Shown here in pieces: positions 1 to 64,000 of a DNA stretch of 64,000 nucleotides. The DNA is from an uncultured Tateyamaria sp. (lineage in GTDB: Bacteria > Pseudomonadota > Alphaproteobacteria > Rhodobacterales > Rhodobacteraceae), in assembly GCF_947496075.1 (NCBI RefSeq), contig NZ_CANMBJ010000002.1:558001-622000 (forward strand), written 5' to 3'. The first letter of the stretch is position 1; every line of letters starts with the position of its first letter. The notes below the pieces were generated by a model that made no database searches, had not been told where the DNA came from, and saw nothing but the letters and a program-made list of their open reading frames with translations. A program made the position numbers and the translations under genes.

Positions 1-1
1 G

Positions 2-598
2 GTCGACGGATTGGTTGCGCACATGCGCGATGAACAGATCACCCATGTGATTGATGCGACCCACCCCTTTGCCGCGCAGATGAGTCGGAATGCGGTGGAG
101 GCTTGCGCTAAGGCTGACGTTCCGCTGATCGCACTGACCCGCAAGCCGTGGAGTGCGCAGGCCGGAGATGCCTGGACCCGTGTGCCTGACATTCCGGGTG
201 CTGTGGCCGCCCTGGACCAACCCGCCGTCCGCGTCATGCTGGCCGTCGGTCGGATGCATCTGGCGGAGTTCGCGCCGAATCCGCAGCATTTCTATCTTCT
301 GCGTCTGGTCGATCCGCCCAAAGACCTGCCGCCCTTTCCCGATCACCGCGTGCTGGTGTCGCGTGGACCGTTCACCGAAGCTGACGACCGAGCACTGATG
401 CAGGAGCATCGCATTGATCTGGTTGTGTCCAAGAACGCAGGCGGGACAGGCGCTTACGCCAAGATCGCTGCCGCGCGCGCCTTGGGCCTGCCGGTCATCA
501 TGATCGACCGACCGGCTGTGCCGGACCGACAAGAGGCGCATTCCGTGGCGCAGGTGATGGATTGGCTGCGTCATTCGGGCGTCGACCTGGGCGTGTAG
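2..598 (+). CDS. cobK: Precorrin-6A reductase, 5'-truncated by window edge
   Basis: NAD(P)H-dependent reduction of precorrin-6A to dihydroprecorrin-6A (6B) in aerobic cobalamin synthesis. The reading frame is open from the first bases, so the true start and the N-terminal nucleotide-binding part lie outside the window. The visible segment carries the family blocks IDATHPFAAQMS, a central VSRGPFTE stretch and VSKNAGGTGAYAKI near the C-terminus. An in-frame TTG near base 11 could be read as a start but lies inside the conserved region. The last 28 bases overlap the 3' end of cobJ, which is transcribed toward it. Confidence 0.9.
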   Translation, partial: VDGLVAHMRDEQITHVIDATHPFAAQMSRNAVEACAKADVPLIALTRKPWSAQAGDAWTRVPDIPGAVAALDQPAVRVMLAVGRMHLAEFAPNPQHFYLLRLVDPPKDLPPFPDHRVLVSRGPFTEADDRALMQEHRIDLVVSKNAGGTGAYAKIAAARALGLPVIMIDRPAVPDRQEAHSVAQVMDWLRHSGVDLGV

Positions 599-1323
599 AC
601 GATAGGTGCCCCATCGCGCGGGATGATCCGGGTGCGGGAAGAGCCCACAATGACCATGGTCCGCATGTCCGCCATATCGGGCGTGGTTAGGGACAGAGGC
701 ACGATTTTGATCTCTTCATCGGGGCGCGTTACGTTGCGGGCGAAGATCACCGGACGGTCATCGCCACATGCCTCTTTTAAAACGTCGAGCGTGCGTACGA
801 ACCCTTCCGGTCGGGATTTGGACCGGGGATTGTAGAAGGCCATGGCAAAGTCACCTTCGGCAGCGAGGCGCAGGCGCTTTTCGATCAAGCTCCATGGTTT
901 GAGGTTGTCGGACAGGTTGATCGCGCAGAAGTCGTGGCCCAGCGGCGCGCCGCAGCGGGCGGAGGCCGCGAGCATGGCGGTGATGCCAGGGAGCACCGAG
1001 ATGTCGAGATTGCGCCAGTGTTCGGGCCCGTCCTCGACCGCCTCAAAAACGGCGGCGGCCATGGCGAAAACGCCGGGATCACCTGAAGAGACGACAACGA
1101 CGTTCTTGCCTTCGCTCGCCATTTCAAGCGCGTGGCGAGAGCGGTCGATTTCGACGCGGTTGTCAGTGGCATGTAGGGTGAGGCCGGGCCGTTCCGCGAC
1201 ACGCGCAACATACGGGATGTAGCCCACCACATCTGTAGCCTTGGCCAGCACATCCGTGACTTCGGGCGTGATCAGGGCGTCATCCCCCGGCCCAAGGCCC
1301 GCGATGCGCACCCAGCCTGTCAT
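571..1323 (-). CDS. cobJ: Precorrin-3B C17-methyltransferase
   Basis: SAM-dependent C17 methylation that drives ring contraction of precorrin-3B to precorrin-4. 250 residues, the usual length for a single-domain tetrapyrrole methylase. Seen: N-terminal VRIAGLGPGD, the VVVVSSGDPGVFAMA substrate/SAM loop, VLPGITAMLAA, and AFYNPRSKSRP. The start was set at MTGWVRIAG rather than an ATG 23 codons upstream because the family begins just before VxIxGLGPG and because this ATG overlaps the cobI stop as ATGA, indicating translational coupling. It is the last gene of the riboswitch-headed operon. Confidence 0.93.
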   Translation of the reverse strand: MTGWVRIAGLGPGDDALITPEVTDVLAKATDVVGYIPYVARVAERPGLTLHATDNRVEIDRSRHALEMASEGKNVVVVSSGDPGVFAMAAAVFEAVEDGPEHWRNLDISVLPGITAMLAASARCGAPLGHDFCAINLSDNLKPWSLIEKRLRLAAEGDFAMAFYNPRSKSRPEGFVRTLDVLKEACGDDRPVIFARNVTRPDEEIKIVPLSLTTPDMADMRTMVIVGSSRTRIIPRDGAPIVYTPRSTPE

Positions 1324-2054
1324 GGCCGGCGGCCCTGTCCATGCACAACGATGATCGAGAAATAAGGGGTCACTTTCCCCTCGGCCTCGCACAGTTTTTG
1401 AACGTTTTGCTCGGGCATGGCGGCGTACTCGACGAGGTAGGCATCTTCGTATTTGCCAGCACGGCGCAGAGCGGTACAGACCTTGTCGATATTGCGCCCG
1501 ATCTTCATCACCACCAGGGCATCAGCCTGTTCCATGCCAGATACAAGAGTGTCTTCGTCCAGCGTACCCATCAGCACCGTGAGGATGTCGTCGCCCCATG
1601 TGATCGGCGCACCGGTGGCTGTCCAAGCGCCAGACATGCCGGTGATGGCGGGCACGACCTGCACTGGCACATGTGGTTCGAGCCGCGTGTAGAGGTGCAT
1701 GAAGGAGCCGTAGAAGAACGGGTCGCCCTCGCACAGCACGACCACATCCTCGCCTTGTTCGGCGAGTTGGCGCAGGTGGGCGGTACAGTCTGCGTAGAAT
1801 GCGCTGAGGATTTCGTTGTAGCGTGGGTCGTTCAGCGGGATTTCGGTGGTGACCGGGTACTCCATGGGGAACTCGACGGCATGGTTGGCGAGCATGCCGT
1901 TGACAATGGTGCGTGCCTGACCCGGACGGCCTGCCTTGCGGAAGAATGCCACGTGTTGGGCGTTTCGCACCAGCCGGTCCGCGCGGACGCTGAGCAGGTC
2001 CTGCGCGCCGGGGCCAAGGCCCACGCCGTGAACGGTTCCGGGGGCGGCGGCCAT
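1320..2054 (-). CDS. cobI: Precorrin-2 C20-methyltransferase
   Basis: Methylates precorrin-2 at C20 using SAM to give precorrin-3A. 244 residues. The family pattern is visible: VHGVGLGPGAQDLL at the N-terminus, VVVLCEGDPFFYGSFMHLY as the GDP loop, and VVPAITGMSGAWTATG. The chosen ATG shares its first base with the last base of the cobH stop (TAATG). An upstream in-frame ATG would add 88 residues of arginine-rich sequence antisense-like to cobH and was rejected. It is tightly coupled on both sides (cobH upstream, cobJ downstream). Confidence 0.93.
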   Translation of the reverse strand: MAAAPGTVHGVGLGPGAQDLLSVRADRLVRNAQHVAFFRKAGRPGQARTIVNGMLANHAVEFPMEYPVTTEIPLNDPRYNEILSAFYADCTAHLRQLAEQGEDVVVLCEGDPFFYGSFMHLYTRLEPHVPVQVVPAITGMSGAWTATGAPITWGDDILTVLMGTLDEDTLVSGMEQADALVVMKIGRNIDKVCTALRRAGKYEDAYLVEYAAMPEQNVQKLCEAEGKVTPYFSIIVVHGQGRRP

Positions 2055-2683
2055 TATTCTTTCCGGCTCGCGATGGCATTGACGGCGGCGACGGTGATGG
2101 CACTGCCGCCCAGCCGTCCCTGCACGATGCAACAGGGAACGGGTTGATCGGCCCAGAGGGCATCTTTGGATTCCACCGCGCCGACAAAGCCCACGGGGCA
2201 GCCAATGATGGCGGCGGGGCGCGGGCAGTTGGGGGCTTCGAGCATGTTCAGCAGATGAAACAGCGCAGTGGGGGCGTTGCCAATGGCGACAACTGCGCCT
2301 GCCAGATGGGGGCGCCAAAGCTCGAGGGCGGCGGCGGAACGGGTGTTGCTCATTTCTGCGGCCAGTTCGCGGACGCCGTCATTGTGCAGTGTGCAGATCA
2401 CCTCGTTGTGAGCGGGCAGGCGCGGGCGTGTGATCCCTTCGCTGACCATGCGCGCGTCACAAAGGATCGGTGCGCCGTTTTCCAATGCCGCGCGGGCGGC
2501 AGGGACGAAACCGGGCGAAAAGCGGCAGTGCTGTTCGAGGCCAACCATGCCTGCGGCGTGGATCATGCGGACAGCGACCTGTTCCTCGTCCTTGTCGAAG
2601 TGGGCGAGGTCGGCCTCGGCCCGGATCGTGGCGAAGGATTGCAGGTAGATGGCCGCGCCATCGGTTTCGTATTCGTAGGGCAT
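2054..2683 (-). CDS. cobH: Precorrin-8X methylmutase
   Basis: Moves the C11 methyl group to C12, converting precorrin-8X to hydrogenobyrinic acid. 209 residues, full length. The catalytic histidine sits in RMIHAAGMVG near residue 42. Other family blocks are ILCDARMVSEGI, the CxLHN-like stretch (VICTLHNDG) and the C-terminal GCPVGFVGAVESKDAL. It lies one base downstream of cobG and is coupled to cobI by a TAATG junction. Confidence 0.95.
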   Translation of the reverse strand: MPYEYETDGAAIYLQSFATIRAEADLAHFDKDEEQVAVRMIHAAGMVGLEQHCRFSPGFVPAARAALENGAPILCDARMVSEGITRPRLPAHNEVICTLHNDGVRELAAEMSNTRSAAALELWRPHLAGAVVAIGNAPTALFHLLNMLEAPNCPRPAAIIGCPVGFVGAVESKDALWADQPVPCCIVQGRLGGSAITVAAVNAIASRKE

Positions 2684-2684
2684 A

Positions 2685-3803
2685 TTAGCTCGCCGTGGTC
2701 AGGAGGTCATTTGGCGTGAGGCCGCGTTGGCGGGGGGCATCCCATGGATGGCCGTTCTCTACAAGGTCGAACGCGCCGTCGCGACCTACGAGCGTAGTGG
2801 TGGCGGGGCGCGGGTGGGCGCAGCCTTTTGAGCAGCCCGAGATGTGGAATGTTCCGCTGTGATGCGGCGCGAGTTGTCTGGCAAGGGCGCGTGTATCGAC
2901 TGTCGCGGCACTGCAGGCGGGCGCGCCGGGGCAGGCGTGGATGCGCAGGAGCGGATCGGTGCGGCTGGTGACAAATCCGTGCGTATCGCAGGGCAGTGCG
3001 TCTTCCAACAGGAAGGTGCGCCAGGGGGTGACGCGAAGGGCGGTCGCTTGGCTGTCCTGGATTAGTCTGGTCATGGCACGCGCGTCGATGCTGCCAAAAG
3101 GCGCGCCATAGACAAATCCGCCGGTTACCGCGCCGGGGGTGATGGAACCCGTGGCGGGCGATGGTTTAGTATCCTGCCACGTGTCTGGAAACGTTTTTGT
3201 TTTCAGATGCTTGGACATCCGGCCCGCGGCGAAACCGTCGGATGCGACGAACCATTTCGCCAGTTCGATCAGCGCTGTCGGGGCGTTCTGTTCCGAGACG
3301 CGCTTGCCTTTGTGTGCACCGTCAGCGCGCAGGATGAGATCGCCTGTGTCCGCCCGTTCAAACCGGAAATCGGCGGACGTGTCGGACAGAACGGGGCCCG
3401 TTCCCGCATCGATGGCAACGCCCATCTTGGGAGGTAAGTCGGGCAGGTCGGGCAGGGCATTGAGCAAGGCCGCGTGCAAACGTGTGGTAAGGTCGCCCGC
3501 TTGCCACATGGGCGTGACGACGATGTTGCGCCGGGATTCGTCTTCGGCCGTGGCATCGAGCAGGTTGAGGTGTTGGAGGGCTGTCAGGACGTTGCCGTGC
3601 TGGTCTTCCGCAATACCGCGCATCTGCAAGTTGGCACGGCTGGTGAGGTCGATGATGCCGTTTCCATGGCTTAGCGACAGGGCGCAGAGGCCGAGGACCT
3701 GCTCACGGGTAAGGCGTGCCAAACGAGGGCGGATACGGATGATCAGCCCGTCACCTGACATCATCGGGCGCCATGCGCCGGGGCACCAGCCTTTGACGGT
3801 CAT
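2685..3803 (-). CDS. cobG: Precorrin-3B synthase (oxygen-dependent)
   Basis: Monooxygenase-type enzyme that hydroxylates C20 of precorrin-3A and forms the gamma-lactone, the oxygen-requiring step that defines the aerobic pathway. 372 residues. It has the nitrite/sulfite-reductase fold arrangement: N-terminal ferredoxin-like half (GLIIRIRPRLARLT, DLTSRANLQMRG) and 4Fe-4S/siroheme-type cysteines in HACPGAPACSAAT and SGCSKGCAHP at about residues 290-340. The ATG overlaps the cobN stop (ATGA). Its presence indicates an aerobic organism. Confidence 0.92.
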   Translation of the reverse strand: MTVKGWCPGAWRPMMSGDGLIIRIRPRLARLTREQVLGLCALSLSHGNGIIDLTSRANLQMRGIAEDQHGNVLTALQHLNLLDATAEDESRRNIVVTPMWQAGDLTTRLHAALLNALPDLPDLPPKMGVAIDAGTGPVLSDTSADFRFERADTGDLILRADGAHKGKRVSEQNAPTALIELAKWFVASDGFAAGRMSKHLKTKTFPDTWQDTKPSPATGSITPGAVTGGFVYGAPFGSIDARAMTRLIQDSQATALRVTPWRTFLLEDALPCDTHGFVTSRTDPLLRIHACPGAPACSAATVDTRALARQLAPHHSGTFHISGCSKGCAHPRPATTTLVGRDGAFDLVENGHPWDAPRQRGLTPNDLLTTAS

Positions 3804-6800
3804 TGTGCCGCCTCGAGCGAAGCGCGGATCGAGTTGCGGCGGGTGTGCCAGAGGCCTGCGGCGTCGAGTGCTGCGAACTGGTCCTGCATCGCCTGGTATG
3901 CGCCGGGGTTGGCGTCTTGCAGGAAGGCTGCCACCTCGGGGTCACCGAGGGTGGCGTCATGGTACACGTCGAAGAGGTGGGGGCCGACGACCCCCGCGAG
4001 ATGGGCAAAGGCGGCCATGTGGTCGAGCGTGGCGGCGATCTCTGCTCCGCCGCGGAAGCCGTGACGCATCATGCCGCGCAGCCACTGGGCCTGCGTCGCG
4101 CGGGCCTGAACGACGCGGGCGATTTCCTCGGGCAGGGTGCGCGCGCGCGGGCGGTCGGGTTGCGTCGTGTCGAGGTGGTAGAGGGCTGCCTTGCCTCCGG
4201 TCACCGCTTGGGCAGCAGCGAACCCGGCTTCATGCGCGGCGTAGTCCGAGGCGAGCAGGACATCTGTCTCTGGCAAGTCTTGCAGGTGGACAAAGCTGTC
4301 GGCTGCGGCGACGCGGGCACGGATGCCATCTTCGTCCTTCGTCGCGGTTGAGCCGTCAAGGGCATAGGCGCTGGCTGCGAGCCACGCTTGCCCTGCGGCA
4401 GCCCGGGCGTCTTCGGTGAACGTCTCTATGTCTCCGCCCATACCAAGGCCAAAGCTACCGGGGGCGGGGCCGTAGACGCGGGCATCCGGTACCGTGCCGG
4501 CGTAGGGGTTCCAGTCGGGAGCCTCGTCGCGTTGGCTGAGCGCGCGGACGGCTTGGGCAAAGAGGGCCGAGAGCGTGGGGAATACGTCGCGGAAGAGGCC
4601 GGAGACGCGCAGGGTGACGTCGATCCGGGGACGGTCAAGGTCGGTAATGGGCAGCACTTCTATGCCGGAGACGCGTTCGGAACCCTGGTCCCAGACTGGT
4701 TTCACGCCCAGAAGGTGCAGGGCCATCGCGAATTCCTCACCCGCCGTGCGCATCGTTGCGGAGCCCCAAAGGTCGACGATCAGGCCCCGGGGCCAGTCGC
4801 CTTCTTCCTGCAAGTGGCGGCGGACCAACTCCTCGGCCAGCTTGACGCCTTGGGCATATGCGGCGCGGGTTGGGACCGAACGGGGGTCGGTGGTGTAGAG
4901 ATTGCGGCCCGTGGGCAGCACGTCGCTCCGCCCGCGGTGGGGGGAGCCGGAGGGGCCACCGGCGATGCGTTTGCCATTGAGCGCGTCGATCAAGGCGCTG
5001 CGCTCGGTGTCAGCCCCTTGACCCCAGATGTGTAAACCGTCGCCGAACTGGCTTTCCTTGATGTCACAGACGAAGCGGTCAATGCGGGTGATCGCCTCTG
5101 CCGAACAGCTGGCGCGGTGGAGGCCAAGGTCATTTTCGACCCCAATGGCCTGCGCCTCAGCCCGGATGTCGTCTTGCAGACGGTCGCGGCGCTTGGGGTC
5201 GAGGCCGTCCGCGTTCGAGAATTCGTCGAGCAGGGTTTCGAGCCGGATGAACCTGTCGGGTGTGGCGCTGTCCTTCATCGGAGGGGGCAGGTGGCCAAGT
5301 GTGACAGCCCCGATGCGGCGTTTGGCTTGGGCAGCCTCGCCCGGGTCGTTCACGATGAAGGGGTAGATGACAGGCAGGGTGCCGGTCAGCGCCTCGGGCC
5401 AGCATTCTTCTGATAGGGCGACGGATTTGCCGGGCAGCCATTCGAGAGTGCCGTGTGCGCCAATGTGGATCAGGGCTTGGGTTTGGCTTTGGAGCCAGAG
5501 GTAGAAAGCGACATAGGCGTGGCGGGGGACGCGGCTGAGATCGTGGTAGTCGTCGTCCCGCGCGTCGGGTGTGCCGCGTTCTGGTTGCAGGGCGACCAGG
5601 ACGTTGCCCCGGCGGGTGGCGGGGAAGTGGAAGTGTCCCTTGTCAGCGTCATCGTCGGGGCCGCCCCATGCAGCATAGAGATCGTCTCGTAGTGATTGGG
5701 GTAGAGTTGACAGCGCTGCCTTGTAGTCGGTGAGCGGCCAAGTGATCGTCTCAGTTTCGAGTGCGCTTGTGACGGGTGTCAGGTCGGTATTGTGGCCCGT
5801 GTTTTGCAAGTCGGCAAGGATCGCATCGGTCGAGGCGAGCGCATCCAGACCCACGGCATGAGCCATGTTCCAGTCCTTGCCCGGGTAAGTGCTGAGCACA
5901 AGCGCGAGGGTGCGTTCCTTTGCCGGGGTCGTGGCAAGGTCTGTCCACGCTTTTACCCGGTCCGCAACCATCTCTATGCGTTTGGTGTCGGCCTTGTGCG
6001 CATAGCGGGCGAATTGCAGGTCGTCGTCGCGCGGCTGCGGTTCTTTGAACGATGCAACACCGGCAAACAGGCGGCCATCCACCTCGGGCAGAACCACGTG
6101 CATGGCGAGGTCGGTGGGGGAAAGGCCGCGCTCTGCCTCGTCCCAGGCCTCTCGGGTGGACGTGGCGAGTGCGATCTGGAAAACCGGGACATCGCCCGCA
6201 TCAAGGGGTGACGCGCCGTTTGCGCCGATGCCGGAGAAGGCGGTGGCGTTGACAATGGCGGTGGGTTTCTGATGTGCGATCTGGCGGGCCATCCAAGCTG
6301 CCGCGTCCGGGGTTTTGAGCGAAGGCGCGAAGAGGCCGAGCACGCGGAAGCCACGGGCACGCAGGGCTTGGAACGTCGCCTTGATCGGTGACAGGTCCGC
6401 AGCGGACAGATAGGCGCGGTAGAAAGTCGCGATGATCAGGGGGCGGGTATCGGCGCCATGCACCAGCGGACAGGTCACGCCATCTTCGGGTGTCCATGCG
6501 CCGACGGTTGGCAGTGCCTTGGAGCCTTTGACGGGACCCGCGTATAGACCGGAGGCCAACGCCATTTGTGCAAGTGCTGCTTGCGCCGCGACTGCGCCGC
6601 CAGTGTCACAGAGATGCGCGAGGCGTCGGAGAGTGGATACGGGGAGGGTCGAGATTTCATCCAGCCGCGTATCGGGCCGCCCATCGGCGGGCAGGACAGC
6701 CAGCGCGATGCCCTTGGCGCGACACAGTGCTTCGACCTGTTGCAACCCGTAGGACCAATAGGGCACACCCCCGATCAGGCGGATCAGGATGCCCTTGGCC

Positions 6801-7033
6801 CCTTCAAGTGTCTGTTCGACATAGGTGTCGACGGACAGAGGGTGCTTGAGGCCCACCAAATTGGCGAGCCGTACCGTGGGCAGCTTGCCGTCCGCCCGGT
6901 GCCATGCCGCCGCGAAGGCGCCAAGGTCGCTGTCCGAGAACGACAGCACCACCAGATCCGCAGGCGTCTGCCCCAGATCGGTGGGTGTCTCGGTCTCTTC
7001 GAGCCCGTGGCTTTCGCGGAAGACGACATGCAT
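3800..7033 (-). CDS. cobN: Aerobic cobaltochelatase large subunit
   Basis: Tetrapyrrole-binding subunit of the ATP-dependent CobNST complex that inserts Co2+ into hydrogenobyrinate a,c-diamide. 1077 residues, homologous to BchH/ChlH. Recognisable pieces include GGVPYWSYGLQQ, the IHIGAHGTLEWLPGK block with its HGTLEWLPGK metal/porphyrin-site signature, the LYTTDPRSVPTRAAYAQG stretch and VDLWGSATMRTAGEE. CobS and CobT are not in the window. It starts 24 bases after cobW and overlaps cobG by ATGA. Confidence 0.95.
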   Translation of the reverse strand: MHVVFRESHGLEETETPTDLGQTPADLVVLSFSDSDLGAFAAAWHRADGKLPTVRLANLVGLKHPLSVDTYVEQTLEGAKGILIRLIGGVPYWSYGLQQVEALCRAKGIALAVLPADGRPDTRLDEISTLPVSTLRRLAHLCDTGGAVAAQAALAQMALASGLYAGPVKGSKALPTVGAWTPEDGVTCPLVHGADTRPLIIATFYRAYLSAADLSPIKATFQALRARGFRVLGLFAPSLKTPDAAAWMARQIAHQKPTAIVNATAFSGIGANGASPLDAGDVPVFQIALATSTREAWDEAERGLSPTDLAMHVVLPEVDGRLFAGVASFKEPQPRDDDLQFARYAHKADTKRIEMVADRVKAWTDLATTPAKERTLALVLSTYPGKDWNMAHAVGLDALASTDAILADLQNTGHNTDLTPVTSALETETITWPLTDYKAALSTLPQSLRDDLYAAWGGPDDDADKGHFHFPATRRGNVLVALQPERGTPDARDDDYHDLSRVPRHAYVAFYLWLQSQTQALIHIGAHGTLEWLPGKSVALSEECWPEALTGTLPVIYPFIVNDPGEAAQAKRRIGAVTLGHLPPPMKDSATPDRFIRLETLLDEFSNADGLDPKRRDRLQDDIRAEAQAIGVENDLGLHRASCSAEAITRIDRFVCDIKESQFGDGLHIWGQGADTERSALIDALNGKRIAGGPSGSPHRGRSDVLPTGRNLYTTDPRSVPTRAAYAQGVKLAEELVRRHLQEEGDWPRGLIVDLWGSATMRTAGEEFAMALHLLGVKPVWDQGSERVSGIEVLPITDLDRPRIDVTLRVSGLFRDVFPTLSALFAQAVRALSQRDEAPDWNPYAGTVPDARVYGPAPGSFGLGMGGDIETFTEDARAAAGQAWLAASAYALDGSTATKDEDGIRARVAAADSFVHLQDLPETDVLLASDYAAHEAGFAAAQAVTGGKAALYHLDTTQPDRPRARTLPEEIARVVQARATQAQWLRGMMRHGFRGGAEIAATLDHMAAFAHLAGVVGPHLFDVYHDATLGDPEVAAFLQDANPGAYQAMQDQFAALDAAGLWHTRRNSIRASLEAAQ

Positions 7034-7057
7034 GGCTGGGGCCTTGGGGCGGTTTCG

Positions 7058-8113
7058 TTACTCGGCGGCTTCGGTGACTTGGACCAGGGCGGCGCGAATG
7101 GCTGCTTCGTTCACGTCGTCATGTTCGGCAATCACGACCAAACGGCCCTGCCGCGCCTCGTCCGGCCCCCACGGGCGGTCGAACTGGTGGCGGACACGGG
7201 CACCGACGGCCTGGACCAGTAGGCGCATGGGCTTGCCAGCGACGGCGGCGTAGCCTTTGACCCGCAGGATGTTCTGCGTCTTGGCCATCGCTTCGATGCG
7301 GGCAACCAGTTCCGCCGGATCGCTGGCTTCGGGGATGTCGATGATGACGCTTTCAAAGTCGTCATGTTCGTGGTCGTCATGCCCGTCGTGGTGGGACGGG
7401 CGCGCGTCCATGTCGTCTTCGGCAGCCGCTTCCAGCCCAAGGATCACGCGGGGATCGACTGCCCCTTCGGCGACTTCCACAACAGGCAAGGTGCGGGGCG
7501 CTTCGGCGGCGATCACCTCTTTGGCCTTGGCGATGCCGTCGGGGCCCGCAAGGTCGGGTTTCGTCAGCAGGATGATGTCGGCGCAGCTGATCTGATCCTC
7601 GAACACTTCCGAAAGGGGAGTTTCGTGATCAAGGCTGTCATCGGCTTCGCGCTGGGCGTCGACGGCCGCCACATCCGGGGCGAAGCGGCCCGCGGCCACC
7701 GCTTCGGCATCGGCCAAAGCGATAACACCGTCCACCGTGATGCGGCTGCGGATATCGGGCCAGTCGAACGCCTTGAGCAGCGGTTTGGGCAGAGCGAGGC
7801 CGGAGGTTTCGATCAGGATGTGTTCGGGCTGCGGGTCGAGTGCCATCAGTGCCTCGATTGTCGGGATGAAGTCGTCGGCCACGGTGCAGCAGATGCAGCC
7901 GTTGGCCAACTCCATGATGTTCTCGGCCGGGCAGTCGGGAATGGCGCAGCTTTTGAGGATCTCGCCATCGACGCCCACGTCGCCAAACTCGTTGACCACG
8001 ACGGCAAGGCGCTTGCCCTGCGGGTTCTGCATCAGGTGGCGTACAAGGGTCGTTTTACCCGAGCCGAGAAAGCCGGTGATGACGGTGACGGGGACTTTAT
8101 TCAGGTTTGCCAT
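7058..8113 (-). CDS. cobW: CobW-type G3E GTPase, cobalt/zinc metallochaperone
   Basis: COG0523 GTPase expected to deliver metal (cobalt for the adjacent chelatase) in a GTP-dependent manner. 351 residues. Walker A is TGFLGSGKTTLVRH, the metal-binding CxCC motif is NGCICCTV at about residue 72, and the guanine-specificity motif is LLTKPDL. Between GTPase and C-terminal domains there is a histidine/aspartate-rich loop (HHDGHDDHEHDD), a common metal-holding feature. The position between the DUF1636 gene and cobN supports the cobalt assignment over a zinc chaperone role. Confidence 0.93.
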   Translation of the reverse strand: MANLNKVPVTVITGFLGSGKTTLVRHLMQNPQGKRLAVVVNEFGDVGVDGEILKSCAIPDCPAENIMELANGCICCTVADDFIPTIEALMALDPQPEHILIETSGLALPKPLLKAFDWPDIRSRITVDGVIALADAEAVAAGRFAPDVAAVDAQREADDSLDHETPLSEVFEDQISCADIILLTKPDLAGPDGIAKAKEVIAAEAPRTLPVVEVAEGAVDPRVILGLEAAAEDDMDARPSHHDGHDDHEHDDFESVIIDIPEASDPAELVARIEAMAKTQNILRVKGYAAVAGKPMRLLVQAVGARVRHQFDRPWGPDEARQGRLVVIAEHDDVNEAAIRAALVQVTEAAE

Positions 8114-8116
8114 GGA

Positions 8117-8491
8117 TCAAAACTCCTGCGGTGGGATGCGGGCGATGCAGTTTTTGCGGAAATGTTCGGGGCGCTCGCGCCACGGCACGATGCCATCGGA
8201 GGTGGCGGCATATTTGCCGATGCCTTCAACCACCATGTCGGCGTCGCGGTCTTCCATCAGGTTGCCGTAGACATAGGTCCAGCGCTGTGCCCCGCCGCGC
8301 ACGGCGACCGAACAGCCGGAGGAGCAGTTGGACAGGCATTCAACGGCCTTCAGGGTCACGCCTTCGGGCATGGTGCGATTGGCAAGCTCGGCATGTAGCG
8401 CTTCGCCAGGGCGGGTGCCGTCCTCAGGCACCTCCAACTCGCGGCGGCATTTCACGCAGACCAAGAGTTCCACGGGGGGCAAATCGGCCAT
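8117..8491 (-). CDS. DUF1636 small metal-binding protein of the cob operon
   Basis: 124 residues, first gene after the cobalamin riboswitch. It has a thioredoxin-like-ferredoxin look with cysteines in VCVKCRRE near the N-terminus and ECLSNCSSGCSVAV in the centre, consistent with binding a metal or Fe-S cluster, plus a lone cysteine near the C-terminus (KNCIARIP). DUF1636 proteins are regularly found beside cobW/cobN. The precise role is not known, and metal handling for the chelatase is an inference. The stop lies 3 bases before the cobW start, so the two are co-translated. A GGGAAAG Shine-Dalgarno precedes the ATG. Confidence 0.85.
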   Translation of the reverse strand: MADLPPVELLVCVKCRRELEVPEDGTRPGEALHAELANRTMPEGVTLKAVECLSNCSSGCSVAVRGGAQRWTYVYGNLMEDRDADMVVEGIGKYAATSDGIVPWRERPEHFRKNCIARIPPQEF

Positions 8492-8500
8492 GTTCTTTCC

Positions 8501-8514
8501 CTGTCAGAGGACAG
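8501..8514 (-). promoter_or_regulatory. Hairpin next to the DUF1636 ribosome binding site
   Basis: CTGTC and GACAG form a 5-bp stem around a 4-base loop, immediately 5' of the GGGAAAG Shine-Dalgarno of the first operon gene. It may belong to the riboswitch expression platform and mask the ribosome site. No U-tract is present, so translational rather than transcriptional control is inferred. Confidence 0.35.
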
Positions 8515-8590
8515 CATGGCAGATGGCGGGCGGCGAGGGGGCCGTTGGTTCCCGACACCCGGCACACCCCGTCCGGTTTCGTCTTCTCTC

Positions 8591-8799
8591 GCTGGCAGGT
8601 CTCCCGGCTTGCGGATTTCGAGGCGCCTCTCCATTGAGAGCGGGCCTCATCGGCCACCCTGCCTTCCCGGCGCTTGGCCAGTGGCGTGGGGGGACCTCTC
8701 CGGTCACGGTCGCGGGGGCGGCTGCTTTGACAAGAATTTTCACTCGAAAATTCCTGCGCGGCATTCCCTTTTCACCCGAAGCGGACCCCGGGCACCAGC
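8591..8799 (-). ncRNA. Cobalamin (AdoCbl) riboswitch
   Basis: Read on the minus strand, the element shows the class landmarks in order: GGTGCC at the 5' end, AAAAGGGAATGCCG, a GTGAAAATTC arm within an AATTTTC/GAAAATT hairpin, GCAGCCGCCCCCGCGACCG, GCCACTGG with CGGGAAGG, and the B12 box GCCGGGAGACCTGCC. GCTGG at the 5' end pairs with CCAGC at the 3' end as P1. It precedes the DUF1636-cobWNGHIJ operon, so high adenosylcobalamin should lower expression of the whole pathway segment. Confidence 0.95.
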
Positions 8800-8804
8800 A
8801 GAAC

Positions 8805-8834
8805 CGTAGTGCGCGGGCGGCGATACAGAGTCAA
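8805..8834 (-). promoter_or_regulatory. Candidate promoter of the cob operon
   Basis: On the minus strand TTGACT (8834-8829) is followed after 18 bases by ACTACG (8810-8805). Initiation would fall at about 8798, at the first base pair of riboswitch P1, which is where it should be. The -10 match is weak. Confidence 0.4.
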
Positions 8835-8904
8835 GCGGGAACGCAATGGTGAACAATGGGGCGTTGCGTTACGGTGGGGCTCGTTTGAGTGAGCGGAGCT
8901 TGCC

Positions 8905-9549
8905 ATGATGGAACAGGTCATTGTTTGGGATTTCGATGGTGTTCTGAACGGCAACATTGTGGACGGACGATTTGTCTGGGCGGATGCTCTGTTTGACGAT
9001 TGGGGTGTGCGGCTGGACGCCTTGCAATCGCATCTGTTCCGGCCCGAGCGCATGCGCTCTATCATGCGAGGCGAGCGAGACCTGCGCGACGCCCTGTCCG
9101 AGTGGATCGCCGGGTTGGAGCAAGAGGTCGACGTGGACGCCTTTCTTGCCTACTGGTTTGCCAAGGATGCCCGTCCTGACCCGGCTGTCCTGCCGCACTT
9201 GGAGCGTTTGGCGTTTCGCCACGTGATCGGCACAAATAACGAGGCGCGCCGGGCAGCGTATATCGAGACAGAGATGGGGTTTGCCGATCGGGTTGAACGG
9301 GTCTTTGCCTCCGGTCGCATGGGCTGTGCGAAACCCGAGGATGCCTATTTTGCGCAGATCGAGGATTGGACGGGCGCACCTGCTGCGTCCCATGTTCTGG
9401 TGGACGATTCGAAACGGAATGCTGACGCAGCACAAGCGCGTGGCTGGCGCGCCTACCATTTTGCCGATAACACGCGTGCTGGTCTTGGGCCGTTTCTGGA
9501 TCGCTTGACCTGGTCTGCACAAACGCCTCTGGTCGCGCCGGTCAAATAG
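8905..9549 (+). CDS. HAD-superfamily hydrolase
   Basis: 214-residue haloacid-dehalogenase-type phosphatase. Motif I is VIVWDFDGVLNGN (nucleophile and acid/base aspartates), motif II the threonine in VIGTNNEARR, motif III lysine in GCAKPEDAY, and motif IV VLVDDSKRNADAA. A helical cap of about 80 residues lies between motifs I and II. The substrate is not predictable. It ends 35 bases before cobO on the same strand, but a link to cobalamin is only positional. Confidence 0.82.
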   Translation: MMEQVIVWDFDGVLNGNIVDGRFVWADALFDDWGVRLDALQSHLFRPERMRSIMRGERDLRDALSEWIAGLEQEVDVDAFLAYWFAKDARPDPAVLPHLERLAFRHVIGTNNEARRAAYIETEMGFADRVERVFASGRMGCAKPEDAYFAQIEDWTGAPAASHVLVDDSKRNADAAQARGWRAYHFADNTRAGLGPFLDRLTWSAQTPLVAPVK

Positions 9550-9584
9550 TGGCACCACTTGGCCGACATATACCGGAGGACGCC

Positions 9585-10196
9585 ATGGACGACATCACCG
9601 AACGCCACAATGCCAAGATGAAAAAGATCAAGGCCGCCCGTGACAAGATGATGGCGACCAAGACCGAGGAAAAGGGCCTGATCATGGTCCATACCGGACC
9701 GGGCAAGGGCAAATCCTCGTCCGGGTTCGGGATGATCATGCGCTGCATTTCGCATGGTATGCCGTGTGCGGTGGTTCAGTTCATCAAGGGCAATTGGGAC
9801 ACCGGGGAAAAGACGTTCCTACGGGATCGCTTTGCCGATGAGTGCCGGTTCTTTGTATCCGGAGAAGGGTTCACATGGGAAACCCAGGACCGGGAGCGGG
9901 ATATCGCGGCGGCGCAGAATGGGTGGAAGATTGCCAAGGAGCAGATCCTCGATCCCGAGATCCAGTTTGTCTTGCTGGACGAGATCAATATCGCGTTGCG
10001 CTACGATTATCTGGATATCGACGAGGTTGTGGATTTCCTGATGACAGAAAAGCCCGAGATGACGCATGTGGTGCTGACGGGCCGGAACGCGAAGCCTGAG
10101 TTGATCGAGGCGGCGGACCTCGTGACCGAGATGACGCTGGTGAAACACCCCTTCAAGGATCTGGGCGTCAAAGCGCAGAAAGGGGTGGAATTCTGA
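9585..10196 (+). CDS. cobO: Cob(I)yrinic acid a,c-diamide adenosyltransferase
   Basis: Transfers the 5'-deoxyadenosyl group of ATP to cob(I)alamin precursors (CobA/CobO/BtuR family). 203 residues. The modified P-loop is HTGPGKGKSSSGFG at about residue 36, followed by VVQFIKGNWDTGE, and the Walker B-like LLDEINIALRYDYL. The start at MDDITERHNAK has GGAGGA five bases upstream. An in-frame ATG at 9549 overlaps the HAD stop and lacks this site. Confidence 0.94.
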   Translation: MDDITERHNAKMKKIKAARDKMMATKTEEKGLIMVHTGPGKGKSSSGFGMIMRCISHGMPCAVVQFIKGNWDTGEKTFLRDRFADECRFFVSGEGFTWETQDRERDIAAAQNGWKIAKEQILDPEIQFVLLDEINIALRYDYLDIDEVVDFLMTEKPEMTHVVLTGRNAKPELIEAADLVTEMTLVKHPFKDLGVKAQKGVEF

Positions 10197-10220
10197 TGCT
10201 GCCCATCGGACAGCAAGGGC

Positions 10221-10370
10221 TTAGCTCAAAAGTGCTGCCACGGTATCAAGGTCAATGGCCCAAGCAGCGGCTGGCACTGCAATAGCCAGCCCCATCAGGA
10301 TCATCGTTTTGCGTGCCCGCGCCTTGGCCGCGCGCTTGCGGCGTTCGGGTGTGTTTGTGAAATCCAACAT
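10221..10370 (-). CDS. 49-residue cationic single-pass membrane miniprotein
   Basis: Short ORF antisense to its neighbours, filling the gap between cobO and cobQ. Product begins MLDFTNTPERRKRAAK, with ten Arg/Lys in the first 21 residues, then about 17 hydrophobic residues (MILMGLAIAVPAAAWAI) and a short acidic tail. GGAAAG precedes the ATG. This is the topology of a small inner-membrane protein with its basic end in the cytoplasm. No family is recognised, and a link to cobalt or corrinoid handling is positional only. Confidence 0.5.
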   Translation of the reverse strand: MLDFTNTPERRKRAAKARARKTMILMGLAIAVPAAAWAIDLDTVAALLS

Positions 10371-10467
10371 GATCTTTCCGTTTCGTTTGTGTGGTGTCAT
10401 GTAAGTGATCGTCGCATCAGCATGCGCGACGAATCTGGCATTTCTGGGTTGTCAGGATGGAGGTATC

Positions 10468-11916
10468 ATGGCGAAAGCCCTCATGTTTCAAGGCACGGGC
10501 TCGAATGTCGGCAAGTCGATGCTGGTGTCGGGTATGTGCCGCGCGGCAAAGCGCCGAGGCCTGTCCGTCGCCCCTTTCAAGCCGCAAAACATGTCGAACA
10601 ATGCCGCCGTGACGACCGATGGGGGCGAGATTGGTCGCGCCCAGGCGCTGCAAGCCATGGCCTGTGGGCTTGAGCCGCATACCGACATGAACCCGGTGCT
10701 TCTGAAGCCTGAGACGGATGTGGGCAGCCAGGTCGTGGTTCAGGGCAAGCGCGTGACCACCGTACAGGCCCGCGAATACGCGGCGTTGAAGCCGCAGCTC
10801 ATGGAGCATGTTCTAGACAGCTTTGGTCGGTTGAAGCAGGAACACGATCTAGTGCTCGTCGAAGGGGCGGGCAGCCCGGCCGAGGTGAACCTGCGCCGGG
10901 GCGACATCGCCAATATGGGCTTTGCCCGCGCCGCCGACTGCCCGGTGATCCTGGCCGGTGACATCGACCGGGGTGGTGTGATCGCGCAGGTTGTTGGTAC
11001 GCAGGCGGTTATTGACCCCGAAGATGCCGCGTTGATCCAGGGGTTCCTGATCAACCGCTTTCGTGGTGATCCGCGCCTGTTTGACGATGGTTATACCTTG
11101 ATCGAACAGCACACGGGATGGCGTGGCTTTGGCGTGGTGCCTTGGTTTTCGGATGCCTGGAAACTGCCAGCAGAGGATGCGCTGGATATCGCGACACCGC
11201 GCCGCCCGGATGGCCTGCACATCGTGTGCCTCAAGCTGTCCCGTATCGCGAATTTCGATGATCTTGACCCGTTGGCACAGGAGCCGGGGGTGCGGTTGAC
11301 CATGCTGCATGCGGGCCAACCGTTGCCTGCGGACACGGATGTGGTGATCATCCCGGGTAGCAAGTCAACGCGGGGCGATCTACAATTTCTGCGGGACCAG
11401 GGCTGGGACGAGGATATCCGTGCCCACGCGCGGCGCGGTGGGGCTGTCTTAGGGATCTGTGGCGGGTTCCAGATGCTGGGTCGCGTGGTAGATGACCCCG
11501 AAGGCATTGAAGGGCCGGCCGGCGCCACGGATGGGATCGGATTGCTGGATGTCCAGACCATGATGACCGATGACAAGCGTTTGACCACCATCGAGGCGGT
11601 CCATGTGCCAACAGGGCAAGCTTTTCAAGGATACGAAATTCACATCGGACGCAGCGAAGGACCTGACCGCGCGCGTCCCTTTGCGCAGGTTGCTGGTCAG
11701 AACGAAGGTGCGATCAGTGCGGATGGACGGATTGCGGGCAGCTATCTGCACGGTATGTTTCGCGACGATGGCTTTCGGCGGGCTTGGCTTGCGAGGTTCG
11801 GACTGAACCACGGCAACGCATCCTACGCTGATACCGTGGAGGTCACGCTCGATGCATTGGCGGACCATCTCGAAACCCATCTTGATATCGACGCGCTTTT
11901 GGCTTGCGCACGATAG
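10468..11916 (+). CDS. cobQ: Cobyric acid synthase
   Basis: Glutamine-dependent amidation of four side-chain carboxylates (b, d, e, g) of adenosylcobyrinate a,c-diamide. 482 residues. The N-terminal dethiobiotin-synthetase-like ATPase has [16 protein letters not shown] and [12 protein letters not shown]. The C-terminal class I glutamine amidotransferase has nucleophilic Cys in [12 protein letters not shown] and a later histidine in SYLHGMF. The start MAKALMFQG is preceded by GGAGG. An in-frame ATC-proximal start 21 codons upstream has no ribosome site. Confidence 0.95.
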
Positions 11917-11938
11917 GGCGGGGGCACAGAGTTCGCAC

Positions 11939-12331
11939 ATGCCTCATATCGTGATCGACTATTCCGCCAATCTTGATGATCAACTGGACATGCACGGCCT
12001 TTGCCTTGCGCTAAAGGATGCAGCGGCGGCGACAGGTGTGTTTCCCGCGGCGGGCATTCGGGTGCGCGCACATGCTGCACATCACAGTGTGATCGCGGAT
12101 GGCGACAAGAAACACGGCTTCATCGACATTGTGATCCGGTTGGCTGCGGGGCGGACCGAGGACCAGAAGACCCTGACAGCAGATACTGTCTTTGAGGCGG
12201 CCAAGACCTTTACCGCGGATCACATGGCGCATCACCCTTTCATGCTGTCACTTGAACTTCGAGAGATCGACCCGAACCATAGCCGCAAAACCAGTTCGAT
12301 CCGCAACTACCTGCCGCCGGAGATGCACTAG
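11939..12331 (+). CDS. 5-carboxymethyl-2-hydroxymuconate isomerase-like tautomerase
   Basis: 130 residues of the CHMI (HpaF) branch of the tautomerase superfamily, which isomerises 5-carboxymethyl-2-hydroxymuconate in homoprotocatechuate breakdown. The ATG at 11939 gives MPHIVIDYSANL, so processing exposes the catalytic Pro1. This is the basis for the start. The family ending LREIDPNHSRKTSSIRNYL is present. No other homoprotocatechuate genes are near, so it may act on a different enol substrate or be an isolated gene. It starts 22 bases after cobQ. Confidence 0.8.
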   Translation: MPHIVIDYSANLDDQLDMHGLCLALKDAAAATGVFPAAGIRVRAHAAHHSVIADGDKKHGFIDIVIRLAAGRTEDQKTLTADTVFEAAKTFTADHMAHHPFMLSLELREIDPNHSRKTSSIRNYLPPEMH

Positions 12332-12374
12332 AGATTTCTTTTGACTGAAAATACGACGGGGGAGTCCGCAGGAC

Positions 12375-12389
12375 GGGGGCAGCGCCCCC
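12375..12389. repeat. GGGGGC-AGC-GCCCCC hairpin
   Basis: Perfect 6-bp GC stem with a 3-base loop in the convergent gap between the isomerase and the Anbu gene. It lacks a U-tract. It may aid bidirectional termination or be a short dispersed palindrome. Confidence 0.4.
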
Positions 12390-12420
12390 TAGAAAATGTC
12401 GTCGCGCAGCGTCCGTGGGA

Positions 12421-13155
12421 TCATTCGAAGGCGAACTCAGGAAGCTGATCGAAGGCAACTTTCAGTGCATGACCCCAGCCATTCGACACCGTCTGAAAAT
12501 AAGGATCGTCCGCTTCGATCCGTTCTGCATGGCTGATGGACAGACTGTCCATATCATAGGTCACAAAATCAAGTGGCAGGCCAACCGACAGGTTGGATTT
12601 GATGGTCGAATCGAAACTGACCATTAACAACTTTATCGCCTCTTCGAACCGCATGGCGGGATCGTGGGCACGCACGATGATGGGCTTGCCGTATTTTGCC
12701 TCACCGATCTGGAAAAAGGGCGTGTCCTCAGAAGCTTCGATGAAATTTCCCTCTGGATACACCAGAAACAGACGCGGCTCTGACCCTGCGATCTGTCCAC
12801 CGATGATCATCGTTGCGCCAAAGGCGCCGTCGGCCTCCATTCCTGTTGTGGCATTGGACTGGATCACCTCTTTCAGCGTCCGGCCCACTTCGCGTGCAAC
12901 CTGGAACATAGATGGCGCTTCGAGGATCGATGGCTTGCGATCTTCGGGAGCCTTTGACCGTTCGTCCAGCAGCGAGATCACCGATTGCGTGGTCGCAAGG
13001 TTTCCGGCTGTCATGATCACGATGACGCGCTCACCAGGCATTTCCCAAGTGTGCATCTTCTTCACGGTCGAGATGTTGTCGACGCCCGCATTGGTGCGTG
13101 TGTCGGACATAAAAATCAGTCCGGCATCCAACCGCATCCCTACGCAATAGGTCAT
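12421..13155 (-). CDS. Anbu (ancestral beta-subunit) proteasome-type peptidase
   Basis: 244-residue Ntn-hydrolase of the Anbu/HslV-like branch. After Met removal the N-terminus is TYCVGMRLD, giving Thr1 as nucleophile, with Asp17 in MSDTRTNAG and a lysine near position 32-33 in STVKKMHTW, the proteasomal triad spacing. It is the last gene of an operon with a transglutaminase, an alpha-E protein and an ATP-grasp enzyme, the typical Anbu context. Anbu assembles into open helical or ring forms. Its substrate is unknown. Confidence 0.92.
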   Translation of the reverse strand: MTYCVGMRLDAGLIFMSDTRTNAGVDNISTVKKMHTWEMPGERVIVIMTAGNLATTQSVISLLDERSKAPEDRKPSILEAPSMFQVAREVGRTLKEVIQSNATTGMEADGAFGATMIIGGQIAGSEPRLFLVYPEGNFIEASEDTPFFQIGEAKYGKPIIVRAHDPAMRFEEAIKLLMVSFDSTIKSNLSVGLPLDFVTYDMDSLSISHAERIEADDPYFQTVSNGWGHALKVAFDQLPEFAFE

Positions 13156-13194
13156 ATCTTGTGTGTCCCCGCCCCGAGTCGCGGCAAATCTGCG

Positions 13195-13995
13195 CTATTG
13201 CTGCTGCACCTGCAAGGTCACAGACATATCTTCCCCGGCGTTACCATAGCGTAAACCGGAAATCGGGGCGGCCCCGCGATAGTCAAGGCCCGTGGCGACA
13301 CGCACGTAACGTGCGTCGGGCGAGATGCCGTTGGAAATGTCGAACCCCACCCAACCCAAGCCTTCCACATACGCTTCTGCCCAGGCATGGCTGGCGTCCT
13401 GATCGACCCGATCATCCATCATCAGGTATCCCGAGACATAGCGGGCAGGAAACCCGAGTAGGCGGGCCGCCGTGATGAACACATGGGCATGGTCCTGGCA
13501 TACACCATGACCTGCCTCCATCACGGCTTCCGCCGTGAGGTCAGAGGCCGTCTGATCAGTTGAGTAAGGCACCTGTTCAAGAACATGGGCGGACAGGGCG
13601 TGCAGCCGATCCAGATCGCTGCAGTTTGCGGGCGCGCTGTCTGCCAACGCCTGCACGTGCTCACCCGGTTTGGTCAGCACCGTACTGCGCCGGAACAGCC
13701 ACAAGGGAACATATCCGCCTTGCGGTCCTACAATGCCCGCCTTGTCTTCGACGTCGACAATGCCGGCACAAGTGATCTCAATCTCGGTCTGGCCCGACGC
13801 GAAGCTGACCAGATCAACTGCATTTGCGTGCTCATCTTCGAACGACACCTCTACCTGCCCCCCGGTCACATCGATACGCCATTCTTCGACCAATTGACCA
13901 AGGCGGGACTTGGGACGCAGGCGGACCTGCTGCAGCCCGTATGGAACAGGCGCGTCGTAGGTGTAGTGGGTTTTGTGAAGAACGTTCAGGCGCAT
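13195..13995 (-). CDS. Transglutaminase-like cysteine protease, Anbu-linked
   Basis: 266 residues with an N-terminal beta domain (MRLNVLHKTHYTYDAPV) and a transglutaminase core. The catalytic triad is visible: Cys in GHGVCQDHAH, His in ASHAWAEAY, Asp in WVGFDISNG. Such proteins are thought to act as peptidases or amide-bond hydrolases. The start was chosen at the conserved MRLxVxHxTxYxY beginning, 4 bases from the alpha-E stop. The upstream in-frame ATG would intrude on the alpha-E gene. Confidence 0.9.
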   Translation of the reverse strand: MRLNVLHKTHYTYDAPVPYGLQQVRLRPKSRLGQLVEEWRIDVTGGQVEVSFEDEHANAVDLVSFASGQTEIEITCAGIVDVEDKAGIVGPQGGYVPLWLFRRSTVLTKPGEHVQALADSAPANCSDLDRLHALSAHVLEQVPYSTDQTASDLTAEAVMEAGHGVCQDHAHVFITAARLLGFPARYVSGYLMMDDRVDQDASHAWAEAYVEGLGWVGFDISNGISPDARYVRVATGLDYRGAAPISGLRYGNAGEDMSVTLQVQQQ

Positions 13996-13999
13996 GGAG

Positions 14000-14941
14000 T
14001 CATTCAATAAATCGGTAGTCAATTTCGATCTGGCGACCCAGGGCCGCGCTGTCCCGCAGGAAATCCGTGATGAATTCGTGCAGACCATAGTCAAAGATGG
14101 CGTTCATGTCGTGCGCCTTGAATTTCGAACAAAGCGCGTCGGCGAGGGATTGGCAGGTGTGCCGGGTCGCGTATTCCTGCTCGAGGTAGCCGAGGTTGTC
14201 GCCGATCTTGCCATAGCAAAAGGCGAGGCTGCGCGGCAGACGACCGTCAAGGATCAGGAACTTTGCGATCGCTTTGGGGTCTACCTCTCCGTCGTGCAGG
14301 GTTTGGTAGGCCCGTGTCGTTGATGTGGCGCGCAGGATCGTGTCCCACTGCACGTTGTCGGATGGGCTGCCCACCAGCCGGACCGAGGGCAGCAGGATAT
14401 AGTATTTCTGATCAAGGATGCGCGCCGTGTTGTCAGCCCGTTCGAAAAAGGTGCCGATCCGGGCAAAGTTGTAGATGTGGTTGCGCACCATCGTGCCGTG
14501 CAGCGCCCCGCGCACAAAAGCGCTGCGTTGACGGATCACTTGCAGCACCCGCGGCAGATCGCGGTCTTGGACTTGCTGAGCCAACAGTCGCTTCAGCACC
14601 ATGTAGCACTCGTTCACCGCCTCCCACACTTCTCGGGTGAGCGCAGTGCGCACAACCCGGGCATTCATGCGCGCGGCTTCGATCCCTGCCATGATCGAGC
14701 CGGGGTTGTTCGGGTCGCGCAGCAGGAAGTCGATCACCTTTGGGCCATCGGGCGCGCCGTGTATCTCGGAATATGCTGCGCTCAGGCCGGTTGAGGACAG
14801 GATTGACGTCCATTCGCTTTCCGCAGCGCTCGATCGCGTCAGCGAAATGCGCAGCCCCGCGTCGATCATACGTGCGGTGTTCTCGGCCCGTTCGAGATAG
14901 CGGAACATCCAGAAGAGCCCGCCTGCGGTCTTGCCCAGCAT
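14000..14941 (-). CDS. Alpha-E domain protein
   Basis: 313-residue, almost entirely helical protein (DUF403/alpha-E) with the hallmark WMFRYLERAENTARMID at the N-terminus and GTFFERADNTARILDQKYY in the middle, an internal pseudo-repeat. It is consistently partnered with circularly permuted ATP-grasp and transglutaminase proteins and has no known activity. The start at MLGKTAGGLFW lies 4 bases after the ATP-grasp stop and fits the family N-terminus. Confidence 0.9.
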   Translation of the reverse strand: MLGKTAGGLFWMFRYLERAENTARMIDAGLRISLTRSSAAESEWTSILSSTGLSAAYSEIHGAPDGPKVIDFLLRDPNNPGSIMAGIEAARMNARVVRTALTREVWEAVNECYMVLKRLLAQQVQDRDLPRVLQVIRQRSAFVRGALHGTMVRNHIYNFARIGTFFERADNTARILDQKYYILLPSVRLVGSPSDNVQWDTILRATSTTRAYQTLHDGEVDPKAIAKFLILDGRLPRSLAFCYGKIGDNLGYLEQEYATRHTCQSLADALCSKFKAHDMNAIFDYGLHEFITDFLRDSAALGRQIEIDYRFIE

Positions 14942-14945
14942 CGCG

Positions 14946-16373
14946 CTACTCCTCCAGCACCCAAGTGTCCTTGGTCCCGCCACCCTGCGATGAGTTCACG
15001 ACAAGCGACCCTTCGGTAAGGGCCACACGTGTCAGCCCACCGGGCGTGATGTCGATCCGGTCAGGCGAGACAAGGACAAAGGGGCGCAAATCCACGTGGC
15101 GCGGCGCAAGGCCCGCATCCGTCAGGATAGGCACTGTGGACAAGGCCAAGGTTGGTTGGGCGATGTAGTTGCCGGGGGCGGCCTCCAGCTTGGCGCGGAA
15201 GTCCTCGATCTCTTTCTTGGATGCCGCAGGGCCGACAAGCATCCCGTAGCCGCCCGAGCCATGCACTTCCTTCACCACCAGATCGGCAAGGTTATCGAGC
15301 ACGTATTTCAGGGCCTGCGGTTCCGAACAGCGATGCGTCGGGACGTTTTGCAGGATTGCCTTTTCGCCGGTGTAGAATTCGACGATGTCCGGCATGTAGC
15401 TGTAGATCGCCTTGTCGTCCGCGATCCCCGTGCCGGGTGCGTTGGCAATCGTGATCCCGCCGGCGCGATAGACGTCCATGATGCCGGGTACACCCAAAAC
15501 GCTGTCCGGGTTGAAGTTCATCGGATCGAGATATTCATCATCCACCCTGCGATAAAGCACATCGATAGGTTTGTAGCCCCGTGTGGTCCGCATCGCCACA
15601 CGCCCGTCCACGACGCGCAAATCATGCCCTTCAACCAGCTCGGCGCTCATTTGATCGGCAAGGAACGCGTGCTCGTAATAGGCCGAGTTGTGGATGCCCG
15701 GTGTCAGGACGGCAATGGTCGGGCGACCATTGCAGGCATCCGGTGCGCAGGCTGAAAGCGATTTGCGCAATGATCGTGGGTACTGGCCGACAGATTGCAC
15801 TTTGATCTTGCTGAACAGCTCCGGGAACATGTGCAGCATCGTCTCGCGGTTTTCGAGCATGTAGCTCACACCCGAAGGGGTGCGCGCGTTGTCTTCCAAA
15901 ACAAAGAACTCGTCGTCTCCGGTGCGCACCAGATCGGTGCCGACGATATGGGTATAGATGTCGCCGGGGGGCGAGACGCCGATCATCTCAGGCAGGAAAG
16001 CATCGTTGCGCGCGATCATTTCGGCAGGCAGGCGGCCTGCGCGCACGATCTCTTGTCGGTGGTAGATGTCGTGCAGAAAGGCGTTGAGCGCGCGCACGCG
16101 TTGTTCGATGCCCTTGGCCACCTTGGCCCATTCGCGGGCGGCGATGATGCGCGGCACCAGATCGAAAGGGATCAACCGTTCGGTGGCGTCTGGATCGCCG
16201 TAGACGTTGAAGGTCACGCCGATCAATCGGAACAGCGCTTCGGCTTCCTCTGACTTGGAGAGTAGGCGGGCGGTGTCTTCGTCCGCGAACCATTTGGAGT
16301 AATCGGCATAGGGGGCACGTGCGGCTGTGCCGTGGCCAAACATCTCGTCGAAATACGTGGGTCTTCCAGACAT
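14946..16373 (-). CDS. Circularly permuted ATP-grasp peptide ligase
   Basis: 475 residues (CP_ATPgrasp_2). Predicted to form an amide bond between a carboxylate and an amine using ATP. Motifs include EDNARTPSGVSYMLENR, DVLYRRVDDEYLDP, NAPGTGIADDKAIYSYMP and the VVKEVHGSGGYGMLVGP nucleotide-binding stretch. It is the first gene of the operon. The start at MSGRPTYFDEMFG matches the family N-terminus. An in-frame ATG 34 codons upstream is possible. Confidence 0.9.
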   Translation of the reverse strand: MSGRPTYFDEMFGHGTAARAPYADYSKWFADEDTARLLSKSEEAEALFRLIGVTFNVYGDPDATERLIPFDLVPRIIAAREWAKVAKGIEQRVRALNAFLHDIYHRQEIVRAGRLPAEMIARNDAFLPEMIGVSPPGDIYTHIVGTDLVRTGDDEFFVLEDNARTPSGVSYMLENRETMLHMFPELFSKIKVQSVGQYPRSLRKSLSACAPDACNGRPTIAVLTPGIHNSAYYEHAFLADQMSAELVEGHDLRVVDGRVAMRTTRGYKPIDVLYRRVDDEYLDPMNFNPDSVLGVPGIMDVYRAGGITIANAPGTGIADDKAIYSYMPDIVEFYTGEKAILQNVPTHRCSEPQALKYVLDNLADLVVKEVHGSGGYGMLVGPAASKKEIEDFRAKLEAAPGNYIAQPTLALSTVPILTDAGLAPRHVDLRPFVLVSPDRIDITPGGLTRVALTEGSLVVNSSQGGGTKDTWVLEE

Positions 16374-16593
16374 GACCTTTAGCCTGCATATTCCACGCAA
16401 TGTCGCAACAAAAACGACGCAATTGGCGGGTTTCATGTGAAATCCTGTCGAATAATCAGGCGTTTGCTGTGCCAACTGTGCTTCTCACGCCAGAGTGGGC
16501 CACACTTGGCACACAGTTTCAGTGCGCGCACGCACTGGACGTTTCGCCGGGTTTCAGGGACGATGTTGCGAAGCATTCCGAACGAGGCGCCTC

Positions 16594-17424
16594 ATGTCCG
16601 ACCCCTGCATTATCTGTGTCGCTATCACGGGCTCGGTCCCCCAGAAATCGGACAACCCGGCAGTGCCGATCACGGTGCCGGAACAGGTCGAAAGCACCCA
16701 TGCCGCGTTTGAGGCGGGGGCGAGCATCTGTCACGCGCATGTGCGGAATGACGATGGCTCCACAACATCCGATCCCGACAAGTTCGCGCTTTTGAAAGAG
16801 GGCGTGGAAAAGCACTGTCCCGGTATGATCGTACAATTGTCGACCGGGGGGCGGTCTGGTGCGGGACAGGTGCGTGGCGGAATGCTGCCGCTGCGCCCGG
16901 ACATGGCATCGCTGTCTGTGGGGTCGAACAATTTTCCGACGCGGGTTTACGAGAACCCGCCGGACCTTGTCGATTGGCTGGCGGCCGAGATGATCACCTA
17001 TGATGTAAAGCCCGAGATCGAGGCGTTTGATCTGAGCCATATTCTCAAGGCGGCAGAGATGCATGCCAAGGGTCAGATCAAGGATACGCCTTACGTCCAG
17101 TTCGTGATGGGGGTTAAGAATGCGATGCCTGCAGATCGGCATGTCTTTGATTTTTATGTGCAAACCGTTCAGCGCCTGTTTCCGGACGCGCCGTGGTGTG
17201 CGGCGGGGATCGGGGCGAACCAGATCGTGTTGAATGAATGGGCCGTTGCCGCGGGTGGACATGCGCGCACGGGACTTGAGGACAATGTGCGTCTCGACAA
17301 GCAGACCCTCGCGCCCTCGAATGCGGCGTTGGTCGACCGGTTGGTTGATGTTTGCGCCAAGCATGACCGCCCCGTCGCGACCCCAACGCAGGCCCGTGCG
17401 ATCCTTGGTTTGCGGGCCGCGTGA
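16594..17424 (+). CDS. BKACE family beta-keto acid cleavage enzyme (DUF849)
   Basis: 276 residues. The BKACE family condenses a beta-keto acid with acetyl-CoA and cleaves it to acetoacetate and a new CoA ester, using a divalent metal. Metal ligands are expected in the HxH motif of ASICHAHVRNDDG. Other family features are VQLSTGGRSG, a PEIEAFDLSH stretch and ARTGLEDNVRLDK near the C-terminus (conserved Glu). The specific substrate (dehydrocarnitine, 3-keto-5-aminohexanoate or others) cannot be read. An acyl-CoA dehydrogenase follows. GAGGCG precedes the ATG. Confidence 0.88.
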   Translation: MSDPCIICVAITGSVPQKSDNPAVPITVPEQVESTHAAFEAGASICHAHVRNDDGSTTSDPDKFALLKEGVEKHCPGMIVQLSTGGRSGAGQVRGGMLPLRPDMASLSVGSNNFPTRVYENPPDLVDWLAAEMITYDVKPEIEAFDLSHILKAAEMHAKGQIKDTPYVQFVMGVKNAMPADRHVFDFYVQTVQRLFPDAPWCAAGIGANQIVLNEWAVAAGGHARTGLEDNVRLDKQTLAPSNAALVDRLVDVCAKHDRPVATPTQARAILGLRAA

Positions 17425-17510
17425 TCAAATTGCCCTAGCGTCACGTCCATGATCCGGTGGACACGGTCCGGTTGATCCGCCACCCTGCCAGTCATCAGGA
17501 GGAGATCATC

Positions 17511-18746
17511 ATGGATATGTCATTCACGCTACGCCCCGAGAACCGTGACCTCCTGGACAGGGTGGCCGCCATGATCCGGGATGAGATCATGCCGCTCGAA
17601 GAAGAATACGCAGCCGAAGTCGCCAAGGGGGATCGGTGGCAATACACCGACCGGCAGACTGAGATCCTGGAAGGGTTGAAAGCCAAGGCCAAGGCCGCAG
17701 GGCTTTGGAATTTCTGGCTGACCGACAGCGACAAGGGGTTTGGGCTTTCGACCGTCGAATACGCCCACTTCGCCGAGGAGATGGGCAAGACACCGCTTGG
17801 CGCCGAGGTCTTCAACTGCTCCGCCCCCGACACCGGCAACATGGAGGTGTTCGAGCGCTACGGCACCGACAAGATGAAATCCGACTGGTTGGCGCCCCTG
17901 CTGGAAGGGAAAATCCGCTCGGCTTACTTAATGACGGAACCCGATGTGGCTTCGTCCGATGCCACCAACATCTCGATGTCCTGCGTGCGTGATGGCGACG
18001 ATTACGTGCTGAACGGCGAAAAGTATTGGGCCTCCGGTGCGGGGGACCCGCGCTGCAAGGTCTATATCGTCATGGTGAAAACCGGCGGTGATGACCTGCC
18101 CAAGCACAAGCGCCAGTCCATGATCGTTGTCCCCGCGGGGACAGAAGGGATCGAGGTGCTGCGCCCCATGATGGTTTACGGCCATGACGATGCACCGCAC
18201 GGGCATATGCATATCAGGTTCACGAATGTGCGCGTGCCTGCCGAAAACATCCTTCTCGGTGAAGGGCGGGGGTTCGAGATTGCACAAGGCCGCCTTGGGC
18301 CGGGTCGCATCCACCACTGCATGCGTGCCATCGGTCAGGCCGAAGGAGCACTTGAGCTGATGTGCAGACGGTCGCTGTCCAAGGAGGCGTTCGGCAAGCC
18401 ACTGGCCCAGCTGGGTGCCAACTACGACATCATTGCCGAGTGCCGGATGGAGATCGAAATGGCCCGGCTTCTGTGCCTCAAGGCCGCGTGGATGATGGAC
18501 CAGGGCGATGCGCGTGCCGCCGCCCCATGGATCAGCCAGATCAAGGTGATTGCGCCGCGTGTCTCGCTTAAGGTCATCGATGAAGCGGTGCAGATGCATG
18601 GCGGGCAGGGGATCAGTCAGGACACACCGCTGGCCATTGCATGGACGCACCAACGCACGTTGCGTCTGGCTGATGGGCCGGATGCTGTGCACCGCCGTCA
18701 GGTGGCCCGGGCCGAGCTGAAGAAATACACGCAACAGGCGATGTGA
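17511..18746 (+). CDS. Acyl-CoA dehydrogenase
   Basis: 411-residue flavoprotein that makes a 2,3-double bond in a CoA thioester. Seen: the FAD/substrate block AYLMTEPDVASSDATNI, LNGEKYWASGAG, GPGRIHHCMRAIGQAE, and the C-terminal EAVQMHGGQGISQDTPLA typical of ACAD10/11-like members. An AGGAGGAG ribosome site lies 7 bases before the ATG. It follows the BKACE gene by 86 bases, which suggests that the CoA ester released by BKACE is oxidised here. That link is an inference. Confidence 0.9.
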   Translation: MDMSFTLRPENRDLLDRVAAMIRDEIMPLEEEYAAEVAKGDRWQYTDRQTEILEGLKAKAKAAGLWNFWLTDSDKGFGLSTVEYAHFAEEMGKTPLGAEVFNCSAPDTGNMEVFERYGTDKMKSDWLAPLLEGKIRSAYLMTEPDVASSDATNISMSCVRDGDDYVLNGEKYWASGAGDPRCKVYIVMVKTGGDDLPKHKRQSMIVVPAGTEGIEVLRPMMVYGHDDAPHGHMHIRFTNVRVPAENILLGEGRGFEIAQGRLGPGRIHHCMRAIGQAEGALELMCRRSLSKEAFGKPLAQLGANYDIIAECRMEIEMARLLCLKAAWMMDQGDARAAAPWISQIKVIAPRVSLKVIDEAVQMHGGQGISQDTPLAIAWTHQRTLRLADGPDAVHRRQVARAELKKYTQQAM

Positions 18747-18834
18747 TTGTCAGAGCCATGCCGCGGCCTGCATGAACGGGCCGAATTGCGCAAAATGACT
18801 TGCCACAAGGCCGACTCTTGGCCCTATTGAAGGC

Positions 18835-20478
18835 ATGAAAGATCATGTCCCACATACAGAGCCGTTGCGCCCACCTGAAACGGTGATGCGCCTTGCGCGC
18901 ATGGGACAAATGATGCCCACAAGGCTCAGCTTTTTGCGCGTGCTAGTCCGGCGGTTGTGCACAGAGCGCGCTGCTGTTCGGCGCATTCATTGGAATGTGT
19001 CGGATGAAGGCCATGGTCAGGCCGCCTATGCCGTTGATTTGGGTGGTAGCACCTATTCGTTGGTCGCAATCTCGAACGACCTGCCTGCAGACCAACGCAG
19101 TGATCGGGTGATCGCAACGGCATGGGATGCCGCCTTTGTCCTCTTTGACGGGATCGCTTCATCGGATGACATCGCGCGCATTGCCATACAGGCCCCAAAG
19201 CAAGAGGCGGGACGTTTCAGCCCGCGTGACCTTGTACTCAGCCGGGCCAACAAATCTGTCCGCATGTGGGACTCAACGGTTGCAGCCCTGCGGGCAGGGG
19301 AACAACCCGACCCCCAGATGATTTGTGACATCGGCTACCTGATGCGCACGACGGCGGTTTATGGCAATGGCAAGTTCGGCATTGCAGATCGCACGTTGGT
19401 TGCGGATCGCCCCGGGCTTGAGGGCCCATTTGCCGCCGAAATGCTGACCGTCTACCTGATCCGGCACTTCACGCTTGATCTGGTGCAGCATGTGGGCGGC
19501 GGAACGCTTGATCCGAACCTTGCGCGGCACATCGGTATCGGCAATGCGACCGGGCTGGGCATGGCACCTTTCCTGGTTAACCACCCGGTCCTGCTGCACA
19601 ATTGGATGCAAGCGCGTGAAACGGCTCTGGCCCGCGTGTTGGCGCGCGAGACGATGACCGAAGCGCAGGCCACGCGGCTGAGAATGCTCGCGATGCGGGC
19701 GCAGCACCATCTGGCGGATTGGATTGTCCCGGCCGAGGATCACAATCGCATTCTGCGGCAGCTGGAAGAGGATTGGGCATTGTTTGCCCATCATTTTGAT
19801 GCGGTGCATGCAGAGCGATCCTTTGCCGCGCTTTGGAACGCAGCGGCAGGTGAAAGTGACACGCTACAAGAACTTCTAGCCGCGCTATTGATCGAAGTCT
19901 GCCCGGAAGATGTGGATGACCTGGCGCAAGATATGGGGGATAGGTTCGGGCCTCTGATCGTGCCTTTTGCGGATACTGAAGCACTCAAGTCTGCCATCGA
20001 AGCCAAATGGGGCTGGGCGCTTGCCCATGACTATGAGGACGCCGACCAATGCCGGCGGTTTTGGTACGTGAGCGAGGCCAAGCTGGAACCGCGACTGGGC
20101 GACCGTTTTGCCGAACCCGGAGCCGAGTTGGAAACGCCTTTGGATATCGCGCGCCGTGTTGCACAGCTTTATGCCGATCTTCCAACTGCCGCGCTGCCGG
20201 TGTCGGAATTCACGGCACAACATCCTGATCACGCCCATGCCATCAATCGGGTCGCCCTTCTAAACCGCTACTCTTACGCAGAAATCCACGATAATCTGAT
20301 TGCTGCGACCTGTCGCCCCATTGATATGCTGCGTTGCAAGCTCAGTTTCTTTGGTGCGACAAAGTTCGATCCCAAGTCCGACCTGTGGACCCGCATCACG
20401 CTGGCACAGGGCGCACCCCTTGGGGATGAACTACGTCCCGAGATGGATGATTGGTGGCTTCCGGCGATGGAGCGATGA
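18835..20478 (+). CDS. Unrecognised 547-residue protein
   Basis: No domain is recognised with certainty. The protein appears soluble with no signal peptide or membrane span. The N-terminal third has RRIHWNVSDEGHGQAAYAV and LVAISNDLPADQRSDRVIA, suggesting an alpha/beta fold. The central part is helical with many His/Arg, and the C-terminus contains FGATKFDPKSDLWTRITL. Its stop overlaps the start of a DUF3726 gene by ATGA, so the two products are made together. Position after BKACE and an acyl-CoA dehydrogenase suggests a shared metabolic unit. Confidence 0.75.
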   Translation: MKDHVPHTEPLRPPETVMRLARMGQMMPTRLSFLRVLVRRLCTERAAVRRIHWNVSDEGHGQAAYAVDLGGSTYSLVAISNDLPADQRSDRVIATAWDAAFVLFDGIASSDDIARIAIQAPKQEAGRFSPRDLVLSRANKSVRMWDSTVAALRAGEQPDPQMICDIGYLMRTTAVYGNGKFGIADRTLVADRPGLEGPFAAEMLTVYLIRHFTLDLVQHVGGGTLDPNLARHIGIGNATGLGMAPFLVNHPVLLHNWMQARETALARVLARETMTEAQATRLRMLAMRAQHHLADWIVPAEDHNRILRQLEEDWALFAHHFDAVHAERSFAALWNAAAGESDTLQELLAALLIEVCPEDVDDLAQDMGDRFGPLIVPFADTEALKSAIEAKWGWALAHDYEDADQCRRFWYVSEAKLEPRLGDRFAEPGAELETPLDIARRVAQLYADLPTAALPVSEFTAQHPDHAHAINRVALLNRYSYAEIHDNLIAATCRPIDMLRCKLSFFGATKFDPKSDLWTRITLAQGAPLGDELRPEMDDWWLPAMER

Positions 20479-20975
20479 ACATGTCATGGACCGAAGTACA
20501 GACGCTGGGGGTCAAAGCCGCCAGCGGAGCAGGGGTGCCGCCCGCCCAGGCGCTGGCCTTTGGCGCAATGCTGGCCCGCCATATCGCTGATGAAGGTCCG
20601 CAGGGCGCTGTCGCTGCGGCTTTGTCCAAGCCCGAGAAAATCGTTGCCTTGGCACACCGGGTTGAAACGATCGTCGAAGCGGCGTCAGTGACGGCCAGAC
20701 CCGTCGACGCAATGGAAGAGGATGCCGGAACCCGCGCCATGCTGGTCAGCTGGCTGGCTGCTTTGCCCTGCAAGGCTGAACTGGATATCGCGGGGCCAAA
20801 GGTGCGGATCAGTCTTTCGCTGTCCGAACCCAGTGCACGGACGCGCCCGGAACGGCTTCACCTCGATCCATCTCTTTCGAAGCAGTTGGATGTTCTGGCC
20901 GCCAAGACGTATGTGCCTGACAGTGATGCGTCGCGATCTGGCGGTGCGGGTGCCGGGCTGATGGAACTGGACTAG
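20475..20975 (+). CDS. DUF3726 domain protein
   Basis: 166 residues ([20 protein letters not shown]...). It resembles the DUF3726 family of proteobacteria. The N-terminal half is helical and alanine-rich, like the substrate-facing domain of malate/lactate dehydrogenase-like (YlbC-type) proteins. The function is unknown. It is translationally coupled to the preceding 547-residue protein. Its stop codon overlaps the stop of the convergent truA gene (CTAG). Confidence 0.7.
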
Positions 20976-21739
20976 GCGAACGGATCGTCCGGATAGCCGA
21001 CCCCGGCCAGATACAGCCCATCCGGCGGGCAGACCGGTCCACACGCGGCGCGGTCACATGCCTCAAGTGCATCCTTGACGTCATCGGGACGCCACGCTCC
21101 GGCCCCCACACGCTCCAACGTGCCAACAAAGCTGCGCACCTGGTTGTGGAGAAAGGATCGCGCCCGCACATCAAAATGAACCTCGGGCCCATGTACGCCG
21201 TCCACCTTGGTGACATCCAACCGATCCAGCGTTTTCAGCGGGCTGTCTGCCTGACAAATGGACGAGCGGAAGGTGGTAAAGTCATGCCGCCCGACCAGGT
21301 GGTCCGCTCCGGCCTGCATGGCATCTGCGTCCAAACGGTTGTTGACACGCCAGACCAGCCCCCGCAGATGCGTTGCAGGCGCGCGGCGCATCAGGATGCG
21401 GAACAGGTAGCGGCGTTCAACGGCAGAAAAGCGTGCGTGCCAATCATCCGCCACAAGGGCGCAGGCGACAATCGCAACCGGGTGCGGTTTCAAATGGTGG
21501 TTCAGCGCTTCGGACAGGCGAAACGGTTCCCAGTCCTTTTCCATGTCGCAATGTGCGACCTGCGCCAGCCCATGGACGCCCGCATCGGTACGCCCGGCAG
21601 CGGCAATGGTGTGATCCCGGGGTTCCAGCCGAGCCAGCGCGCTTTCAATCGCGCCCTGCACAGACGGTTGATCCGCCTGTCGCTGCCACCCGGCAAAAGG
21701 ACCACCATGATATTCGACTTTGAGGGCATAGCGCGGCAT
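20972..21739 (-). CDS. truA: tRNA pseudouridine(38-40) synthase
   Basis: Converts U38, U39 and U40 in the anticodon arm of tRNAs to pseudouridine. 255 residues. The catalytic aspartate is in [15 protein letters not shown]. Other family blocks are [25 protein letters not shown] and [13 protein letters not shown]. The start [10 protein letters not shown] is at the family N-terminus. An upstream ATG 12 codons earlier is less likely. It is convergent with the DUF3726 gene, and the two stops share CTAG. Confidence 0.95.
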
Positions 21740-21915
21740 GAAAGCCCACCTAACTCCAAACACAGTCTCCTGCAACGGCGCGCATCTGGTCCTGCCTTCC
21801 CTGTTTCCAAAAAATCCCCGCCGGAGGCTCCCGAACTCACACCCCTAGCGACACTGAACTGGTGCAGGACCGTGCAACACCTTACATAGGCTCCAAGACA
21901 TGAAGGGGGCCGCAC

Positions 21916-23328
21916 GTGGTTCTGACGACAATTGCCGATGGCGTGCTAGATGTGGCCCAGGGCATTTACGATACTGGGGCGAACCTGTTTGGTGACACGA
22001 CCATCCGGCTGGGGGTGACCGGGCTAGCACGCTCAGGCAAGACGGTATTCATCACGTCGCTCGTTGCGAACCTGTTGGATCAGGGGCGGATGCCGCACTT
22101 GCTGGCCGCCAGCGAAGGACGGATCGCCGCCGCCTATCTGCAACCGCAACCCGACGACACGGTGCCGCGCTTCGATTACGAGGCGCACATGGGCGCGCTG
22201 ACCGGCAATCCGCCCAGCTGGCCCGATAGTACGCGTGCTGTCAGCGAGTTGCGGGTGTCGCTGAGGGTCAAGCCAAACGGTTTGCTGGCGGGGTTGCAGG
22301 GCCCCCGGACCGTGCATCTCGATATCATCGACTACCCGGGCGAATGGCTTCTGGATCTTGGGCTTCTGGATCAAAGCTATGACGAATGGTCCGCGTCCGT
22401 GTTGTCTCGCCTTGAAAAACGCGACAGCGCCGCCGACTTTCGCGCGGTTCTTGCCCCTGTGGATGGCGGGGGCAAACTGGACGAGGTGCAGGCCAAAACA
22501 CTTGCCGCCGCCTTCACAGAATACCTGCACGCGGCCCGCGCCGCAGGGTACTACGATTGCACGCCCGGTCGCTTCTTGCTGCCTGGCGATCTGGCCGGGT
22601 CTCCGGTCCTGACCTTTGCGCCGCTGCCGCCCGGGGATGCGCCCCGGCGGTCCTTGCGGCGTGAAATGGCACGGCGCTTTGAGGCGTACAAGTCGCAGGT
22701 GGTGCGCCCATTCTTCCGTGATCACTTTGCTCGCATCGACCGCCAGGTCGTGCTGGTGGATGCGCTTGGTGCCATCCACAACGGACCAGCTGCGGTCGAA
22801 GACATGCGGGCCGCCATGTCCGAAATCCTGGCTGCCTTCCGCCCCGGCAGAAATGCGTTCCTGAGCCAACTGTTTCGGGGCAAACGGGTGGAGAAAATCC
22901 TGTTTGCCGCGACCAAGGCCGATCATTTGCATCACAGCCAACACGCCCGCCTGACGGCCATCATGGAGGCGTTGACCCGCGAGGCGCGCGACCGTGCGCG
23001 CTTTGCCGGGGCAGACACGCAGGCATTGGCACTTGCTGCGCTGCGTGCCACGACGGAAGAGACCGTGCAACATGATGGCAGCCCTCTCGACGTTGTGCGG
23101 GGTACCTTGCTCGAAAACGGAAAACAGGCAGCCTTCTACCCCGGTGCGTTGCCGGATGACCCGGCGCATATCCTTTCGCCGGCAGCGAATGGGGCGCAGG
23201 ATTGGCTGGATGGTGATTACAAGGTGATGCGGTTTGCCCCGGCGCCTCTGACTTTGCGCCCGGGCGATGGCCCGCCGCACATCCGGCTCGACCGCGCCGC
23301 ACAGTTCCTGTTCGGGGACAGGCTGTGA
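21916..23328 (+). CDS. YcjX-family P-loop GTPase/ATPase
   Basis: 470 residues. Walker A is GVTGLARSGKTVFITSL, followed by DIIDYPGEWLLDLGLL (Walker B/G3-like DxxG) and FAATKADHLHH (NKxD-like). In E. coli the family member YcjX is next to YcjF and is linked to the phage-shock region. Here a ycjF-like gene follows, with a GNAT gene between. It starts with GTG. The stop overlaps the GTG start of the GNAT gene. Confidence 0.88.
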   Translation: MVLTTIADGVLDVAQGIYDTGANLFGDTTIRLGVTGLARSGKTVFITSLVANLLDQGRMPHLLAASEGRIAAAYLQPQPDDTVPRFDYEAHMGALTGNPPSWPDSTRAVSELRVSLRVKPNGLLAGLQGPRTVHLDIIDYPGEWLLDLGLLDQSYDEWSASVLSRLEKRDSAADFRAVLAPVDGGGKLDEVQAKTLAAAFTEYLHAARAAGYYDCTPGRFLLPGDLAGSPVLTFAPLPPGDAPRRSLRREMARRFEAYKSQVVRPFFRDHFARIDRQVVLVDALGAIHNGPAAVEDMRAAMSEILAAFRPGRNAFLSQLFRGKRVEKILFAATKADHLHHSQHARLTAIMEALTREARDRARFAGADTQALALAALRATTEETVQHDGSPLDVVRGTLLENGKQAAFYPGALPDDPAHILSPAANGAQDWLDGDYKVMRFAPAPLTLRPGDGPPHIRLDRAAQFLFGDRL

Positions 23329-23771
23329 GTGTGTTGCTCAGGGCGGCCCAGCCAACGGATGCAGGCGCGGTTGGGGCGATCCTGTCGGGCTTCATCGATG
23401 GTACAGATTGGATGCCACGCATTCATACGCGGGCCGAGGACCTTTCTTTTGCCGGACATATGATCGAACAGGGTTGGGTCACAGTGGCTGAAGGCGGTGG
23501 GCAGGTCCACGCCTTTTCGGCGCGCAACGGGGCCGATGTGCATGCACTGTATGTTGATGTGAGTGCACAAGGGCAGGGCATTGGTGCTGATCTACTGGCG
23601 CGGATGCAAGCCGACGCGGATCATCTGACGCTCTGGACCTTTCAGGCCAACACGGGTGCGCAACGGTTTTATCTGCGGCACGGCTTTGCCGAGACGGAAC
23701 GCACCGACGGCGCACGCAACGACGAAGGTTTGCCCGACATTCGCTACGACTGGCACAAAAGGAATACGTGA
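23325..23771 (+). CDS. GNAT-family N-acetyltransferase
   Basis: 148 residues. N-terminal VLLRAAQPTDAGAVGAIL, core beta-strand/pyrophosphate loop ALYVDVSAQGQGIGADLLARM (the Q/RxxGxG/A acetyl-CoA loop), and late NTGAQRFYLRHGFAETERT typical of RimI-like acetyltransferases. The substrate is unknown. It overlaps ycjX upstream (GTGA) and the ycjF-like gene downstream (GTGATG), so all three are translated as a unit. Confidence 0.88.
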   Translation: MSVLLRAAQPTDAGAVGAILSGFIDGTDWMPRIHTRAEDLSFAGHMIEQGWVTVAEGGGQVHAFSARNGADVHALYVDVSAQGQGIGADLLARMQADADHLTLWTFQANTGAQRFYLRHGFAETERTDGARNDEGLPDIRYDWHKRNT

Positions 23772-24784
23772 TGGCCAAAGGTCCGGTACTGATCGAGATC
23801 GATGAGGAGCCTGTTCCGAAAGTGGCAGAGGCGCCACCTGTGCCCGACCCCATCCCCGTCGCCACTCCGCGGGGCGAGGCGATGCAAATGGCCGCCCGTG
23901 TCGCAGCGCGCAAACCTTCGCGGCTTGGTCGTTTGTTCTGGGGGTTGGCGGGCGCAGTGCTGACGGCGGTTCTGAGCGCCGCGGCTTGGGAGTTCGTGAC
24001 GGGTTGGATTGCCCGCGCGCCAATTGTGGGCTGGGCCTTTACCGGGCTGTTGGGGGCCTTTGTCCTAACCCTACTTATCATCTGCTTGCGGGAGCTGGCG
24101 GCACTTCGGCGGCTTGCACGGCTGGACGGTTTGCGCCACGCGGCCGCGCAGGCAACCGAACAGAACGATCTTGCCGCCGCCCGCGTGGTGGTCGACCGGC
24201 TTGATGGGCTGTATCGCGCGCGGCCGGATACGGAATGGGGACGCGCGCGTCTGGCCGAGTTGCGTGGCGACCAGATGGATGCGACCGGGTTGCTCAAATT
24301 GGCCGAAGACACGCTTGTGGCCCCGTTGGACAAGGCTGCTGAGCGGGAAGTTGAAGCTGCTGCACGTCAGGTTGCCACGGTCACAGCCTTGGTGCCGTTG
24401 GCACTCGCCGACGTGGTCGCGGCGCTGACCGCCAACCTGCGCATGATCCGGCGCATTGCCGAGATTTACGGCGGGCGCGGGGGGGTGTTGGGCAGTTGGC
24501 GCCTGACCCGTGCCGTGATGGCGCATCTGGTTGCAACGGGGGCCGTTGCTGTGGGCGATGATATGCTGGAACCCGTTTTAGGTGGTTCAATTTTAGGCAA
24601 ATTGTCCCGCCGATTTGGCGAAGGCCTGGTAAACGGCGCTTTGACAGCCCGTGTCGGTGTGGCCGCCATGGAAGTGTGCCGGCCACTGACCTATCTCCCC
24701 GGTGACAGGCCCAAGGCACGCCGCCTCGTGAAACAGGCGCTTGGTGGTCTATTTCAGAGCCAGAGAGACAAAGGAAACGACTGA
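23771..24784 (+). CDS. YcjF-like DUF697/TIGR01620 inner-membrane protein
   Basis: About 337 residues. A proline-rich cytoplasmic N-terminus of about 60 residues is followed by two close membrane spans (GRLFWGLAGAVLTAVLSAAAW and IVGWAFTGLLGAFVLTLLIIC) and a long helical DUF697-type domain with ALVPLALADVVAALTANLRMIRRIAEIYGGRGG. It is the usual partner of YcjX. GTG at 23768 and ATG at 23771 are both possible starts. ATG was preferred. Confidence 0.85.
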   Translation: MAKGPVLIEIDEEPVPKVAEAPPVPDPIPVATPRGEAMQMAARVAARKPSRLGRLFWGLAGAVLTAVLSAAAWEFVTGWIARAPIVGWAFTGLLGAFVLTLLIICLRELAALRRLARLDGLRHAAAQATEQNDLAAARVVVDRLDGLYRARPDTEWGRARLAELRGDQMDATGLLKLAEDTLVAPLDKAAEREVEAAARQVATVTALVPLALADVVAALTANLRMIRRIAEIYGGRGGVLGSWRLTRAVMAHLVATGAVAVGDDMLEPVLGGSILGKLSRRFGEGLVNGALTARVGVAAMEVCRPLTYLPGDRPKARRLVKQALGGLFQSQRDKGND

Positions 24785-24786
24785 CA

Positions 24787-26406
24787 ATGGAAACTTTTGC
24801 CCCCGACCTTGCCACAATGGTGCGCACACCACTGACCGATGAGCATGTGGATGCGCTGCGCCGTGTTGGAACCGTGATGGAGGTCAAGGCGGGCGAATAC
24901 TTCCAACGGGCAGGTGAGCGTATCGACACTTTCCACTATCTTTTGTCTGGAGAAACGGAGGCGGTAAATTCGTCCAGTGGCAAACGGTATGGGAATGCAA
25001 CGCTTGGTCCCGGTCAGTTCTTTGGCGAACTGGCGTTTCTGAACGGCGGTCATGCTTTCATGGGCGCGCGCGCGGTGCAAGACACGCAGTTGCTCTGTGT
25101 TCCGCGCGACGAGATGCTGAAACTCATGTCGGACGTTCCCGAGATGTCGGACATCGTCATTACTGTCTTTGCCGCGCGGCGCCGCCGCATGCTGGACATG
25201 TCCGAAGGCGGGCTGACCTTGATCGGTGGCGAGGTGAACCGCGATGTGCGACGCATTGCCAGCTTCGCCTCGCGCAATCGCATTCCGTTTGTTGAGGTCG
25301 AGATTGACAGCACCGAGGGTAACGATCTTGCCAACACATGCAGTATAAATCGCGCCCATCCGGCGGTGGTTTTTGCCAAGCATCAGGTGATTGATCCGCC
25401 CACACCCCGTGGGGTCGCCGCCACACTGGGCCTTGATATGTCGCTGCGCAAGGAAGACGTCTATGACGTGGCCATTGTGGGCGGTGGGCCCGCTGGCGTG
25501 GCGGCCGGGGTCTATGCCGGGGCCGAAGGGCTGTGCGCCGTCGTGCTGGAAGACCTCGCAATCGGGGGTCAGGCAGGCACCTCGTCGCGGATCGAGAATT
25601 ACATGGGCTTTCCCACCGGCATCTCGGGCGGTGACCTTGTGGGCCGGGGCGAGGTGCAGGCGATGAAGTTCGGCACACGCTTTGCCGTGCCCGTCCGTGC
25701 GACCGAGCTGATGCAGTGTGAAAAGCATCTGTTCCACATCAAGTTAGACAATGACGACTGGGTATCGGCCAAGTCGCTCGTTGTGGCGACGGGTGTGCAA
25801 TACCGCCGTCTCCCGCTTGAGCGGCTTGAAGAGATGGAAGGCAATGGCGTCTACTACGCGGCCACCGATGTGGAAGCACGCTATTGCAAGGACGCCGAAG
25901 TGGCCGTGATCGGTGGCGGCAATTCAGCGGGTCAGGCCGCCATGTTCCTGGCGCGGACGGCCAAGCACGTTCATGTGCTTGTGCGTGGTGAAACCCTGTC
26001 ATCCTCAATGTCGGATTACCTCCTGCAACGTTTGGAAAGCCACCCGAGGATCACCATCCACTTGTGCACCGAGGTCAAGGAGTTGCATGGCAATGATCGG
26101 CTGGATTCCATCACCATCCATGACCGGCGCGGTGGTCAAAGCTGGCAATTGAACACCAAGGCGCTGTTTATCATGGTCGGGGCCGCGCCCAACACCAATT
26201 GGCTGTCTGATCTGGTCGAGTTGGACGACAGAGGTTTTGTCAAAACCGGATCGGATGTGGGCGCTGTCACCGGTTATGAAACTTCGCGCCCTGGCATTTT
26301 CGCGGTCGGCGATGTGCGTGCAGGCTCTGTCAAGCGGGTGGCGAGCGCCGTGGGTGAAGGATCTGTGGTGATGTCTGCTGTTTGGGCCCATATCGCGGAC
26401 GACTGA
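24787..26406 (+). CDS. cNMP-binding domain fused to thioredoxin-reductase-like flavoprotein
   Basis: 539 residues. Residues about 10-130 are a cyclic-nucleotide-binding (CRP-like) domain with LGPGQFFGELAFLNGG, the phosphate-binding-cassette signature. About 135-215 is a thioredoxin-fold-like linker (FVEVEIDSTEGNDLA). About 225-535 is an FAD/NAD(P)H reductase with VAIVGGGPAGVAAGVYA, VAVIGGGNSAGQAA and GIFAVGDVRAGS. The CxxC pair of true thioredoxin reductases is absent, so thiol-disulfide relay to thioredoxin is unlikely. It starts 3 bases after the ycjF-like gene. Confidence 0.85.
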   Translation: METFAPDLATMVRTPLTDEHVDALRRVGTVMEVKAGEYFQRAGERIDTFHYLLSGETEAVNSSSGKRYGNATLGPGQFFGELAFLNGGHAFMGARAVQDTQLLCVPRDEMLKLMSDVPEMSDIVITVFAARRRRMLDMSEGGLTLIGGEVNRDVRRIASFASRNRIPFVEVEIDSTEGNDLANTCSINRAHPAVVFAKHQVIDPPTPRGVAATLGLDMSLRKEDVYDVAIVGGGPAGVAAGVYAGAEGLCAVVLEDLAIGGQAGTSSRIENYMGFPTGISGGDLVGRGEVQAMKFGTRFAVPVRATELMQCEKHLFHIKLDNDDWVSAKSLVVATGVQYRRLPLERLEEMEGNGVYYAATDVEARYCKDAEVAVIGGGNSAGQAAMFLARTAKHVHVLVRGETLSSSMSDYLLQRLESHPRITIHLCTEVKELHGNDRLDSITIHDRRGGQSWQLNTKALFIMVGAAPNTNWLSDLVELDDRGFVKTGSDVGAVTGYETSRPGIFAVGDVRAGSVKRVASAVGEGSVVMSAVWAHIADD

Positions 26407-26428
26407 CGCAACAGCGTTCCATGGTGAT

Positions 26429-26468
26429 GCAAGGCCGACCTGCAAAGGTCTGGAAAACCTTGCCTTTT
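26429..26468 (+). terminator. Hairpin with short U-tract after the flavoprotein gene
   Basis: GCAAGG/CCTTGC outer stem and GACC/GGTC inner stem, followed by CTTTTG. The pairing is interrupted, so the terminator is only moderately convincing. Confidence 0.4.
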
Positions 26469-26515
26469 GTGTCGGGCGACTGTGGTCTATCCTCATGCCA
26501 AAATGGGTGTGAGGG

Positions 26516-29239
26516 ATGGATATGGAAGGGATGCTTGTCCTCGGAGGGTTGATAATCCTCGCGATTCCAATTGCGGTTATCTATCTCTTGGTCGCCGTCA
26601 GCGGCCTGCGCAGCCGGATCGTTGATCTTGAGAGTGCGCTGGCAGGTCGGTCACCCGAAGCTCCAATCCCGGCCAGAGCGGGCACGGCACAGACCGGGCC
26701 ATCGCCTTGGGAGGCACCCGAGAAGGGCGCTGACCAGTCCGACGTGGACACCGCCGAGACCACTGAGCCCGAACCGAAATCAGCGGAACCAGCCGCCGCG
26801 CGGGTTGTCGCAGAACGGAAGGCCCAGATGGCCTCTAAACCTGTGGAACCTGCAGGGCCGACGCCTCTGCAACTGTTCGGATCGTGGCTGATCGCCAACT
26901 GGTTCTACGCCGTATCTGCGGTTTCGCTGGCGTTGGCGGGGCTGTTTCTGGTGCAATACGGGATTGAAAACGACCTGTTCCCGCCAACCGCCCGCGTGCT
27001 TGCGGCCCTTGCGTTCGGCGGGGCGTTGATCGCCGGGGGCGAGGTGATCCGCCGACGGTTCGGGGACAGCCCGGATGTTGCCACGGCCTATATTCCATCA
27101 GTGTTCTCCGGGGCGGGGCTTGTGTCCCTGTTCGGCGGCATTGCCGCCGCGCGGTTGCTTTATGAACTGATCGGGGTCGAGGTTGCATTTGCGGGTATGG
27201 CCGCGGTTGGGCTTCTGGGTGTTGGACTGGGCTGGCTGAACGGTCCGCTTTTGGCAGCGGTTGGTGTAATCGGTGCGTTCACGGCCCCGCTTCTGGTGGG
27301 CAGCACCGTGCCTGCGACCCCCTGGCTCTACGTTTACTTTTGTGTCACTGCTGCGGTCGGGCTTGGGATTGATACGATCCGGCGCTGGGCTTGGGTATCG
27401 GTGCTGAGTGTCGGCCTTGGCTTTGCAATGGGGTGGCTGACCGTTTTGAGCGGTGACGAGTCCATGGTGCTGGGTTTTCAGGCCTATGTCGCGATCCTCG
27501 CCGTGTTGGCGATCCTGGTCCCGGCGCGGTCGTTCCGGCCCGATCACGGCGGCACCCTTGTTTCGGCATTCCTGCTGGACCCCAAAGGTGACCGCCCAGA
27601 GTTCCCAACATTGCTTGCGCTTGCAGCCGTGCTTGTCACATCCGGCTCTGTGGGTTGGAGCGCGAGCGCGGGTACCGAACCATTCTGGATGGCTGTCGTC
27701 ATCCTCACGATCTTTGCGATCGCGATTGTCTACTGGACGTTGTCTGCACCTGCGCTGCAGGAGTTGGTGCTGCTTCCGGTTGCGGCAGTCATTGCCGTGA
27801 TCGCGATTGAAGGGATCGAATTGGGGCCAGTCATCACCGCGTTCCTAGCCACTTATGACACGAACCCAGAGGCTGATTTCCCGCTCGCGGTCTCGCTTCT
27901 GTGGGGTGTTGGAATGGTGCTGAGTGCGGTTGCAGCGCAAAGAGCCATGCGCCCGGGCCTGTCCCTCGCCTGGGGGATGGGAGGTGCGTTGGTCGCGCCG
28001 GTTCTTGCGGTTGTACTGGAACTGACATGGAGGCCCGCCGAGACAATTGGGGCATATGCCTGGGCCCTTCATGCCATTGTTATGGCGGCCATGATGGTAA
28101 GCTTTGCCTTGCGCTTTGCCCGTGCTGACGCACCGGATCGCACACGGACCTCCATATTTGTGTTGTCCGCGCTGGCTTCGATCACCTTCGCTATTGTCTT
28201 GATCCTGTCGCTGGCCGCGCTGACCGTTGCGCTGGCAGTGACTGTGCTGGTCGCCGCCTGGCTGGATCGGCAGTTCAAATTGCCACTCATGCAAGTTTTC
28301 ATCGCAATTGGCGTTGCGGCGGTCGGTGCGCGGTTGGTCGGCGATCCGGGGCTGTTCTGGGCGCTGGACGCCCCGCTTTGGGAAATGGTGTTGGCCTATG
28401 CCGGTTCACTGGCTGCCTTTGTCGCGGCCATGGTGTTTTTGCGCGGGATGGAACGAAAAACCGCAACCCTCATCCTGGACACGGCGGCATGGTCGACCGG
28501 AGGGATGCTGGTGTCATTGCTGCTCATCCGCTTCCTCGATGATGTGCTGCCCGGCCACAACACCGACACCCATTGGGCGTTGGGTCTGTTTGCAGTGATC
28601 TGGTTGGGCCTGATGCTGGTGCAGCTTCTGCGCGTCGAAGGTTTGGGCGGGGTGTTGGCGTTGGTTCGCGGTGGGTTGGCGCTTGTGTTTGGTGTGATCG
28701 GCTTTGGTGCATTGGCGCTTGGCTTGACCGTTTTGTCGCCACTTCTGAATACATGGGGTGATGATGTGGCGGGGCCACCGGTATTGAACACGTTGATCCC
28801 GGCCTACCTGCTTCCCGCACTTGTGCTGGCCTTTGGCGCGTGGCGCTTGCGGCATCGGGTGTTGCGCTGGGGGCTTGGAACCGTGGCGGTCGGTGTCGCC
28901 GTGTATTGGGCCTTTGCGACCGTGCGCCATCTTTGGCAGGGCGCGCAGGGGATGGATTTGGACAAAGGCTTCCTGCAGCCGGAACTTTACAGCTACACGG
29001 TTGCGATCTTGCTGACGGGCGCCGTGCTGTTCTATCAATCGCTTGCCCGTAATGCGACGGCCCTGCGTCGCGCGGGTTTGGCCGTGATTGGACTGGCGGT
29101 GGCCAAGGTGTTCCTGATCGACATTTCCGGGCTTGAGGGGCTGACCCGCGTGTTGTCCCTTGTGGTTCTGGGCCTGTCGCTGTCCGGGCTCGCGTGGCTC
29201 AATCGTTGGGCACAGGGCAAATCCGAACCAGCGGATTAG
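26516..29239 (+). CDS. DUF2339 polytopic membrane protein
   Basis: 907 residues with an N-terminal membrane anchor (GGLIILAIPIAVIYLLVAVSG), an acidic proline-rich cytosolic linker (residues about 45-110) and then more than twenty predicted hydrophobic spans to the C-terminus, as in DUF2339 proteins. GSWLIANWFYAVSAVSLALAG marks the beginning of the domain. No catalytic motif is visible and the role is not established. The stop overlaps that of the convergent monooxygenase gene (TTAG). Confidence 0.85.
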   Translation: MDMEGMLVLGGLIILAIPIAVIYLLVAVSGLRSRIVDLESALAGRSPEAPIPARAGTAQTGPSPWEAPEKGADQSDVDTAETTEPEPKSAEPAAARVVAERKAQMASKPVEPAGPTPLQLFGSWLIANWFYAVSAVSLALAGLFLVQYGIENDLFPPTARVLAALAFGGALIAGGEVIRRRFGDSPDVATAYIPSVFSGAGLVSLFGGIAAARLLYELIGVEVAFAGMAAVGLLGVGLGWLNGPLLAAVGVIGAFTAPLLVGSTVPATPWLYVYFCVTAAVGLGIDTIRRWAWVSVLSVGLGFAMGWLTVLSGDESMVLGFQAYVAILAVLAILVPARSFRPDHGGTLVSAFLLDPKGDRPEFPTLLALAAVLVTSGSVGWSASAGTEPFWMAVVILTIFAIAIVYWTLSAPALQELVLLPVAAVIAVIAIEGIELGPVITAFLATYDTNPEADFPLAVSLLWGVGMVLSAVAAQRAMRPGLSLAWGMGGALVAPVLAVVLELTWRPAETIGAYAWALHAIVMAAMMVSFALRFARADAPDRTRTSIFVLSALASITFAIVLILSLAALTVALAVTVLVAAWLDRQFKLPLMQVFIAIGVAAVGARLVGDPGLFWALDAPLWEMVLAYAGSLAAFVAAMVFLRGMERKTATLILDTAAWSTGGMLVSLLLIRFLDDVLPGHNTDTHWALGLFAVIWLGLMLVQLLRVEGLGGVLALVRGGLALVFGVIGFGALALGLTVLSPLLNTWGDDVAGPPVLNTLIPAYLLPALVLAFGAWRLRHRVLRWGLGTVAVGVAVYWAFATVRHLWQGAQGMDLDKGFLQPELYSYTVAILLTGAVLFYQSLARNATALRRAGLAVIGLAVAKVFLIDISGLEGLTRVLSLVVLGLSLSGLAWLNRWAQGKSEPAD

Positions 29240-30411
29240 CGCAGCGGATCACCCTTTGAGAATGCAGGCAGCAACGTGCCGCACACCAGGTGGGACAGGA
29301 TGCGCGGTACTGGCGGGATCATCGACACCGGAAACAACACTCGGTCACGCAAGACCGGCAACCACCGGCTGTCGGATTGGTATTGCGGGGTGAAGGCCCA
29401 ACTCATCGTCTGGTAAGCGCGCACATGCCAGCGCCGCGCCTTGGCATAGACGGGCAGGGCGGCTTCCGGCCCGTGCGCCTCAATGGCTTGGGCGAGTGCA
29501 TAGGCGTCGAGCAACGCCATGTTTGCGCCTTGGCCCAGTTGCGGGCTGGCGCGATGCGCCGCATCCCCGATATGCACCACGCCACGCCCATAAGGCACCC
29601 TGAGTGTGCCATGCGCGTACCGCGCCATGGTGAACTGATCGGGATCAGTGATCTGATCGGCAAAGGCAGCAAAAGCTGGCCAAAGCCCGGACGCCTGTTC
29701 TTTCCATGCATCCAGACCCGTGGCACGCCATGCGGCGTATCCGTCGCTGGGCAAGGACCAGAAGATGGCAGCCATCGGTCCGGTCGCATCGGGTGGTGTG
29801 CCAATGGGCAGCACACCAACCATGTTGCTGGCCTTGCGATAGGTTTGGCGCAACTGATCCATTGGTAGATCGGTACCATCCGCCCATGGCACGTTTGCGC
29901 ACAATGCGCCGTAGGGCAGCTGGGTCGAGCGTATCGGCGTCAGGGGCGAACGTGCACCAAGCGCATCAATAACCAGATCGAAACCTGCGGCATTCTCCCG
30001 ACCCTCAAGCTCCAGACATCCGCCGCCTGCACCCGTTACCTTGGCGTTCAGGTGCATCGTGGTACCTGCGGCAGCGGCCCCTTCCCACAGCGCCGAAAAC
30101 AGAGCATTGCGATGAAGGGCCAGCCCCACATCTTTGCCATTGCGCCGATCATACCAGACATCCAGCACGCGCCGCCCATTTTCGGCCTCATGACCCAGCA
30201 TCCGGCTCACCCGGTTGCCGGTCGCCATGACCCGGTCGAGCACGCCGCAAGCCTCCAGAACGGTTTGTCCGACAGGTTGAATGACCAGCCCTGATCCCAC
30301 AGGCTCGGGTGCAATAAACTGGTCGAACACGGACACCTCGGCGCCGCGCTGACGCAGCAGGATTGCCGTAGCCAGGCCTCCGATGCCCGCCCCTGCAATT
30401 GCGATCTTCAT
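29236..30411 (-). CDS. FAD-dependent monooxygenase (PHBH/UbiH-type)
   Basis: 391 residues. The N-terminal dinucleotide fold is KIAIAGAGIGGLATAILL, DG-like motif LVIDALGARSPL, and the FAD-ribose motif VVHIGDAAHRASPQLGQGANMAL. This is the class A flavoprotein hydroxylase arrangement, so it probably oxygenates an aromatic or similar small molecule with NAD(P)H. The substrate is unknown. Start placed at MKIAIAGAG, with GGAA upstream. An ATG 11 codons earlier is possible. Confidence 0.85.
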   Translation of the reverse strand: MKIAIAGAGIGGLATAILLRQRGAEVSVFDQFIAPEPVGSGLVIQPVGQTVLEACGVLDRVMATGNRVSRMLGHEAENGRRVLDVWYDRRNGKDVGLALHRNALFSALWEGAAAAGTTMHLNAKVTGAGGGCLELEGRENAAGFDLVIDALGARSPLTPIRSTQLPYGALCANVPWADGTDLPMDQLRQTYRKASNMVGVLPIGTPPDATGPMAAIFWSLPSDGYAAWRATGLDAWKEQASGLWPAFAAFADQITDPDQFTMARYAHGTLRVPYGRGVVHIGDAAHRASPQLGQGANMALLDAYALAQAIEAHGPEAALPVYAKARRWHVRAYQTMSWAFTPQYQSDSRWLPVLRDRVLFPVSMIPPVPRILSHLVCGTLLPAFSKGDPLR

Positions 30412-30488
30412 TTCCGGTTCCGTTTTGACGCCTGTTTGCGTCACCCTAGGGATTTGCGCTTTGCAGGAAATGAGGCATCTTGGCCCAC

Positions 30489-30517
30489 TGGACGCTTCCG
30501 CAGACCCCGCCTATAAG
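30489..30517 (+). promoter_or_regulatory. Candidate ileS promoter
   Basis: TGGACG (30489-30494), a 17-base spacer and TATAAG (30512-30517) form a good sigma-70-type match. The predicted initiation point is within a base or two of 30524, where the short isoleucine-rich ORF begins. Confidence 0.5.
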
Positions 30518-30523
30518 GCCGCT

Positions 30524-30571
30524 ATGATGCGGAAGATCATCATTCAGCGAATTATATCCCCGGCGCTCTGA
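30524..30571 (+). CDS. Candidate isoleucine-rich leader peptide of ileS
   Basis: A 15-codon ORF encoding MMRKIIIQRIISPAL, with five Ile codons (three consecutive, then two consecutive, one being the rare ATA), ends about 95 bases upstream of isoleucyl-tRNA synthetase. Its ATG lies at the predicted transcription start, so it would be leaderless or nearly so. A stem-loop overlaps its last codons. This is what a ribosome-stalling attenuator for ileS would look like. No U-tract terminator is visible, so the mechanism is uncertain. Confidence 0.4.
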   Translation: MMRKIIIQRIISPAL

Positions 30572-30591
30572 CCAACCATTGAGACGCCGGG
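30559..30591 (+). promoter_or_regulatory. Leader hairpin upstream of ileS
   Basis: CCCGGCG (30559-30565) pairs with CGCCGGG (30585-30591), with TCT/AGA inside. The 5' arm is formed by the last codons of the leader ORF, so a ribosome halted at the Ile codons would block it. A competing pairing AGGTGC/GCACCT lies just downstream (about 30595-30623). Confidence 0.4.
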
Positions 30592-30664
30592 TAAAGGTGC
30601 TTGAGGCCACTCGCACCGCACCTCTCCGCTTTGCACGATATACGACCGATAAAGGACGCCACCC

Positions 30665-33619
30665 ATGTGCGCCGACACGCCTGAATACAAACACACCCTT
30701 AACCTGCCCAAGACCGACTTTCCGATGCGTGCGGGTCTGCCCAAGCGCGAGCCCGGATGGCTGGAGCGGTGGGCGCGGATCGGTGTCTATGACCGTCTGC
30801 GGGAGAAGGAGGGACGGGAACCGTTCACCCTGCACGATGGTCCGCCCTATGCGAACGGCCACCTGCATATCGGCCACGCCCTGAACAAGACGATCAAGGA
30901 CATGATCGTGCGGTCTCACCAGATGATGGGCCGCGACGCACGCTACATCCCCGGCTGGGACTGCCACGGCCTGCCCATCGAGTGGAAGATCGAGGAACAG
31001 TACCGCAAGAAGGGCCGCGACAAGGACGAGGTGCCGATCAACGAATTCCGCGCCGAGTGCCGCGATTTCGCCGCCGGTTGGGTCGACATCCAGCGCGAAG
31101 AGTTCAAGCGGCTGGGCATCACCGGCAACTGGGACGAACCCTATCTGACCATGGATTTCCATGCCGAGCGGGTGATTGCCGAGGAGTTCATGAAGTTCCT
31201 GATGAACGGAACGCTTTATCAGGGATCGAAGCCCGTTATGTGGTCGCCTGTCGAACAAACGGCCCTAGCCGAGGCAGAAGTCGAGTACCACGACAAAGAC
31301 AGCTTCACGATCTGGGTGAAGTTCAAGGTGGTGGCGGGACAAGACCTGCCAGCGGTCACGCTGGACGACACCAAGGGTCACGTCGCACCTTTGGGCGATC
31401 TGGAAGGTGCGCATGTCGTGATCTGGACCACGACTCCTTGGACCATGCCATCGAACAAGGCGGTCGTTTATGGTCCCGACATCTCTTACGGCCTGTACGA
31501 AGTCACGGGTCGGCCCGAGGAATGCTGGGCAAACATCGGTGATCGCTACATCCTTGCCGACAACCTCGCGTCGGATGTGCTGGGTCGCGCGCGGCTTGAT
31601 GAGACCATGTATCGCCGCCTGCGCGATGTCACGGCCGACGAGATGAGCCAAGTGCGCCTGACCCACCCATTAAAGGGCGCCGAGGATGCAAATGGCGAAT
31701 GGGACGACATCCGCGACTTCCGGGCTGCCGACTTCGTTACTGACACGGAAGGCACCGGATTTGTACATTGCGCGCCGTCCCACGGGATGGATGAGTACGA
31801 ACTCTATCGTGAACTGGGCATGCTCGAACAGGTCATCACCTACAACGTGAACCCCGATGGGCGGTTCCGGGACGACCTGCCGTTCTTTGGCGGCAAGGCG
31901 ATCCTGAAACCCAACGGTAAAGAGGGTAACGCCAACGCCGCCGTCATCGACAAGCTGGCCGAAGTGGGCGGGCTGCTGGCGCGTGGGAAGATCAAGCACA
32001 GCTACCCGCATTCCTGGCGTTCGAAAGCGCCGGTGATCTACCGCAACACGCCGCAATGGTTCGCGGCCATCGACAAGCCTGTGGGCGACGGGCAGGACAC
32101 GCACGGGACCACGATCCGTGAACGCGCGCTGACCGAGATCGACAATGTGAACTGGACGCCCCGTTCGGGCCGCAACCGTCTGCACTCCATGATGGAGGCG
32201 CGCCCGGATTGGGTGCTGTCGCGTCAACGGGCATGGGGCGTACCGCTCACCTGCTTCACCAAGAAGGGCGCGCTGCCGACGGATGAAGACTTCCTGCTGC
32301 GCAACCCGCAAGTCAACCGCCGCATCACGTCGGCATTCGAAGCGGAAGGGGCCGACGCCTGGTACGACGAAGATGCCAAGCAGCGTTTCCTCGAAGGCGT
32401 CGTGAACCCCGACGACTACGAGCAGGTGACAGATATCCTTGATGTGTGGTTTGATTCAGGGTCCACCCACGCCTTTGTCCTGCGTGATCGCAAGGACGGC
32501 ACAGAGGACGGCGTGGCCGATGTCTATATGGAAGGCACCGACCAACACCGTGGCTGGTTCCACTCGTCCCTGCTGCAATCGGTTGGCACCACGGGCCATG
32601 CGCCTTACCGCAACGTGGTCACACACGGCATGACGCTGGACGAGAAGGGCTTCAAGATGTCGAAGTCCATCGGCAACACGATCGTGCCGGACGAGGTGGT
32701 CAAACAGTACGGCGCCGACATCCTGCGGCTTTGGGTGGCGCAGACCGACTACACCGCCGACCAGCGGATCGGGCCGGAGATCCTGAAAGGTGTGGCCGAC
32801 AGCTACCGCCGCCTGCGCAACACGATGCGGTTCATGCTGGGCTCGCTCTCGGACTTTACCGAAGCGGACCGGACCGACGCCGCCGATATGCCGGAACTCG
32901 AACGCTGGGTGCTGCACCGCTTGGCCGAACTGGACCAGACGGTGCGCGAGGGCTACGCGGCCTTCGACTTCCAGCGCGTTTTCTCCGCCGTCTTCACCTT
33001 TGCCACCGTGGACCTGTCGGCCTTCTACTTCGACATCCGCAAGGATGCGCTGTACTGCGACGGTGATACGGCCGAACGGCGTGCGGCGCGCACGGTGCTT
33101 GATCTGCTCTATCACCGGCTGACAACATGGCTGGCCCCAATCCTCGTGTTCACGATGGAGGAGGTCTGGCTGGAGCGTTATCCCGGCGATGATAGCTCGG
33201 TCCACCTGACCGATATCCCGGAAACGCCGACCGCATGGCGCGACGATGCGCTGGCCGTGAAATGGACGGGCGTGCGCAGCGCGCGGCGTGTGGTGACGGC
33301 GGCTCTGGAAATCCAGCGCACGGACAAAGTCATCGGCGCATCGCTCGAAGCTGCCCCGGTTGTCTATGTCGAGGATGCGAATCTCGCGGCGTCTCTGACC
33401 GCGTTGCCCTTTGCAGATATCTGCATCACGTCGCAGATCAACGTGATAACGGATCCCGCGCCGTCAGACGCATTCCGTTTGCCCGAAGTGCCCGACGTGG
33501 CGGTGGTCTTTGCCAAGGCAGACGGCGCGAAATGCGCCCGTTGCTGGAAAGTGCTGCCCGACGTGGGCACGCATGGGCACGAAGGTGTCTGTGGGCGGTG
33601 CGAGGACGCTCTGGGATAG
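30665..33619 (+). CDS. ileS: Isoleucyl-tRNA synthetase
   Basis: 984-residue class Ia synthetase charging tRNA-Ile. HIGH motif is HLHIGHALN and the KMSKS motif is GFKMSKSIGNT. The editing CP1 domain lies between (VIWTTTPWTMPSNKA and a GTGFVHCAPSHG block). The zinc-binding C-terminus has CARCWK and CGRCEDAL. The start MCADTPEYKHTLNLPKTDFPM is near the usual family N-terminus, with AAAGGA upstream. It appears to be monocistronic, preceded by a leader with possible attenuation features. Confidence 0.97.
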   Translation: MCADTPEYKHTLNLPKTDFPMRAGLPKREPGWLERWARIGVYDRLREKEGREPFTLHDGPPYANGHLHIGHALNKTIKDMIVRSHQMMGRDARYIPGWDCHGLPIEWKIEEQYRKKGRDKDEVPINEFRAECRDFAAGWVDIQREEFKRLGITGNWDEPYLTMDFHAERVIAEEFMKFLMNGTLYQGSKPVMWSPVEQTALAEAEVEYHDKDSFTIWVKFKVVAGQDLPAVTLDDTKGHVAPLGDLEGAHVVIWTTTPWTMPSNKAVVYGPDISYGLYEVTGRPEECWANIGDRYILADNLASDVLGRARLDETMYRRLRDVTADEMSQVRLTHPLKGAEDANGEWDDIRDFRAADFVTDTEGTGFVHCAPSHGMDEYELYRELGMLEQVITYNVNPDGRFRDDLPFFGGKAILKPNGKEGNANAAVIDKLAEVGGLLARGKIKHSYPHSWRSKAPVIYRNTPQWFAAIDKPVGDGQDTHGTTIRERALTEIDNVNWTPRSGRNRLHSMMEARPDWVLSRQRAWGVPLTCFTKKGALPTDEDFLLRNPQVNRRITSAFEAEGADAWYDEDAKQRFLEGVVNPDDYEQVTDILDVWFDSGSTHAFVLRDRKDGTEDGVADVYMEGTDQHRGWFHSSLLQSVGTTGHAPYRNVVTHGMTLDEKGFKMSKSIGNTIVPDEVVKQYGADILRLWVAQTDYTADQRIGPEILKGVADSYRRLRNTMRFMLGSLSDFTEADRTDAADMPELERWVLHRLAELDQTVREGYAAFDFQRVFSAVFTFATVDLSAFYFDIRKDALYCDGDTAERRAARTVLDLLYHRLTTWLAPILVFTMEEVWLERYPGDDSSVHLTDIPETPTAWRDDALAVKWTGVRSARRVVTAALEIQRTDKVIGASLEAAPVVYVEDANLAASLTALPFADICITSQINVITDPAPSDAFRLPEVPDVAVVFAKADGAKCARCWKVLPDVGTHGHEGVCGRCEDALG

Positions 33620-33646
33620 GCGAAAAGCGCTTTGCCTTGTGCGCGA

Positions 33647-33664
33647 TGGATCTTCGCAGATCCA
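33647..33664 (+). terminator. Stem-loop downstream of ileS
   Basis: TGGATCT-TCGC-AGATCCA, a 7-bp stem with a 4-base loop, 28 bases after the ileS stop. It lacks a U-tract. It may mark the transcript end or stabilise the 3' end. Confidence 0.35.
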
Positions 33665-33688
33665 CGTTGGACACCGACGACCTTTTGC

Positions 33689-33714
33689 GGACACAGGGAA
33701 AGGCCCCTGTGTCC
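33689..33714. terminator. 10-bp stem-loop in the ileS/VOC convergent gap
   Basis: GGACACAGGG pairs with CCCTGTGTCC around a 6-base loop. It lies between two convergent genes, so it could act on either strand. No run of T on either side. Confidence 0.4.
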
Positions 33715-33768
33715 GTACAACCTTGCGAAAGTCCTCGCAGATTTTGGCGGCTCGTGATGCTTGAGGTC

Positions 33769-34530
33769 CTATCCACCTGCCGACAGACAAAATAAAGCGC
33801 CGTCTGGGTCACGTATTAGATAGCGACACTCCCCCGTGCTTTCTAATACCGATTTTGAAAGCTGGCTGGCATCCAACGCCTCGGCCGCTTGCAGCGCAGT
33901 GGCCGTGTCGACCACGTTGATGCAAGGCACCCACGATGCCTGCACATCCGTCTGGGACAGTCCCGGCAGATGATGTGCAACAGCTTTGCCTGACAGACTA
34001 GAGATCACCGCGCCGCCCCTTTGCGGATCGCGCGGTTGGCTCACTGACCAACCAAAAACTTCCGAATAGAACTGCGTTGGGAACTCGGACGTGCCAGTTA
34101 GATAGATTTCGTTGCCGAACTGTCGCGCAGGTATCGGAAACGCATGTTGAGACTGTGAGATCCCGACCACGGCGCCCAACGGATCACGCACAAGCGCATT
34201 TCGTCCAACACCGGGAACGTCAAACGGGGCGCGGACAACTTCACCGCCAAGTGATTCCACGTACTTGCTGGCAGAATCCACATTCGGAACCTCTGCATAG
34301 GCAAGCCAGCCGCCTGACATTCCTTTGGGGGTTTCAATAAAGCCAGCCCCGGCTTCGTTTGCCAACATCGCCAAAACGAAGTCCACCTGACCGCCACCCC
34401 ATGCAAAATCGGTGGCATGTTCGACGGCAAAGGACCACCCGGCGACACGTTCATAAAAAGTCATTGAACGTTGTCGGTCAGTCGAAAAGAGATCGTGCCA
34501 GACGATCTGACCAGACTTGTCTTGTGGCAT
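33769..34530 (-). CDS. VOC-superfamily (glyoxalase-like) protein, two modules
   Basis: 253 residues with two vicinal-oxygen-chelate modules. The first begins GQIVWHDLFSTDRQRSMTFYERVAGWSF and the second at about residue 135 (GNEIYLTGTSEFPTQFYSEVFGWSV), each ending in RDPxGA (VRDPLGAVVGI, IRDPDGALFCL). Family members bind a metal and act on small molecules or antibiotics, but the substrate here is unknown. It lies 4 bases downstream of rsgA and is probably co-transcribed. Confidence 0.82.
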   Translation of the reverse strand: MPQDKSGQIVWHDLFSTDRQRSMTFYERVAGWSFAVEHATDFAWGGGQVDFVLAMLANEAGAGFIETPKGMSGGWLAYAEVPNVDSASKYVESLGGEVVRAPFDVPGVGRNALVRDPLGAVVGISQSQHAFPIPARQFGNEIYLTGTSEFPTQFYSEVFGWSVSQPRDPQRGGAVISSLSGKAVAHHLPGLSQTDVQASWVPCINVVDTATALQAAEALDASQLSKSVLESTGECRYLIRDPDGALFCLSAGG

Positions 34531-34534
34531 CCGA

Positions 34535-35617
34535 CTACCTCCTCTTGCTTATCTGCTTCGTGATCTCGCGCACCATCTTTCCGAATGCCTTGTCCTTGGC
34601 GCGGCGCTCGGACAGGGTGGCCGAATTGAATGCGTCTTCGGCCACGAGTTTGCGCCACCGTCCAAGCCGCGCGGCGTCGATCTCATTGTTTTCCATCGCT
34701 TGCAGCACAGCGCATCCGGGTTCCGTTTCGTGTTTGCAATCGTTGAATCGGCATTGGGTGGACAGATTGTTGATGTCCGAGAACACGTCCTGAATACCCG
34801 ACGCGGCGTCGGTCAGTTGCAGCTCTCGCATGCCCGGGGTGTCCAGAACCAGACATCCATCTTGCGTCGCAAAAAGTTGCCGCCGTGTCGTCGTGTGCCG
34901 CCCCTTCGCATCATCTTCCCGAATGGATTGCGTTTCGATCGTTTCGGTTCCCAAAAGCGCATTGGTCAAGGTCGATTTGCCAACACCGGATGATCCCAGA
35001 AACGCGACAGTCGCCCCCGGTTTGCACCAGTCCGCCAGTTTGGATCGCGGCGCGTCGCCTCTCGCGTCCAGCGCGACAACTGCCACGTCAGGGGAAATTG
35101 CGCGCGCCGCGTCGATGTAGTGTTGATGATCGGACGTGAGATCGGATTTTGTGAGGAGGATGACCGGCGTGATCTGCGCCTCAAAGGCAAGCGCGATGTA
35201 TCGTTCAAGCCTCGCGACATTGAAATCCTGATTGCAGGACGTGACAACAAAGGCCGTATCGACATTGGCCGCGATCAACTGTTCGCGCCGATCCGTGCCG
35301 GGCGCACGCCGCTTGATCAAGCTCTTGCGTCGCAAGACCCGACTGGATTTCGGATGATCGTGATCAAACATCAACCAGTCGCCGACGGTGATGCCTTCGG
35401 TGGGCGGTATGACCTCATCAAGGCCGTCCCCGACAACATGCAGCGCATTTCGATGGACTTCGACGACCCGAACAGGGGGGCTTTGCGTCAATTCGTCAAC
35501 ATCTGTTTGTTGGGCGAAAAAGTGTCGCCAGCCAAGCAAGGCGAGGGGGGACTGAGGCCGTTTTTCGGCTTTCAGGTCGGACGATGGGGGAAAAAACTGT
35601 GAATAGTCGCGTGTCAT
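34535..35617 (-). CDS. rsgA: Small-subunit ribosome biogenesis GTPase RsgA
   Basis: About 360 residues. Circularly permuted GTPase that checks 30S subunit maturation. The order G4-G1-G3 is visible: LLTKSDL, then FLGSSGVGKSTLTNAL, then LVLDTPGMRELQL. A C-terminal zinc-binding region CRFNDCKHETEPGCAV follows. An OB-fold-like N-terminus (RVVEVHRNALHVV) is present. Start uncertain: MTRDYSQFF was chosen, with another ATG 9 codons earlier. Neither has an obvious ribosome site. Confidence 0.9.
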   Translation of the reverse strand: MTRDYSQFFPPSSDLKAEKRPQSPLALLGWRHFFAQQTDVDELTQSPPVRVVEVHRNALHVVGDGLDEVIPPTEGITVGDWLMFDHDHPKSSRVLRRKSLIKRRAPGTDRREQLIAANVDTAFVVTSCNQDFNVARLERYIALAFEAQITPVILLTKSDLTSDHQHYIDAARAISPDVAVVALDARGDAPRSKLADWCKPGATVAFLGSSGVGKSTLTNALLGTETIETQSIREDDAKGRHTTTRRQLFATQDGCLVLDTPGMRELQLTDAASGIQDVFSDINNLSTQCRFNDCKHETEPGCAVLQAMENNEIDAARLGRWRKLVAEDAFNSATLSERRAKDKAFGKMVREITKQISKRR

Positions 35618-35644
35618 TGTGAAGGAGTTCCATGTCTCGATCAT

Positions 35645-36127
35645 GCCGGGGCATGATTTTAAGCGGTAAGGGAAAAATGCGGGCAAACATCAACATCGGT
35701 CCGCCAGAGGTTGGCGAAACAAGATGGTCGCTGATTTTGCATTGGGAGGACTGCTGCCTCCCCGCCTTACCGGGACATAAACTCTCCAATTCGATGCCAT
35801 AAATCTACGAGTTCGCAACGAGTTTTTCAACTGTCTGGATCGGCAATGAAGGATGGTCGCGGCGACAGGCACATTGATTTGCACATCTGCAACTACGCCG
35901 TGATTGGATGAAGCATCCCTCGGGATCGCAGATTGGATTTTCCACATACCAACTCGCGAAGCCGACTGTTCCAAGGAGCTGTGCAACTCCATCGGACGGC
36001 CTTTTTGCAGCCCGATTCCGTCGTCAGCTTCCCATGTTTGGCTGCAGTGTTATTTTATTGGAAATACTTTCAATGTGTTACGTCTAAATCTTCGACATGC
36101 AAAAAACGCAAACCACATATGACTTTT
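35645..36127. other. AT-rich intergenic stretch, no gene identified
   Basis: About 480 bases between rsgA and the DUF1127 gene. Base composition becomes clearly AT-richer than the flanks, especially 36040-36120. Short open frames exist in both directions, but none has a credible ribosome site or family likeness. It probably contains the rsgA promoter and a plus-strand transcript ending at the terminator at 36128. Confidence 0.6.
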
Positions 36128-36150
36128 CACCGCTTGAACGGTGTTTTTTT
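36128..36150 (+). terminator. Intrinsic terminator upstream of DUF1127 gene
   Basis: CACCG-CTTGAA-CGGTG stem-loop followed by seven consecutive T. There is no annotated plus-strand gene just upstream, so it may end a small RNA or attenuate the DUF1127 message. Confidence 0.55.
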
Positions 36151-36216
36151 CGCGCCTAAATGAGCAGCACAACGCTGACAAGATCAGCACAATCTATCGA
36201 AAAAAGGACTGCTGCA

Positions 36217-36426
36217 ATGGCTGCTTTCGACACCACCCGCCCCGCATATGGCGCTGCACCTGTTGCAGGCCAATTCTCCGGCTTGTTTTCCAAATTGGTT
36301 GCCCAAGTGGCCGCCTGGAACCATGCCCGCTTGACCCGCAACGCCCTGAACGCCCTGACTGACCGTGAGCTTGAAGACATCGGTCTGGTCCGTGGCGACA
36401 TCGATGACGTGGCAAACCGCCACTAA
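36217..36426 (+). CDS. DUF1127 small protein
   Basis: 69 residues. The DUF1127 motif covers the C-terminal half (WNHARLTRNALNALTDRELEDIGLVRGDIDDV), arginine-rich and helical. Some short DUF1127 proteins in alphaproteobacteria bind RNA and affect stress or phosphate responses, but this one's role is not known. Start MAAFDTTRPAYG has AAGGA 11 bases upstream. An in-frame ATG at 36160 would include the region right after the upstream terminator. Confidence 0.85.
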   Translation: MAAFDTTRPAYGAAPVAGQFSGLFSKLVAQVAAWNHARLTRNALNALTDRELEDIGLVRGDIDDVANRH

Positions 36427-36468
36427 GACGTTCCAATCCTCCCCTTTGGACGCGCTCTGACAAGAGCG

Positions 36469-36509
36469 AAAGCCGCGGGCCTGAGAGCAGGCACCGCGGC
36501 TTTTCTTTT
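36469..36509 (+). terminator. Intrinsic terminator of the DUF1127 gene
   Basis: AAAGCCGCGG and CCGCGGCTTTT form a strong stem with an inner GCCTG/CAGGC extension, followed by TTTTCTTTT. A classic rho-independent structure 43 bases after the stop. Confidence 0.85.
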
Positions 36510-36524
36510 GGAGGGGCTTTTAAT

Positions 36525-36887
36525 TCAGTCTACGAAGGGTTCAAGAAAGCCTGCAGCAAACTGTGTCACCGGGTCTATCTGCATCAAATGAGAGCTGAAC
36601 TGTTCCAGATGACCGCCCTGCTGCAGCTTTGCAACGCGCTCGTTGTACGTGATGTCGCCCAAAGAGGCGAGCATCAGTCCCTTGAACACGAAGAACCCTG
36701 TCACAAGCGCGAGCAGCCCTCTGATCGGAAAACCGCGACCCAGACGGCGCTTGGGCTTGAGAACAATCAGCCCATCGCCCCGCAGTGTTGTCGTATACCC
36801 ATTTCCCAAGGCCGCGTGTTTGCGGCCAAGTATGGTCAAGCGCTCTTCAAAGTTTTGGCGAGTTTCAACCATGGCAGCCTCGTACAT
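36525..36887 (-). CDS. Conserved hypothetical single-span membrane protein
   Basis: 120 residues, MYEAAMVETRQNFEERLTILG at the N-terminus (helical), a basic stretch (LKPKRRLGRGFP) then one membrane span (GLLALVTGFFVFKGLMLASLG) and a periplasmic tail. The positive-inside rule places the N-terminus in the cytoplasm. No family function is known. It is downstream of prmA on the same strand with about a 95-base gap. An ATG 5 codons upstream is possible. Confidence 0.7.
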   Translation of the reverse strand: MYEAAMVETRQNFEERLTILGRKHAALGNGYTTTLRGDGLIVLKPKRRLGRGFPIRGLLALVTGFFVFKGLMLASLGDITYNERVAKLQQGGHLEQFSSHLMQIDPVTQFAAGFLEPFVD

Positions 36888-36982
36888 CGAAATGGCCCCC
36901 ACCGATTTCGGCGTAGACGGTGCGCCTCAATTGTGGCGAAATCTGGGCAAATGCGTCAAAAGCCGCTAAAAATTCTGACAAA

Positions 36983-37849
36983 TCATGGCTTTTTGTGAAG
37001 GGTGAGGGTCGTCCACTCTCCAATCTCTTCCCTGTGCGCCAGACTGTTTCCGTGATCGATATAGTGCGCAGCGACCTCGTCAGCCTGTTCGTTGAGGATT
37101 CCGGACAGAATCGCATATCCACCTGTGGTGAGGCGGGCACTCAACTCTGGTGCCAATGCGATCAGCGGCCCTTTGAGGATATTGGCAAAGACCAGATCAA
37201 ATGGACCAGAAAGGTCCGCGTGATCAAAGCCTGCCGCTTCGGCCAGTTTGACCTTGGCTTCCATCCCGTTGGCTTTCAGGTTGGCCCGCGCCACGTCGAC
37301 GGCCTGTGCATCAATGTCGCTGGCAATGATGTCCGCATCCCAGATCGCTGCAGCGCCCATGGCGAGGACAGCGGTGCCACAGCCGATATCGGCCGCGCGT
37401 TCTGCCCGAAATCCGCCATCTGCCAACCGATCCAGCGCTTTCAGGCAGCCCAGCGTTGTGCCGTGGTGTCCGGTGCCAAAGGCCATCGCCGCCTCGATCA
37501 ACAGGGCGTGCTTGCCTGCGGGCACCTGGTCGGCATCGTGCGAGCCATAGACGAAGAAGCGACCAGCCTCGACTGGCGCCAACTCGCGCTTCACATGGGC
37601 CACCCAATCGGTTTCCGGCAGTTCCGAAACTGTGAACGGCTTTGCGCCGAGGGCGGTGGTGAGCAGTAAAAGGGCGGTGTCATCCGGCTGGTCCTTGAAA
37701 TAGGCACCCACTTCCCAAAGTCCGCTGCCATCTTCGACCTCGAACACACCGACGCCGGTTGGTTCCGGTGCCATGTTCTCAAGGGCCGCGCCAAGCGCGT
37801 CCGCCTGTGCCTTGCCTTCAAGCGTTGTGAGGGCGGTCCATGTGGTCAT
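36983..37849 (-). CDS. prmA: Ribosomal protein L11 methyltransferase
   Basis: 288 residues. SAM-dependent methylation of L11 lysines and N-terminus. Recognised by GTGHHGTTLGCLKAL, motif I AADIGCGTAVLAMGAA, motif II IIASDIDAQAVDVA and the catalytic FANILKGPLIAL (N-I/L-L-P/K type). The N-terminal half corresponds to the L11-recognition domain. Confidence 0.93.
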   Translation of the reverse strand: MTTWTALTTLEGKAQADALGAALENMAPEPTGVGVFEVEDGSGLWEVGAYFKDQPDDTALLLLTTALGAKPFTVSELPETDWVAHVKRELAPVEAGRFFVYGSHDADQVPAGKHALLIEAAMAFGTGHHGTTLGCLKALDRLADGGFRAERAADIGCGTAVLAMGAAAIWDADIIASDIDAQAVDVARANLKANGMEAKVKLAEAAGFDHADLSGPFDLVFANILKGPLIALAPELSARLTTGGYAILSGILNEQADEVAAHYIDHGNSLAHREEIGEWTTLTLHKKP

Positions 37850-37909
37850 GTCAGTCTCCGTCTGTTGCCGGAGCCTTAGCGCCGACCATGGCAGGCGGCA
37901 AGTGGCGCG

Positions 37910-39142
37910 CTACTCTGCAGGGGCGGGCAGTTTGACGCCCAGTCGGGTTTCATGGCCAGGCACCGGGTGGCGCGGAATGAGCAGGGCGAGGCACAACGAC
38001 GTTGCGGCCATGCCTGCAGCCAGCAGAAACACCGCCCCGGGCGACAATAGCCACAAAAGGCCCAATGGTACCGGCAGGCCCACGGCAGCGATATGGTTGA
38101 TCGTAAAGGCCACGGCCGCCGTCGGCGCGATGTCTGCCGGGTCCGCGATCTTCTGGAAATAGGTTTTGAGCGCCAGCGCCAACCCAAAAAAGATGTGGTC
38201 CAGAACATAGAGGGCGGCAGCGATCATCAACCCCCACCCCATGAAGTAGACACCGCCGTAAGCCAGAAACACGCACACAAGCCCGGTATACTCAAACACC
38301 AGCGCCTTTTGCTCGCCAAAGCGTGCCACAATGCGCCCCAGAACCGGTGCAACCAGGATGTTGACCATCAGGTTGATAAGGTAGAGCGCTGTCAGCTCAT
38401 GCACCTGGAAGCCGAATTTCTCGACCATCATGAAACCTGCAAAGACCATGAAGATCTGCCGCCGTGCGCCCGACATGAATTGCAGGGCGTAGTACAGCCA
38501 ATATCGCTTGCGCAACACGAAGGTTTTCAGTTGCGGAGTAGGGGCTTCGAACTGGGGATAGGCCAGCATGGCAAAGACTGCGATGGCCGCCGTGATCCCG
38601 CCACCAACCATGTAGACAACGCTGTAGGTCAGCCCAAGAGGCTCCCACAGAACCATGATGACGAAGTAAACGAGGAACGTGGCCGTTGATCCGGCAGCGA
38701 GCAGCCAGCCTAACATCTGCGGGGCGCGATCCTTGGGCAGCCACTGCAATTGCAGCGACTGGTTCACCGTTTCGTAGTAATGGAAGCCAATCGAACTGAT
38801 AAAGGTCAGTGCCAGAATACCACCCATTTGCGGGAACTGCGCCGTCAGGGCGGTGGCAACGCCCAGCATCACGAGTGACATCAGCCCAAGTACCTGTTCG
38901 CGCATGAACATGATGACGACGATGACACCGACGGCCAGAAAGCCCGGAATCTCCCGGATCGCATGCAACAGACCGATATCGGCCCCGTCAAAGTTGGCTG
39001 CATCCACAACAAAGTTGTTCAGCAGCGCCAGCCAGACAGAGAACCCGATGGGCATGGCAAAAGCCATCAGGAACAAAAGCGCAATGGGCCGACGCCAAGC
39101 GGGCAGACTGCTTGCGTCGTCAAGGGTAATGTGCTGGGCCAT
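37910..39142 (-). CDS. Major facilitator superfamily transporter
   Basis: 410 residues with about 12 hydrophobic helices. Two six-helix halves are separated by a charged loop (YPQFEAPTPQLKTFVLRKRY). No substrate-defining motif was recognised. It starts 60 bases before prmA's start region on the same strand, so co-transcription with prmA is possible but not required. Confidence 0.85.
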   Translation of the reverse strand: MAQHITLDDASSLPAWRRPIALLFLMAFAMPIGFSVWLALLNNFVVDAANFDGADIGLLHAIREIPGFLAVGVIVVIMFMREQVLGLMSLVMLGVATALTAQFPQMGGILALTFISSIGFHYYETVNQSLQLQWLPKDRAPQMLGWLLAAGSTATFLVYFVIMVLWEPLGLTYSVVYMVGGGITAAIAVFAMLAYPQFEAPTPQLKTFVLRKRYWLYYALQFMSGARRQIFMVFAGFMMVEKFGFQVHELTALYLINLMVNILVAPVLGRIVARFGEQKALVFEYTGLVCVFLAYGGVYFMGWGLMIAAALYVLDHIFFGLALALKTYFQKIADPADIAPTAAVAFTINHIAAVGLPVPLGLLWLLSPGAVFLLAAGMAATSLCLALLIPRHPVPGHETRLGVKLPAPAE

Positions 39143-39242
39143 AACCTGCCATTACGCCTTTTGCACGGCCTTGGCGAGGGCATGGTATGTGCGCGGGAGC
39201 ACATGTGTTTTTCATCCCCGCATCACAGGATATGTCGTAGGC

Positions 39243-39764
39243 ATGGGGAAACGTAACTATCTGATCGAAGGTGTCTCGGGCAGCGGCAAAACGTCTGTGT
39301 GCCACGAACTGCGCAGGCGCGGATATCATGCGCTTGACGGCGACAGAGAGTTGATCCCTGACGAAACACGCTTACAACAGTCGTCGTTGGCCGAAGCCGG
39401 TCCCGAGGGCAGTGTCGAGCGCGCGGCATGGATACATGGCCAGCATGTATGGGATGTGGACAAGGTCAGATCTCAAGCGGCATCCAAAGGTTCTGAAATG
39501 TCATTTTTCTGCGGTGGCTCCCGGAACTACGCCGATGTCATCCATTTGTTTGATGCTGTCTTTGTGCTGGACGTGGATCAAGAAACCTTGCAACGACGGC
39601 TTGCGCTACGCGATCGCGACGCGTTCGGCGGGCGGACGGAGGAGCAAGAGTACATCCTGACACTGCACAAAACGAAACAGGACATCCCCGCGTTTGGTAC
39701 CGTCATCGATGGCACCGCAGCGCTTGATGAGGTGGTGGATCAAATCCTTGAGCATTGCTTGTAA
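39243..39764 (+). CDS. P-loop nucleoside/shikimate-kinase-like ATPase
   Basis: 173 residues starting MGKRNYLIEGVSGSGKTSVC, Walker A immediately at the N-terminus. It has a DGDREL acid cluster near residue 35, a lid-like RRLALRDRDAFGGR stretch and VIDGTAALDEVVDQI at the C-terminus, as in small-molecule kinases. The substrate is unknown. An extended upstream frame overlapping the MFS gene was rejected because the homology begins at this ATG. Confidence 0.75.
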   Translation: MGKRNYLIEGVSGSGKTSVCHELRRRGYHALDGDRELIPDETRLQQSSLAEAGPEGSVERAAWIHGQHVWDVDKVRSQAASKGSEMSFFCGGSRNYADVIHLFDAVFVLDVDQETLQRRLALRDRDAFGGRTEEQEYILTLHKTKQDIPAFGTVIDGTAALDEVVDQILEHCL

Positions 39765-39813
39765 GCAATCTGCGCGGAAAGGTCCGGTGGGTTTTTTGCG
39801 CGCGCAACAGTGA

Positions 39814-39966
39814 TCAGAACGGACTTGGCCGCAGCAACCCCAAGGTCTGCCTCATGCGCTGCATGATGTCCCAGTCGAGCACCCTTACGATGTTGAATTC
39901 TGCGATCTGTTGGGACACAGTTGGATCAGGCCTTGCTCGGGCCTCCACCCTCCATCTGGGAAGCAT
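39814..39966 (-). CDS. Possible 50-residue ORF, uncertain
   Basis: Encodes MLPRWRVEARARPDPTVSQQ then a helical second half ending LLRPSPF. It has a stop just before its ATG, so the frame is bounded. No Shine-Dalgarno is seen and no family is recognised. It occupies most of the 295-base gap between the kinase and the DnaB-like gene. It may be chance. Confidence 0.2.
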   Translation of the reverse strand: MLPRWRVEARARPDPTVSQQIAEFNIVRVLDWDIMQRMRQTLGLLRPSPF

Positions 39967-40059
39967 TTGTCATGTAGAGCGAAGTCATTTTAACCTGTCT
40001 CGTTCGAGCGCGTGCATAAGGAGGGATTGCGGAAGCAGCTCGAAAGAGGAGGACTAAAG

Positions 40060-40773
40060 ATGCACATTTCCGCTCCTGTCTATCATTTGAAGCGACAGGC
40101 CAAACTGTTGGCCCGCCAGACTGGTACGCCGTTGAACAAAGCGCTGGACCAGATCGCAACTTCCGAAGGCTTCCAAAGCTGGGGGCATCTGACTTCATCC
40201 TTGCCAAAAGGGCGTGCCGCCGAAATCGTCTTGCCCCAGCTCCACGCAGGCGACCTCATGCTCCTGGGTGCGCGGCCCGGACACGGCAAAACGCTTCTTG
40301 GCCTGGAATTGGCATCAATGGCAGCAACTCTGGGCCGGAAGGGGTTTTTCTTTACCCTCGATTACCACGAGCCAGCCGTTGCAGATCGGTTTGCAGATTT
40401 AGGCATTGACCAGGTATCTGCGCAGAAGACCGTGGAAGTTGATACGTCGGATGAAATATCGGGCGGCTATGTCGTCAGCCGGCTTGAGCGCTGCCACACA
40501 CCTGTTGTGGCCGTAATTGACTACCTTCAACTCCTTGATCAAAGGCGCACCAATCCAAACCTGCCGGACCAGATCGCTTCACTGCGGACTTATGTGAAGG
40601 CCACCGGTGCGATTTGCGTGGTGATCTCACAAATCGACCGATCGTTCGACCTGAGCGGCAAACCCATGCCGGACGCATCAGATGTACGTTTGCCCAACCC
40701 ACTTAATCTGTCGGCCTTCGACAAAGTCTGCTTCCTGCACAATGGTAAGGTTCAGGTTGATCGGGCCGCGTAG
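40060..40773 (+). CDS. Stand-alone DnaB-like RecA-fold ATPase
   Basis: 237 residues. Walker A GARPGHGKTLLGLELA and Walker B VVAVIDYLQLLDQRR are those of the replicative-helicase C-terminal domain, including the DYLQL motif. The helicase N-terminal domain is missing and replaced by about 45 helical residues (YHLKRQAKLLARQTG). It may act on DNA or be a KaiC/DnaB-like regulatory ATPase. GAGGAGG precedes the ATG. It converges on the lacI-type gene. Confidence 0.78.
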   Translation: MHISAPVYHLKRQAKLLARQTGTPLNKALDQIATSEGFQSWGHLTSSLPKGRAAEIVLPQLHAGDLMLLGARPGHGKTLLGLELASMAATLGRKGFFFTLDYHEPAVADRFADLGIDQVSAQKTVEVDTSDEISGGYVVSRLERCHTPVVAVIDYLQLLDQRRTNPNLPDQIASLRTYVKATGAICVVISQIDRSFDLSGKPMPDASDVRLPNPLNLSAFDKVCFLHNGKVQVDRAA

Positions 40774-40831
40774 TCGAACCGCAAGGGGCGGTGCGGGCAT
40801 TCAGCGAATACCCGTGCCGTCCAATGTGGCG

Positions 40832-41863
40832 CTAAACCCCGCTGTTGCGAACCGTCGATCCGGGGATCAGGCGAAAGCCAATATCGGTGCAGGTCGGTAC
40901 GGGTTCGTCCGTCAGGCGCCCCATCATCATCTCGGCCGCTTTCTGGCCGAGCTTCAGATGTGACACGTGGCACGAGGTGAGGCGCCGGTTCATCACCGAT
41001 GCAATCGGCAGGTCACCCCATCCGGCAATACCAATGTCATCCGGCACCGATAGCCCCTTGGCCGCGCAATACTGCAAACCGCCAAAGGCCATCGCGTCAT
41101 TCTGATAAAAGATGCACTCGATATCGCGGGCGGCGGCCAGCAACTGCTCTGTTCCGTAAAAGCCCGGGTAGTAGGTGGCTGTATCATGCAGGCAAAGCTG
41201 CTTTACCACTGCTCCGCCGGCACCCTCGACCGCCTTGCAGAAGCCATTCAGTCGCTCAGTTGCCGCGTTCGCGGTGTCATGCGACGTCCCCACATAACCG
41301 ATATTCTGATAGCCAAGCGATGTCAGGTAGCGCCCCATATCAAAACCGCTGTCGAAGTGGTTGATGCCCACGCTCATGTCGAGGGGGCTGGAGTTCAAAT
41401 CCCAAATCTCGACCACAGGAATACCCGCGTTCCGCAACATGTCCGTCGCGCGGGGCGAGTGGTAGCGACCGGTCAGAATGAGGCCCGCCGGTTGCCACGA
41501 CAAAACCGTCCTGATCCAGTTTTCTTCCTCTTGCTGGGTGTGCTGCGTGAGCCCCAGAACGGATTGGTATCCAAAGGTGCCCAACTTGCGGTCGATCCCT
41601 TCGAGGACCTGGGCAAAAACCTCGTTTCCCAGATCCGGGATCGACACGCCGATAAAGGTCGAGTTCTGATCGCCCGCAAACACGGTTGCCAAACGATTCG
41701 GTAGGTAGCCAAGGACGTCGACCTGCTCCATCACCTTGACACGCGTTTTTTCCGAATACCCACCTTCACCACGCAAAACCCGGCTGGCAGTCATCTTCGA
41801 CACACCTGCAGCCTGTGCGACCTCAGACAGGCTTACTTTATTGTTTTTACTGCTCTTTTCCAC
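40832..41863 (-). CDS. LacI/GntR-type sugar-responsive repressor
   Basis: 343 residues. The N-terminal helix-turn-helix is VSLSEVAQAAGVSKMTASRVLRG with the hinge-helix GYLPNRLA, followed by a periplasmic-binding-protein-like effector domain (TFIGVSIPDLGNEVFAQVLEG). It is divergent from the ABC genes, with matching operators in the shared promoter region, so it very likely represses itself and the transporters until a sugar-like inducer binds. Confidence 0.92.
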   Translation of the reverse strand: MEKSSKNNKVSLSEVAQAAGVSKMTASRVLRGEGGYSEKTRVKVMEQVDVLGYLPNRLATVFAGDQNSTFIGVSIPDLGNEVFAQVLEGIDRKLGTFGYQSVLGLTQHTQQEEENWIRTVLSWQPAGLILTGRYHSPRATDMLRNAGIPVVEIWDLNSSPLDMSVGINHFDSGFDMGRYLTSLGYQNIGYVGTSHDTANAATERLNGFCKAVEGAGGAVVKQLCLHDTATYYPGFYGTEQLLAAARDIECIFYQNDAMAFGGLQYCAAKGLSVPDDIGIAGWGDLPIASVMNRRLTSCHVSHLKLGQKAAEMMMGRLTDEPVPTCTDIGFRLIPGSTVRNSGV

Positions 41864-41880
41864 GTTTCACGCCATCTTAC

Positions 41881-41892
41881 GTTACGGGTAAC
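41881..41892. promoter_or_regulatory. LacI-type operator O1 (GTTACGGGTAAC)
   Basis: Near-perfect dyad GTTAC-GG-GTAAC, 17 bases upstream of the repressor ATG and just upstream of the ABC promoter -35. An identical copy lies 57 bases downstream. It resembles the gluconate-type GntR operator core GTTAC-GTAAC, fitting the regulator family. Confidence 0.75.
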
Positions 41893-41899
41893 TTAAGCC

Positions 41900-41930
41900 T
41901 TGACAGAGCGTGTGCTCTGACCTGATGCTA
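41900..41930 (+). promoter_or_regulatory. Candidate promoter of the ABC transporter operon
   Basis: TTGACA (41900-41905) is a perfect -35. The -10 is weak: TGATGC at 17-base spacing or ATGCTA at 19. It is bracketed by the two operators, so binding at either or looping between both would block RNA polymerase. Confidence 0.55.
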
Positions 41931-41937
41931 GCGGAAT

Positions 41938-41949
41938 GTTACGGGTAAC
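41938..41949. promoter_or_regulatory. LacI-type operator O2 (GTTACGGGTAAC)
   Basis: Identical 12-mer to O1, located at about the transcription start of the ABC operon, 42 bases upstream of the first ATPase ATG. Centre-to-centre spacing to O1 is 57 bases. Confidence 0.75.
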
Positions 41950-41990
41950 TCAACGGGGAGGTTGGGGCCCGGCATCCCGGAGGAGACGCC

Positions 41991-43517
41991 ATGCCAGACC
42001 TGCAGTCAGGTTTGTTTTTTGACAGCATCGACAAGCATTTTGGCGGCACCTATGCGCTCAAGGATGTTTCGTTGACGGTGGGGCGAGGCGAAATCGTTGC
42101 CCTTCTGGGTGAGAACGGTGCAGGCAAGTCGACCCTGATCAAAGTGCTTGGTGGCATCCATACGGCAGACGCTGGCCGCGTGTTGATTGATGGTGAGCCG
42201 TACCAGCACAAACCGGCAGGGTTTGGCGAGCGGCAGAAGGTGGCCTTCATCCACCAGGATCTTGGCCTGATCGAGTGGATGACGGTGGCCGAAAACATCG
42301 GCCTCGCTCTGGGCTTCTCTCGCAAGAATGGGCTGATCCGTTGGAAGGATGTCGAACACTTTGCCGTGGAAGCGCTCCTCAAGGTGGACGCCGAATTTGA
42401 TCCGACCGCGCGGGTCGAAGACCTGACACGGACCGAGAAATCGCTGGTGGCGATTGCCCGTGCGCTGGCTGTAGACAGCGAATTTCTGGTTTTGGACGAG
42501 CCCACCGCATCGCTGCCCGCGGATGAGGTGGAGCGGCTGTTCGCGGCCATCCGGCCCCTGCGTGAAAAGGGCGTCGGGATGATTTATGTGTCCCACCGCT
42601 TGGACGAGATTTTTCAGATCGCAGATCGCGTGGCCGTGTTGCGCGACGGTGCGATGGTGGGCGTGCGCAGCATCGACCACACCACGCCCGAAGAGCTGGT
42701 GCAGAAAATTGTAGGCCGCAAGACCCGTGAAACAGTCAAGGCGACGGATGCGATTGGCGAAGCGGTGCTGTCCCTGCGCAACTTCGAAGTGGCGGGGATG
42801 CAGAAACTGGATTTCGATCTGCAAAAGAACGAAGTGTTGGGCCTTGTGGGCCTGCGTGGTGCAGGGCACGAGGCCATCTCGCGTGCGCTCTTTGGACTTG
42901 TGCCCTTCGATGGAGAGGTGACGCTGGGTGGGGTGCAACCCGACCTGTCGAACCCGCAGAAAGCGCTGCATTCCGGTGTCGGGCTGGTCGCCAAGGACCG
43001 GACCGAAGAGTCCGTGGCCATGAGCCTTTCGATCCGGGAAAACACCTTTCTCAACCCCGATGGGATTGGCCGCAAACTGCTCAACATGCTGTCCCCGAGG
43101 GTCGAAGCCGAACAGGCCGCCATCATCGGGGCCGAGTTGGGCCTGTCACCGAATGATCCGACCCTCGCGATCGAGGCGCTGTCTGGCGGCAACCAACAGA
43201 AGGTCGTCATTGGCCGCTGGCTTGCCACCAAGCGCAAACTTCTGATCTGCGAGGATCCGACGGCGGGTGTGGACGTGGGGGCCAAATCCGAGATTTATGC
43301 ACTTCTTAACCGTGCGCTTGGTGACGGGGTCGCGATCCTGATCATGTCCACCGATTTCGAAGAGATCGCCTCAATTTGCCACCGGGCCATCGTGTTTAGC
43401 CAAGGGGCGATTGTCGATGAACTCAGCGGCACACGGCTGACAACTGAAAACCTGATCCAGTCGGCTTCGGCCGGGAATATCAAGACAGAAGGGGGCGGTG
43501 CGAATGCAGTCGCTTGA
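41991..43517 (+). CDS. Sugar ABC transporter ATPase, double NBD
   Basis: 508 residues, RbsA/AraG/XylG-type with two nucleotide-binding domains. NBD1 has Walker A LLGENGAGKSTLIK and Walker B LVLDEPTASLP, but its signature is degenerate (VEDLTRTEKSLVAIARAL). NBD2 has the common defective Walker A (LVGLRGAGHEAIS), a good signature EALSGGNQQKVVIGRWL and LICEDPTAGVDVG. First gene of the transporter operon under the two operators. Confidence 0.93.
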   Translation: MPDLQSGLFFDSIDKHFGGTYALKDVSLTVGRGEIVALLGENGAGKSTLIKVLGGIHTADAGRVLIDGEPYQHKPAGFGERQKVAFIHQDLGLIEWMTVAENIGLALGFSRKNGLIRWKDVEHFAVEALLKVDAEFDPTARVEDLTRTEKSLVAIARALAVDSEFLVLDEPTASLPADEVERLFAAIRPLREKGVGMIYVSHRLDEIFQIADRVAVLRDGAMVGVRSIDHTTPEELVQKIVGRKTRETVKATDAIGEAVLSLRNFEVAGMQKLDFDLQKNEVLGLVGLRGAGHEAISRALFGLVPFDGEVTLGGVQPDLSNPQKALHSGVGLVAKDRTEESVAMSLSIRENTFLNPDGIGRKLLNMLSPRVEAEQAAIIGAELGLSPNDPTLAIEALSGGNQQKVVIGRWLATKRKLLICEDPTAGVDVGAKSEIYALLNRALGDGVAILIMSTDFEEIASICHRAIVFSQGAIVDELSGTRLTTENLIQSASAGNIKTEGGGANAVA

Positions 43518-44526
43518 ATCCAGCGCACTCGAGCCGACCAAGGCCGAACTCAAAGGACTGCCCATGGGCAAGCGTCTGATGCGGTTCCTGCCGGTCTACG
43601 GTCTGGTCATTCTGACAGTGTTCCTGATTGGCCTGTTCTCGGTCCTGTTGCCCAATACGTTCCCGACGATGCTGAACCTGCGGTCCATCATCTCGGACAA
43701 AGCAATCATCGCGCTTTTGTCGCTTGGGGCGATGATCCCCATGGCAGCGGGGCGGATCGACCTGACCGTGGGCTACGGTATCGTTCTGTGGCACATCCTT
43801 GCCATCAGCCTGCAAACCATGCTGGGCCTTCCGTGGCCCATAGCCGTTGCGATTGTGCTTCTGCTGGGGGCATTGACCGGGTTCCTGAATGGGCTGCTGG
43901 TTGAGGTCGCCAAGATTGACAGTTTCATCGCCACGCTGGGCACCGGTACAGTGCTTTATGCGCTGGCGCTGTGGCACACGGGCGGTCGGCAGATGGTGGG
44001 GCTGTTGCCCGACGGGTTCTATGCCCTGAACACCACCTTCGTCTTTGGCCTGCCCATCACCGCATACTACCTGGTCGTGATCACGGTCGTGATGTGGATC
44101 GTCCTCGAATACACGCCTGTGGGTCGGTACCTTTATGCCATTGGTGCGAACCAGCGGGCAGCACAGCTGAACGGCATTCCCACGCGGAAATACGTGATTG
44201 GCGCCTTTGTCGCGTCCGGCTCCATGACCGCTCTGGCCGGTGTGCTGCTGGCCGCGAAACTGCGGATCGGACAGGCGTCGGTGGGGCTCGAGTTCCTGCT
44301 GCCCGCGCTCGTTGGGGCCTTCCTGGGCTCAACCACGATCAAACCCGGACGGGTCAATGTCTGGGGCACCGTTGTGGGTGTCGTCATTCTGGCCGTGGGT
44401 ATTTCAGGCATTCAACAATTCGGCGGCTCCTTCTGGGTCGAGCCGCTTTTTAACGGAGTTACCCTGCTGGTTGCCATCGGCATCGCAGGATACGCTCAGC
44501 GCAAAAAAGGTGCAGACAAGCGCTGA
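43504..44526 (+). CDS. Sugar ABC transporter permease 1
   Basis: 340-residue BPD_transp_2 permease with about 9-10 membrane helices. The characteristic AAGRIDLTVGYGIVL segment and IPTRKYVIGAFVASGSMTALAG (a LRRAKL-like coupling helix region) are seen. It overlaps the ATPase gene by 14 bases. ATG at 43504 was preferred over GTG at 43498. Confidence 0.92.
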   Translation: MQSLESSALEPTKAELKGLPMGKRLMRFLPVYGLVILTVFLIGLFSVLLPNTFPTMLNLRSIISDKAIIALLSLGAMIPMAAGRIDLTVGYGIVLWHILAISLQTMLGLPWPIAVAIVLLLGALTGFLNGLLVEVAKIDSFIATLGTGTVLYALALWHTGGRQMVGLLPDGFYALNTTFVFGLPITAYYLVVITVVMWIVLEYTPVGRYLYAIGANQRAAQLNGIPTRKYVIGAFVASGSMTALAGVLLAAKLRIGQASVGLEFLLPALVGAFLGSTTIKPGRVNVWGTVVGVVILAVGISGIQQFGGSFWVEPLFNGVTLLVAIGIAGYAQRKKGADKR

Positions 44527-44552
44527 GCACAAAATTGCAAAGGGAGGAAACT

Positions 44553-45602
44553 ATGCAAAAACGTACATTCATGGCCGGATTGATGGCCACGACAATGATG
44601 ACTGCCGTGCCGGTACTGGCAGCAGATTGGGATGGCCCAACCACCGGACCCGCAGCGGCGGACGGCAAATCCATCGTTGTCGTTGCAGGTGATTTGAAAA
44701 ACGGCGGTATCCTGGGCGTGACCACAGGTGTTGAAGAGGCCGCAGCGAAAATCGGTTGGGAAGTTCGCGTGCTGGACGGCGCCGGTTCTATTCAGGGTCG
44801 TACAGCCGCGATTGGTCAAGCGCTGGCGCTGAAGGCCGACGGCATCATCATCAACGGCTTTGACGCCGTGGAACAGCAGGCCGCCTTGGAAGGCGTGGTA
44901 TCTGCAGATGTACCCATGGTTGCTTGGCACTCCGGCCCCGTTATCGGATGTGACGCGCCTGGCGGTATCTTTGCCAACGTATCGACCGACGCCATGACGG
45001 TGTCCGAAGTGGCCGCCGAATGGGCCATCGATGATGCCAAGGCTGCGGGCGAAGAGATTGGCGTGGTGATCTTCACCGACAGCACGTACCAGATCGCTAT
45101 CGACAAGGCCGACCGGCTGAAAGAGACGGTCGAAGCAGCGGGCGGCAAGGTGCTGGAATACGTGGACACGCCGATTGCGGACACATCGACCCGCATGGGC
45201 CCCCTGACCACGTCGCTGCTGCAGAAATACGGTGAAAGCTGGACCCACGCGCTGGCGATCAATGACCTGTATTTTGACTTCATGGGACCATCGCTGGCCG
45301 CTGCGGGCCTTGCGCCTGATGCAGGCCCGCAAGCCGGTTCCGCCGGTGACGGATCAGAGGCTGCGTTCCAGCGTATCCGGTCCAACGGCTATCAAGCCAT
45401 CACCGTGGCCGAGCCTCTGAACCTGCAAGGCTGGCAACTGGTGGACGAGCTGAACCGCGCCATCCAGGGCGAGGCGTGCTCGGGCTATGTCACCTCACCT
45501 GCGCTTGTGACGCCGGAAGGTCTGGCCAAGTTGGGCGACAGCAACCAGTTCGACCCCGACATCCCCTACCGGGACGCTTACGCCACGATCTGGGGCAAAT
45601 AG
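44553..45602 (+). CDS. Sugar ABC transporter periplasmic binding protein 1
   Basis: 349 residues. Sec signal peptide MQKRTFMAGLMATTMMTAV...VLA cut before ADWDGPTT. Family 1 (RbsB-type) fold: SIVVVAGDLKNGGILGVTTGVEEAA, ADGIIINGFDAVEQ, and VVIFTDSTYQIAIDKADRLKE. The ligand is not identifiable. A strong GGGAGGAA ribosome site precedes the ATG. An ATG 6 codons upstream was rejected because it lies inside the ribosome site. Confidence 0.9.
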   Translation: MQKRTFMAGLMATTMMTAVPVLAADWDGPTTGPAAADGKSIVVVAGDLKNGGILGVTTGVEEAAAKIGWEVRVLDGAGSIQGRTAAIGQALALKADGIIINGFDAVEQQAALEGVVSADVPMVAWHSGPVIGCDAPGGIFANVSTDAMTVSEVAAEWAIDDAKAAGEEIGVVIFTDSTYQIAIDKADRLKETVEAAGGKVLEYVDTPIADTSTRMGPLTTSLLQKYGESWTHALAINDLYFDFMGPSLAAAGLAPDAGPQAGSAGDGSEAAFQRIRSNGYQAITVAEPLNLQGWQLVDELNRAIQGEACSGYVTSPALVTPEGLAKLGDSNQFDPDIPYRDAYATIWGK

Positions 45603-45611
45603 TTCTCCCCC

Positions 45612-45641
45612 GCGGGGTCGGACGGCAAGGTCTGGCCCCGC
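45612..45641 (+). terminator. 12-bp stem-loop between binding protein 1 and ATPase 2
   Basis: GCGGGGTCGGAC pairs with GTCTGGCCCCGC (two G-T wobbles), loop GGCAAG. There is no U-tract. In ABC operons such stems often protect the binding-protein message and reduce downstream expression, which fits the position. Confidence 0.5.
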
Positions 45642-45707
45642 ACCTTAATCCGAATATTTTGGGCGCGTGCGCAGCCCGATCTATCCGAGCCACCGGAGGA
45701 AAGAGAT

Positions 45708-46469
45708 ATGGCTGATACGCCACTCGTGCAGATGCGCGGAATAACCAAACGGTTCGGCGGCGTGACCGCGCTGCAGAATGTCGACCTGAGCGCCTATGCG
45801 GGCGAAGTGCTGGCGATCGTCGGCGACAACGGCGCCGGGAAGTCGACCCTGATAAAGGTGCTGACAGGCGTCTACCAGCCGACCGAGGGCGACATCTATA
45901 TCGACGGCGAAAAAGTCGAGTTCTCCAACCACGCAGACGCAGCTAGGGCAGGGATCGACGCCGTCTATCAAACGCTGGCCCTGGCCGACCACCTTGATCC
46001 CGCCGCCAACATGTTCCTGGGCAATGAACTGACCAAGAAGGTGTTGGGCGTCACCGTGCTCGACAACAAGAAGATGCGATCGGAGACCGAGCGCGTTTTG
46101 ATGGAACGTCTGGGCGTGCGCCTGAAGTCGCTGGATGCGCCCACCGACAGCCTGTCGGGCGGCCAACGTCAGGCCGTTGCCATTGCGCGCGCCGTCTATC
46201 ACGAGGGGCTGCGGGTTCTGGTCATGGACGAACCCACCGCCGCTTTGGGTCCGCAGGAAACCGCGCGGACCCTGAAATTGATCAAGGCACTGAAAGCCCA
46301 AGGCTTGGCGGTGATCCTGATCAGCCACTCGCTGGATGATGTGTTCGAGGTTGCGGACCGTGTTCACGTGCAGCGCCGCGGCCAATGCGTGGGCGTGGCA
46401 CTCACCGCTGAAAGCTCGACCCAGGAAGTGTTGGGCATGATCGTTGGTGCCAAGGAGGACGCCGCATGA
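45708..46469 (+). CDS. Sugar ABC transporter ATPase 2, single NBD
   Basis: 253 residues, a single NBD unlike the double-NBD enzyme of the first system. Walker A VGDNGAGKSTLIKVLTG, signature DSLSGGQRQAVAIARAV, Walker B VLVMDEPTAALG, and switch histidine in LISHSLDDV. It would work as a homodimer with permease 2 or a heteromeric pair. GGAGGAAAGA precedes the ATG. Its stop overlaps the permease start by ATGA. Confidence 0.92.
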   Translation: MADTPLVQMRGITKRFGGVTALQNVDLSAYAGEVLAIVGDNGAGKSTLIKVLTGVYQPTEGDIYIDGEKVEFSNHADAARAGIDAVYQTLALADHLDPAANMFLGNELTKKVLGVTVLDNKKMRSETERVLMERLGVRLKSLDAPTDSLSGGQRQAVAIARAVYHEGLRVLVMDEPTAALGPQETARTLKLIKALKAQGLAVILISHSLDDVFEVADRVHVQRRGQCVGVALTAESSTQEVLGMIVGAKEDAA

Positions 46470-47593
46470 ACACCGCAGTTGACACAGACTACAAGCCACC
46501 GCTGAGCGAACGGCTTGAGCCGTACATGGCGGTCATCGCGCCGATGGCAATGATTGCCGCCATCTTTCTGTTCATGGCCGTAGCCTCGCCCGATCGGTTC
46601 TATCGGATCAGCAATCTTGAGCTGATCCTACAGGACGCGGCCCTCTATATGCCGATGGCGATGGCGATGACCTTTGTCATCACCCAACGCGGCATTGACC
46701 TTTCCGTTGGGTCGGTGGCCGTGCTTTCGGCCATCATCATGGCGTTTCTGGTCAAGCAATACGGCTTTTCGATCTATGTCGGCATTCCGATTGCCCTGAC
46801 CATCGGGGCCCTTCTGGGCCTGATCAACGGTCTTGTGATCACGCGCTTCAACGTGCCTGATTTGATCGGCACACTGGCAATGGACCTTGTCTACAAAGGT
46901 CTTGCGCTGCTGTTGGCCAAAGGTCTGGTTCTGGCACGTTTCCCCGACATCCTGACGGAAATGGGTCGTGGTCAGACGCCGTTCTTCATCCCCACACCGG
47001 CGGTGATCGGCATTCTGACCATGGTGGCGGGTTACTACATCCTGCAACGCACGCATTTTGGCCGCTACACGGTCGCCATCGGCTCCAGCCCGGAATCGGC
47101 GGAACTGACAGGCATCGGCGTGAAGCGTCACAAGGTCTATGCCTATGTGTTGTGCGGAGCCTGCGCCGCGCTTGCGGGTCTGATGCTGACCGGCAAACAG
47201 AACGCCATTCAGGCGACGATGGCACCGTTCTTCAATCTGCACGTCATCGCGGCGGTGGTTGTGGGGGGCACATCCCTGTTCGGTGGCCGCGCGTCCATCA
47301 TCGGATCGTTCTCGGGGGTGCTGCTGCTTGCCATGATGCTGAACGCTTTGGTGACGCTGCGCATCGAGTTTTTCTGGCAGCCGGTAGCGTCGGGCTTTGT
47401 GATTATCAGTTCGGTCGCGCTCTATGCCTGGATCCAGAAGAAGGACCGCGATGGTGCAGGCGGCTGGTTTGCCGATCTCAAAACAGCCGAAGGTCAGAAA
47501 TTGGTGCGCTTTTCTGCGCTACTGATCGGCGCACTGATAGCCCTTTTGGCTATCGGAGGCGTCTTTGCCGGGGATATCGCACCAAGCGGATAA
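46466..47593 (+). CDS. Sugar ABC transporter permease 2
   Basis: 375 residues, BPD_transp_2 permease with about 10 helices, ITQRGIDLSVGSVAVLSAI being the diagnostic segment, and SAELTGIGVKRHKVYAYVLCGACAALAG. A cytoplasmic insert (QKKDRDGAGGWFADLKTAEGQK) and an extra C-terminal helix extend it beyond permease 1. It is translationally coupled to ATPase 2. Confidence 0.92.
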   Translation: MNTAVDTDYKPPLSERLEPYMAVIAPMAMIAAIFLFMAVASPDRFYRISNLELILQDAALYMPMAMAMTFVITQRGIDLSVGSVAVLSAIIMAFLVKQYGFSIYVGIPIALTIGALLGLINGLVITRFNVPDLIGTLAMDLVYKGLALLLAKGLVLARFPDILTEMGRGQTPFFIPTPAVIGILTMVAGYYILQRTHFGRYTVAIGSSPESAELTGIGVKRHKVYAYVLCGACAALAGLMLTGKQNAIQATMAPFFNLHVIAAVVVGGTSLFGGRASIIGSFSGVLLLAMMLNALVTLRIEFFWQPVASGFVIISSVALYAWIQKKDRDGAGGWFADLKTAEGQKLVRFSALLIGALIALLAIGGVFAGDIAPSG

Positions 47594-47603
47594 ACCGGCC
47601 AAT

Positions 47604-47653
47604 GCGGGGTGGCCAGGCCGAGGGTGCAGCCCCGACCTGGCCGATGGCCCCGC
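47604..47653 (+). other. Stem-loop upstream of binding protein 2
   Basis: GCGGGG (47604-47609) pairs with CCCCGC (47648-47653), and GGCCAGG (47611-47617) with CCTGGCC (47636-47642), with a small bulge. It lies just before the ribosome site of the binding protein gene. It may protect the distal transcript as a 5' stabiliser or processing end. Confidence 0.45.
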
Positions 47654-47678
47654 TCTCATTGCAAAGGGAGGAACCAAG

Positions 47679-48824
47679 ATGAGATTTTTAGCAACCACAG
47701 CCCTCGTGGCAACAGCGATGACCGGAATGGCACTGGCCGACGGCCACGCAACCCTGCCGCTGAAGGAACTGCCGGATATCGCAGAGCGCGACCACTGGGT
47801 GCCTGACGAGGTGAACGCCGAAGGCAAGCTGGAAGCCATGCAAGCCGTCGTTGGCGGCGAAGCGGTGAAGTTCAGCGGGACGCAAGAAGCGCCCATTCAG
47901 ATCGCCCTGATCTACCCTTCGTCGGACACTTCTGACTTCTGGGCGCGCAACTATCTGGCGATGACCAAGCGTCTCGACCAGCTGGGCATTCAGTACGAAA
48001 CAACCGAGTTTGCGTCACGCCAGATCGAACACTCGCTGCAAACGACCTATGCCAACCAGGTGGTGCTGGACAAAGACATCTATGACTATGTCGTCTTTGG
48101 CCCGTCGGAACTGGCCATTCAGGGCGACAACATCGCGAAACTGGCGGCGGAAAAAGACGACCTGACGACCTATGTCTGGGCGTTCCACACCCCGCTGAAA
48201 GACCTCGCGCATCAACCTGCAGCATGGTTCGATTTCTCGTCTGCTGCCGGTGCCCTGACCATGTGCGACTACATGATCGGGCGCTTGGGCGAAGGCGTGA
48301 CCATGGCGATGAACCGCGGCATCCCCGGAATCACCGACAACCAGCGTTCAGGTGATTTCAAAGCCTGCGTCGAAGAAAAGGCGGGCTGGACCACGGTGTA
48401 TGAACACTATGGCGAGTATCAGCGCGAAGGTGGTTTTGCCGGCACATCGCTGATCCTGCAATCCTATCCGGAAGCCACGATCATCCACAACGCGAACACC
48501 GCGATGGCGATGGGCTCGGTTGAGGCGCAGGTTTCAGTTGGCAAAGAGAAGGAGATCTTCTCGACCGGTTGGGGCGGCACGGGCCTTGAGCTGGACGCCA
48601 TTCGCCGTGGCGAGCTGGATGCGACACCGATGCGTATGGGGGACGACGTGGGCGCCGCAACGGCCGAAGCCATCAAGGCTGATCTTGAGGATCGCGCGGA
48701 TGAGCTGCCCTTCGTCTTCCTGGGCCGGATCACCGTGGCCCATGATCAGATGAGCGCGGAAGAGATCGACGCGCTGGAACAGGAAGCGTTCCGTTTCTCG
48801 GGTGTCGGCGCGCTCAAGCGATAA
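47679..48824 (+). CDS. LuxP-like periplasmic binding protein 2
   Basis: 381 residues with signal peptide MRFLATTALVATAMTGMALA. The mature part resembles Vibrio LuxP (AI-2 receptor) in several blocks: IALIYPSSDTSDFWARN, TDNQRSGDF, STGWGGTGLELDAI, MRMGDDVGAATAEAIKADLED and EQEAFRFSG. From my memory of LuxP, Ser79, Trp82, Arg215, Trp289 and Arg310 equivalents are kept, while Gln77, Asn159 and Asp267 equivalents are replaced (Asp, Ala, Ala). The ligand may be AI-2 or a related sugar. It belongs to an ABC transporter, not a LuxQ kinase pair. Confidence 0.82.
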   Translation: MRFLATTALVATAMTGMALADGHATLPLKELPDIAERDHWVPDEVNAEGKLEAMQAVVGGEAVKFSGTQEAPIQIALIYPSSDTSDFWARNYLAMTKRLDQLGIQYETTEFASRQIEHSLQTTYANQVVLDKDIYDYVVFGPSELAIQGDNIAKLAAEKDDLTTYVWAFHTPLKDLAHQPAAWFDFSSAAGALTMCDYMIGRLGEGVTMAMNRGIPGITDNQRSGDFKACVEEKAGWTTVYEHYGEYQREGGFAGTSLILQSYPEATIIHNANTAMAMGSVEAQVSVGKEKEIFSTGWGGTGLELDAIRRGELDATPMRMGDDVGAATAEAIKADLEDRADELPFVFLGRITVAHDQMSAEEIDALEQEAFRFSGVGALKR

Positions 48825-48833
48825 CAAGTCTCT

Positions 48834-48858
48834 GCGCCATCCCTTCTCGGGGTGGCGC
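48834..48858 (+). terminator. Hairpin at end of transporter operon
   Basis: GCGCCATCCC-TTCTC-GGGGTGGCGC stem-loop 10 bases after the binding-protein stop. No T-run follows, so it is a candidate terminator or transcript 3' end only. Confidence 0.45.
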
Positions 48859-49001
48859 GCACATTTCACGTTGACGGCGTGTGGCCCATAGGGCGCATCT
48901 CCGCCTACCTACTCTCAACGTACCAGGGTCAGTGCCCTCTAACGTGAGGTTTCCGCAAGCTTCGGATTGCGAGACGTCCCTGACTGCACCACATTACACG
49001 C

Positions 49002-49451
49002 ATGAAACAGGCGGACGTGCATACCCAATTCGGGGACCTGACAGTAACCGAGGATCAGGGCGCCATCATTCGCGTCTCATGGGGCGTGTCCGGCTGTGCC
49101 GATCGCTCAGAGGCGCTGGACGCCGCGGTCGCGCAACTGCAAGCCTATGATGCCGGTGAGTTGGAGACATTCGATCTGCCAATCGCCGTGCGCGGCTCGC
49201 AACTGCAGCGGGATGTCTGCGCCGAGATGTCCAAGATCCCCTTTGGCCAGACCATGACCTATGGTGACATTGCCAAGACGCTCGGGGTGCCTGCTCAGGC
49301 CATCGGTCAGGCCTGCGGTGGCAATCCCATTCCCGTCATCATTCCCTGCCACCGGGTGATGGGGGCGAAGGGGCTGACCGGGTTTTCCGGGGCAGGAGGG
49401 GTTGAAACCAAGGTGGCCCTTCTGCGCCACGAAGGCGGGTACTTGATCTAG
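49002..49451 (+). CDS. ogt: Methylated-DNA-protein cysteine methyltransferase
   Basis: 149 residues. Suicide repair of O6-alkylguanine. Active site IIPCHRVMGAKG is canonical, and the DNA-binding helix-turn-helix TYGDIAKTLGVPAQAIGQACGGN precedes it. The N-terminal domain is short. Ogt versus Ada C-terminal-like cannot be separated further. Its stop overlaps that of the convergent pcs gene. Confidence 0.92.
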   Translation: MKQADVHTQFGDLTVTEDQGAIIRVSWGVSGCADRSEALDAAVAQLQAYDAGELETFDLPIAVRGSQLQRDVCAEMSKIPFGQTMTYGDIAKTLGVPAQAIGQACGGNPIPVIIPCHRVMGAKGLTGFSGAGGVETKVALLRHEGGYLI

Positions 49452-50155
49452 CGTTGCGGGATTAACTGCTGCGCCATACCGGCAAAGACCAGATACAGTG
49501 ACGTGATCACCAGACCCCAATGCGCCCAGCTTTCGGGGTGGAAGTCGACCCACGCCGCCCAACCGGCAAAGAAGGTCCACGCCAGCGCCATCGGCAAGCT
49601 CAACCAACGCCAGCGTTCGGTCCGCACCGGGTGGATGAACTTGATCGGCAGGAACATCCCGACAGCCAGCACGCTCACAAGGGCCAGCGAGACCCAGAAA
49701 TTCGGCTCAAGGGCAAAGATGACCAGCACAACCATGTTCCAGCACCCCGGAAAGCCCGAGAACGAATTGTCCTTTGTTTTCATGCGGGTGTCGGCGAAAT
49801 ACATGGCCGAAGCAAAGGTGATCAGGATGATGGCCACCCAGCCCGTCCAACCTGCCATAAGGCCCGAGGCAAAAAGCGCAAATGCCGGGATGAAAACATA
49901 GGTCAGATAGTCAATGATCAGATCAAGCAAGACGCCGTCGAACTCGGGCGCATTGGTCTTTACATTGTATTTCCGGGCAAGGGGGCCGTCGATACCATCC
50001 ACGAAAAAGGCCACGACAAGCCACAGGAACATTAGGTCCCATTTCGCCTCGACGGCAGCCAGCATGGCCAGCATTGCGAACACGGCGCCGGTGGCCGTCA
50101 GAAGGTGAACGCTCAACGCGCGCATTTGCAGTGTCATTTGCCTGTCATGCTGCAT
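49448..50155 (-). CDS. pcs: Phosphatidylcholine synthase
   Basis: 235-residue inner-membrane enzyme that condenses CDP-diacylglycerol with choline. The CDP-alcohol phosphotransferase motif is visible, DGIDGPLARKYN then EFDGVLLDLIIDY, along with about 8 hydrophobic helices. Pcs is characteristic of alphaproteobacteria and other host- or algae-associated bacteria. It implies phosphatidylcholine in the membrane and choline uptake. Confidence 0.93.
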   Translation of the reverse strand: MQHDRQMTLQMRALSVHLLTATGAVFAMLAMLAAVEAKWDLMFLWLVVAFFVDGIDGPLARKYNVKTNAPEFDGVLLDLIIDYLTYVFIPAFALFASGLMAGWTGWVAIILITFASAMYFADTRMKTKDNSFSGFPGCWNMVVLVIFALEPNFWVSLALVSVLAVGMFLPIKFIHPVRTERWRWLSLPMALAWTFFAGWAAWVDFHPESWAHWGLVITSLYLVFAGMAQQLIPQR

Positions 50156-50176
50156 GATGCGCAGGGTTGCAAATGC

Positions 50177-50203
50177 AAAACCGCGCCGAAGGGGTCGGCG
50201 CGG
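50177..50203 (-). terminator. Intrinsic terminator of the cytochrome P460 gene
   Basis: On the minus strand CCGCGCCGA and TCGGCGCGG form a 9-bp stem with a 5-base loop, followed by TTTTGCATTT. Located 36 bases after the P460 stop and just upstream of pcs. Confidence 0.8.
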
Positions 50204-50238
50204 TCAGGTGCAAGGCCAAAAAATAGCCCGTGTGCCGG

Positions 50239-50820
50239 CTACTGGCCCAGGCGCACTTCTTCGAGGGGGTAACCCAGATAGTCCTGCGCTTCCCAGCCTG
50301 CGTGACAGTCATGGCAGAAGCTCTGCTTGACCTTCATCACCTTGCCATTTGGTTGCAGCCCGGCATAAAGCCATCCGGCGGTGTCGGGCGCTTCGTCAGT
50401 ACCCACCTTGGTCATGATGAACAGCGGACCAGGGCGCGCGGCCTTCTTCTTGATCGAAACCGTGATCGACTCCTTGGCCAGGATCGACCCCACCGGCATT
50501 TCAAAGCCTTCTTCCTCGAACTTCAGATACTGTTCGGCGGCCACGTCATTGGCATATGTGTTCAGAAGGCGGTTGCCATGCGGTCCAGCCACGGCTGGGC
50601 GCGATGCCGTTGCGGCCCAACTGCGGTAGTTCGAACCGATCTCGTCACCTTCCTTGGCATAGCCGGTTGCCATCTTTTCCTGAAGGCAGTCGTAAAGAAC
50701 GCCGATCTGATCCTCGGTCAGGTCAAAAGCGTCCTCAACGGTAATGGCTGTACATTCTTCTGCGCTGGCGGCTCCAGCAGTTATCGCAAAAACGGCTGCG
50801 TATGTTAGCTTGCGTAGCAT
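50239..50820 (-). CDS. Cytochrome P460-type c-heme protein
   Basis: 193 residues with signal peptide MLRKLTYAAVFAITAGAASA cut before EECTAI. One heme-binding CxxCH in SFCHDCHAGWEAQDY at the C-terminus, the position in P460-family proteins, where a lysine cross-link modifies the heme. P460-family members detoxify NO or hydroxylamine in some bacteria. That role is an inference here. The start was chosen at the signal peptide. Confidence 0.8.
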   Translation of the reverse strand: MLRKLTYAAVFAITAGAASAEECTAITVEDAFDLTEDQIGVLYDCLQEKMATGYAKEGDEIGSNYRSWAATASRPAVAGPHGNRLLNTYANDVAAEQYLKFEEEGFEMPVGSILAKESITVSIKKKAARPGPLFIMTKVGTDEAPDTAGWLYAGLQPNGKVMKVKQSFCHDCHAGWEAQDYLGYPLEEVRLGQ

Positions 50821-50936
50821 GTTCCGCGTCCCCTCCGTGTTGATTTTGTATGCCACGGCATGCTGACGGAAGGACGGCCCCGCGCATAGCCTAGGGGCGA
50901 TCACCTTTTATGCACATTACCGTGAGGGTGGGGCGC

Positions 50937-51857
50937 CTACGCCTTCGGATGGGCCTTGGCGTAGACTTCCATCAGCCGAACCGTATCGACCGCCGTGTAT
51001 GCTTGCGTGGTCGAGAGCGACGCATGGCCCAGAAGTTCCTGAATGGCCCTTAAATCGCCGCCCGCATTCAACAGATGCGTGGCAAAGCTGTGGCGCATGG
51101 CGTGAGGTGTCGCACTGGCTGGCAGACCCAATTGCATGCGGGCATTGGCCATCACCTTCTGAATGGCGCGCGGGGCCAGTGCACCCCCGCGAACAGCGCG
51201 AAAAAGTGGTCCGTCAGCGGGCAGGTCATAAGGACAGGCGGACATGTACGCCTCAACAGCGTCACGGGCCGCATCAATCACCGGCACAATCCGTTCTTTG
51301 CCGCCTTTACCCACAATGCGCAGGACTTGGGGCAGGGGCGCTTGACCCGCCGTCAGGGACAAGGCCTCGGATATGCGCAATCCACAGCCCCAAAGCAGGG
51401 TCAGAACAGCGGTATCTCGTGTTCCGATCCACGGCTTGTCCGATTGCAGTGGGGTGATGTCCAACAACTCGCGCGCCGCCGACTCGTCCAGTGGGCGCGG
51501 CAGCTTTTTGGTAAATTTCGGAGCCCGCGTACTGAGTACCGCAGTGGGTTCAAACCCTTCCCGCGCAGCCAACCACTTGTAGAACGCCTTGACCGCAGAC
51601 AGCTTGCGCGCCAGCGACCGCGCGCCGACCCCGCCCGCGCGTGTGCGGGCCATCCATGCGCGCATGTCGCGCGTATCAATGCGCGCCAAGGCCCCAAGGC
51701 CCTGTGTCTGGCCCGAATGCTCGGTCATGAAAGCAAGGAATTCGGTGATGTCATTGCCATAGGCCGTGACGGTGTTTTCGGCCGCCCCCTTGATCGCACG
51801 TTGATGCGCCAGAAAACCTTCCAGCGCGTCGCGGGCGGCGGGGGAAATCAGGCTCAT
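50937..51857 (-). CDS. xerC: Tyrosine recombinase XerC
   Basis: 306 residues. Resolves chromosome dimers with XerD at dif. N-terminal SAM-like core-binding domain (RAIKGAAENTVTAYGND) and C-terminal catalytic domain with Arg in CGLRISEAL, Lys in VGKGGKERIVP, His-x-x-Arg in HAMRHSFATHLL, His in LLGHASLSTTQAYT and Tyr in that last motif. The start MSLISP overlaps the upstream DUF484 stop (ATGA). An upstream extension inside DUF484 was rejected. Confidence 0.94.
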   Translation of the reverse strand: MSLISPAARDALEGFLAHQRAIKGAAENTVTAYGNDITEFLAFMTEHSGQTQGLGALARIDTRDMRAWMARTRAGGVGARSLARKLSAVKAFYKWLAAREGFEPTAVLSTRAPKFTKKLPRPLDESAARELLDITPLQSDKPWIGTRDTAVLTLLWGCGLRISEALSLTAGQAPLPQVLRIVGKGGKERIVPVIDAARDAVEAYMSACPYDLPADGPLFRAVRGGALAPRAIQKVMANARMQLGLPASATPHAMRHSFATHLLNAGGDLRAIQELLGHASLSTTQAYTAVDTVRLMEVYAKAHPKA

Positions 51858-52561
51858 CCCAACCAGCGCCGCATGGCCCGTTCGAAGACCCCGGTGAAAA
51901 AGGCTAGAAGGTCGGTGCCTTGTTGCGGGCCAAACATGTGCGGGTCTTCGGCACCCATGACCAAAAGGCCGGGCAGGCGGCCATCGCCAAAATCGAGCTT
52001 CAAGCACGCTTCAGATCGGATCCAGGTTGCGTCGTCGCCATAAATTTCGGGATCCGCGTCCTGCACTTGGCGCAGGGTGACTTGCCGCACATTGCCGCCA
52101 CGCCCATCGGTCAGGTAGTCGTCGATGAAACCGGGTTCCGCTACGCTCAGGACTTCGCCCAGGCGCTGAACGGCAGGGTCGTTGTCGTTCTGCACGGATT
52201 CGAGCACCAGTTTGACGGCGTCCACGCGCAGAATTTCCGCCACTTCCCCACCCAGATCGCGCAGGAAGGGTTCGAATTCCATCGGGTCCAGCATCCGCAG
52301 GATCGCGCGGTGGATCTGATTGGTTCCGGCCAGGTTTTCATAGGCGGCAGCAATGACCGAACGGTGCGTATCCTCAAGACGGTCCAATCGCGCCTCAAGC
52401 CGTTCCATCGCCAGTCCACGCAGATCGACAATGTTGCCACCCATCGCACGTTCGTTCGCGGCGATCAGGGCATGCATCAAATCCTTGTCGTCCAGAATGA
52501 CGTCCGGACGCGTAATGATCGCCTCTCGCAGGGCGTCGTCAATCTTGGGCTGGCTGCTCAT
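51854..52561 (-). CDS. DUF484 family protein
   Basis: 235 residues, GAF-like fold (ENLAGTNQIHRAILRML, then EILRVDAVKLVLES). DUF484 genes are classically coupled to xerC, as here (ATGA). The cellular role is not known. A start at MSSQPKIDDAL is chosen, with an in-frame ATG 11 codons upstream also possible. Confidence 0.9.
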   Translation of the reverse strand: MSSQPKIDDALREAIITRPDVILDDKDLMHALIAANERAMGGNIVDLRGLAMERLEARLDRLEDTHRSVIAAAYENLAGTNQIHRAILRMLDPMEFEPFLRDLGGEVAEILRVDAVKLVLESVQNDNDPAVQRLGEVLSVAEPGFIDDYLTDGRGGNVRQVTLRQVQDADPEIYGDDATWIRSEACLKLDFGDGRLPGLLVMGAEDPHMFGPQQGTDLLAFFTGVFERAMRRWLG

Positions 52562-52738
52562 ACCGTACCTGTTCTTTTTCTTGGCCGCTTCCATAACACA
52601 GCGGATTCGCGAAATCTGCCCTGAACTTGGAATAATTGTTCAGAAGGCAGCGTGATGTTGCCAAGTGACGCTACGACCGGGGAAGGGGCATGATTTTCTC
52701 CCCGTGAACGGGAATTTTTGTCCGTCCATATCCGCCCC

Positions 52739-52843
52739 ATGGAACACACACGCGAAGCCACCACTCACGGATCCGGACCCGAGATTTTTCCCTTGGGACC
52801 GGATGCGCTTCGGGTGATGCTGAGACGGGCCAGAGAGATCTGA
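52739..52843 (+). CDS. Possible 34-residue ORF, uncertain
   Basis: Encodes MEHTREATTHGSGPEIF...PLGPDALRVMLRRAREI, ending in an amphipathic basic helix. It lies in the 283-base gap between the DUF484 and fsa genes and stops 1 base before the convergent fsa stop. No clear ribosome site is seen and no family is recognised. The basic helical tail keeps it from being dismissed. Confidence 0.3.
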   Translation: MEHTREATTHGSGPEIFPLGPDALRVMLRRAREI

Positions 52844-52844
52844 G

Positions 52845-53498
52845 TTAAAGGATCTTCTGACCCGTCTTGGCCCAATCCTTCATAAAGGCATCAAGGCCCT
52901 TGTCCGTCAGAACGTGGTTCGCCAGCTTCTTGATGACATCCGGGGGCGAGGTGATGACATCGGCACCGATCTTGGCGCAATCCTGAATATGGTTTACGGA
53001 CCGGATCGATGCGGCAAGGATTTCCGTCTCGAACCCGTAATTGTCATAGATGGTGCGGATGTCCTCAATCAGCTCAAGACCGTCGATATGGATGTCATCC
53101 AGCCGTCCGATGAAGGGTGAAATGAAGCTTGCCCCGGCCTTAGCCGCCAGCAGCGCCTGGTTGGCCGAGAAGCAGAGCGTGACATTGACCATCTTGCCTT
53201 CGCCCGACAGTACTTTGCAGGCCTTCAGCCCGTCCCATGTCAGCGGCAGCTTGACGGTGATGTTTTCAGCGATCTCGGCCAATTTGCGCCCCTCAGCGAT
53301 CATCGCGTCGGCTTCCAGCGCGACCACTTCCGCGCTGACAGGGCCATCGACCAGGTCACAGATTTCCTTGGTCACTTCCAGAATGTCGCGCCCTGATTTC
53401 AGGATCAGCGAAGGGTTCGTGGTGACACCGTCGACCATTCCAAGGTCGTTGAGTTCTGCGATGGCATCAATCTCGGCAGTATCTACGAAGAATTTCAT
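52845..53498 (-). CDS. fsa: Transaldolase/fructose-6-phosphate aldolase-like protein
   Basis: 217 residues, the short TalC/Fsa subfamily. N-terminal [16 protein letters not shown] and [15 protein letters not shown], Schiff-base lysine in [16 protein letters not shown], then [29 protein letters not shown] (split in the protein). In the pentose phosphate pathway it transfers dihydroxyacetone units, or may act as an aldolase. The two activities cannot be told apart by eye. It is divergent from priA. Confidence 0.92.
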
Positions 53499-53587
53499 GT
53501 GCGGTCCCCTTGATGGCTTGGCGTTTGCTTGTGATGGCTTTACCTCATGGCGGGTGAAGACTGAACCCCTCATATGTTGGCGCTAAC

Positions 53588-55780
53588 ATGACGCCCTCGT
53601 TTTATGACGAAGGCGCGTTGCTGGCCGTGATGACCACGCAGCCGCTGGACCGGGCGCTTGACTACAAGGCGCCCGAAGGTGGCTGTCACCTGGGCGCCTT
53701 CGTCGAAGTGCCACTTGGCCCGCGCAAAGTGCTGGGCGTGGTGTGGGGACCCGGCAAGGGCGACTATGACTACAACAAGGTGCGGTCAGTCCTGCGGGTG
53801 CTGGACGCCGCCCCCATGCGGGACGAGATGCGCGCTTTTCTGGAAAAGGCCGCAGCTTACACGCTCACACCCATGCCCGCCATGCTGCGGCTCGCCACCC
53901 GCGCACCGGGGCTGGGCGATCCGCCGTCGATGCGCAAGGTCTACCGCCGCGGTCCATCCGAACCCGATCGGATGACGGATGCTCGCCGCCGCGTGCTAGA
54001 ATTCCTTAGCGAATACGGTGATTTGTCATTCACACTTAAAGAGCTCGCAGAGCTGTCGGGCGTCACATCCTCCGTCATCAAGGGGCTGGTGAAGCAAGGC
54101 GCTGTCGCCGAGGAAGACAGCCCCCGTGATCTGCCATTCCCGCCCATGGACCCCGCCCGACCGGGCAAAGAGTTGACGGAGGATCAAGCAAGGGCAGCAG
54201 GGCATATCGCCAAGGCCGTGCAATCCGGTGCTTACGGAACAACGCTCCTGCGAGGTGTCACCGGATCGGGCAAGACCGAGGTTTACCTCGAAGCTGTCGC
54301 CGCCTGCCTGAGCGCAGGACGGCAAGCGCTTGTCCTCCTGCCGGAAATCGCCCTGACTGCCGAATTCCTCAAACGGGTCGAGGAACGGTTCGGTGCGCGC
54401 CCCGCCGAATGGCACTCGGGTGCGACCATGACCGAAAGGCGGCGTATCTGGCGCATGGTGGGCCAGGGCAATGCGCAACTGGTGATCGGCGCGCGTTCAG
54501 CCCTGTTCCTGCCCTATCAGAACCTCGGCTTGATCGTCGTGGATGAGGAACACGACACCTCTTACAAGCAGGAAGACGGGGTACTCTACAACGCGCGCGA
54601 CATGGCCGTGCTGCGGGCCTCGCTGCTCGGGGCGCAGGTGGTGCTGGCCTCGGCCACGCCGTCGCTCGAAAGCTGGGCGAACGCTGAAAGTGGCAAGTAC
54701 ACGCGGCTGGACCTCGAAGCGCGCTTTGGGCCCGCGGTCATGCCGACGATGCAAACCATCGATATGCGGGCTGAAAAACTACCCTCGAACCGATGGGTCT
54801 CCGAAGAACTGAAACGCGCGGTCGAGGCGCGGCTGGCGGCAGGCGAACAGGCCATGCTGTTTCTGAACCGGCGCGGCTACGCCCCGATCACGCTGTGCCG
54901 TGCCTGCGGACATCAGGTGGGCTGTGATCAATGCGATGCGCGCATGGTCGAACACCGGTTTCTCAAGCGTCTGATGTGCCACCAATGTGGCGAGACGAAA
55001 CCGATGCCAACTGTCTGCCCCTCCTGCGAGGCCGAGGATCGGATGGCCCCCGTCGGCCCGGGTGTCGAAAGACTGGGTGAGGAAGCGGTCGAATTGTTTC
55101 CAGACGCCCGCGTGGCGGTGCTCAGCTCGGACATGTACGGCTCGGCCCGCGCGCTCAAGGCCGAGATCGAAGGGATCGCCGAAGGCGCTGCTGATGTTGT
55201 TATCGGCACGCAACTGGTGGCAAAGGGGCACAACTTTCCGAACCTGACACTGGTGGGTGTGATCGATGCAGACCTTGGCCTGCAAGGGTCAGACCTACGT
55301 GCCGCGGAACGGACATTCCAACTGATGCGGCAAGTGGCTGGCCGGGCGGGCCGTGCAGAAAAGCCGGGCACGGCACTGTTGCAGACCTATCAACCGGAAC
55401 ACCCGGTGATAAGCGCCATTCTGGCGGGGGACGAGGAAGGGTTCTGGCGGGCTGAGGCCGCGCAACGCGAGGCGGCAGGCGTGCCGCCTTATGGCCGGAT
55501 GGCGGGGATCATCCTCAGCGGTCCGGACGTCGCACAAGTGTTCGACGCCGCAAACGCATTGGCACGGAACACAAGCCCGTTGACCCGAGTGGGCGCGCAG
55601 GTCTTTGGCCCTGCGCCTGCGCCCATTGCCCGCGTTCGTGGACGGCACCGGGTGCGGCTGCTGGTCAAAGCGGGCAAGGGTGTCGCGCTGCAAGGGGCGA
55701 TTGCGCAATGGGTGGGGCAGCTGCGGCTCAGGGGTGACTTGCGGCTGGCTGTCGATATCGATCCGCAAAGCTTTTACTGA
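53588..55780 (+). CDS. priA: Primosomal replication restart helicase PriA
   Basis: 730 residues. 3'-5' helicase that restarts collapsed forks. N-terminal 3'-DNA-binding domain ([28 protein letters not shown]), helicase motifs [15 protein letters not shown] and [12 protein letters not shown], and zinc-binding cysteines in [17 protein letters not shown] and [20 protein letters not shown]. The [20 protein letters not shown] motif is complete. It starts 90 bases from the divergent fsa. Confidence 0.95.
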
Positions 55781-55787
55781 CGGACAC

Positions 55788-55806
55788 GGCGCACGGCACG
55801 TGCGCC
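55788..55806. repeat. GGCGCAC-GTGCGCC hairpin repeat, copy 1
   Basis: 7-bp stem, loop GGCAC, followed by TTAC, just after priA. A related element, GGCGGAC-GTCCGCC with loop GACAC and the same CTTAC tail, follows ruvA. The shared architecture indicates a small dispersed palindrome (REP-like). Confidence 0.6.
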
Positions 55807-55883
55807 TTACCTCTTGGCGGATGTTCGCGTTTCGTGCTACTGACAGGCAAAAGCCAAAACAAATCGGGCGAGGGCAGCACATC

Positions 55884-56387
55884 ATGCGAATCTTGGGGAT
55901 CGACCCTGGCTTGCGCCACATGGGTTGGGGGATCATCGATTGCGACGGTCCGCGCTTGCGCCACGTTGCCAACGGCATCTGCCATTCGACGGGCGATGAC
56001 CTGTCCTTGCGCCTGCTCAGTCTGTTTGACCAACTCAGCGCCGTGATCGCCGACCATGCCCCGCAGGCGGCAGCCGTCGAACAGACCTTTGTGAACAAGG
56101 ATGGCGCAGGCACCTTGAAGCTGGGGCAGGCGCGGGGCATCGCCATGCTGGCCCCGGCGCGTGCAGGGTTGTCGGTGGGCGAATACGCCCCGAACGCGGT
56201 CAAGAAAACGGTTGTGGGCGTGGGCCATGCCGATAAGCGGCAGGTGGCACATATGGTTCGGGTGCAACTGCCCGGCGTCGACATTGCGGGCCCGGATGCA
56301 GCCGACGCGCTGGCCATTGCCATCTGTCACGCTCATCACGGTGCGGGGCAGGGGCTAGCCGCTGCCGTTGCGAGGGCGCGTGCATGA
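55884..56387 (+). CDS. ruvC: Crossover junction endodeoxyribonuclease RuvC
   Basis: 167 residues. Cleaves Holliday junctions. Catalytic acids in [16 protein letters not shown] (Asp7), VEQTF (Glu), and [11 protein letters not shown] near the C-terminus. The start at MRILGIDPG is fixed by the family. The longer upstream frame overlaps priA and is not real. It overlaps ruvA by ATGA. Confidence 0.95.
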
Positions 56388-57043
56388 TCGGAAAACTCTC
56401 GGGTCGGATTGACTACAAAGCCAGTGATCACATCCTGATCGACGTGCGCGGCGTGGGCTACATAGTCTATTGCTCGGACCGGACGCTGGCGGCGCTGCCA
56501 CCGGTAGGTCAGGCCTGTGCGCTGTTCACAGACCTCGTGGTGCGCGAGGACTTGATGCAGCTTTTTGGCTTCCCGACGCTTGCGGAAAAGGAATGGCACC
56601 GCCTGCTCATGTCCGTGCAGGGTGTGGGGGCCAAGGCGTCGCTCGCCATCCTCGGCACGCTTGGGACGGACGGTACCAGCCGTGCCATCGCCTTGGGCGA
56701 CTGGAACGCGGTGAAAGCGGCCAAGGGGATCGGCCCCAAGATTGCGCAACGGATTGTATTGGATCTCAAGGACAAGGCTCCGTCGGTCATGGCTATGGGC
56801 GGCACGGTGGCCGAAGCAACCGGCGATGCCGTTGCCGAAGCTGCCGCCGAGGTGATTGAACCCATGCCAGCTTCTGCTCCGCCCTCCTCTGCACAGGCGG
56901 ATGCGCTTTCGGCTCTGGGCAATCTTGGCTACGGCCCGTCCGATGCGGCCGCCGCCGTGGCCCAAGCTGCCGGAGAGGACCCGGGCGCGGACACGCCCGC
57001 CCTGATCCGTGCGGCGTTGAAACTTCTGGCACCGAAAGGGTAG
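56384..57043 (+). CDS. ruvA: Holliday junction DNA helicase subunit RuvA
   Basis: 219 residues. Tetrameric junction-binding subunit that targets RuvB. Starts [21 protein letters not shown]. Helix-hairpin-helix pairs [15 protein letters not shown] and [14 protein letters not shown], and a C-terminal RuvB-binding domain ([19 protein letters not shown]). The linker (residues about 145-175) is alanine-rich. Confidence 0.95.
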
Positions 57044-57048
57044 GGGTG

Positions 57049-57067
57049 GGCGGACGACACGTCCGCC
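57049..57067. repeat. GGCGGAC-GTCCGCC hairpin repeat, copy 2
   Basis: 7-bp stem, loop GACAC, followed by TTAC, between ruvA and ruvB. It is the counterpart of the element after priA. It lies within what should be a single operon, so it may modulate ruvB expression. Confidence 0.6.
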
Positions 57068-57079
57068 TTACGAAGGAAG

Positions 57080-58117
57080 ATGATGACCGACGCCTCTGAT
57101 CCCACCCTGCGCGGAGCGCCTTTGCCTGACGATGATGCGGGTGGTTTCGACCGTGCACTGCGTCCACAGCTTCTTGAGGATTTCGTGGGGCAGGCCGAGG
57201 CCCGCGCCAACCTGCGTGTCTTTATCCAGTCCGCCAAGCAGCGGGGCGAGGCGATGGATCACACACTGTTTCACGGCCCGCCCGGTCTGGGCAAGACGAC
57301 GTTGGCGCAGATCATGGCGCGCGAGTTGGGCGTCAACTTTCGGATGACCTCCGGCCCGGTGCTGGCCAGAGCCGGTGATCTGGCTGCCATCCTGACCAAT
57401 CTCGAAGCGCGTGATGTGTTGTTCATCGACGAGATTCATCGTCTGAACCCGGCGGTCGAAGAGGTCCTCTATCCCGCGATGGAGGATTTCGAGCTAGACC
57501 TCGTGATCGGTGAAGGCCCGGCCGCCCGGACGGTTCGGATTGAGTTGCAGCCCTTTACCTTGGTGGGGGCCACCACCCGCATGGGTCTGCTGACGACGCC
57601 CTTGCGGGACAGGTTCGGCATTCCGACTCGGTTGCAGTTCTACACCGAAGACGAATTGTTCACGATTGTTGAACGCAACGCCCGCACCCTCGGTGCCCCT
57701 GCCGATGAAGGCGGCGCCCGCGAGATCGCCCGTCGTGCGCGCGGCACGCCGCGGATTGCTGGACGCTTGCTGCGCCGGGTCGTGGATTTTGCCGTGGTAG
57801 ACGGGGATGGTCGGGTGACGCGGGAGTTGGCGGATGCCGCGCTGACGCGTCTTGGGGTAGATCATCTTGGTTTGGATGGTGCGGATCGTCGGTACTTGCA
57901 ACTCATGGCGGACCACTATGGCGGTGGCCCTGTAGGCGTCGAAACCCTGAGTGCTGCGCTGAGTGAGAGCCGCGATGCTTTGGAAGAGGTCATCGAACCC
58001 TATCTTCTCCAGCAGGGTCTGATCCAACGGACCCCGCGGGGACGGATGCTGGCGCAGCGGGCGTGGCGGCATCTGGGGCTTGAGGCGCCGAAATCATCGG
58101 GCGACCTGTTCGACTAG
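57080..58117 (+). CDS. ruvB: Holliday junction branch-migration ATPase RuvB
   Basis: 345 residues. AAA+ motor of branch migration. Walker [16 protein letters not shown], Walker [13 protein letters not shown], sensor 1 in [11 protein letters not shown], arginine finger/sensor 2 in the [14 protein letters not shown] block, and the winged-helix C-terminus ([12 protein letters not shown]). Two consecutive ATG codons at 57080 and 57083 are possible. Confidence 0.96.
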
Positions 58118-58120
58118 GAT

Positions 58121-58750
58121 ATGCATATGAAAGCAGATGATATTGAAGCGCTGTTCAGGCGGGAAAGCGGTGATTATGCCTTTGCCCGCTGGGGTCGTCC
58201 GATTGCACCTGTGGTGTTTGGGGTGCAGGACGAAACCCTTGGCACGATCAAGGGCGCGGTTGAGGCGGTGTGCCAGCTGGCCGGGCACGAGACGGCTGAG
58301 ACGGATCCCGAACTGGGGTCGAACTTCATGTGGTTCTTCTTTTCCGACTGGGCCGAGTTGCCCGAGGTTCCGGGGTTGGACAGGCTTGTACCCGATCTTG
58401 AGCCGTTGGTGGCGCGGCTGCAACGGGCCGACGCGAACCAATATCGAATCTTCCGGTTTGATGAGGCGGGGGCGATCAAGGCCTGCTTTGTGTTCCTGCG
58501 GATGGACCAGAATCTGAGCAAGGTCCCCGCGGAGACGCTGGCCCTGAGCCAGGTGGTGCAGTCGATGCTGCTGTGGTCCGATTTGGCCTTCCGGGACCGA
58601 TCGCCGCTGGCTGTGGCGGGGGAGGCGACGGTGTTGCGGCCCGACATCGCGACGTTGATCCGGGCGGCCTATGACCCGGTGATGCCAGTTGCGGCCAATG
58701 ACGCATCCCATGCGTTGCGGTTGAGTGCGCGCGTTACAACAGCAAGTTGA
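58121..58750 (+). CDS. Conserved hypothetical protein downstream of ruvB
   Basis: 209 residues, soluble, no signal peptide. Contains PELGSNFMWFFFSDWAEL, IFRFDEAGAIKACFVFLRMD and SQVVQSMLLWSDLAFRDRSPL. No domain is recognised. The ATG is 3 bases after the ruvB stop with AGGA in between, so it is likely cotranscribed. ATG at 58127 (MKADDIEALF) is an alternative. Confidence 0.72.
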   Translation: MHMKADDIEALFRRESGDYAFARWGRPIAPVVFGVQDETLGTIKGAVEAVCQLAGHETAETDPELGSNFMWFFFSDWAELPEVPGLDRLVPDLEPLVARLQRADANQYRIFRFDEAGAIKACFVFLRMDQNLSKVPAETLALSQVVQSMLLWSDLAFRDRSPLAVAGEATVLRPDIATLIRAAYDPVMPVAANDASHALRLSARVTTAS

Positions 58751-58751
58751 T

Positions 58752-58769
58752 CTGTCCCCGCGGGGACAG
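58752..58769. terminator. Perfect 18-base palindrome after the ruvB-linked gene
   Basis: CTGTCCCCGCGGGGACAG, 1 base after the stop of the hypothetical gene. As RNA it folds into a strong stem. There is no T-run, so it could end transcripts through rho or be a protein site. Confidence 0.4.
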
Positions 58770-58906
58770 CCTGTTCGGTCAATCCACGGGATTTCAATCG
58801 GTCCGTGATCCACGCGCCCTTTCAAGGGCTTGTGGTAACGCACTGTCGCACAAGCAGAAATTAACCACGCGCGGCCCATGCTGGTGCCGAGGACGGGCGG
58901 CGCGGT

Positions 58907-60052
58907 TTAGCCGCCCAATGACCGCAGCAACTCAACCGATGGATCGCCTGTGGCCGGCAAACCGCGGCTGGTCTGGTAGGCGGTGATTGCCGCACGGGAC
59001 TTTGGCCCCAAAACCCCATCTGCACCGTCCGTGTCAAACCCTTGTGCCGTCAAGCGGCGTTGCAGATCGACGCGGTCATCCTTGGTCAGCCCGTAACGGT
59101 CGGGCGGGAAACTGCCACGCAAGGGACCGCCGCCAGCGATGCGGTCAGCCAAATGGCCCACGCCAATCGCATAGCTGTCGGAGTTGTTGTAAGTCTTGAT
59201 GACCCGGAAATTGCGCGTGACGGCAAAGCGTGGTCCACCGGGTTGGGGCTGGATCACGGTGCCCGCAGCGTCGCCGGTCACTTCGCGTCCCCAGCTTTGG
59301 CCCGATTGCCAACCGTTGCGCGACAAATACGCAGCGGTGGAAGCAAGGCTGTCGCTTGGATCATCCGACCAGATATCGCGCCGCCCGTCGCCAGTGAAAT
59401 CCACCGCAAAGGCCTGGTAAGACGTGGGGATGAATTGTGTGTGCCCCATGGCTCCGGCCCAGGAGCCGGTCATGTTGGCCGGGCTCACATCCCCCGATTG
59501 CAGGATGCGCAGCGCCTCGATCAATTGCTTTTCAAAGAAGGCCCCACGGCGCCCATCAAACGCGAGGGTGGACGTGGCCGAGATCACCGGCACATCGCCG
59601 CGCCGTTCGCCATAGAAGCTCTCCAACCCCCAGATCGCGGTCACGATGTTGGCGGGTACGCCATAGCGCGCCTCGACCGCGTTCAGAGTGCTGCGGTGGC
59701 GGGCATAGGCGGCACGGCCCTTGGACACGCGTTCGTCCGAGGCGGCGATGGACAGGTAGTCTTCGAGCGTGCGGGTAAATTCGGTCTGGTTGCGGTCGCG
59801 CCGCACAACGCCCGGGAGATAGCCGGTGCCACGGAACGCTGCGTTGAGCGTGGACTGCGAAATGCCTGCGCTCGCGGCCCTGCCGCGGAAGCTGGCGACC
59901 CATGCGTCGTAGGCGGCGTTGGGGGTGGGGCGCAGGTCTGCTGGTAGGCCCGTGCTGCTGCTGCCGATGCGTGTCGCCGTGGTGGTTGTGGCGCAGGCGG
60001 AGAGGGTCACGGCGCCAAGACCGAGAAGGGCAGTTCTGCGGGTGAGATGCAT
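58907..60052 (-). CDS. MltB-type lytic murein transglycosylase lipoprotein
   Basis: 381 residues. N-terminal signal with a lipobox (VTLSACATTT), GH103 catalytic domain with the catalytic Glu in AIWGLESFYGERRGD, the AGAMGHTQFIPTSYQAFAVD stretch and DIWSDDPSDSLASTAAYL. A C-terminal peptidoglycan-binding domain ends it (LQRRLTAQGFDTDGADGVLG). It cleaves glycan strands to 1,6-anhydromuropeptides in the periplasm. Confidence 0.92.
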   Translation of the reverse strand: MHLTRRTALLGLGAVTLSACATTTTATRIGSSSTGLPADLRPTPNAAYDAWVASFRGRAASAGISQSTLNAAFRGTGYLPGVVRRDRNQTEFTRTLEDYLSIAASDERVSKGRAAYARHRSTLNAVEARYGVPANIVTAIWGLESFYGERRGDVPVISATSTLAFDGRRGAFFEKQLIEALRILQSGDVSPANMTGSWAGAMGHTQFIPTSYQAFAVDFTGDGRRDIWSDDPSDSLASTAAYLSRNGWQSGQSWGREVTGDAAGTVIQPQPGGPRFAVTRNFRVIKTYNNSDSYAIGVGHLADRIAGGGPLRGSFPPDRYGLTKDDRVDLQRRLTAQGFDTDGADGVLGPKSRAAITAYQTSRGLPATGDPSVELLRSLGG

Positions 60053-60288
60053 GGGTTGCCTGTTTTTTTATTGACTGCTGAGCAGAGGGTAGCCTGTGGA
60101 GGAGGTTGTGCAAAGACCGCGTGGGTCTATCGGCGGTTTCGTGGCGTTTGTTGGGGGAGGTGCTTGCGTTCCTGAACCACATTTCAGGTTGAGTGCAGAA
60201 CGCCAGTTTTGCGCCGCTTAGGTGCTGGGCCGCATAGCATCCCAAAGTGTTGAATGCTGTGCTTGGGTCGAATGGCCGCTTTTGCGTT

Positions 60289-60540
60289 CTAGCCGCTTGT
60301 CATGCCCGCGATCATTGCACCAAGTGCAACGAGGTGGACGAGCATGAGCGCTTTGTCATTCCACAGTGCTCCGACAGCAAACCAGCCGATGACACCAACG
60401 AGGAACAGATACAGATTCCAAGGCGTCCAACCGAACCCGGTGGCAGTGTAGCCCATGATCTGAACAGCGGATGCCCCCCATTTGACTGCAAAAACAAGCC
60501 GATCCCGGGACAAACCAATGACAACGGCTTCAGACGGCAC
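60289..60540 (-). CDS. DUF6552-type small membrane protein
   Basis: 83 residues with two hydrophobic spans around WNLYLFLVGVIGWFAVGALW and ALMLVHLVALGAMIAGM. The central GYTATGFGWTPWNLYLFL with WNDKALMLVH resembles the DUF6552 family in Rhodobacteraceae. The function is unknown. It starts inside the 3' end of the SDR gene with an 11-base overlap, so coupling is likely. Confidence 0.7.
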   Translation of the reverse strand: MPSEAVVIGLSRDRLVFAVKWGASAVQIMGYTATGFGWTPWNLYLFLVGVIGWFAVGALWNDKALMLVHLVALGAMIAGMTSG

Positions 60541-61234
60541 GGGTCAGCCCGCCGTCGATGCGCAGGTTTTGCCCTGTCATGTAGGTCCCGTTCTCAGAGG
60601 CAAGCCACGAGATCAAAGAGGAAACTTCAGCCGCATGCCCGTATCGTCCCATGGGAATACGCGCCTTGCGATCTTCGGTTTCCGGCAAGCTGTCGATGAA
60701 GCCCGGAAGGACATTGTTCATGCGGATATTGTCTGGAGCGTACTTGTCGGAATAGAGCTTCGTAAATGCTGCCAGTCCGGCCCGGAACACTCCTGATGTG
60801 GGAAAAAGCGGATCGGGTTCGAACGCCGCAAATGTCGAGATGTTGATAATCGCACCGCCGCCTTGTGCCTGCATCACCGGCGTGACGAGCCTGGTCGGTC
60901 GGATCGCATTCATCAGATAGACTTCCATCCCGTGATGCCAATCTTCGTCGCTGATTTCCAAGACCGGGCCTTTCGGACCGTGACCAGCAGAGTTGACCAA
61001 CACATCAATGCGCCCCCAACGGTCCATGGCACCCTCGACCAACTGGGTGAGCGCATCACTATCGAGATTGGAGCCTGTGACACCAAAGCCGCCAAGTTCG
61101 ATACCAAGCGCTTCCCCCTTGCCGGAAGAAGAAAGGATGCCGACCATGAAGCCGTCTGCCGCGAGTTTGCGTGCGGCATCCGCGCCCATGCCGCTCCCGC
61201 CTGCCGTGACCAGCGCTACTTTTACTACAGACAT
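60530..61234 (-). CDS. SDR-family protein with altered YxxxK site
   Basis: 234 residues. NAD(P)-binding motif LVTAGGSGMGADAARKL and INISTFAAF carry the SDR fold and serine. At the usual YxxxK positions the aligned sequence is SGVFR (Ser and Arg), so canonical reductase chemistry is questionable. C-terminal NGTYMTGQNLRIDGG is typical of SDRs. It is divergent from a LysR gene. The substrate is unknown. Confidence 0.82.
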   Translation of the reverse strand: MSVVKVALVTAGGSGMGADAARKLAADGFMVGILSSSGKGEALGIELGGFGVTGSNLDSDALTQLVEGAMDRWGRIDVLVNSAGHGPKGPVLEISDEDWHHGMEVYLMNAIRPTRLVTPVMQAQGGGAIINISTFAAFEPDPLFPTSGVFRAGLAAFTKLYSDKYAPDNIRMNNVLPGFIDSLPETEDRKARIPMGRYGHAAEVSSLISWLASENGTYMTGQNLRIDGGLTRAV

Positions 61235-61301
61235 CTCGTGCTCCTCTGTTTCGCCTTGCGATATCTACTTCGGCGGAAAAGGGAGATCGAATTAGATTTG
61301 A

Positions 61302-61322
61302 TATTTCGTAGCAGTAGAAATA
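61302..61322. promoter_or_regulatory. Candidate LysR-type box
   Basis: TATTTC-N9-GAAATA dyad in the 98-base divergent region, 11 bases upstream of the lysR ATG. It has the T-N11-A organisation expected of LysR-type sites and could govern both the SDR and the regulator. Confidence 0.55.
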
Positions 61323-61332
61323 CTATTGCCAC

Positions 61333-62250
61333 ATGTCCGAACTTCCCCCGCTGAATGGTTTGCGCGCCTTTGATGCTGCCGGACGCCGGCTCAGCTTTCG
61401 TGCAGCTGCTGACGAGCTTGGCGTTACGCAAGGCGCTGTGGCGCAGCACGTCCGTCACCTCGAAGCGCATCTTGGTGTCACCTTGTTTGACAGGGTGCCA
61501 AAGGGTTTGGCTTTCACGACAATCGGTCGTGTCTATCACGCCCGCATTGCAGCCGTCTTTGCAGAGCTCCGCGCGACAACGGCTGACCTGAAGCCGGAGC
61601 CGGATAAAGTTCTGATCAGTGTCACGCCGACCTTTGCAGCCAAGTGGTTGATCCCAAATTTGCCGCGCTTCACCGAAGCCCATCCAAATATCGACCTGCG
61701 GATCATGGCGACCGAGAAAGTCTCCAGTTTCCACAGTGATGGGATAGACTTGGCCATTCGCCAAGGATCGCCACCATTTGGTGCTGCGCTGCAGGTTACC
61801 AGGCTGTTCAAACAGGAACTGGTTGCAGTTGCCGCGCCTCAGCTTGCGGGCGACGGACAGGAGCCGCTTGATCCCGATATCCTCTCAGGACAACCGAAGA
61901 TACATGATACCCATGATCTTTGGCCGAGGTATCTTGCCAGTATGGGTCTTCACGACGCGGCGTCCCGAGGTCTTCGACTAAGCCAAACGTCGCTTGCGGT
62001 TGATGCTGCCATCGCTGGGCAAGGCGTGGCCTTGGTGAGCCGTTTTCTGGTGGCGCATGACCTTGAGGCGGGTCGTTTGTTAGAAGTTGGAGAGGCGTGG
62101 ACCGCCGGAGGAAACGACTTTTACCTCCTCATGCAGCGCACGGCCAAACACAACGGGGCTGTGTTGGACGTCGTGAAGTGGTTTACATCGCATTCGGACG
62201 AGGGGAAGTGGCAGCCATTGGGCCCTGAGAGCGAACATTCAAATGATTGA
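61333..62250 (+). CDS. LysR-family regulator (GcvA-like)
   Basis: 305 residues. N-terminal HTH LSFRAAADELGVTQGAVAQHVRHLE and LVTLFDR-type recognition region, then the LysR effector domain (ISVTPTFAAKWLIPNLPRF). Divergent from the SDR gene, which it probably controls. The inducer is unknown. Confidence 0.92.
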   Translation: MSELPPLNGLRAFDAAGRRLSFRAAADELGVTQGAVAQHVRHLEAHLGVTLFDRVPKGLAFTTIGRVYHARIAAVFAELRATTADLKPEPDKVLISVTPTFAAKWLIPNLPRFTEAHPNIDLRIMATEKVSSFHSDGIDLAIRQGSPPFGAALQVTRLFKQELVAVAAPQLAGDGQEPLDPDILSGQPKIHDTHDLWPRYLASMGLHDAASRGLRLSQTSLAVDAAIAGQGVALVSRFLVAHDLEAGRLLEVGEAWTAGGNDFYLLMQRTAKHNGAVLDVVKWFTSHSDEGKWQPLGPESEHSND

Positions 62251-62410
62251 TGCAAAATACATTTTTGTCTCTCAGGGAATTATCCCAAGTCGTCGATTAT
62301 CGGGCAATCTGGTCGGTGATCACCTTGGCATGACGCGACCAGATACGTGAGCTTGTCGTGCAATGGCTGTAATTCCCGTTGCTTCTCTTTGATCTCTTCA
62401 AGTTGCTTGG

Positions 62411-62668
62411 ATGCTGCGGAAATGTTCATTCGGGGCGATGCTTGACATTCCAGTTACTGGAAGGATTGGGTTCCCACAACATGGGATCAAGACTAGGCCG
62501 CAGATAGTCCTCGATGGGGAACGCATTGGTGGTTTCGATGATCTGAGTGCGGATGTGGGCAAGCCGCCCAAAGCGAAAGATGCCACAATTCATAAACCTG
62601 TGGCGCTTTTCTCTGTCGCTGCATTGATGAAGGTCGGCATGGCACTCTGGATGCTCTCAAAACTGTGA
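62411..62668 (+). pseudogene. Glutaredoxin-like remnant with a membrane helix
   Basis: 85-codon open frame. The centre (HGIKTRPQIVLDGERIGGFDDL) matches the second half of glutaredoxin-like domains found fused to MauE/DoxX-type membrane segments, and one hydrophobic span follows (PVALFSVAALMKVGMALWML). The first half with the CPxC active site and most of the membrane domain are absent. It is either a decayed gene or a small residual protein. Confidence 0.45.
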
Positions 62669-62740
62669 TCTGATACCGTTTGACCCTCCACTGACTGGAA
62701 GGTGTAGCCATGGGAAGACGAGCAAGAAGCAAGAAAAATA

Positions 62741-63178
62741 ATGAAGACAACCCTCTCAATCACAGCAGCTATCGCCATCAGTGTCGTGGGATACGTGCTT
62801 TGGCCTGGCACCGACCAACCCACGTCATCGCAAGAAGTCGAAGTTGCTGTCGCTGACAAGGCGTTGGCGGACATCGTCCTCCCAGACACTCTCTCTGTGA
62901 ATGCACAGATCGGCAAACGTGGCTTCGACGCGAACTGTGCGGCCTGTCATGGCACCAATGCAGTTGGTCAGGATGGCGTCGCGCCTCCATTGATTCACAT
63001 CATCTATGAACCAAGCCACCACGGTGATGAGAGCTTTCAACGGGCCGTCGCCATGGGCGTTAGAGGGCATCATTGGCCCTTCGGAAGCATGCCTCCGATC
63101 GAAGGTCTCAACCGTGGAGACGTTACGATGATCACAGCGTATATTCGTGAAGTACAACGGGCCAACGGCATCAACTGA
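62741..63178 (+). CDS. Membrane-anchored class I cytochrome c
   Basis: 145 residues. N-terminal signal anchor (TLSITAAIAISVVGYVLWPG), heme site NCAACHGTNAVGQDGVAPPL with His, and a distal methionine in FGSMPPIEGL. Probably an electron carrier of a copper/oxidase-associated group given the copC and copD genes after it. The stop overlaps the first base of an in-frame ATG upstream of copC. Confidence 0.85.
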   Translation: MKTTLSITAAIAISVVGYVLWPGTDQPTSSQEVEVAVADKALADIVLPDTLSVNAQIGKRGFDANCAACHGTNAVGQDGVAPPLIHIIYEPSHHGDESFQRAVAMGVRGHHWPFGSMPPIEGLNRGDVTMITAYIREVQRANGIN

Positions 63179-63198
63179 TGGCTCTGAAAGGAACAAGA

Positions 63199-63540
63199 AT
63201 GAAGAAGACCTTCCTGACCAGTATCACATTGATCTGGGCAACTGCAGCGGCTGCGCATTCACCATTGGAATCTACCGTCCCAGTGAATGAGGCCGTTGTT
63301 GAAGAAGTCCCAAGTGAGATCGTCCTGGACTTCAAAGGCAACGTTCGTCTCACCCGTGTAACGCTGACCCACGCAGCGCATGAAGCTGACCTCGACCTGG
63401 ATGGCTTCAACGGGTTCGTTTCTGACTACACAATCCCGATGCAATCCATGGGTGCAGGAACCTATCAGATCGAATGGCGTGGCCTTGGTGACGATGGTCA
63501 TACCATGAATGGGACCTTCAGCTTTACGGTAGAGGAATAG
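63199..63540 (+). CDS. copC: CopC-type periplasmic copper-binding protein
   Basis: 113 residues. Signal peptide MKKTFLTSITLIWATAAAA; the mature N-terminal histidine (HSPLESTVPVNEA) and the DDGHTMNG histidine form a type Cu(II) site. Beta-sandwich of about 90 residues as in CopC/PcoC. AAGGAA precedes this ATG, favouring it over the one at 63178. The stop overlaps the copD start (TAGTG). Confidence 0.88.
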   Translation: MKKTFLTSITLIWATAAAAHSPLESTVPVNEAVVEEVPSEIVLDFKGNVRLTRVTLTHAAHEADLDLDGFNGFVSDYTIPMQSMGAGTYQIEWRGLGDDGHTMNGTFSFTVEE

Positions 63541-64000
63541 TGCCGGACATCTGGGGTTTGGCCGCGATGGCCACGAAGTTTCTGCTGTACCTTGGGGTGC
63601 TGACATCCGCAGGGACAGTCTTTGCTGTTATCATGTTCAAAATTTCGGGCGTCAGGGCCTTTGCCAGCATCTTTGCTGCTGTTGGTCTGGTCGCAGCGGT
63701 GCTTGGGTTTTTGCTGGGCGGAGCCGCACTGACGGGTGATGCCAGTGGCATGACCGATCCAGAGATGCTGGGATTGCTCTGGGCGACCCCTGTAGGAACG
63801 GCGCTGGCCTATCGTTTCGTTGGCTTGGCACTCTTGATCGTCGGACTTCCGCTTGGTCATCCCGGCCTTTGGGCGTCGGCGCTGGGTGGTCTACTCGCAC
63901 TTTGGTCATTCGCCATTGTTGGGCATATTCCCGACCGCGAACTGCTTTGGTTGGATGCCCTCCTGCTGATCCATCTGATCGCCATGGCAATGTGGGTTGG
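63540..64000 (+). CDS. copD: CopD-type membrane protein, 3'-truncated by window edge
   Basis: 153 codons visible, GTG start, running off the right edge. Begins VPDIWGLAAMATKFLLYLGVL and shows at least four hydrophobic spans, with a late HLIAMAMWVG segment typical of CopD/YebZ domains. Works with CopC in copper import. Its frame is open to the last base, so it is not closed in the window. Confidence 0.85.
   Translation, partial: MPDIWGLAAMATKFLLYLGVLTSAGTVFAVIMFKISGVRAFASIFAAVGLVAAVLGFLLGGAALTGDASGMTDPEMLGLLWATPVGTALAYRFVGLALLIVGLPLGHPGLWASALGGLLALWSFAIVGHIPDRELLWLDALLLIHLIAMAMWV

Follow-up and report, generated by a model that had tools for sequence, protein, structure and literature searches.

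A leader ORF with a fixed CGA-AUU core and hairpin precedes ileS in Alphaproteobacteria and may act as an isoleucine-responsive attenuator

Upstream of ileS in the window (the whole stretch of 64,000 nucleotides analysed here) lies a short, isoleucine-rich leader ORF that runs into a hairpin, H1. Across the class, the most widely conserved feature is, as judged from the sequences compared, not the run of Ile codons but CGA-AUU-A together with H1 at a fixed distance. We read the leader as an isoleucine-responsive, ribosome-mediated attenuator and give this reading a probability of about 0.6; from the sequence we infer that it senses charged tRNA-Ile. The element is probably how these bacteria sense isoleucine shortage. 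A wider and more specific proposal, put forward tentatively, is an undescribed alphaproteobacterial isoleucine leader regulon, in which ileS would be joined by a stand-alone ACT gene of the IlvN type, one or more genes like ilvA, and genes of the AAA_33 and NTF2-like kinds. It would be governed by one strict element, a leaderless ORF with CGA-AUU exactly 11 nt from an invariant CCCGG hairpin, in which a single hungry codon, a rare P-site codon and an entrance hairpin would replace the run of control codons, without an intrinsic terminator.

The earlier note on this DNA had described a bounded ORF with five Ile codons in two runs, whose last codons form one arm of a CCCGGCG/CGCCGGG stem; both descriptions hold, and ORF and hairpin are listed with the other features of the locus in Table 1. 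A Gln codon adjoins CGA in the window, hence the Ile run is shifted there by one codon upstream when compared with the family. The gene name ileS we take from the earlier finding and from established knowledge of the protein family. The element is present as a single copy in the window's genome. Folded alone, the leader together with the ileS start folded better than shuffled sequences (z = -1.9, with 6 of 200 shuffles as good). A scan of the whole window against Rfam 15 at gathering thresholds gave no match on the leader and none for the T-box model, and no Rfam family reached threshold on the element in 20 related loci. The sole Rfam 15 match in the window was an ordinary cobalamin riboswitch (8577-8811, minus strand, 91 bits).

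Table 1. Features of the ileS leader locus, in window coordinates.
Feature	Position	Strand	Basis
Likely promoter: putative -35 TGGACG (30489-30494), 17 nt, -10-like TATAAG (30512-30517)	30489-30517	+	sequence
Leader ORF MMRKIIIQRIISPAL plus stop (ATG at 30524, TGA at 30569-30571), probably leaderless	30524-30571	+	ORF and frame test
First Ile run, ATC ATC ATT	30536-30544	+	Ile codons conserved in family
Core CGAATTA (Arg CGA, Ile AUU, next A)	30548-30554	+	family and class conservation
Hairpin H1, CCCGGCG CTC ... GAG A CGCCGGG, stop codon in loop; arms CCCGGCG (30559-30565; spans the end of the Ser codon and the codons for Pro and Ala) and CGCCGGG (30585-30591)	30559-30591	+	pairing and covariation
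Hairpin H2, arms GGTGC (30596-30600) and GCACC (30613-30617)	30596-30617	+	pairing and covariation
Stretch ahead of ileS, rich in C and poor in G, that shares bases with the right arm of H2; possible Rho loading site	30613-30653	+	base composition
AAGGA, likely ileS ribosome-binding site	30652-30656	+	sequence
ileS, isoleucyl-tRNA synthetase, 984 aa, presumed controlled gene	30665-33619	+	ORF

The comparison within the family covers the 80 top-ranking of 596 IleS matches in species genomes, which were taken irrespective of their upstream sequence; none was dropped, and with the window they make up 81 rows. The loci come from genera that we place, from general knowledge, in the Rhodobacteraceae/Roseobacter group, or are labelled Rhodobacteraceae, Paracoccaceae or Rhodobacterales, one (L010) being labelled Alphaproteobacteria only. 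The best segments of their IleS proteins are 72-89% identical. Leader ORF, core and H1 were found upstream of ileS in 80 of 80 loci and in the window; the leader of L042 was caught by a looser pattern and not by the first one. The window's leader is therefore not a chance product, which answers the worry of the earlier note that Ile codons may cluster by chance. The alignment of relatives which it had proposed showed frame, start codon, Ile codons and hairpin to be conserved.

In the frame test, ATG opens leader frame 0 in 79 of the 81 rows, and frames 1 and 2 in two and six, with GTG serving as the start in L075 and L079. The ORF had also been placed at the start of the transcript. In 80 of 81 rows an ATG or GTG in frame with the core lies 12-16 nt past the first T of a -10-like hexamer, in 68 at 12 or 13 nt, and the window's TATAAG is 12 nt from the leader ATG (first T to A). 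This short spacing points to a leaderless start, and the family's leader ORF is probably leaderless. A simple sigma-70 scan of window positions 30200-31000 returned no promoter, so that the transcript start is a deduction and not a mapped position.

CGA, ATT and the A that follows are each present in 80 of 81 rows. The third bases of the core are thus fixed although, in the long ORFs of the window, CGA makes up 83 of 1176 Arg codons (7%) and ATT 152 of 698 Ile codons (22%). The three codons preceding CGA encode Ile in 59, 70 and 69 of the 81 rows, and in the two closest to CGA variation is greatest at the third position. Since Ile is kept while the third base varies, these codons look selected for the amino acid in this frame. 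Before CGA, Ile accounts for 209 of 626 codons (33%), versus 4.6% of 15,194 codons in the long window ORFs; the leader thus carries codons for the amino acid of its downstream gene, as a trp-type attenuator does. Where CGA is lost (G252, L086; GCC in G252), the leader still reads MMYRMIIAIICPAV. The leader of L048 keeps CGA-ATT and has no Ile besides the AUU of the core. In all 81 rows the leader stop precedes the end of H1.

Both hairpins are backed by the 81-row alignment. For H1, 97.8% of cells are paired and both sides have changed at 5 of 10 pairs; for H2 the paired fraction is 92.8%, and its middle pair appears as C-G in 40, U-A in 30, U-G in four and G-U in one of the 81 rows. All five measures exceeded all 500 shuffles, and versions slid along the alignment scored lower, except that a slide of -2 tied on pairs changed on both sides. 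Compensatory changes weigh most here, because related sequences can exceed shuffles without any structure. Judged by this covariation, H1 and H2 are supported side by side and do not compete. We also modelled four ribosome states thermodynamically in the 81 sequences, assuming that the ribosome covers 13 nt beyond the base with which the A-site codon begins. H1 had a mean modelled probability of 0.92 without a ribosome; it was 0.88 when the A site held the pre-CGA codon, 0.19 when it held AUU and 0 for a ribosome at the stop. Pairing of the right arm of H1 with the left arm of H2 (the 2:3 helix) stayed below 0.09 on average in every state, and access to the ileS ribosome-binding site was the same in all of them. 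The competing downstream pairing suggested in the earlier note finds no support in these results. Its remark that no U-tract terminator was to be seen agrees with our data: a simple scan of window positions 30200-31000 found none, and a U-run follows H1 in one and H2 in two of the 81 family rows, and H1 in six of 99 class instances. A classical terminator or ribosome-binding-site switch is unsupported, since the folding model gave neither a gain of the 2:3 pairing nor a change at the ribosome-binding site and U-runs are rare.

The gap before ileS is rich in C and poor in G in the family. From -52 to -12 of ileS the family averages 40% C and 17.5% G, a C/G ratio of 2.31 as against 1.14 in the 34 window ORFs of at least 300 aa, some of which are perhaps not genes. 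This is suggestive only of a Rho loading site: the ratio before the gene is merely 1.31 in the class ileS set and 1.22 in the ACT set, so Rho is a lead for the window's family and not a finding.

Outside the family the element was followed in several ways. A covariance model built on the family matched in 12 of 385 class genomes, five of them in the window's family; of the matches in other families, four precede ileS and three a small ACT-type gene (L089 by eye). The strict pattern CGAATTA-N4-CCCGG-N(4-30)-CCGGG was found in 86 of the 385 genomes, its reversed control once (in G168). In a draw of 398 genomes from the phylum, counted by hand, the strict pattern occurred in 49 of the 135 class members (among them 24 of the 27 from the window's family) and in four of the 263 other genomes, with no match to the reversed pattern. 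The four out-of-class matches are in G556, G698, G716 and G776, three of them in one family.

Because a pattern search selects for the core, 110 ileS upstream regions were drawn independently of it: 384 of 387 genomes had an IleS match, the best 110 by IleS score were kept and 450 nt upstream were searched. Exact core and hairpin occurred in 50 of these regions. Five (L207, L223, L231, L238, L267) fall within the coding sequence for the C-terminal end of RibF; without them 45 of 110 remain, namely five of six in the window's family and 40 of 104 outside it. The other 64 of the 104 have no counted core within the 450 nt, where an element ahead of an upstream ribF would escape the count. In the five dropped cases the ribF gene that holds core and hairpin stands directly before ileS, and four are from one family; they may have arisen by chance through the conserved end of RibF or represent the element inside a gene. 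Neither the 110 reverse complements nor searches with six shuffled cores gave an exact match. With one mismatch allowed, a core followed by a hairpin turned up in three regions that have no exact core; these carry no meaning, since 16 of 110 reverse complements and 1-7 of 110 regions for the six shuffled cores gave the same. The element, 12 fixed bases and a hairpin, precedes ileS in 21 families of the class by hand count, the window's own included.

In 44 of the 45 class ileS loci CCCGG follows 4 nt past the core, the exception (L201) reading CCCGA, and in 43 class ileS hairpins, whose right arms were picked by pairing, the outer four pairs of H1 are invariant while inner pairs differ, some on both sides. 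An ATG-opened reading frame spans the core as frame 0 in 44 of these 45 loci, as frame 1 in three and as frame 2 in four. Ile is less prominent there: it accounts for 70 of the 546 codons that precede CGA in the class ileS set, five of whose members belong to the family, and for 38 of 432 in the ileS leaders found by pattern outside the family. Of those outside leaders, 36 of 39 stop inside H1. A further observation concerns ATA, which makes up 21 of the 38 Ile codons before the core in ileS leaders outside the family, versus 3 of 50 in ACT leaders and 15 of 209 in the family; by codon usage, it is as if the outside ileS leaders were also watching the ATA-reading tRNA.

Among 99 instances of the strict pattern, 39 precede ileS and 46 an ACT gene; L099 and L176 appear to be matches by chance. 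L091 and L097 mark one and the same site, which is counted once, as L091, in the set of 45 ACT instances; L089 lacks the strict pattern and is not among the 99. A threonine ammonia-lyase-like (IlvA-like) gene follows the element once (L124). Genome G051 holds the element three times, before ileS (L125), an ACT gene (L091) and this threonine ammonia-lyase-like gene. In the structural model, the fold of the ACT protein is closest to IlvN/IlvH and to other acetohydroxyacid synthase small subunits, and as modelled the ACT target is shaped like these subunits. By sequence, one of three proteins scanned matched the NCBIfam acetohydroxyacid synthase small subunit (E = 6e-4, 19 of 119 bits), one of six matched Pfam PF22629 (E = 0.028) amid other chance-level families, and PDB 2fgc was hit at E = 0.12 and 0.31. 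The ties of ileS and of the IlvA-like and IlvN-like ACT genes to isoleucine support, and are consistent with, an isoleucine attenuator. For the AAA_33 and NTF2-like targets we know of no link to isoleucine.

Leaders of these other targets share the frame. ATG opens frame 0 in 43 of 45 ACT leaders (frames 1 and 2 in one and none) and in 12 of 15 others (two and none). Ile makes up 50 of 456 codons before CGA in ACT leaders; no Ile enrichment was seen before AAA_33 (1 of 54), NTF2-like (2 of 50), ilvA-like (0 of 4, a single leader) or ribF (0 of 8, a single leader). Twenty of the 45 ACT leaders stop in H1 and 24 run on, and 23 of these long leaders end at most 40 nt past an overlapping ATG that opens at least 75 codons. 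The overlap of the long leaders with the ACT start suggests that they are translationally coupled to the ACT gene. A programmed frameshift from leader into ACT gene was also considered. The frame could be set in 33 of 45 instances. The ACT gene is in frame +1 in 23 of them, and this frame stays open as far back as the core in 20 of the 33; +1-frame stops in L088, L118, L134 and L144, and frames 0 or 2 in ten, nevertheless tell against a frameshift as the general mechanism. The ACT leaders are enriched in an outer helix CGAAU:RUUCG (21 of 45; shuffle mean 9.5, maximum 17), the class ileS set (6 of 39, mean 6.1) and the family (8 of 81, mean 7.2) are not; as the enrichment is confined to ACT leaders, we rejected this helix as the cause of the conserved core. 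Three ACT loci of one genus (L168, L170 and L173, in G260, G033 and G162) carry two core-hairpin copies about 180-200 nt apart upstream of the ACT gene, the second copy in L168 and L170 being without an in-frame start. The gene after the ACT gene falls into a cluster across nine loci (L100, L103, L126, L135, L138, L166, L179, L180, L181), of which the L100 member matches DUF4743.

If the leader is an isoleucine attenuator, transcription would begin at the leader ATG or no more than a few bases from it, and a ribosome would load on the leaderless end, as the spacing suggests. It would translate about ten codons and arrive at CGA-AUU. When the P site holds CGA and the A site AUU, 11 nt separate the first base of the P-site codon from the first pair of H1 downstream, which puts the hairpin at about the mRNA entrance of the ribosome. 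Given this spacing, a ribosome waiting for Ile-tRNA would stand at the foot of H1, beside a rare codon. When Ile-tRNA is scarce, the ribosome would wait at AUU or at an Ile codon just before, and the rare CGA codon and the hairpin may prolong the wait. When Ile-tRNA is plentiful, the ribosome would open H1 and terminate at the stop in its loop in leaders of the ileS type, and in about half of those of the ACT type it would read past the start of the next gene. Its position would set the output of the downstream gene, presumably with more IleS when isoleucine is short. As to the read-out, our guess would be Rho-dependent termination in the untranslated C-rich gap for ileS and translational coupling for the ACT genes.

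The attenuator reading does not account for everything. Conservation of CGAATTA at the base level, the A of the next codon included, and of CCCGG/CCGGG goes beyond what codon sensing would need, and the AAA_33, NTF2-like, ilvA-like and ribF leaders have little or no other Ile. Such invariance would be the direct signature of an RNA signal, in which core and H1 are read as RNA by a metabolite, a protein or the ribosome, the ORF is merely a carrier and translation resets or exposes the site. The exact core in 50 of 110 class regions with one-mismatch cores (three) at background, CCCGG at 4 nt in 44 of 45 loci and the fixed outer pairs of the 43 hairpins point in the same direction. We nevertheless find an RNA signal unlikely: 44 of the 45 leaders in the class ileS set have an open frame 0, Ile codons are kept with third-base changes in the family and are also kept where CGA is lost, the outer helix is enriched in the ACT group only and Rfam gave no match. 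A possible complementarity of CGAAUUA to a stretch of 16S rRNA is probably due to chance. The near-constant R, I and P could also belong to an arrest peptide, R-I-x-x-P-[AV], that responds to free isoleucine inside the exit tunnel and not to Ile-tRNA at the A site, much as TnaC is an arrest peptide that senses tryptophan; in many short leaders the stop indeed comes one to three codons past P. P and A/V are, however, dictated by the CCCGG hairpin sequence and so are not independent evidence. An arrest peptide would tolerate CGN and ATY, whereas conservation of CGA, ATT and the next A (80 of 81 rows each) is at the level of bases rather than of the TnaC-like peptide, and 24 of 45 ACT leaders have no nearby stop. 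This makes a peptide sensor quite improbable.

More doubtful still is a classical trp-type switch, in which an Ile stall would favour an antiterminator, formed by the right arm of H1 and the left arm of H2, over H2 as terminator. The segments are complementary: the 2:3 helix can pair in 81% of cells, above its slid versions, and modelled H2 fell by more than 0.1 in 35 of 81 sequences, and rose by as much in 12, when the pre-CGA codon rather than the stop held the ribosome. Covariation of the 2:3 helix is weak, though, its modelled probability is as low as given above, and only two of 81 rows have a U-run after H2. By kind we would group the leader with the leader-peptide attenuators, but the marks of the classical trp mechanism (exclusive hairpins, U-tract terminator) were not found in our tests. 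Of the ribosome-stalling attenuator design proposed in the earlier note, the Ile-rich leader and the conserved frame and hairpin are supported, as are targets linked to Ile; the switch is not supported, and the class-wide invariant is a single CGA-AUU instead of an Ile run.

To our knowledge, little is settled about the control of tRNA synthetase levels in most alphaproteobacteria, and T-boxes are not known to provide it in this group. The ileS element in 21 families offers a concrete candidate regulon and a first lead to the role of the IlvN-like ACT protein. If our reading is true, a single codon, set at a constant distance from a hairpin, would suffice for attenuation here, with no terminator involved. 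Leader-peptide attenuation itself is known; the strict core appears to be new, with nothing matching in Rfam or in the papers within search reach. In a search over titles and starts of abstracts, with supplements and subscription papers outside its scope, no description of the core-hairpin element was found beyond a passing "ileS leader CDS" in Caulobacter, an absence that is weak evidence.

Among known systems, the trp, ilv and pheST attenuators use mutually exclusive hairpins and an intrinsic terminator, and a T-box RNA reads tRNA directly, without translation. With the former, of which the Caulobacter ilv leader is given as an example (PMC4117421), the ileS leader shares a short ORF with codons for the amino acid of the downstream genes, but neither exclusive hairpins nor an intrinsic terminator were found at it. 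T-box control of ileS (PMC1262725, PMC2494555) concerns the same gene and the same presumed signal, charging of tRNA-Ile, unlike which the window has no T-box match. A small CDS on an alphaproteobacterial ileS mRNA, CCNA_03934 of Caulobacter crescentus, served as negative control in an overexpression assay of a ribosome-profiling study of 2014 (PMC4117421); in contrast to the present leader, the account of it there gives no sequence, regulation, hairpin, core or conservation. Another parallel is the uORFC-8-2 motif upstream of cysS in Rhodobacterales, a cysteine leader for which ribosome-mediated attenuation was proposed in 2021 (PMC8632094), and whose survey mentions neither "isoleucyl" nor "ileS" in its main text. 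Like the ileS leader, it is a leader ORF with cognate codons ahead of a tRNA synthetase gene, and both occur in the order Rhodobacterales. In the cysS motif the Cys codons are part of the first stem, with a U-run terminator after it, whereas the ileS leader has Ile codons, no terminator and a fixed core before the stem. A Methylorubrum study places a transcript start 150 nt ahead of ileS, which would fit a leader there, and the leaderless trpL of Sinorhizobium meliloti (PMC10117765) shows that such leaders exist in alphaproteobacteria.
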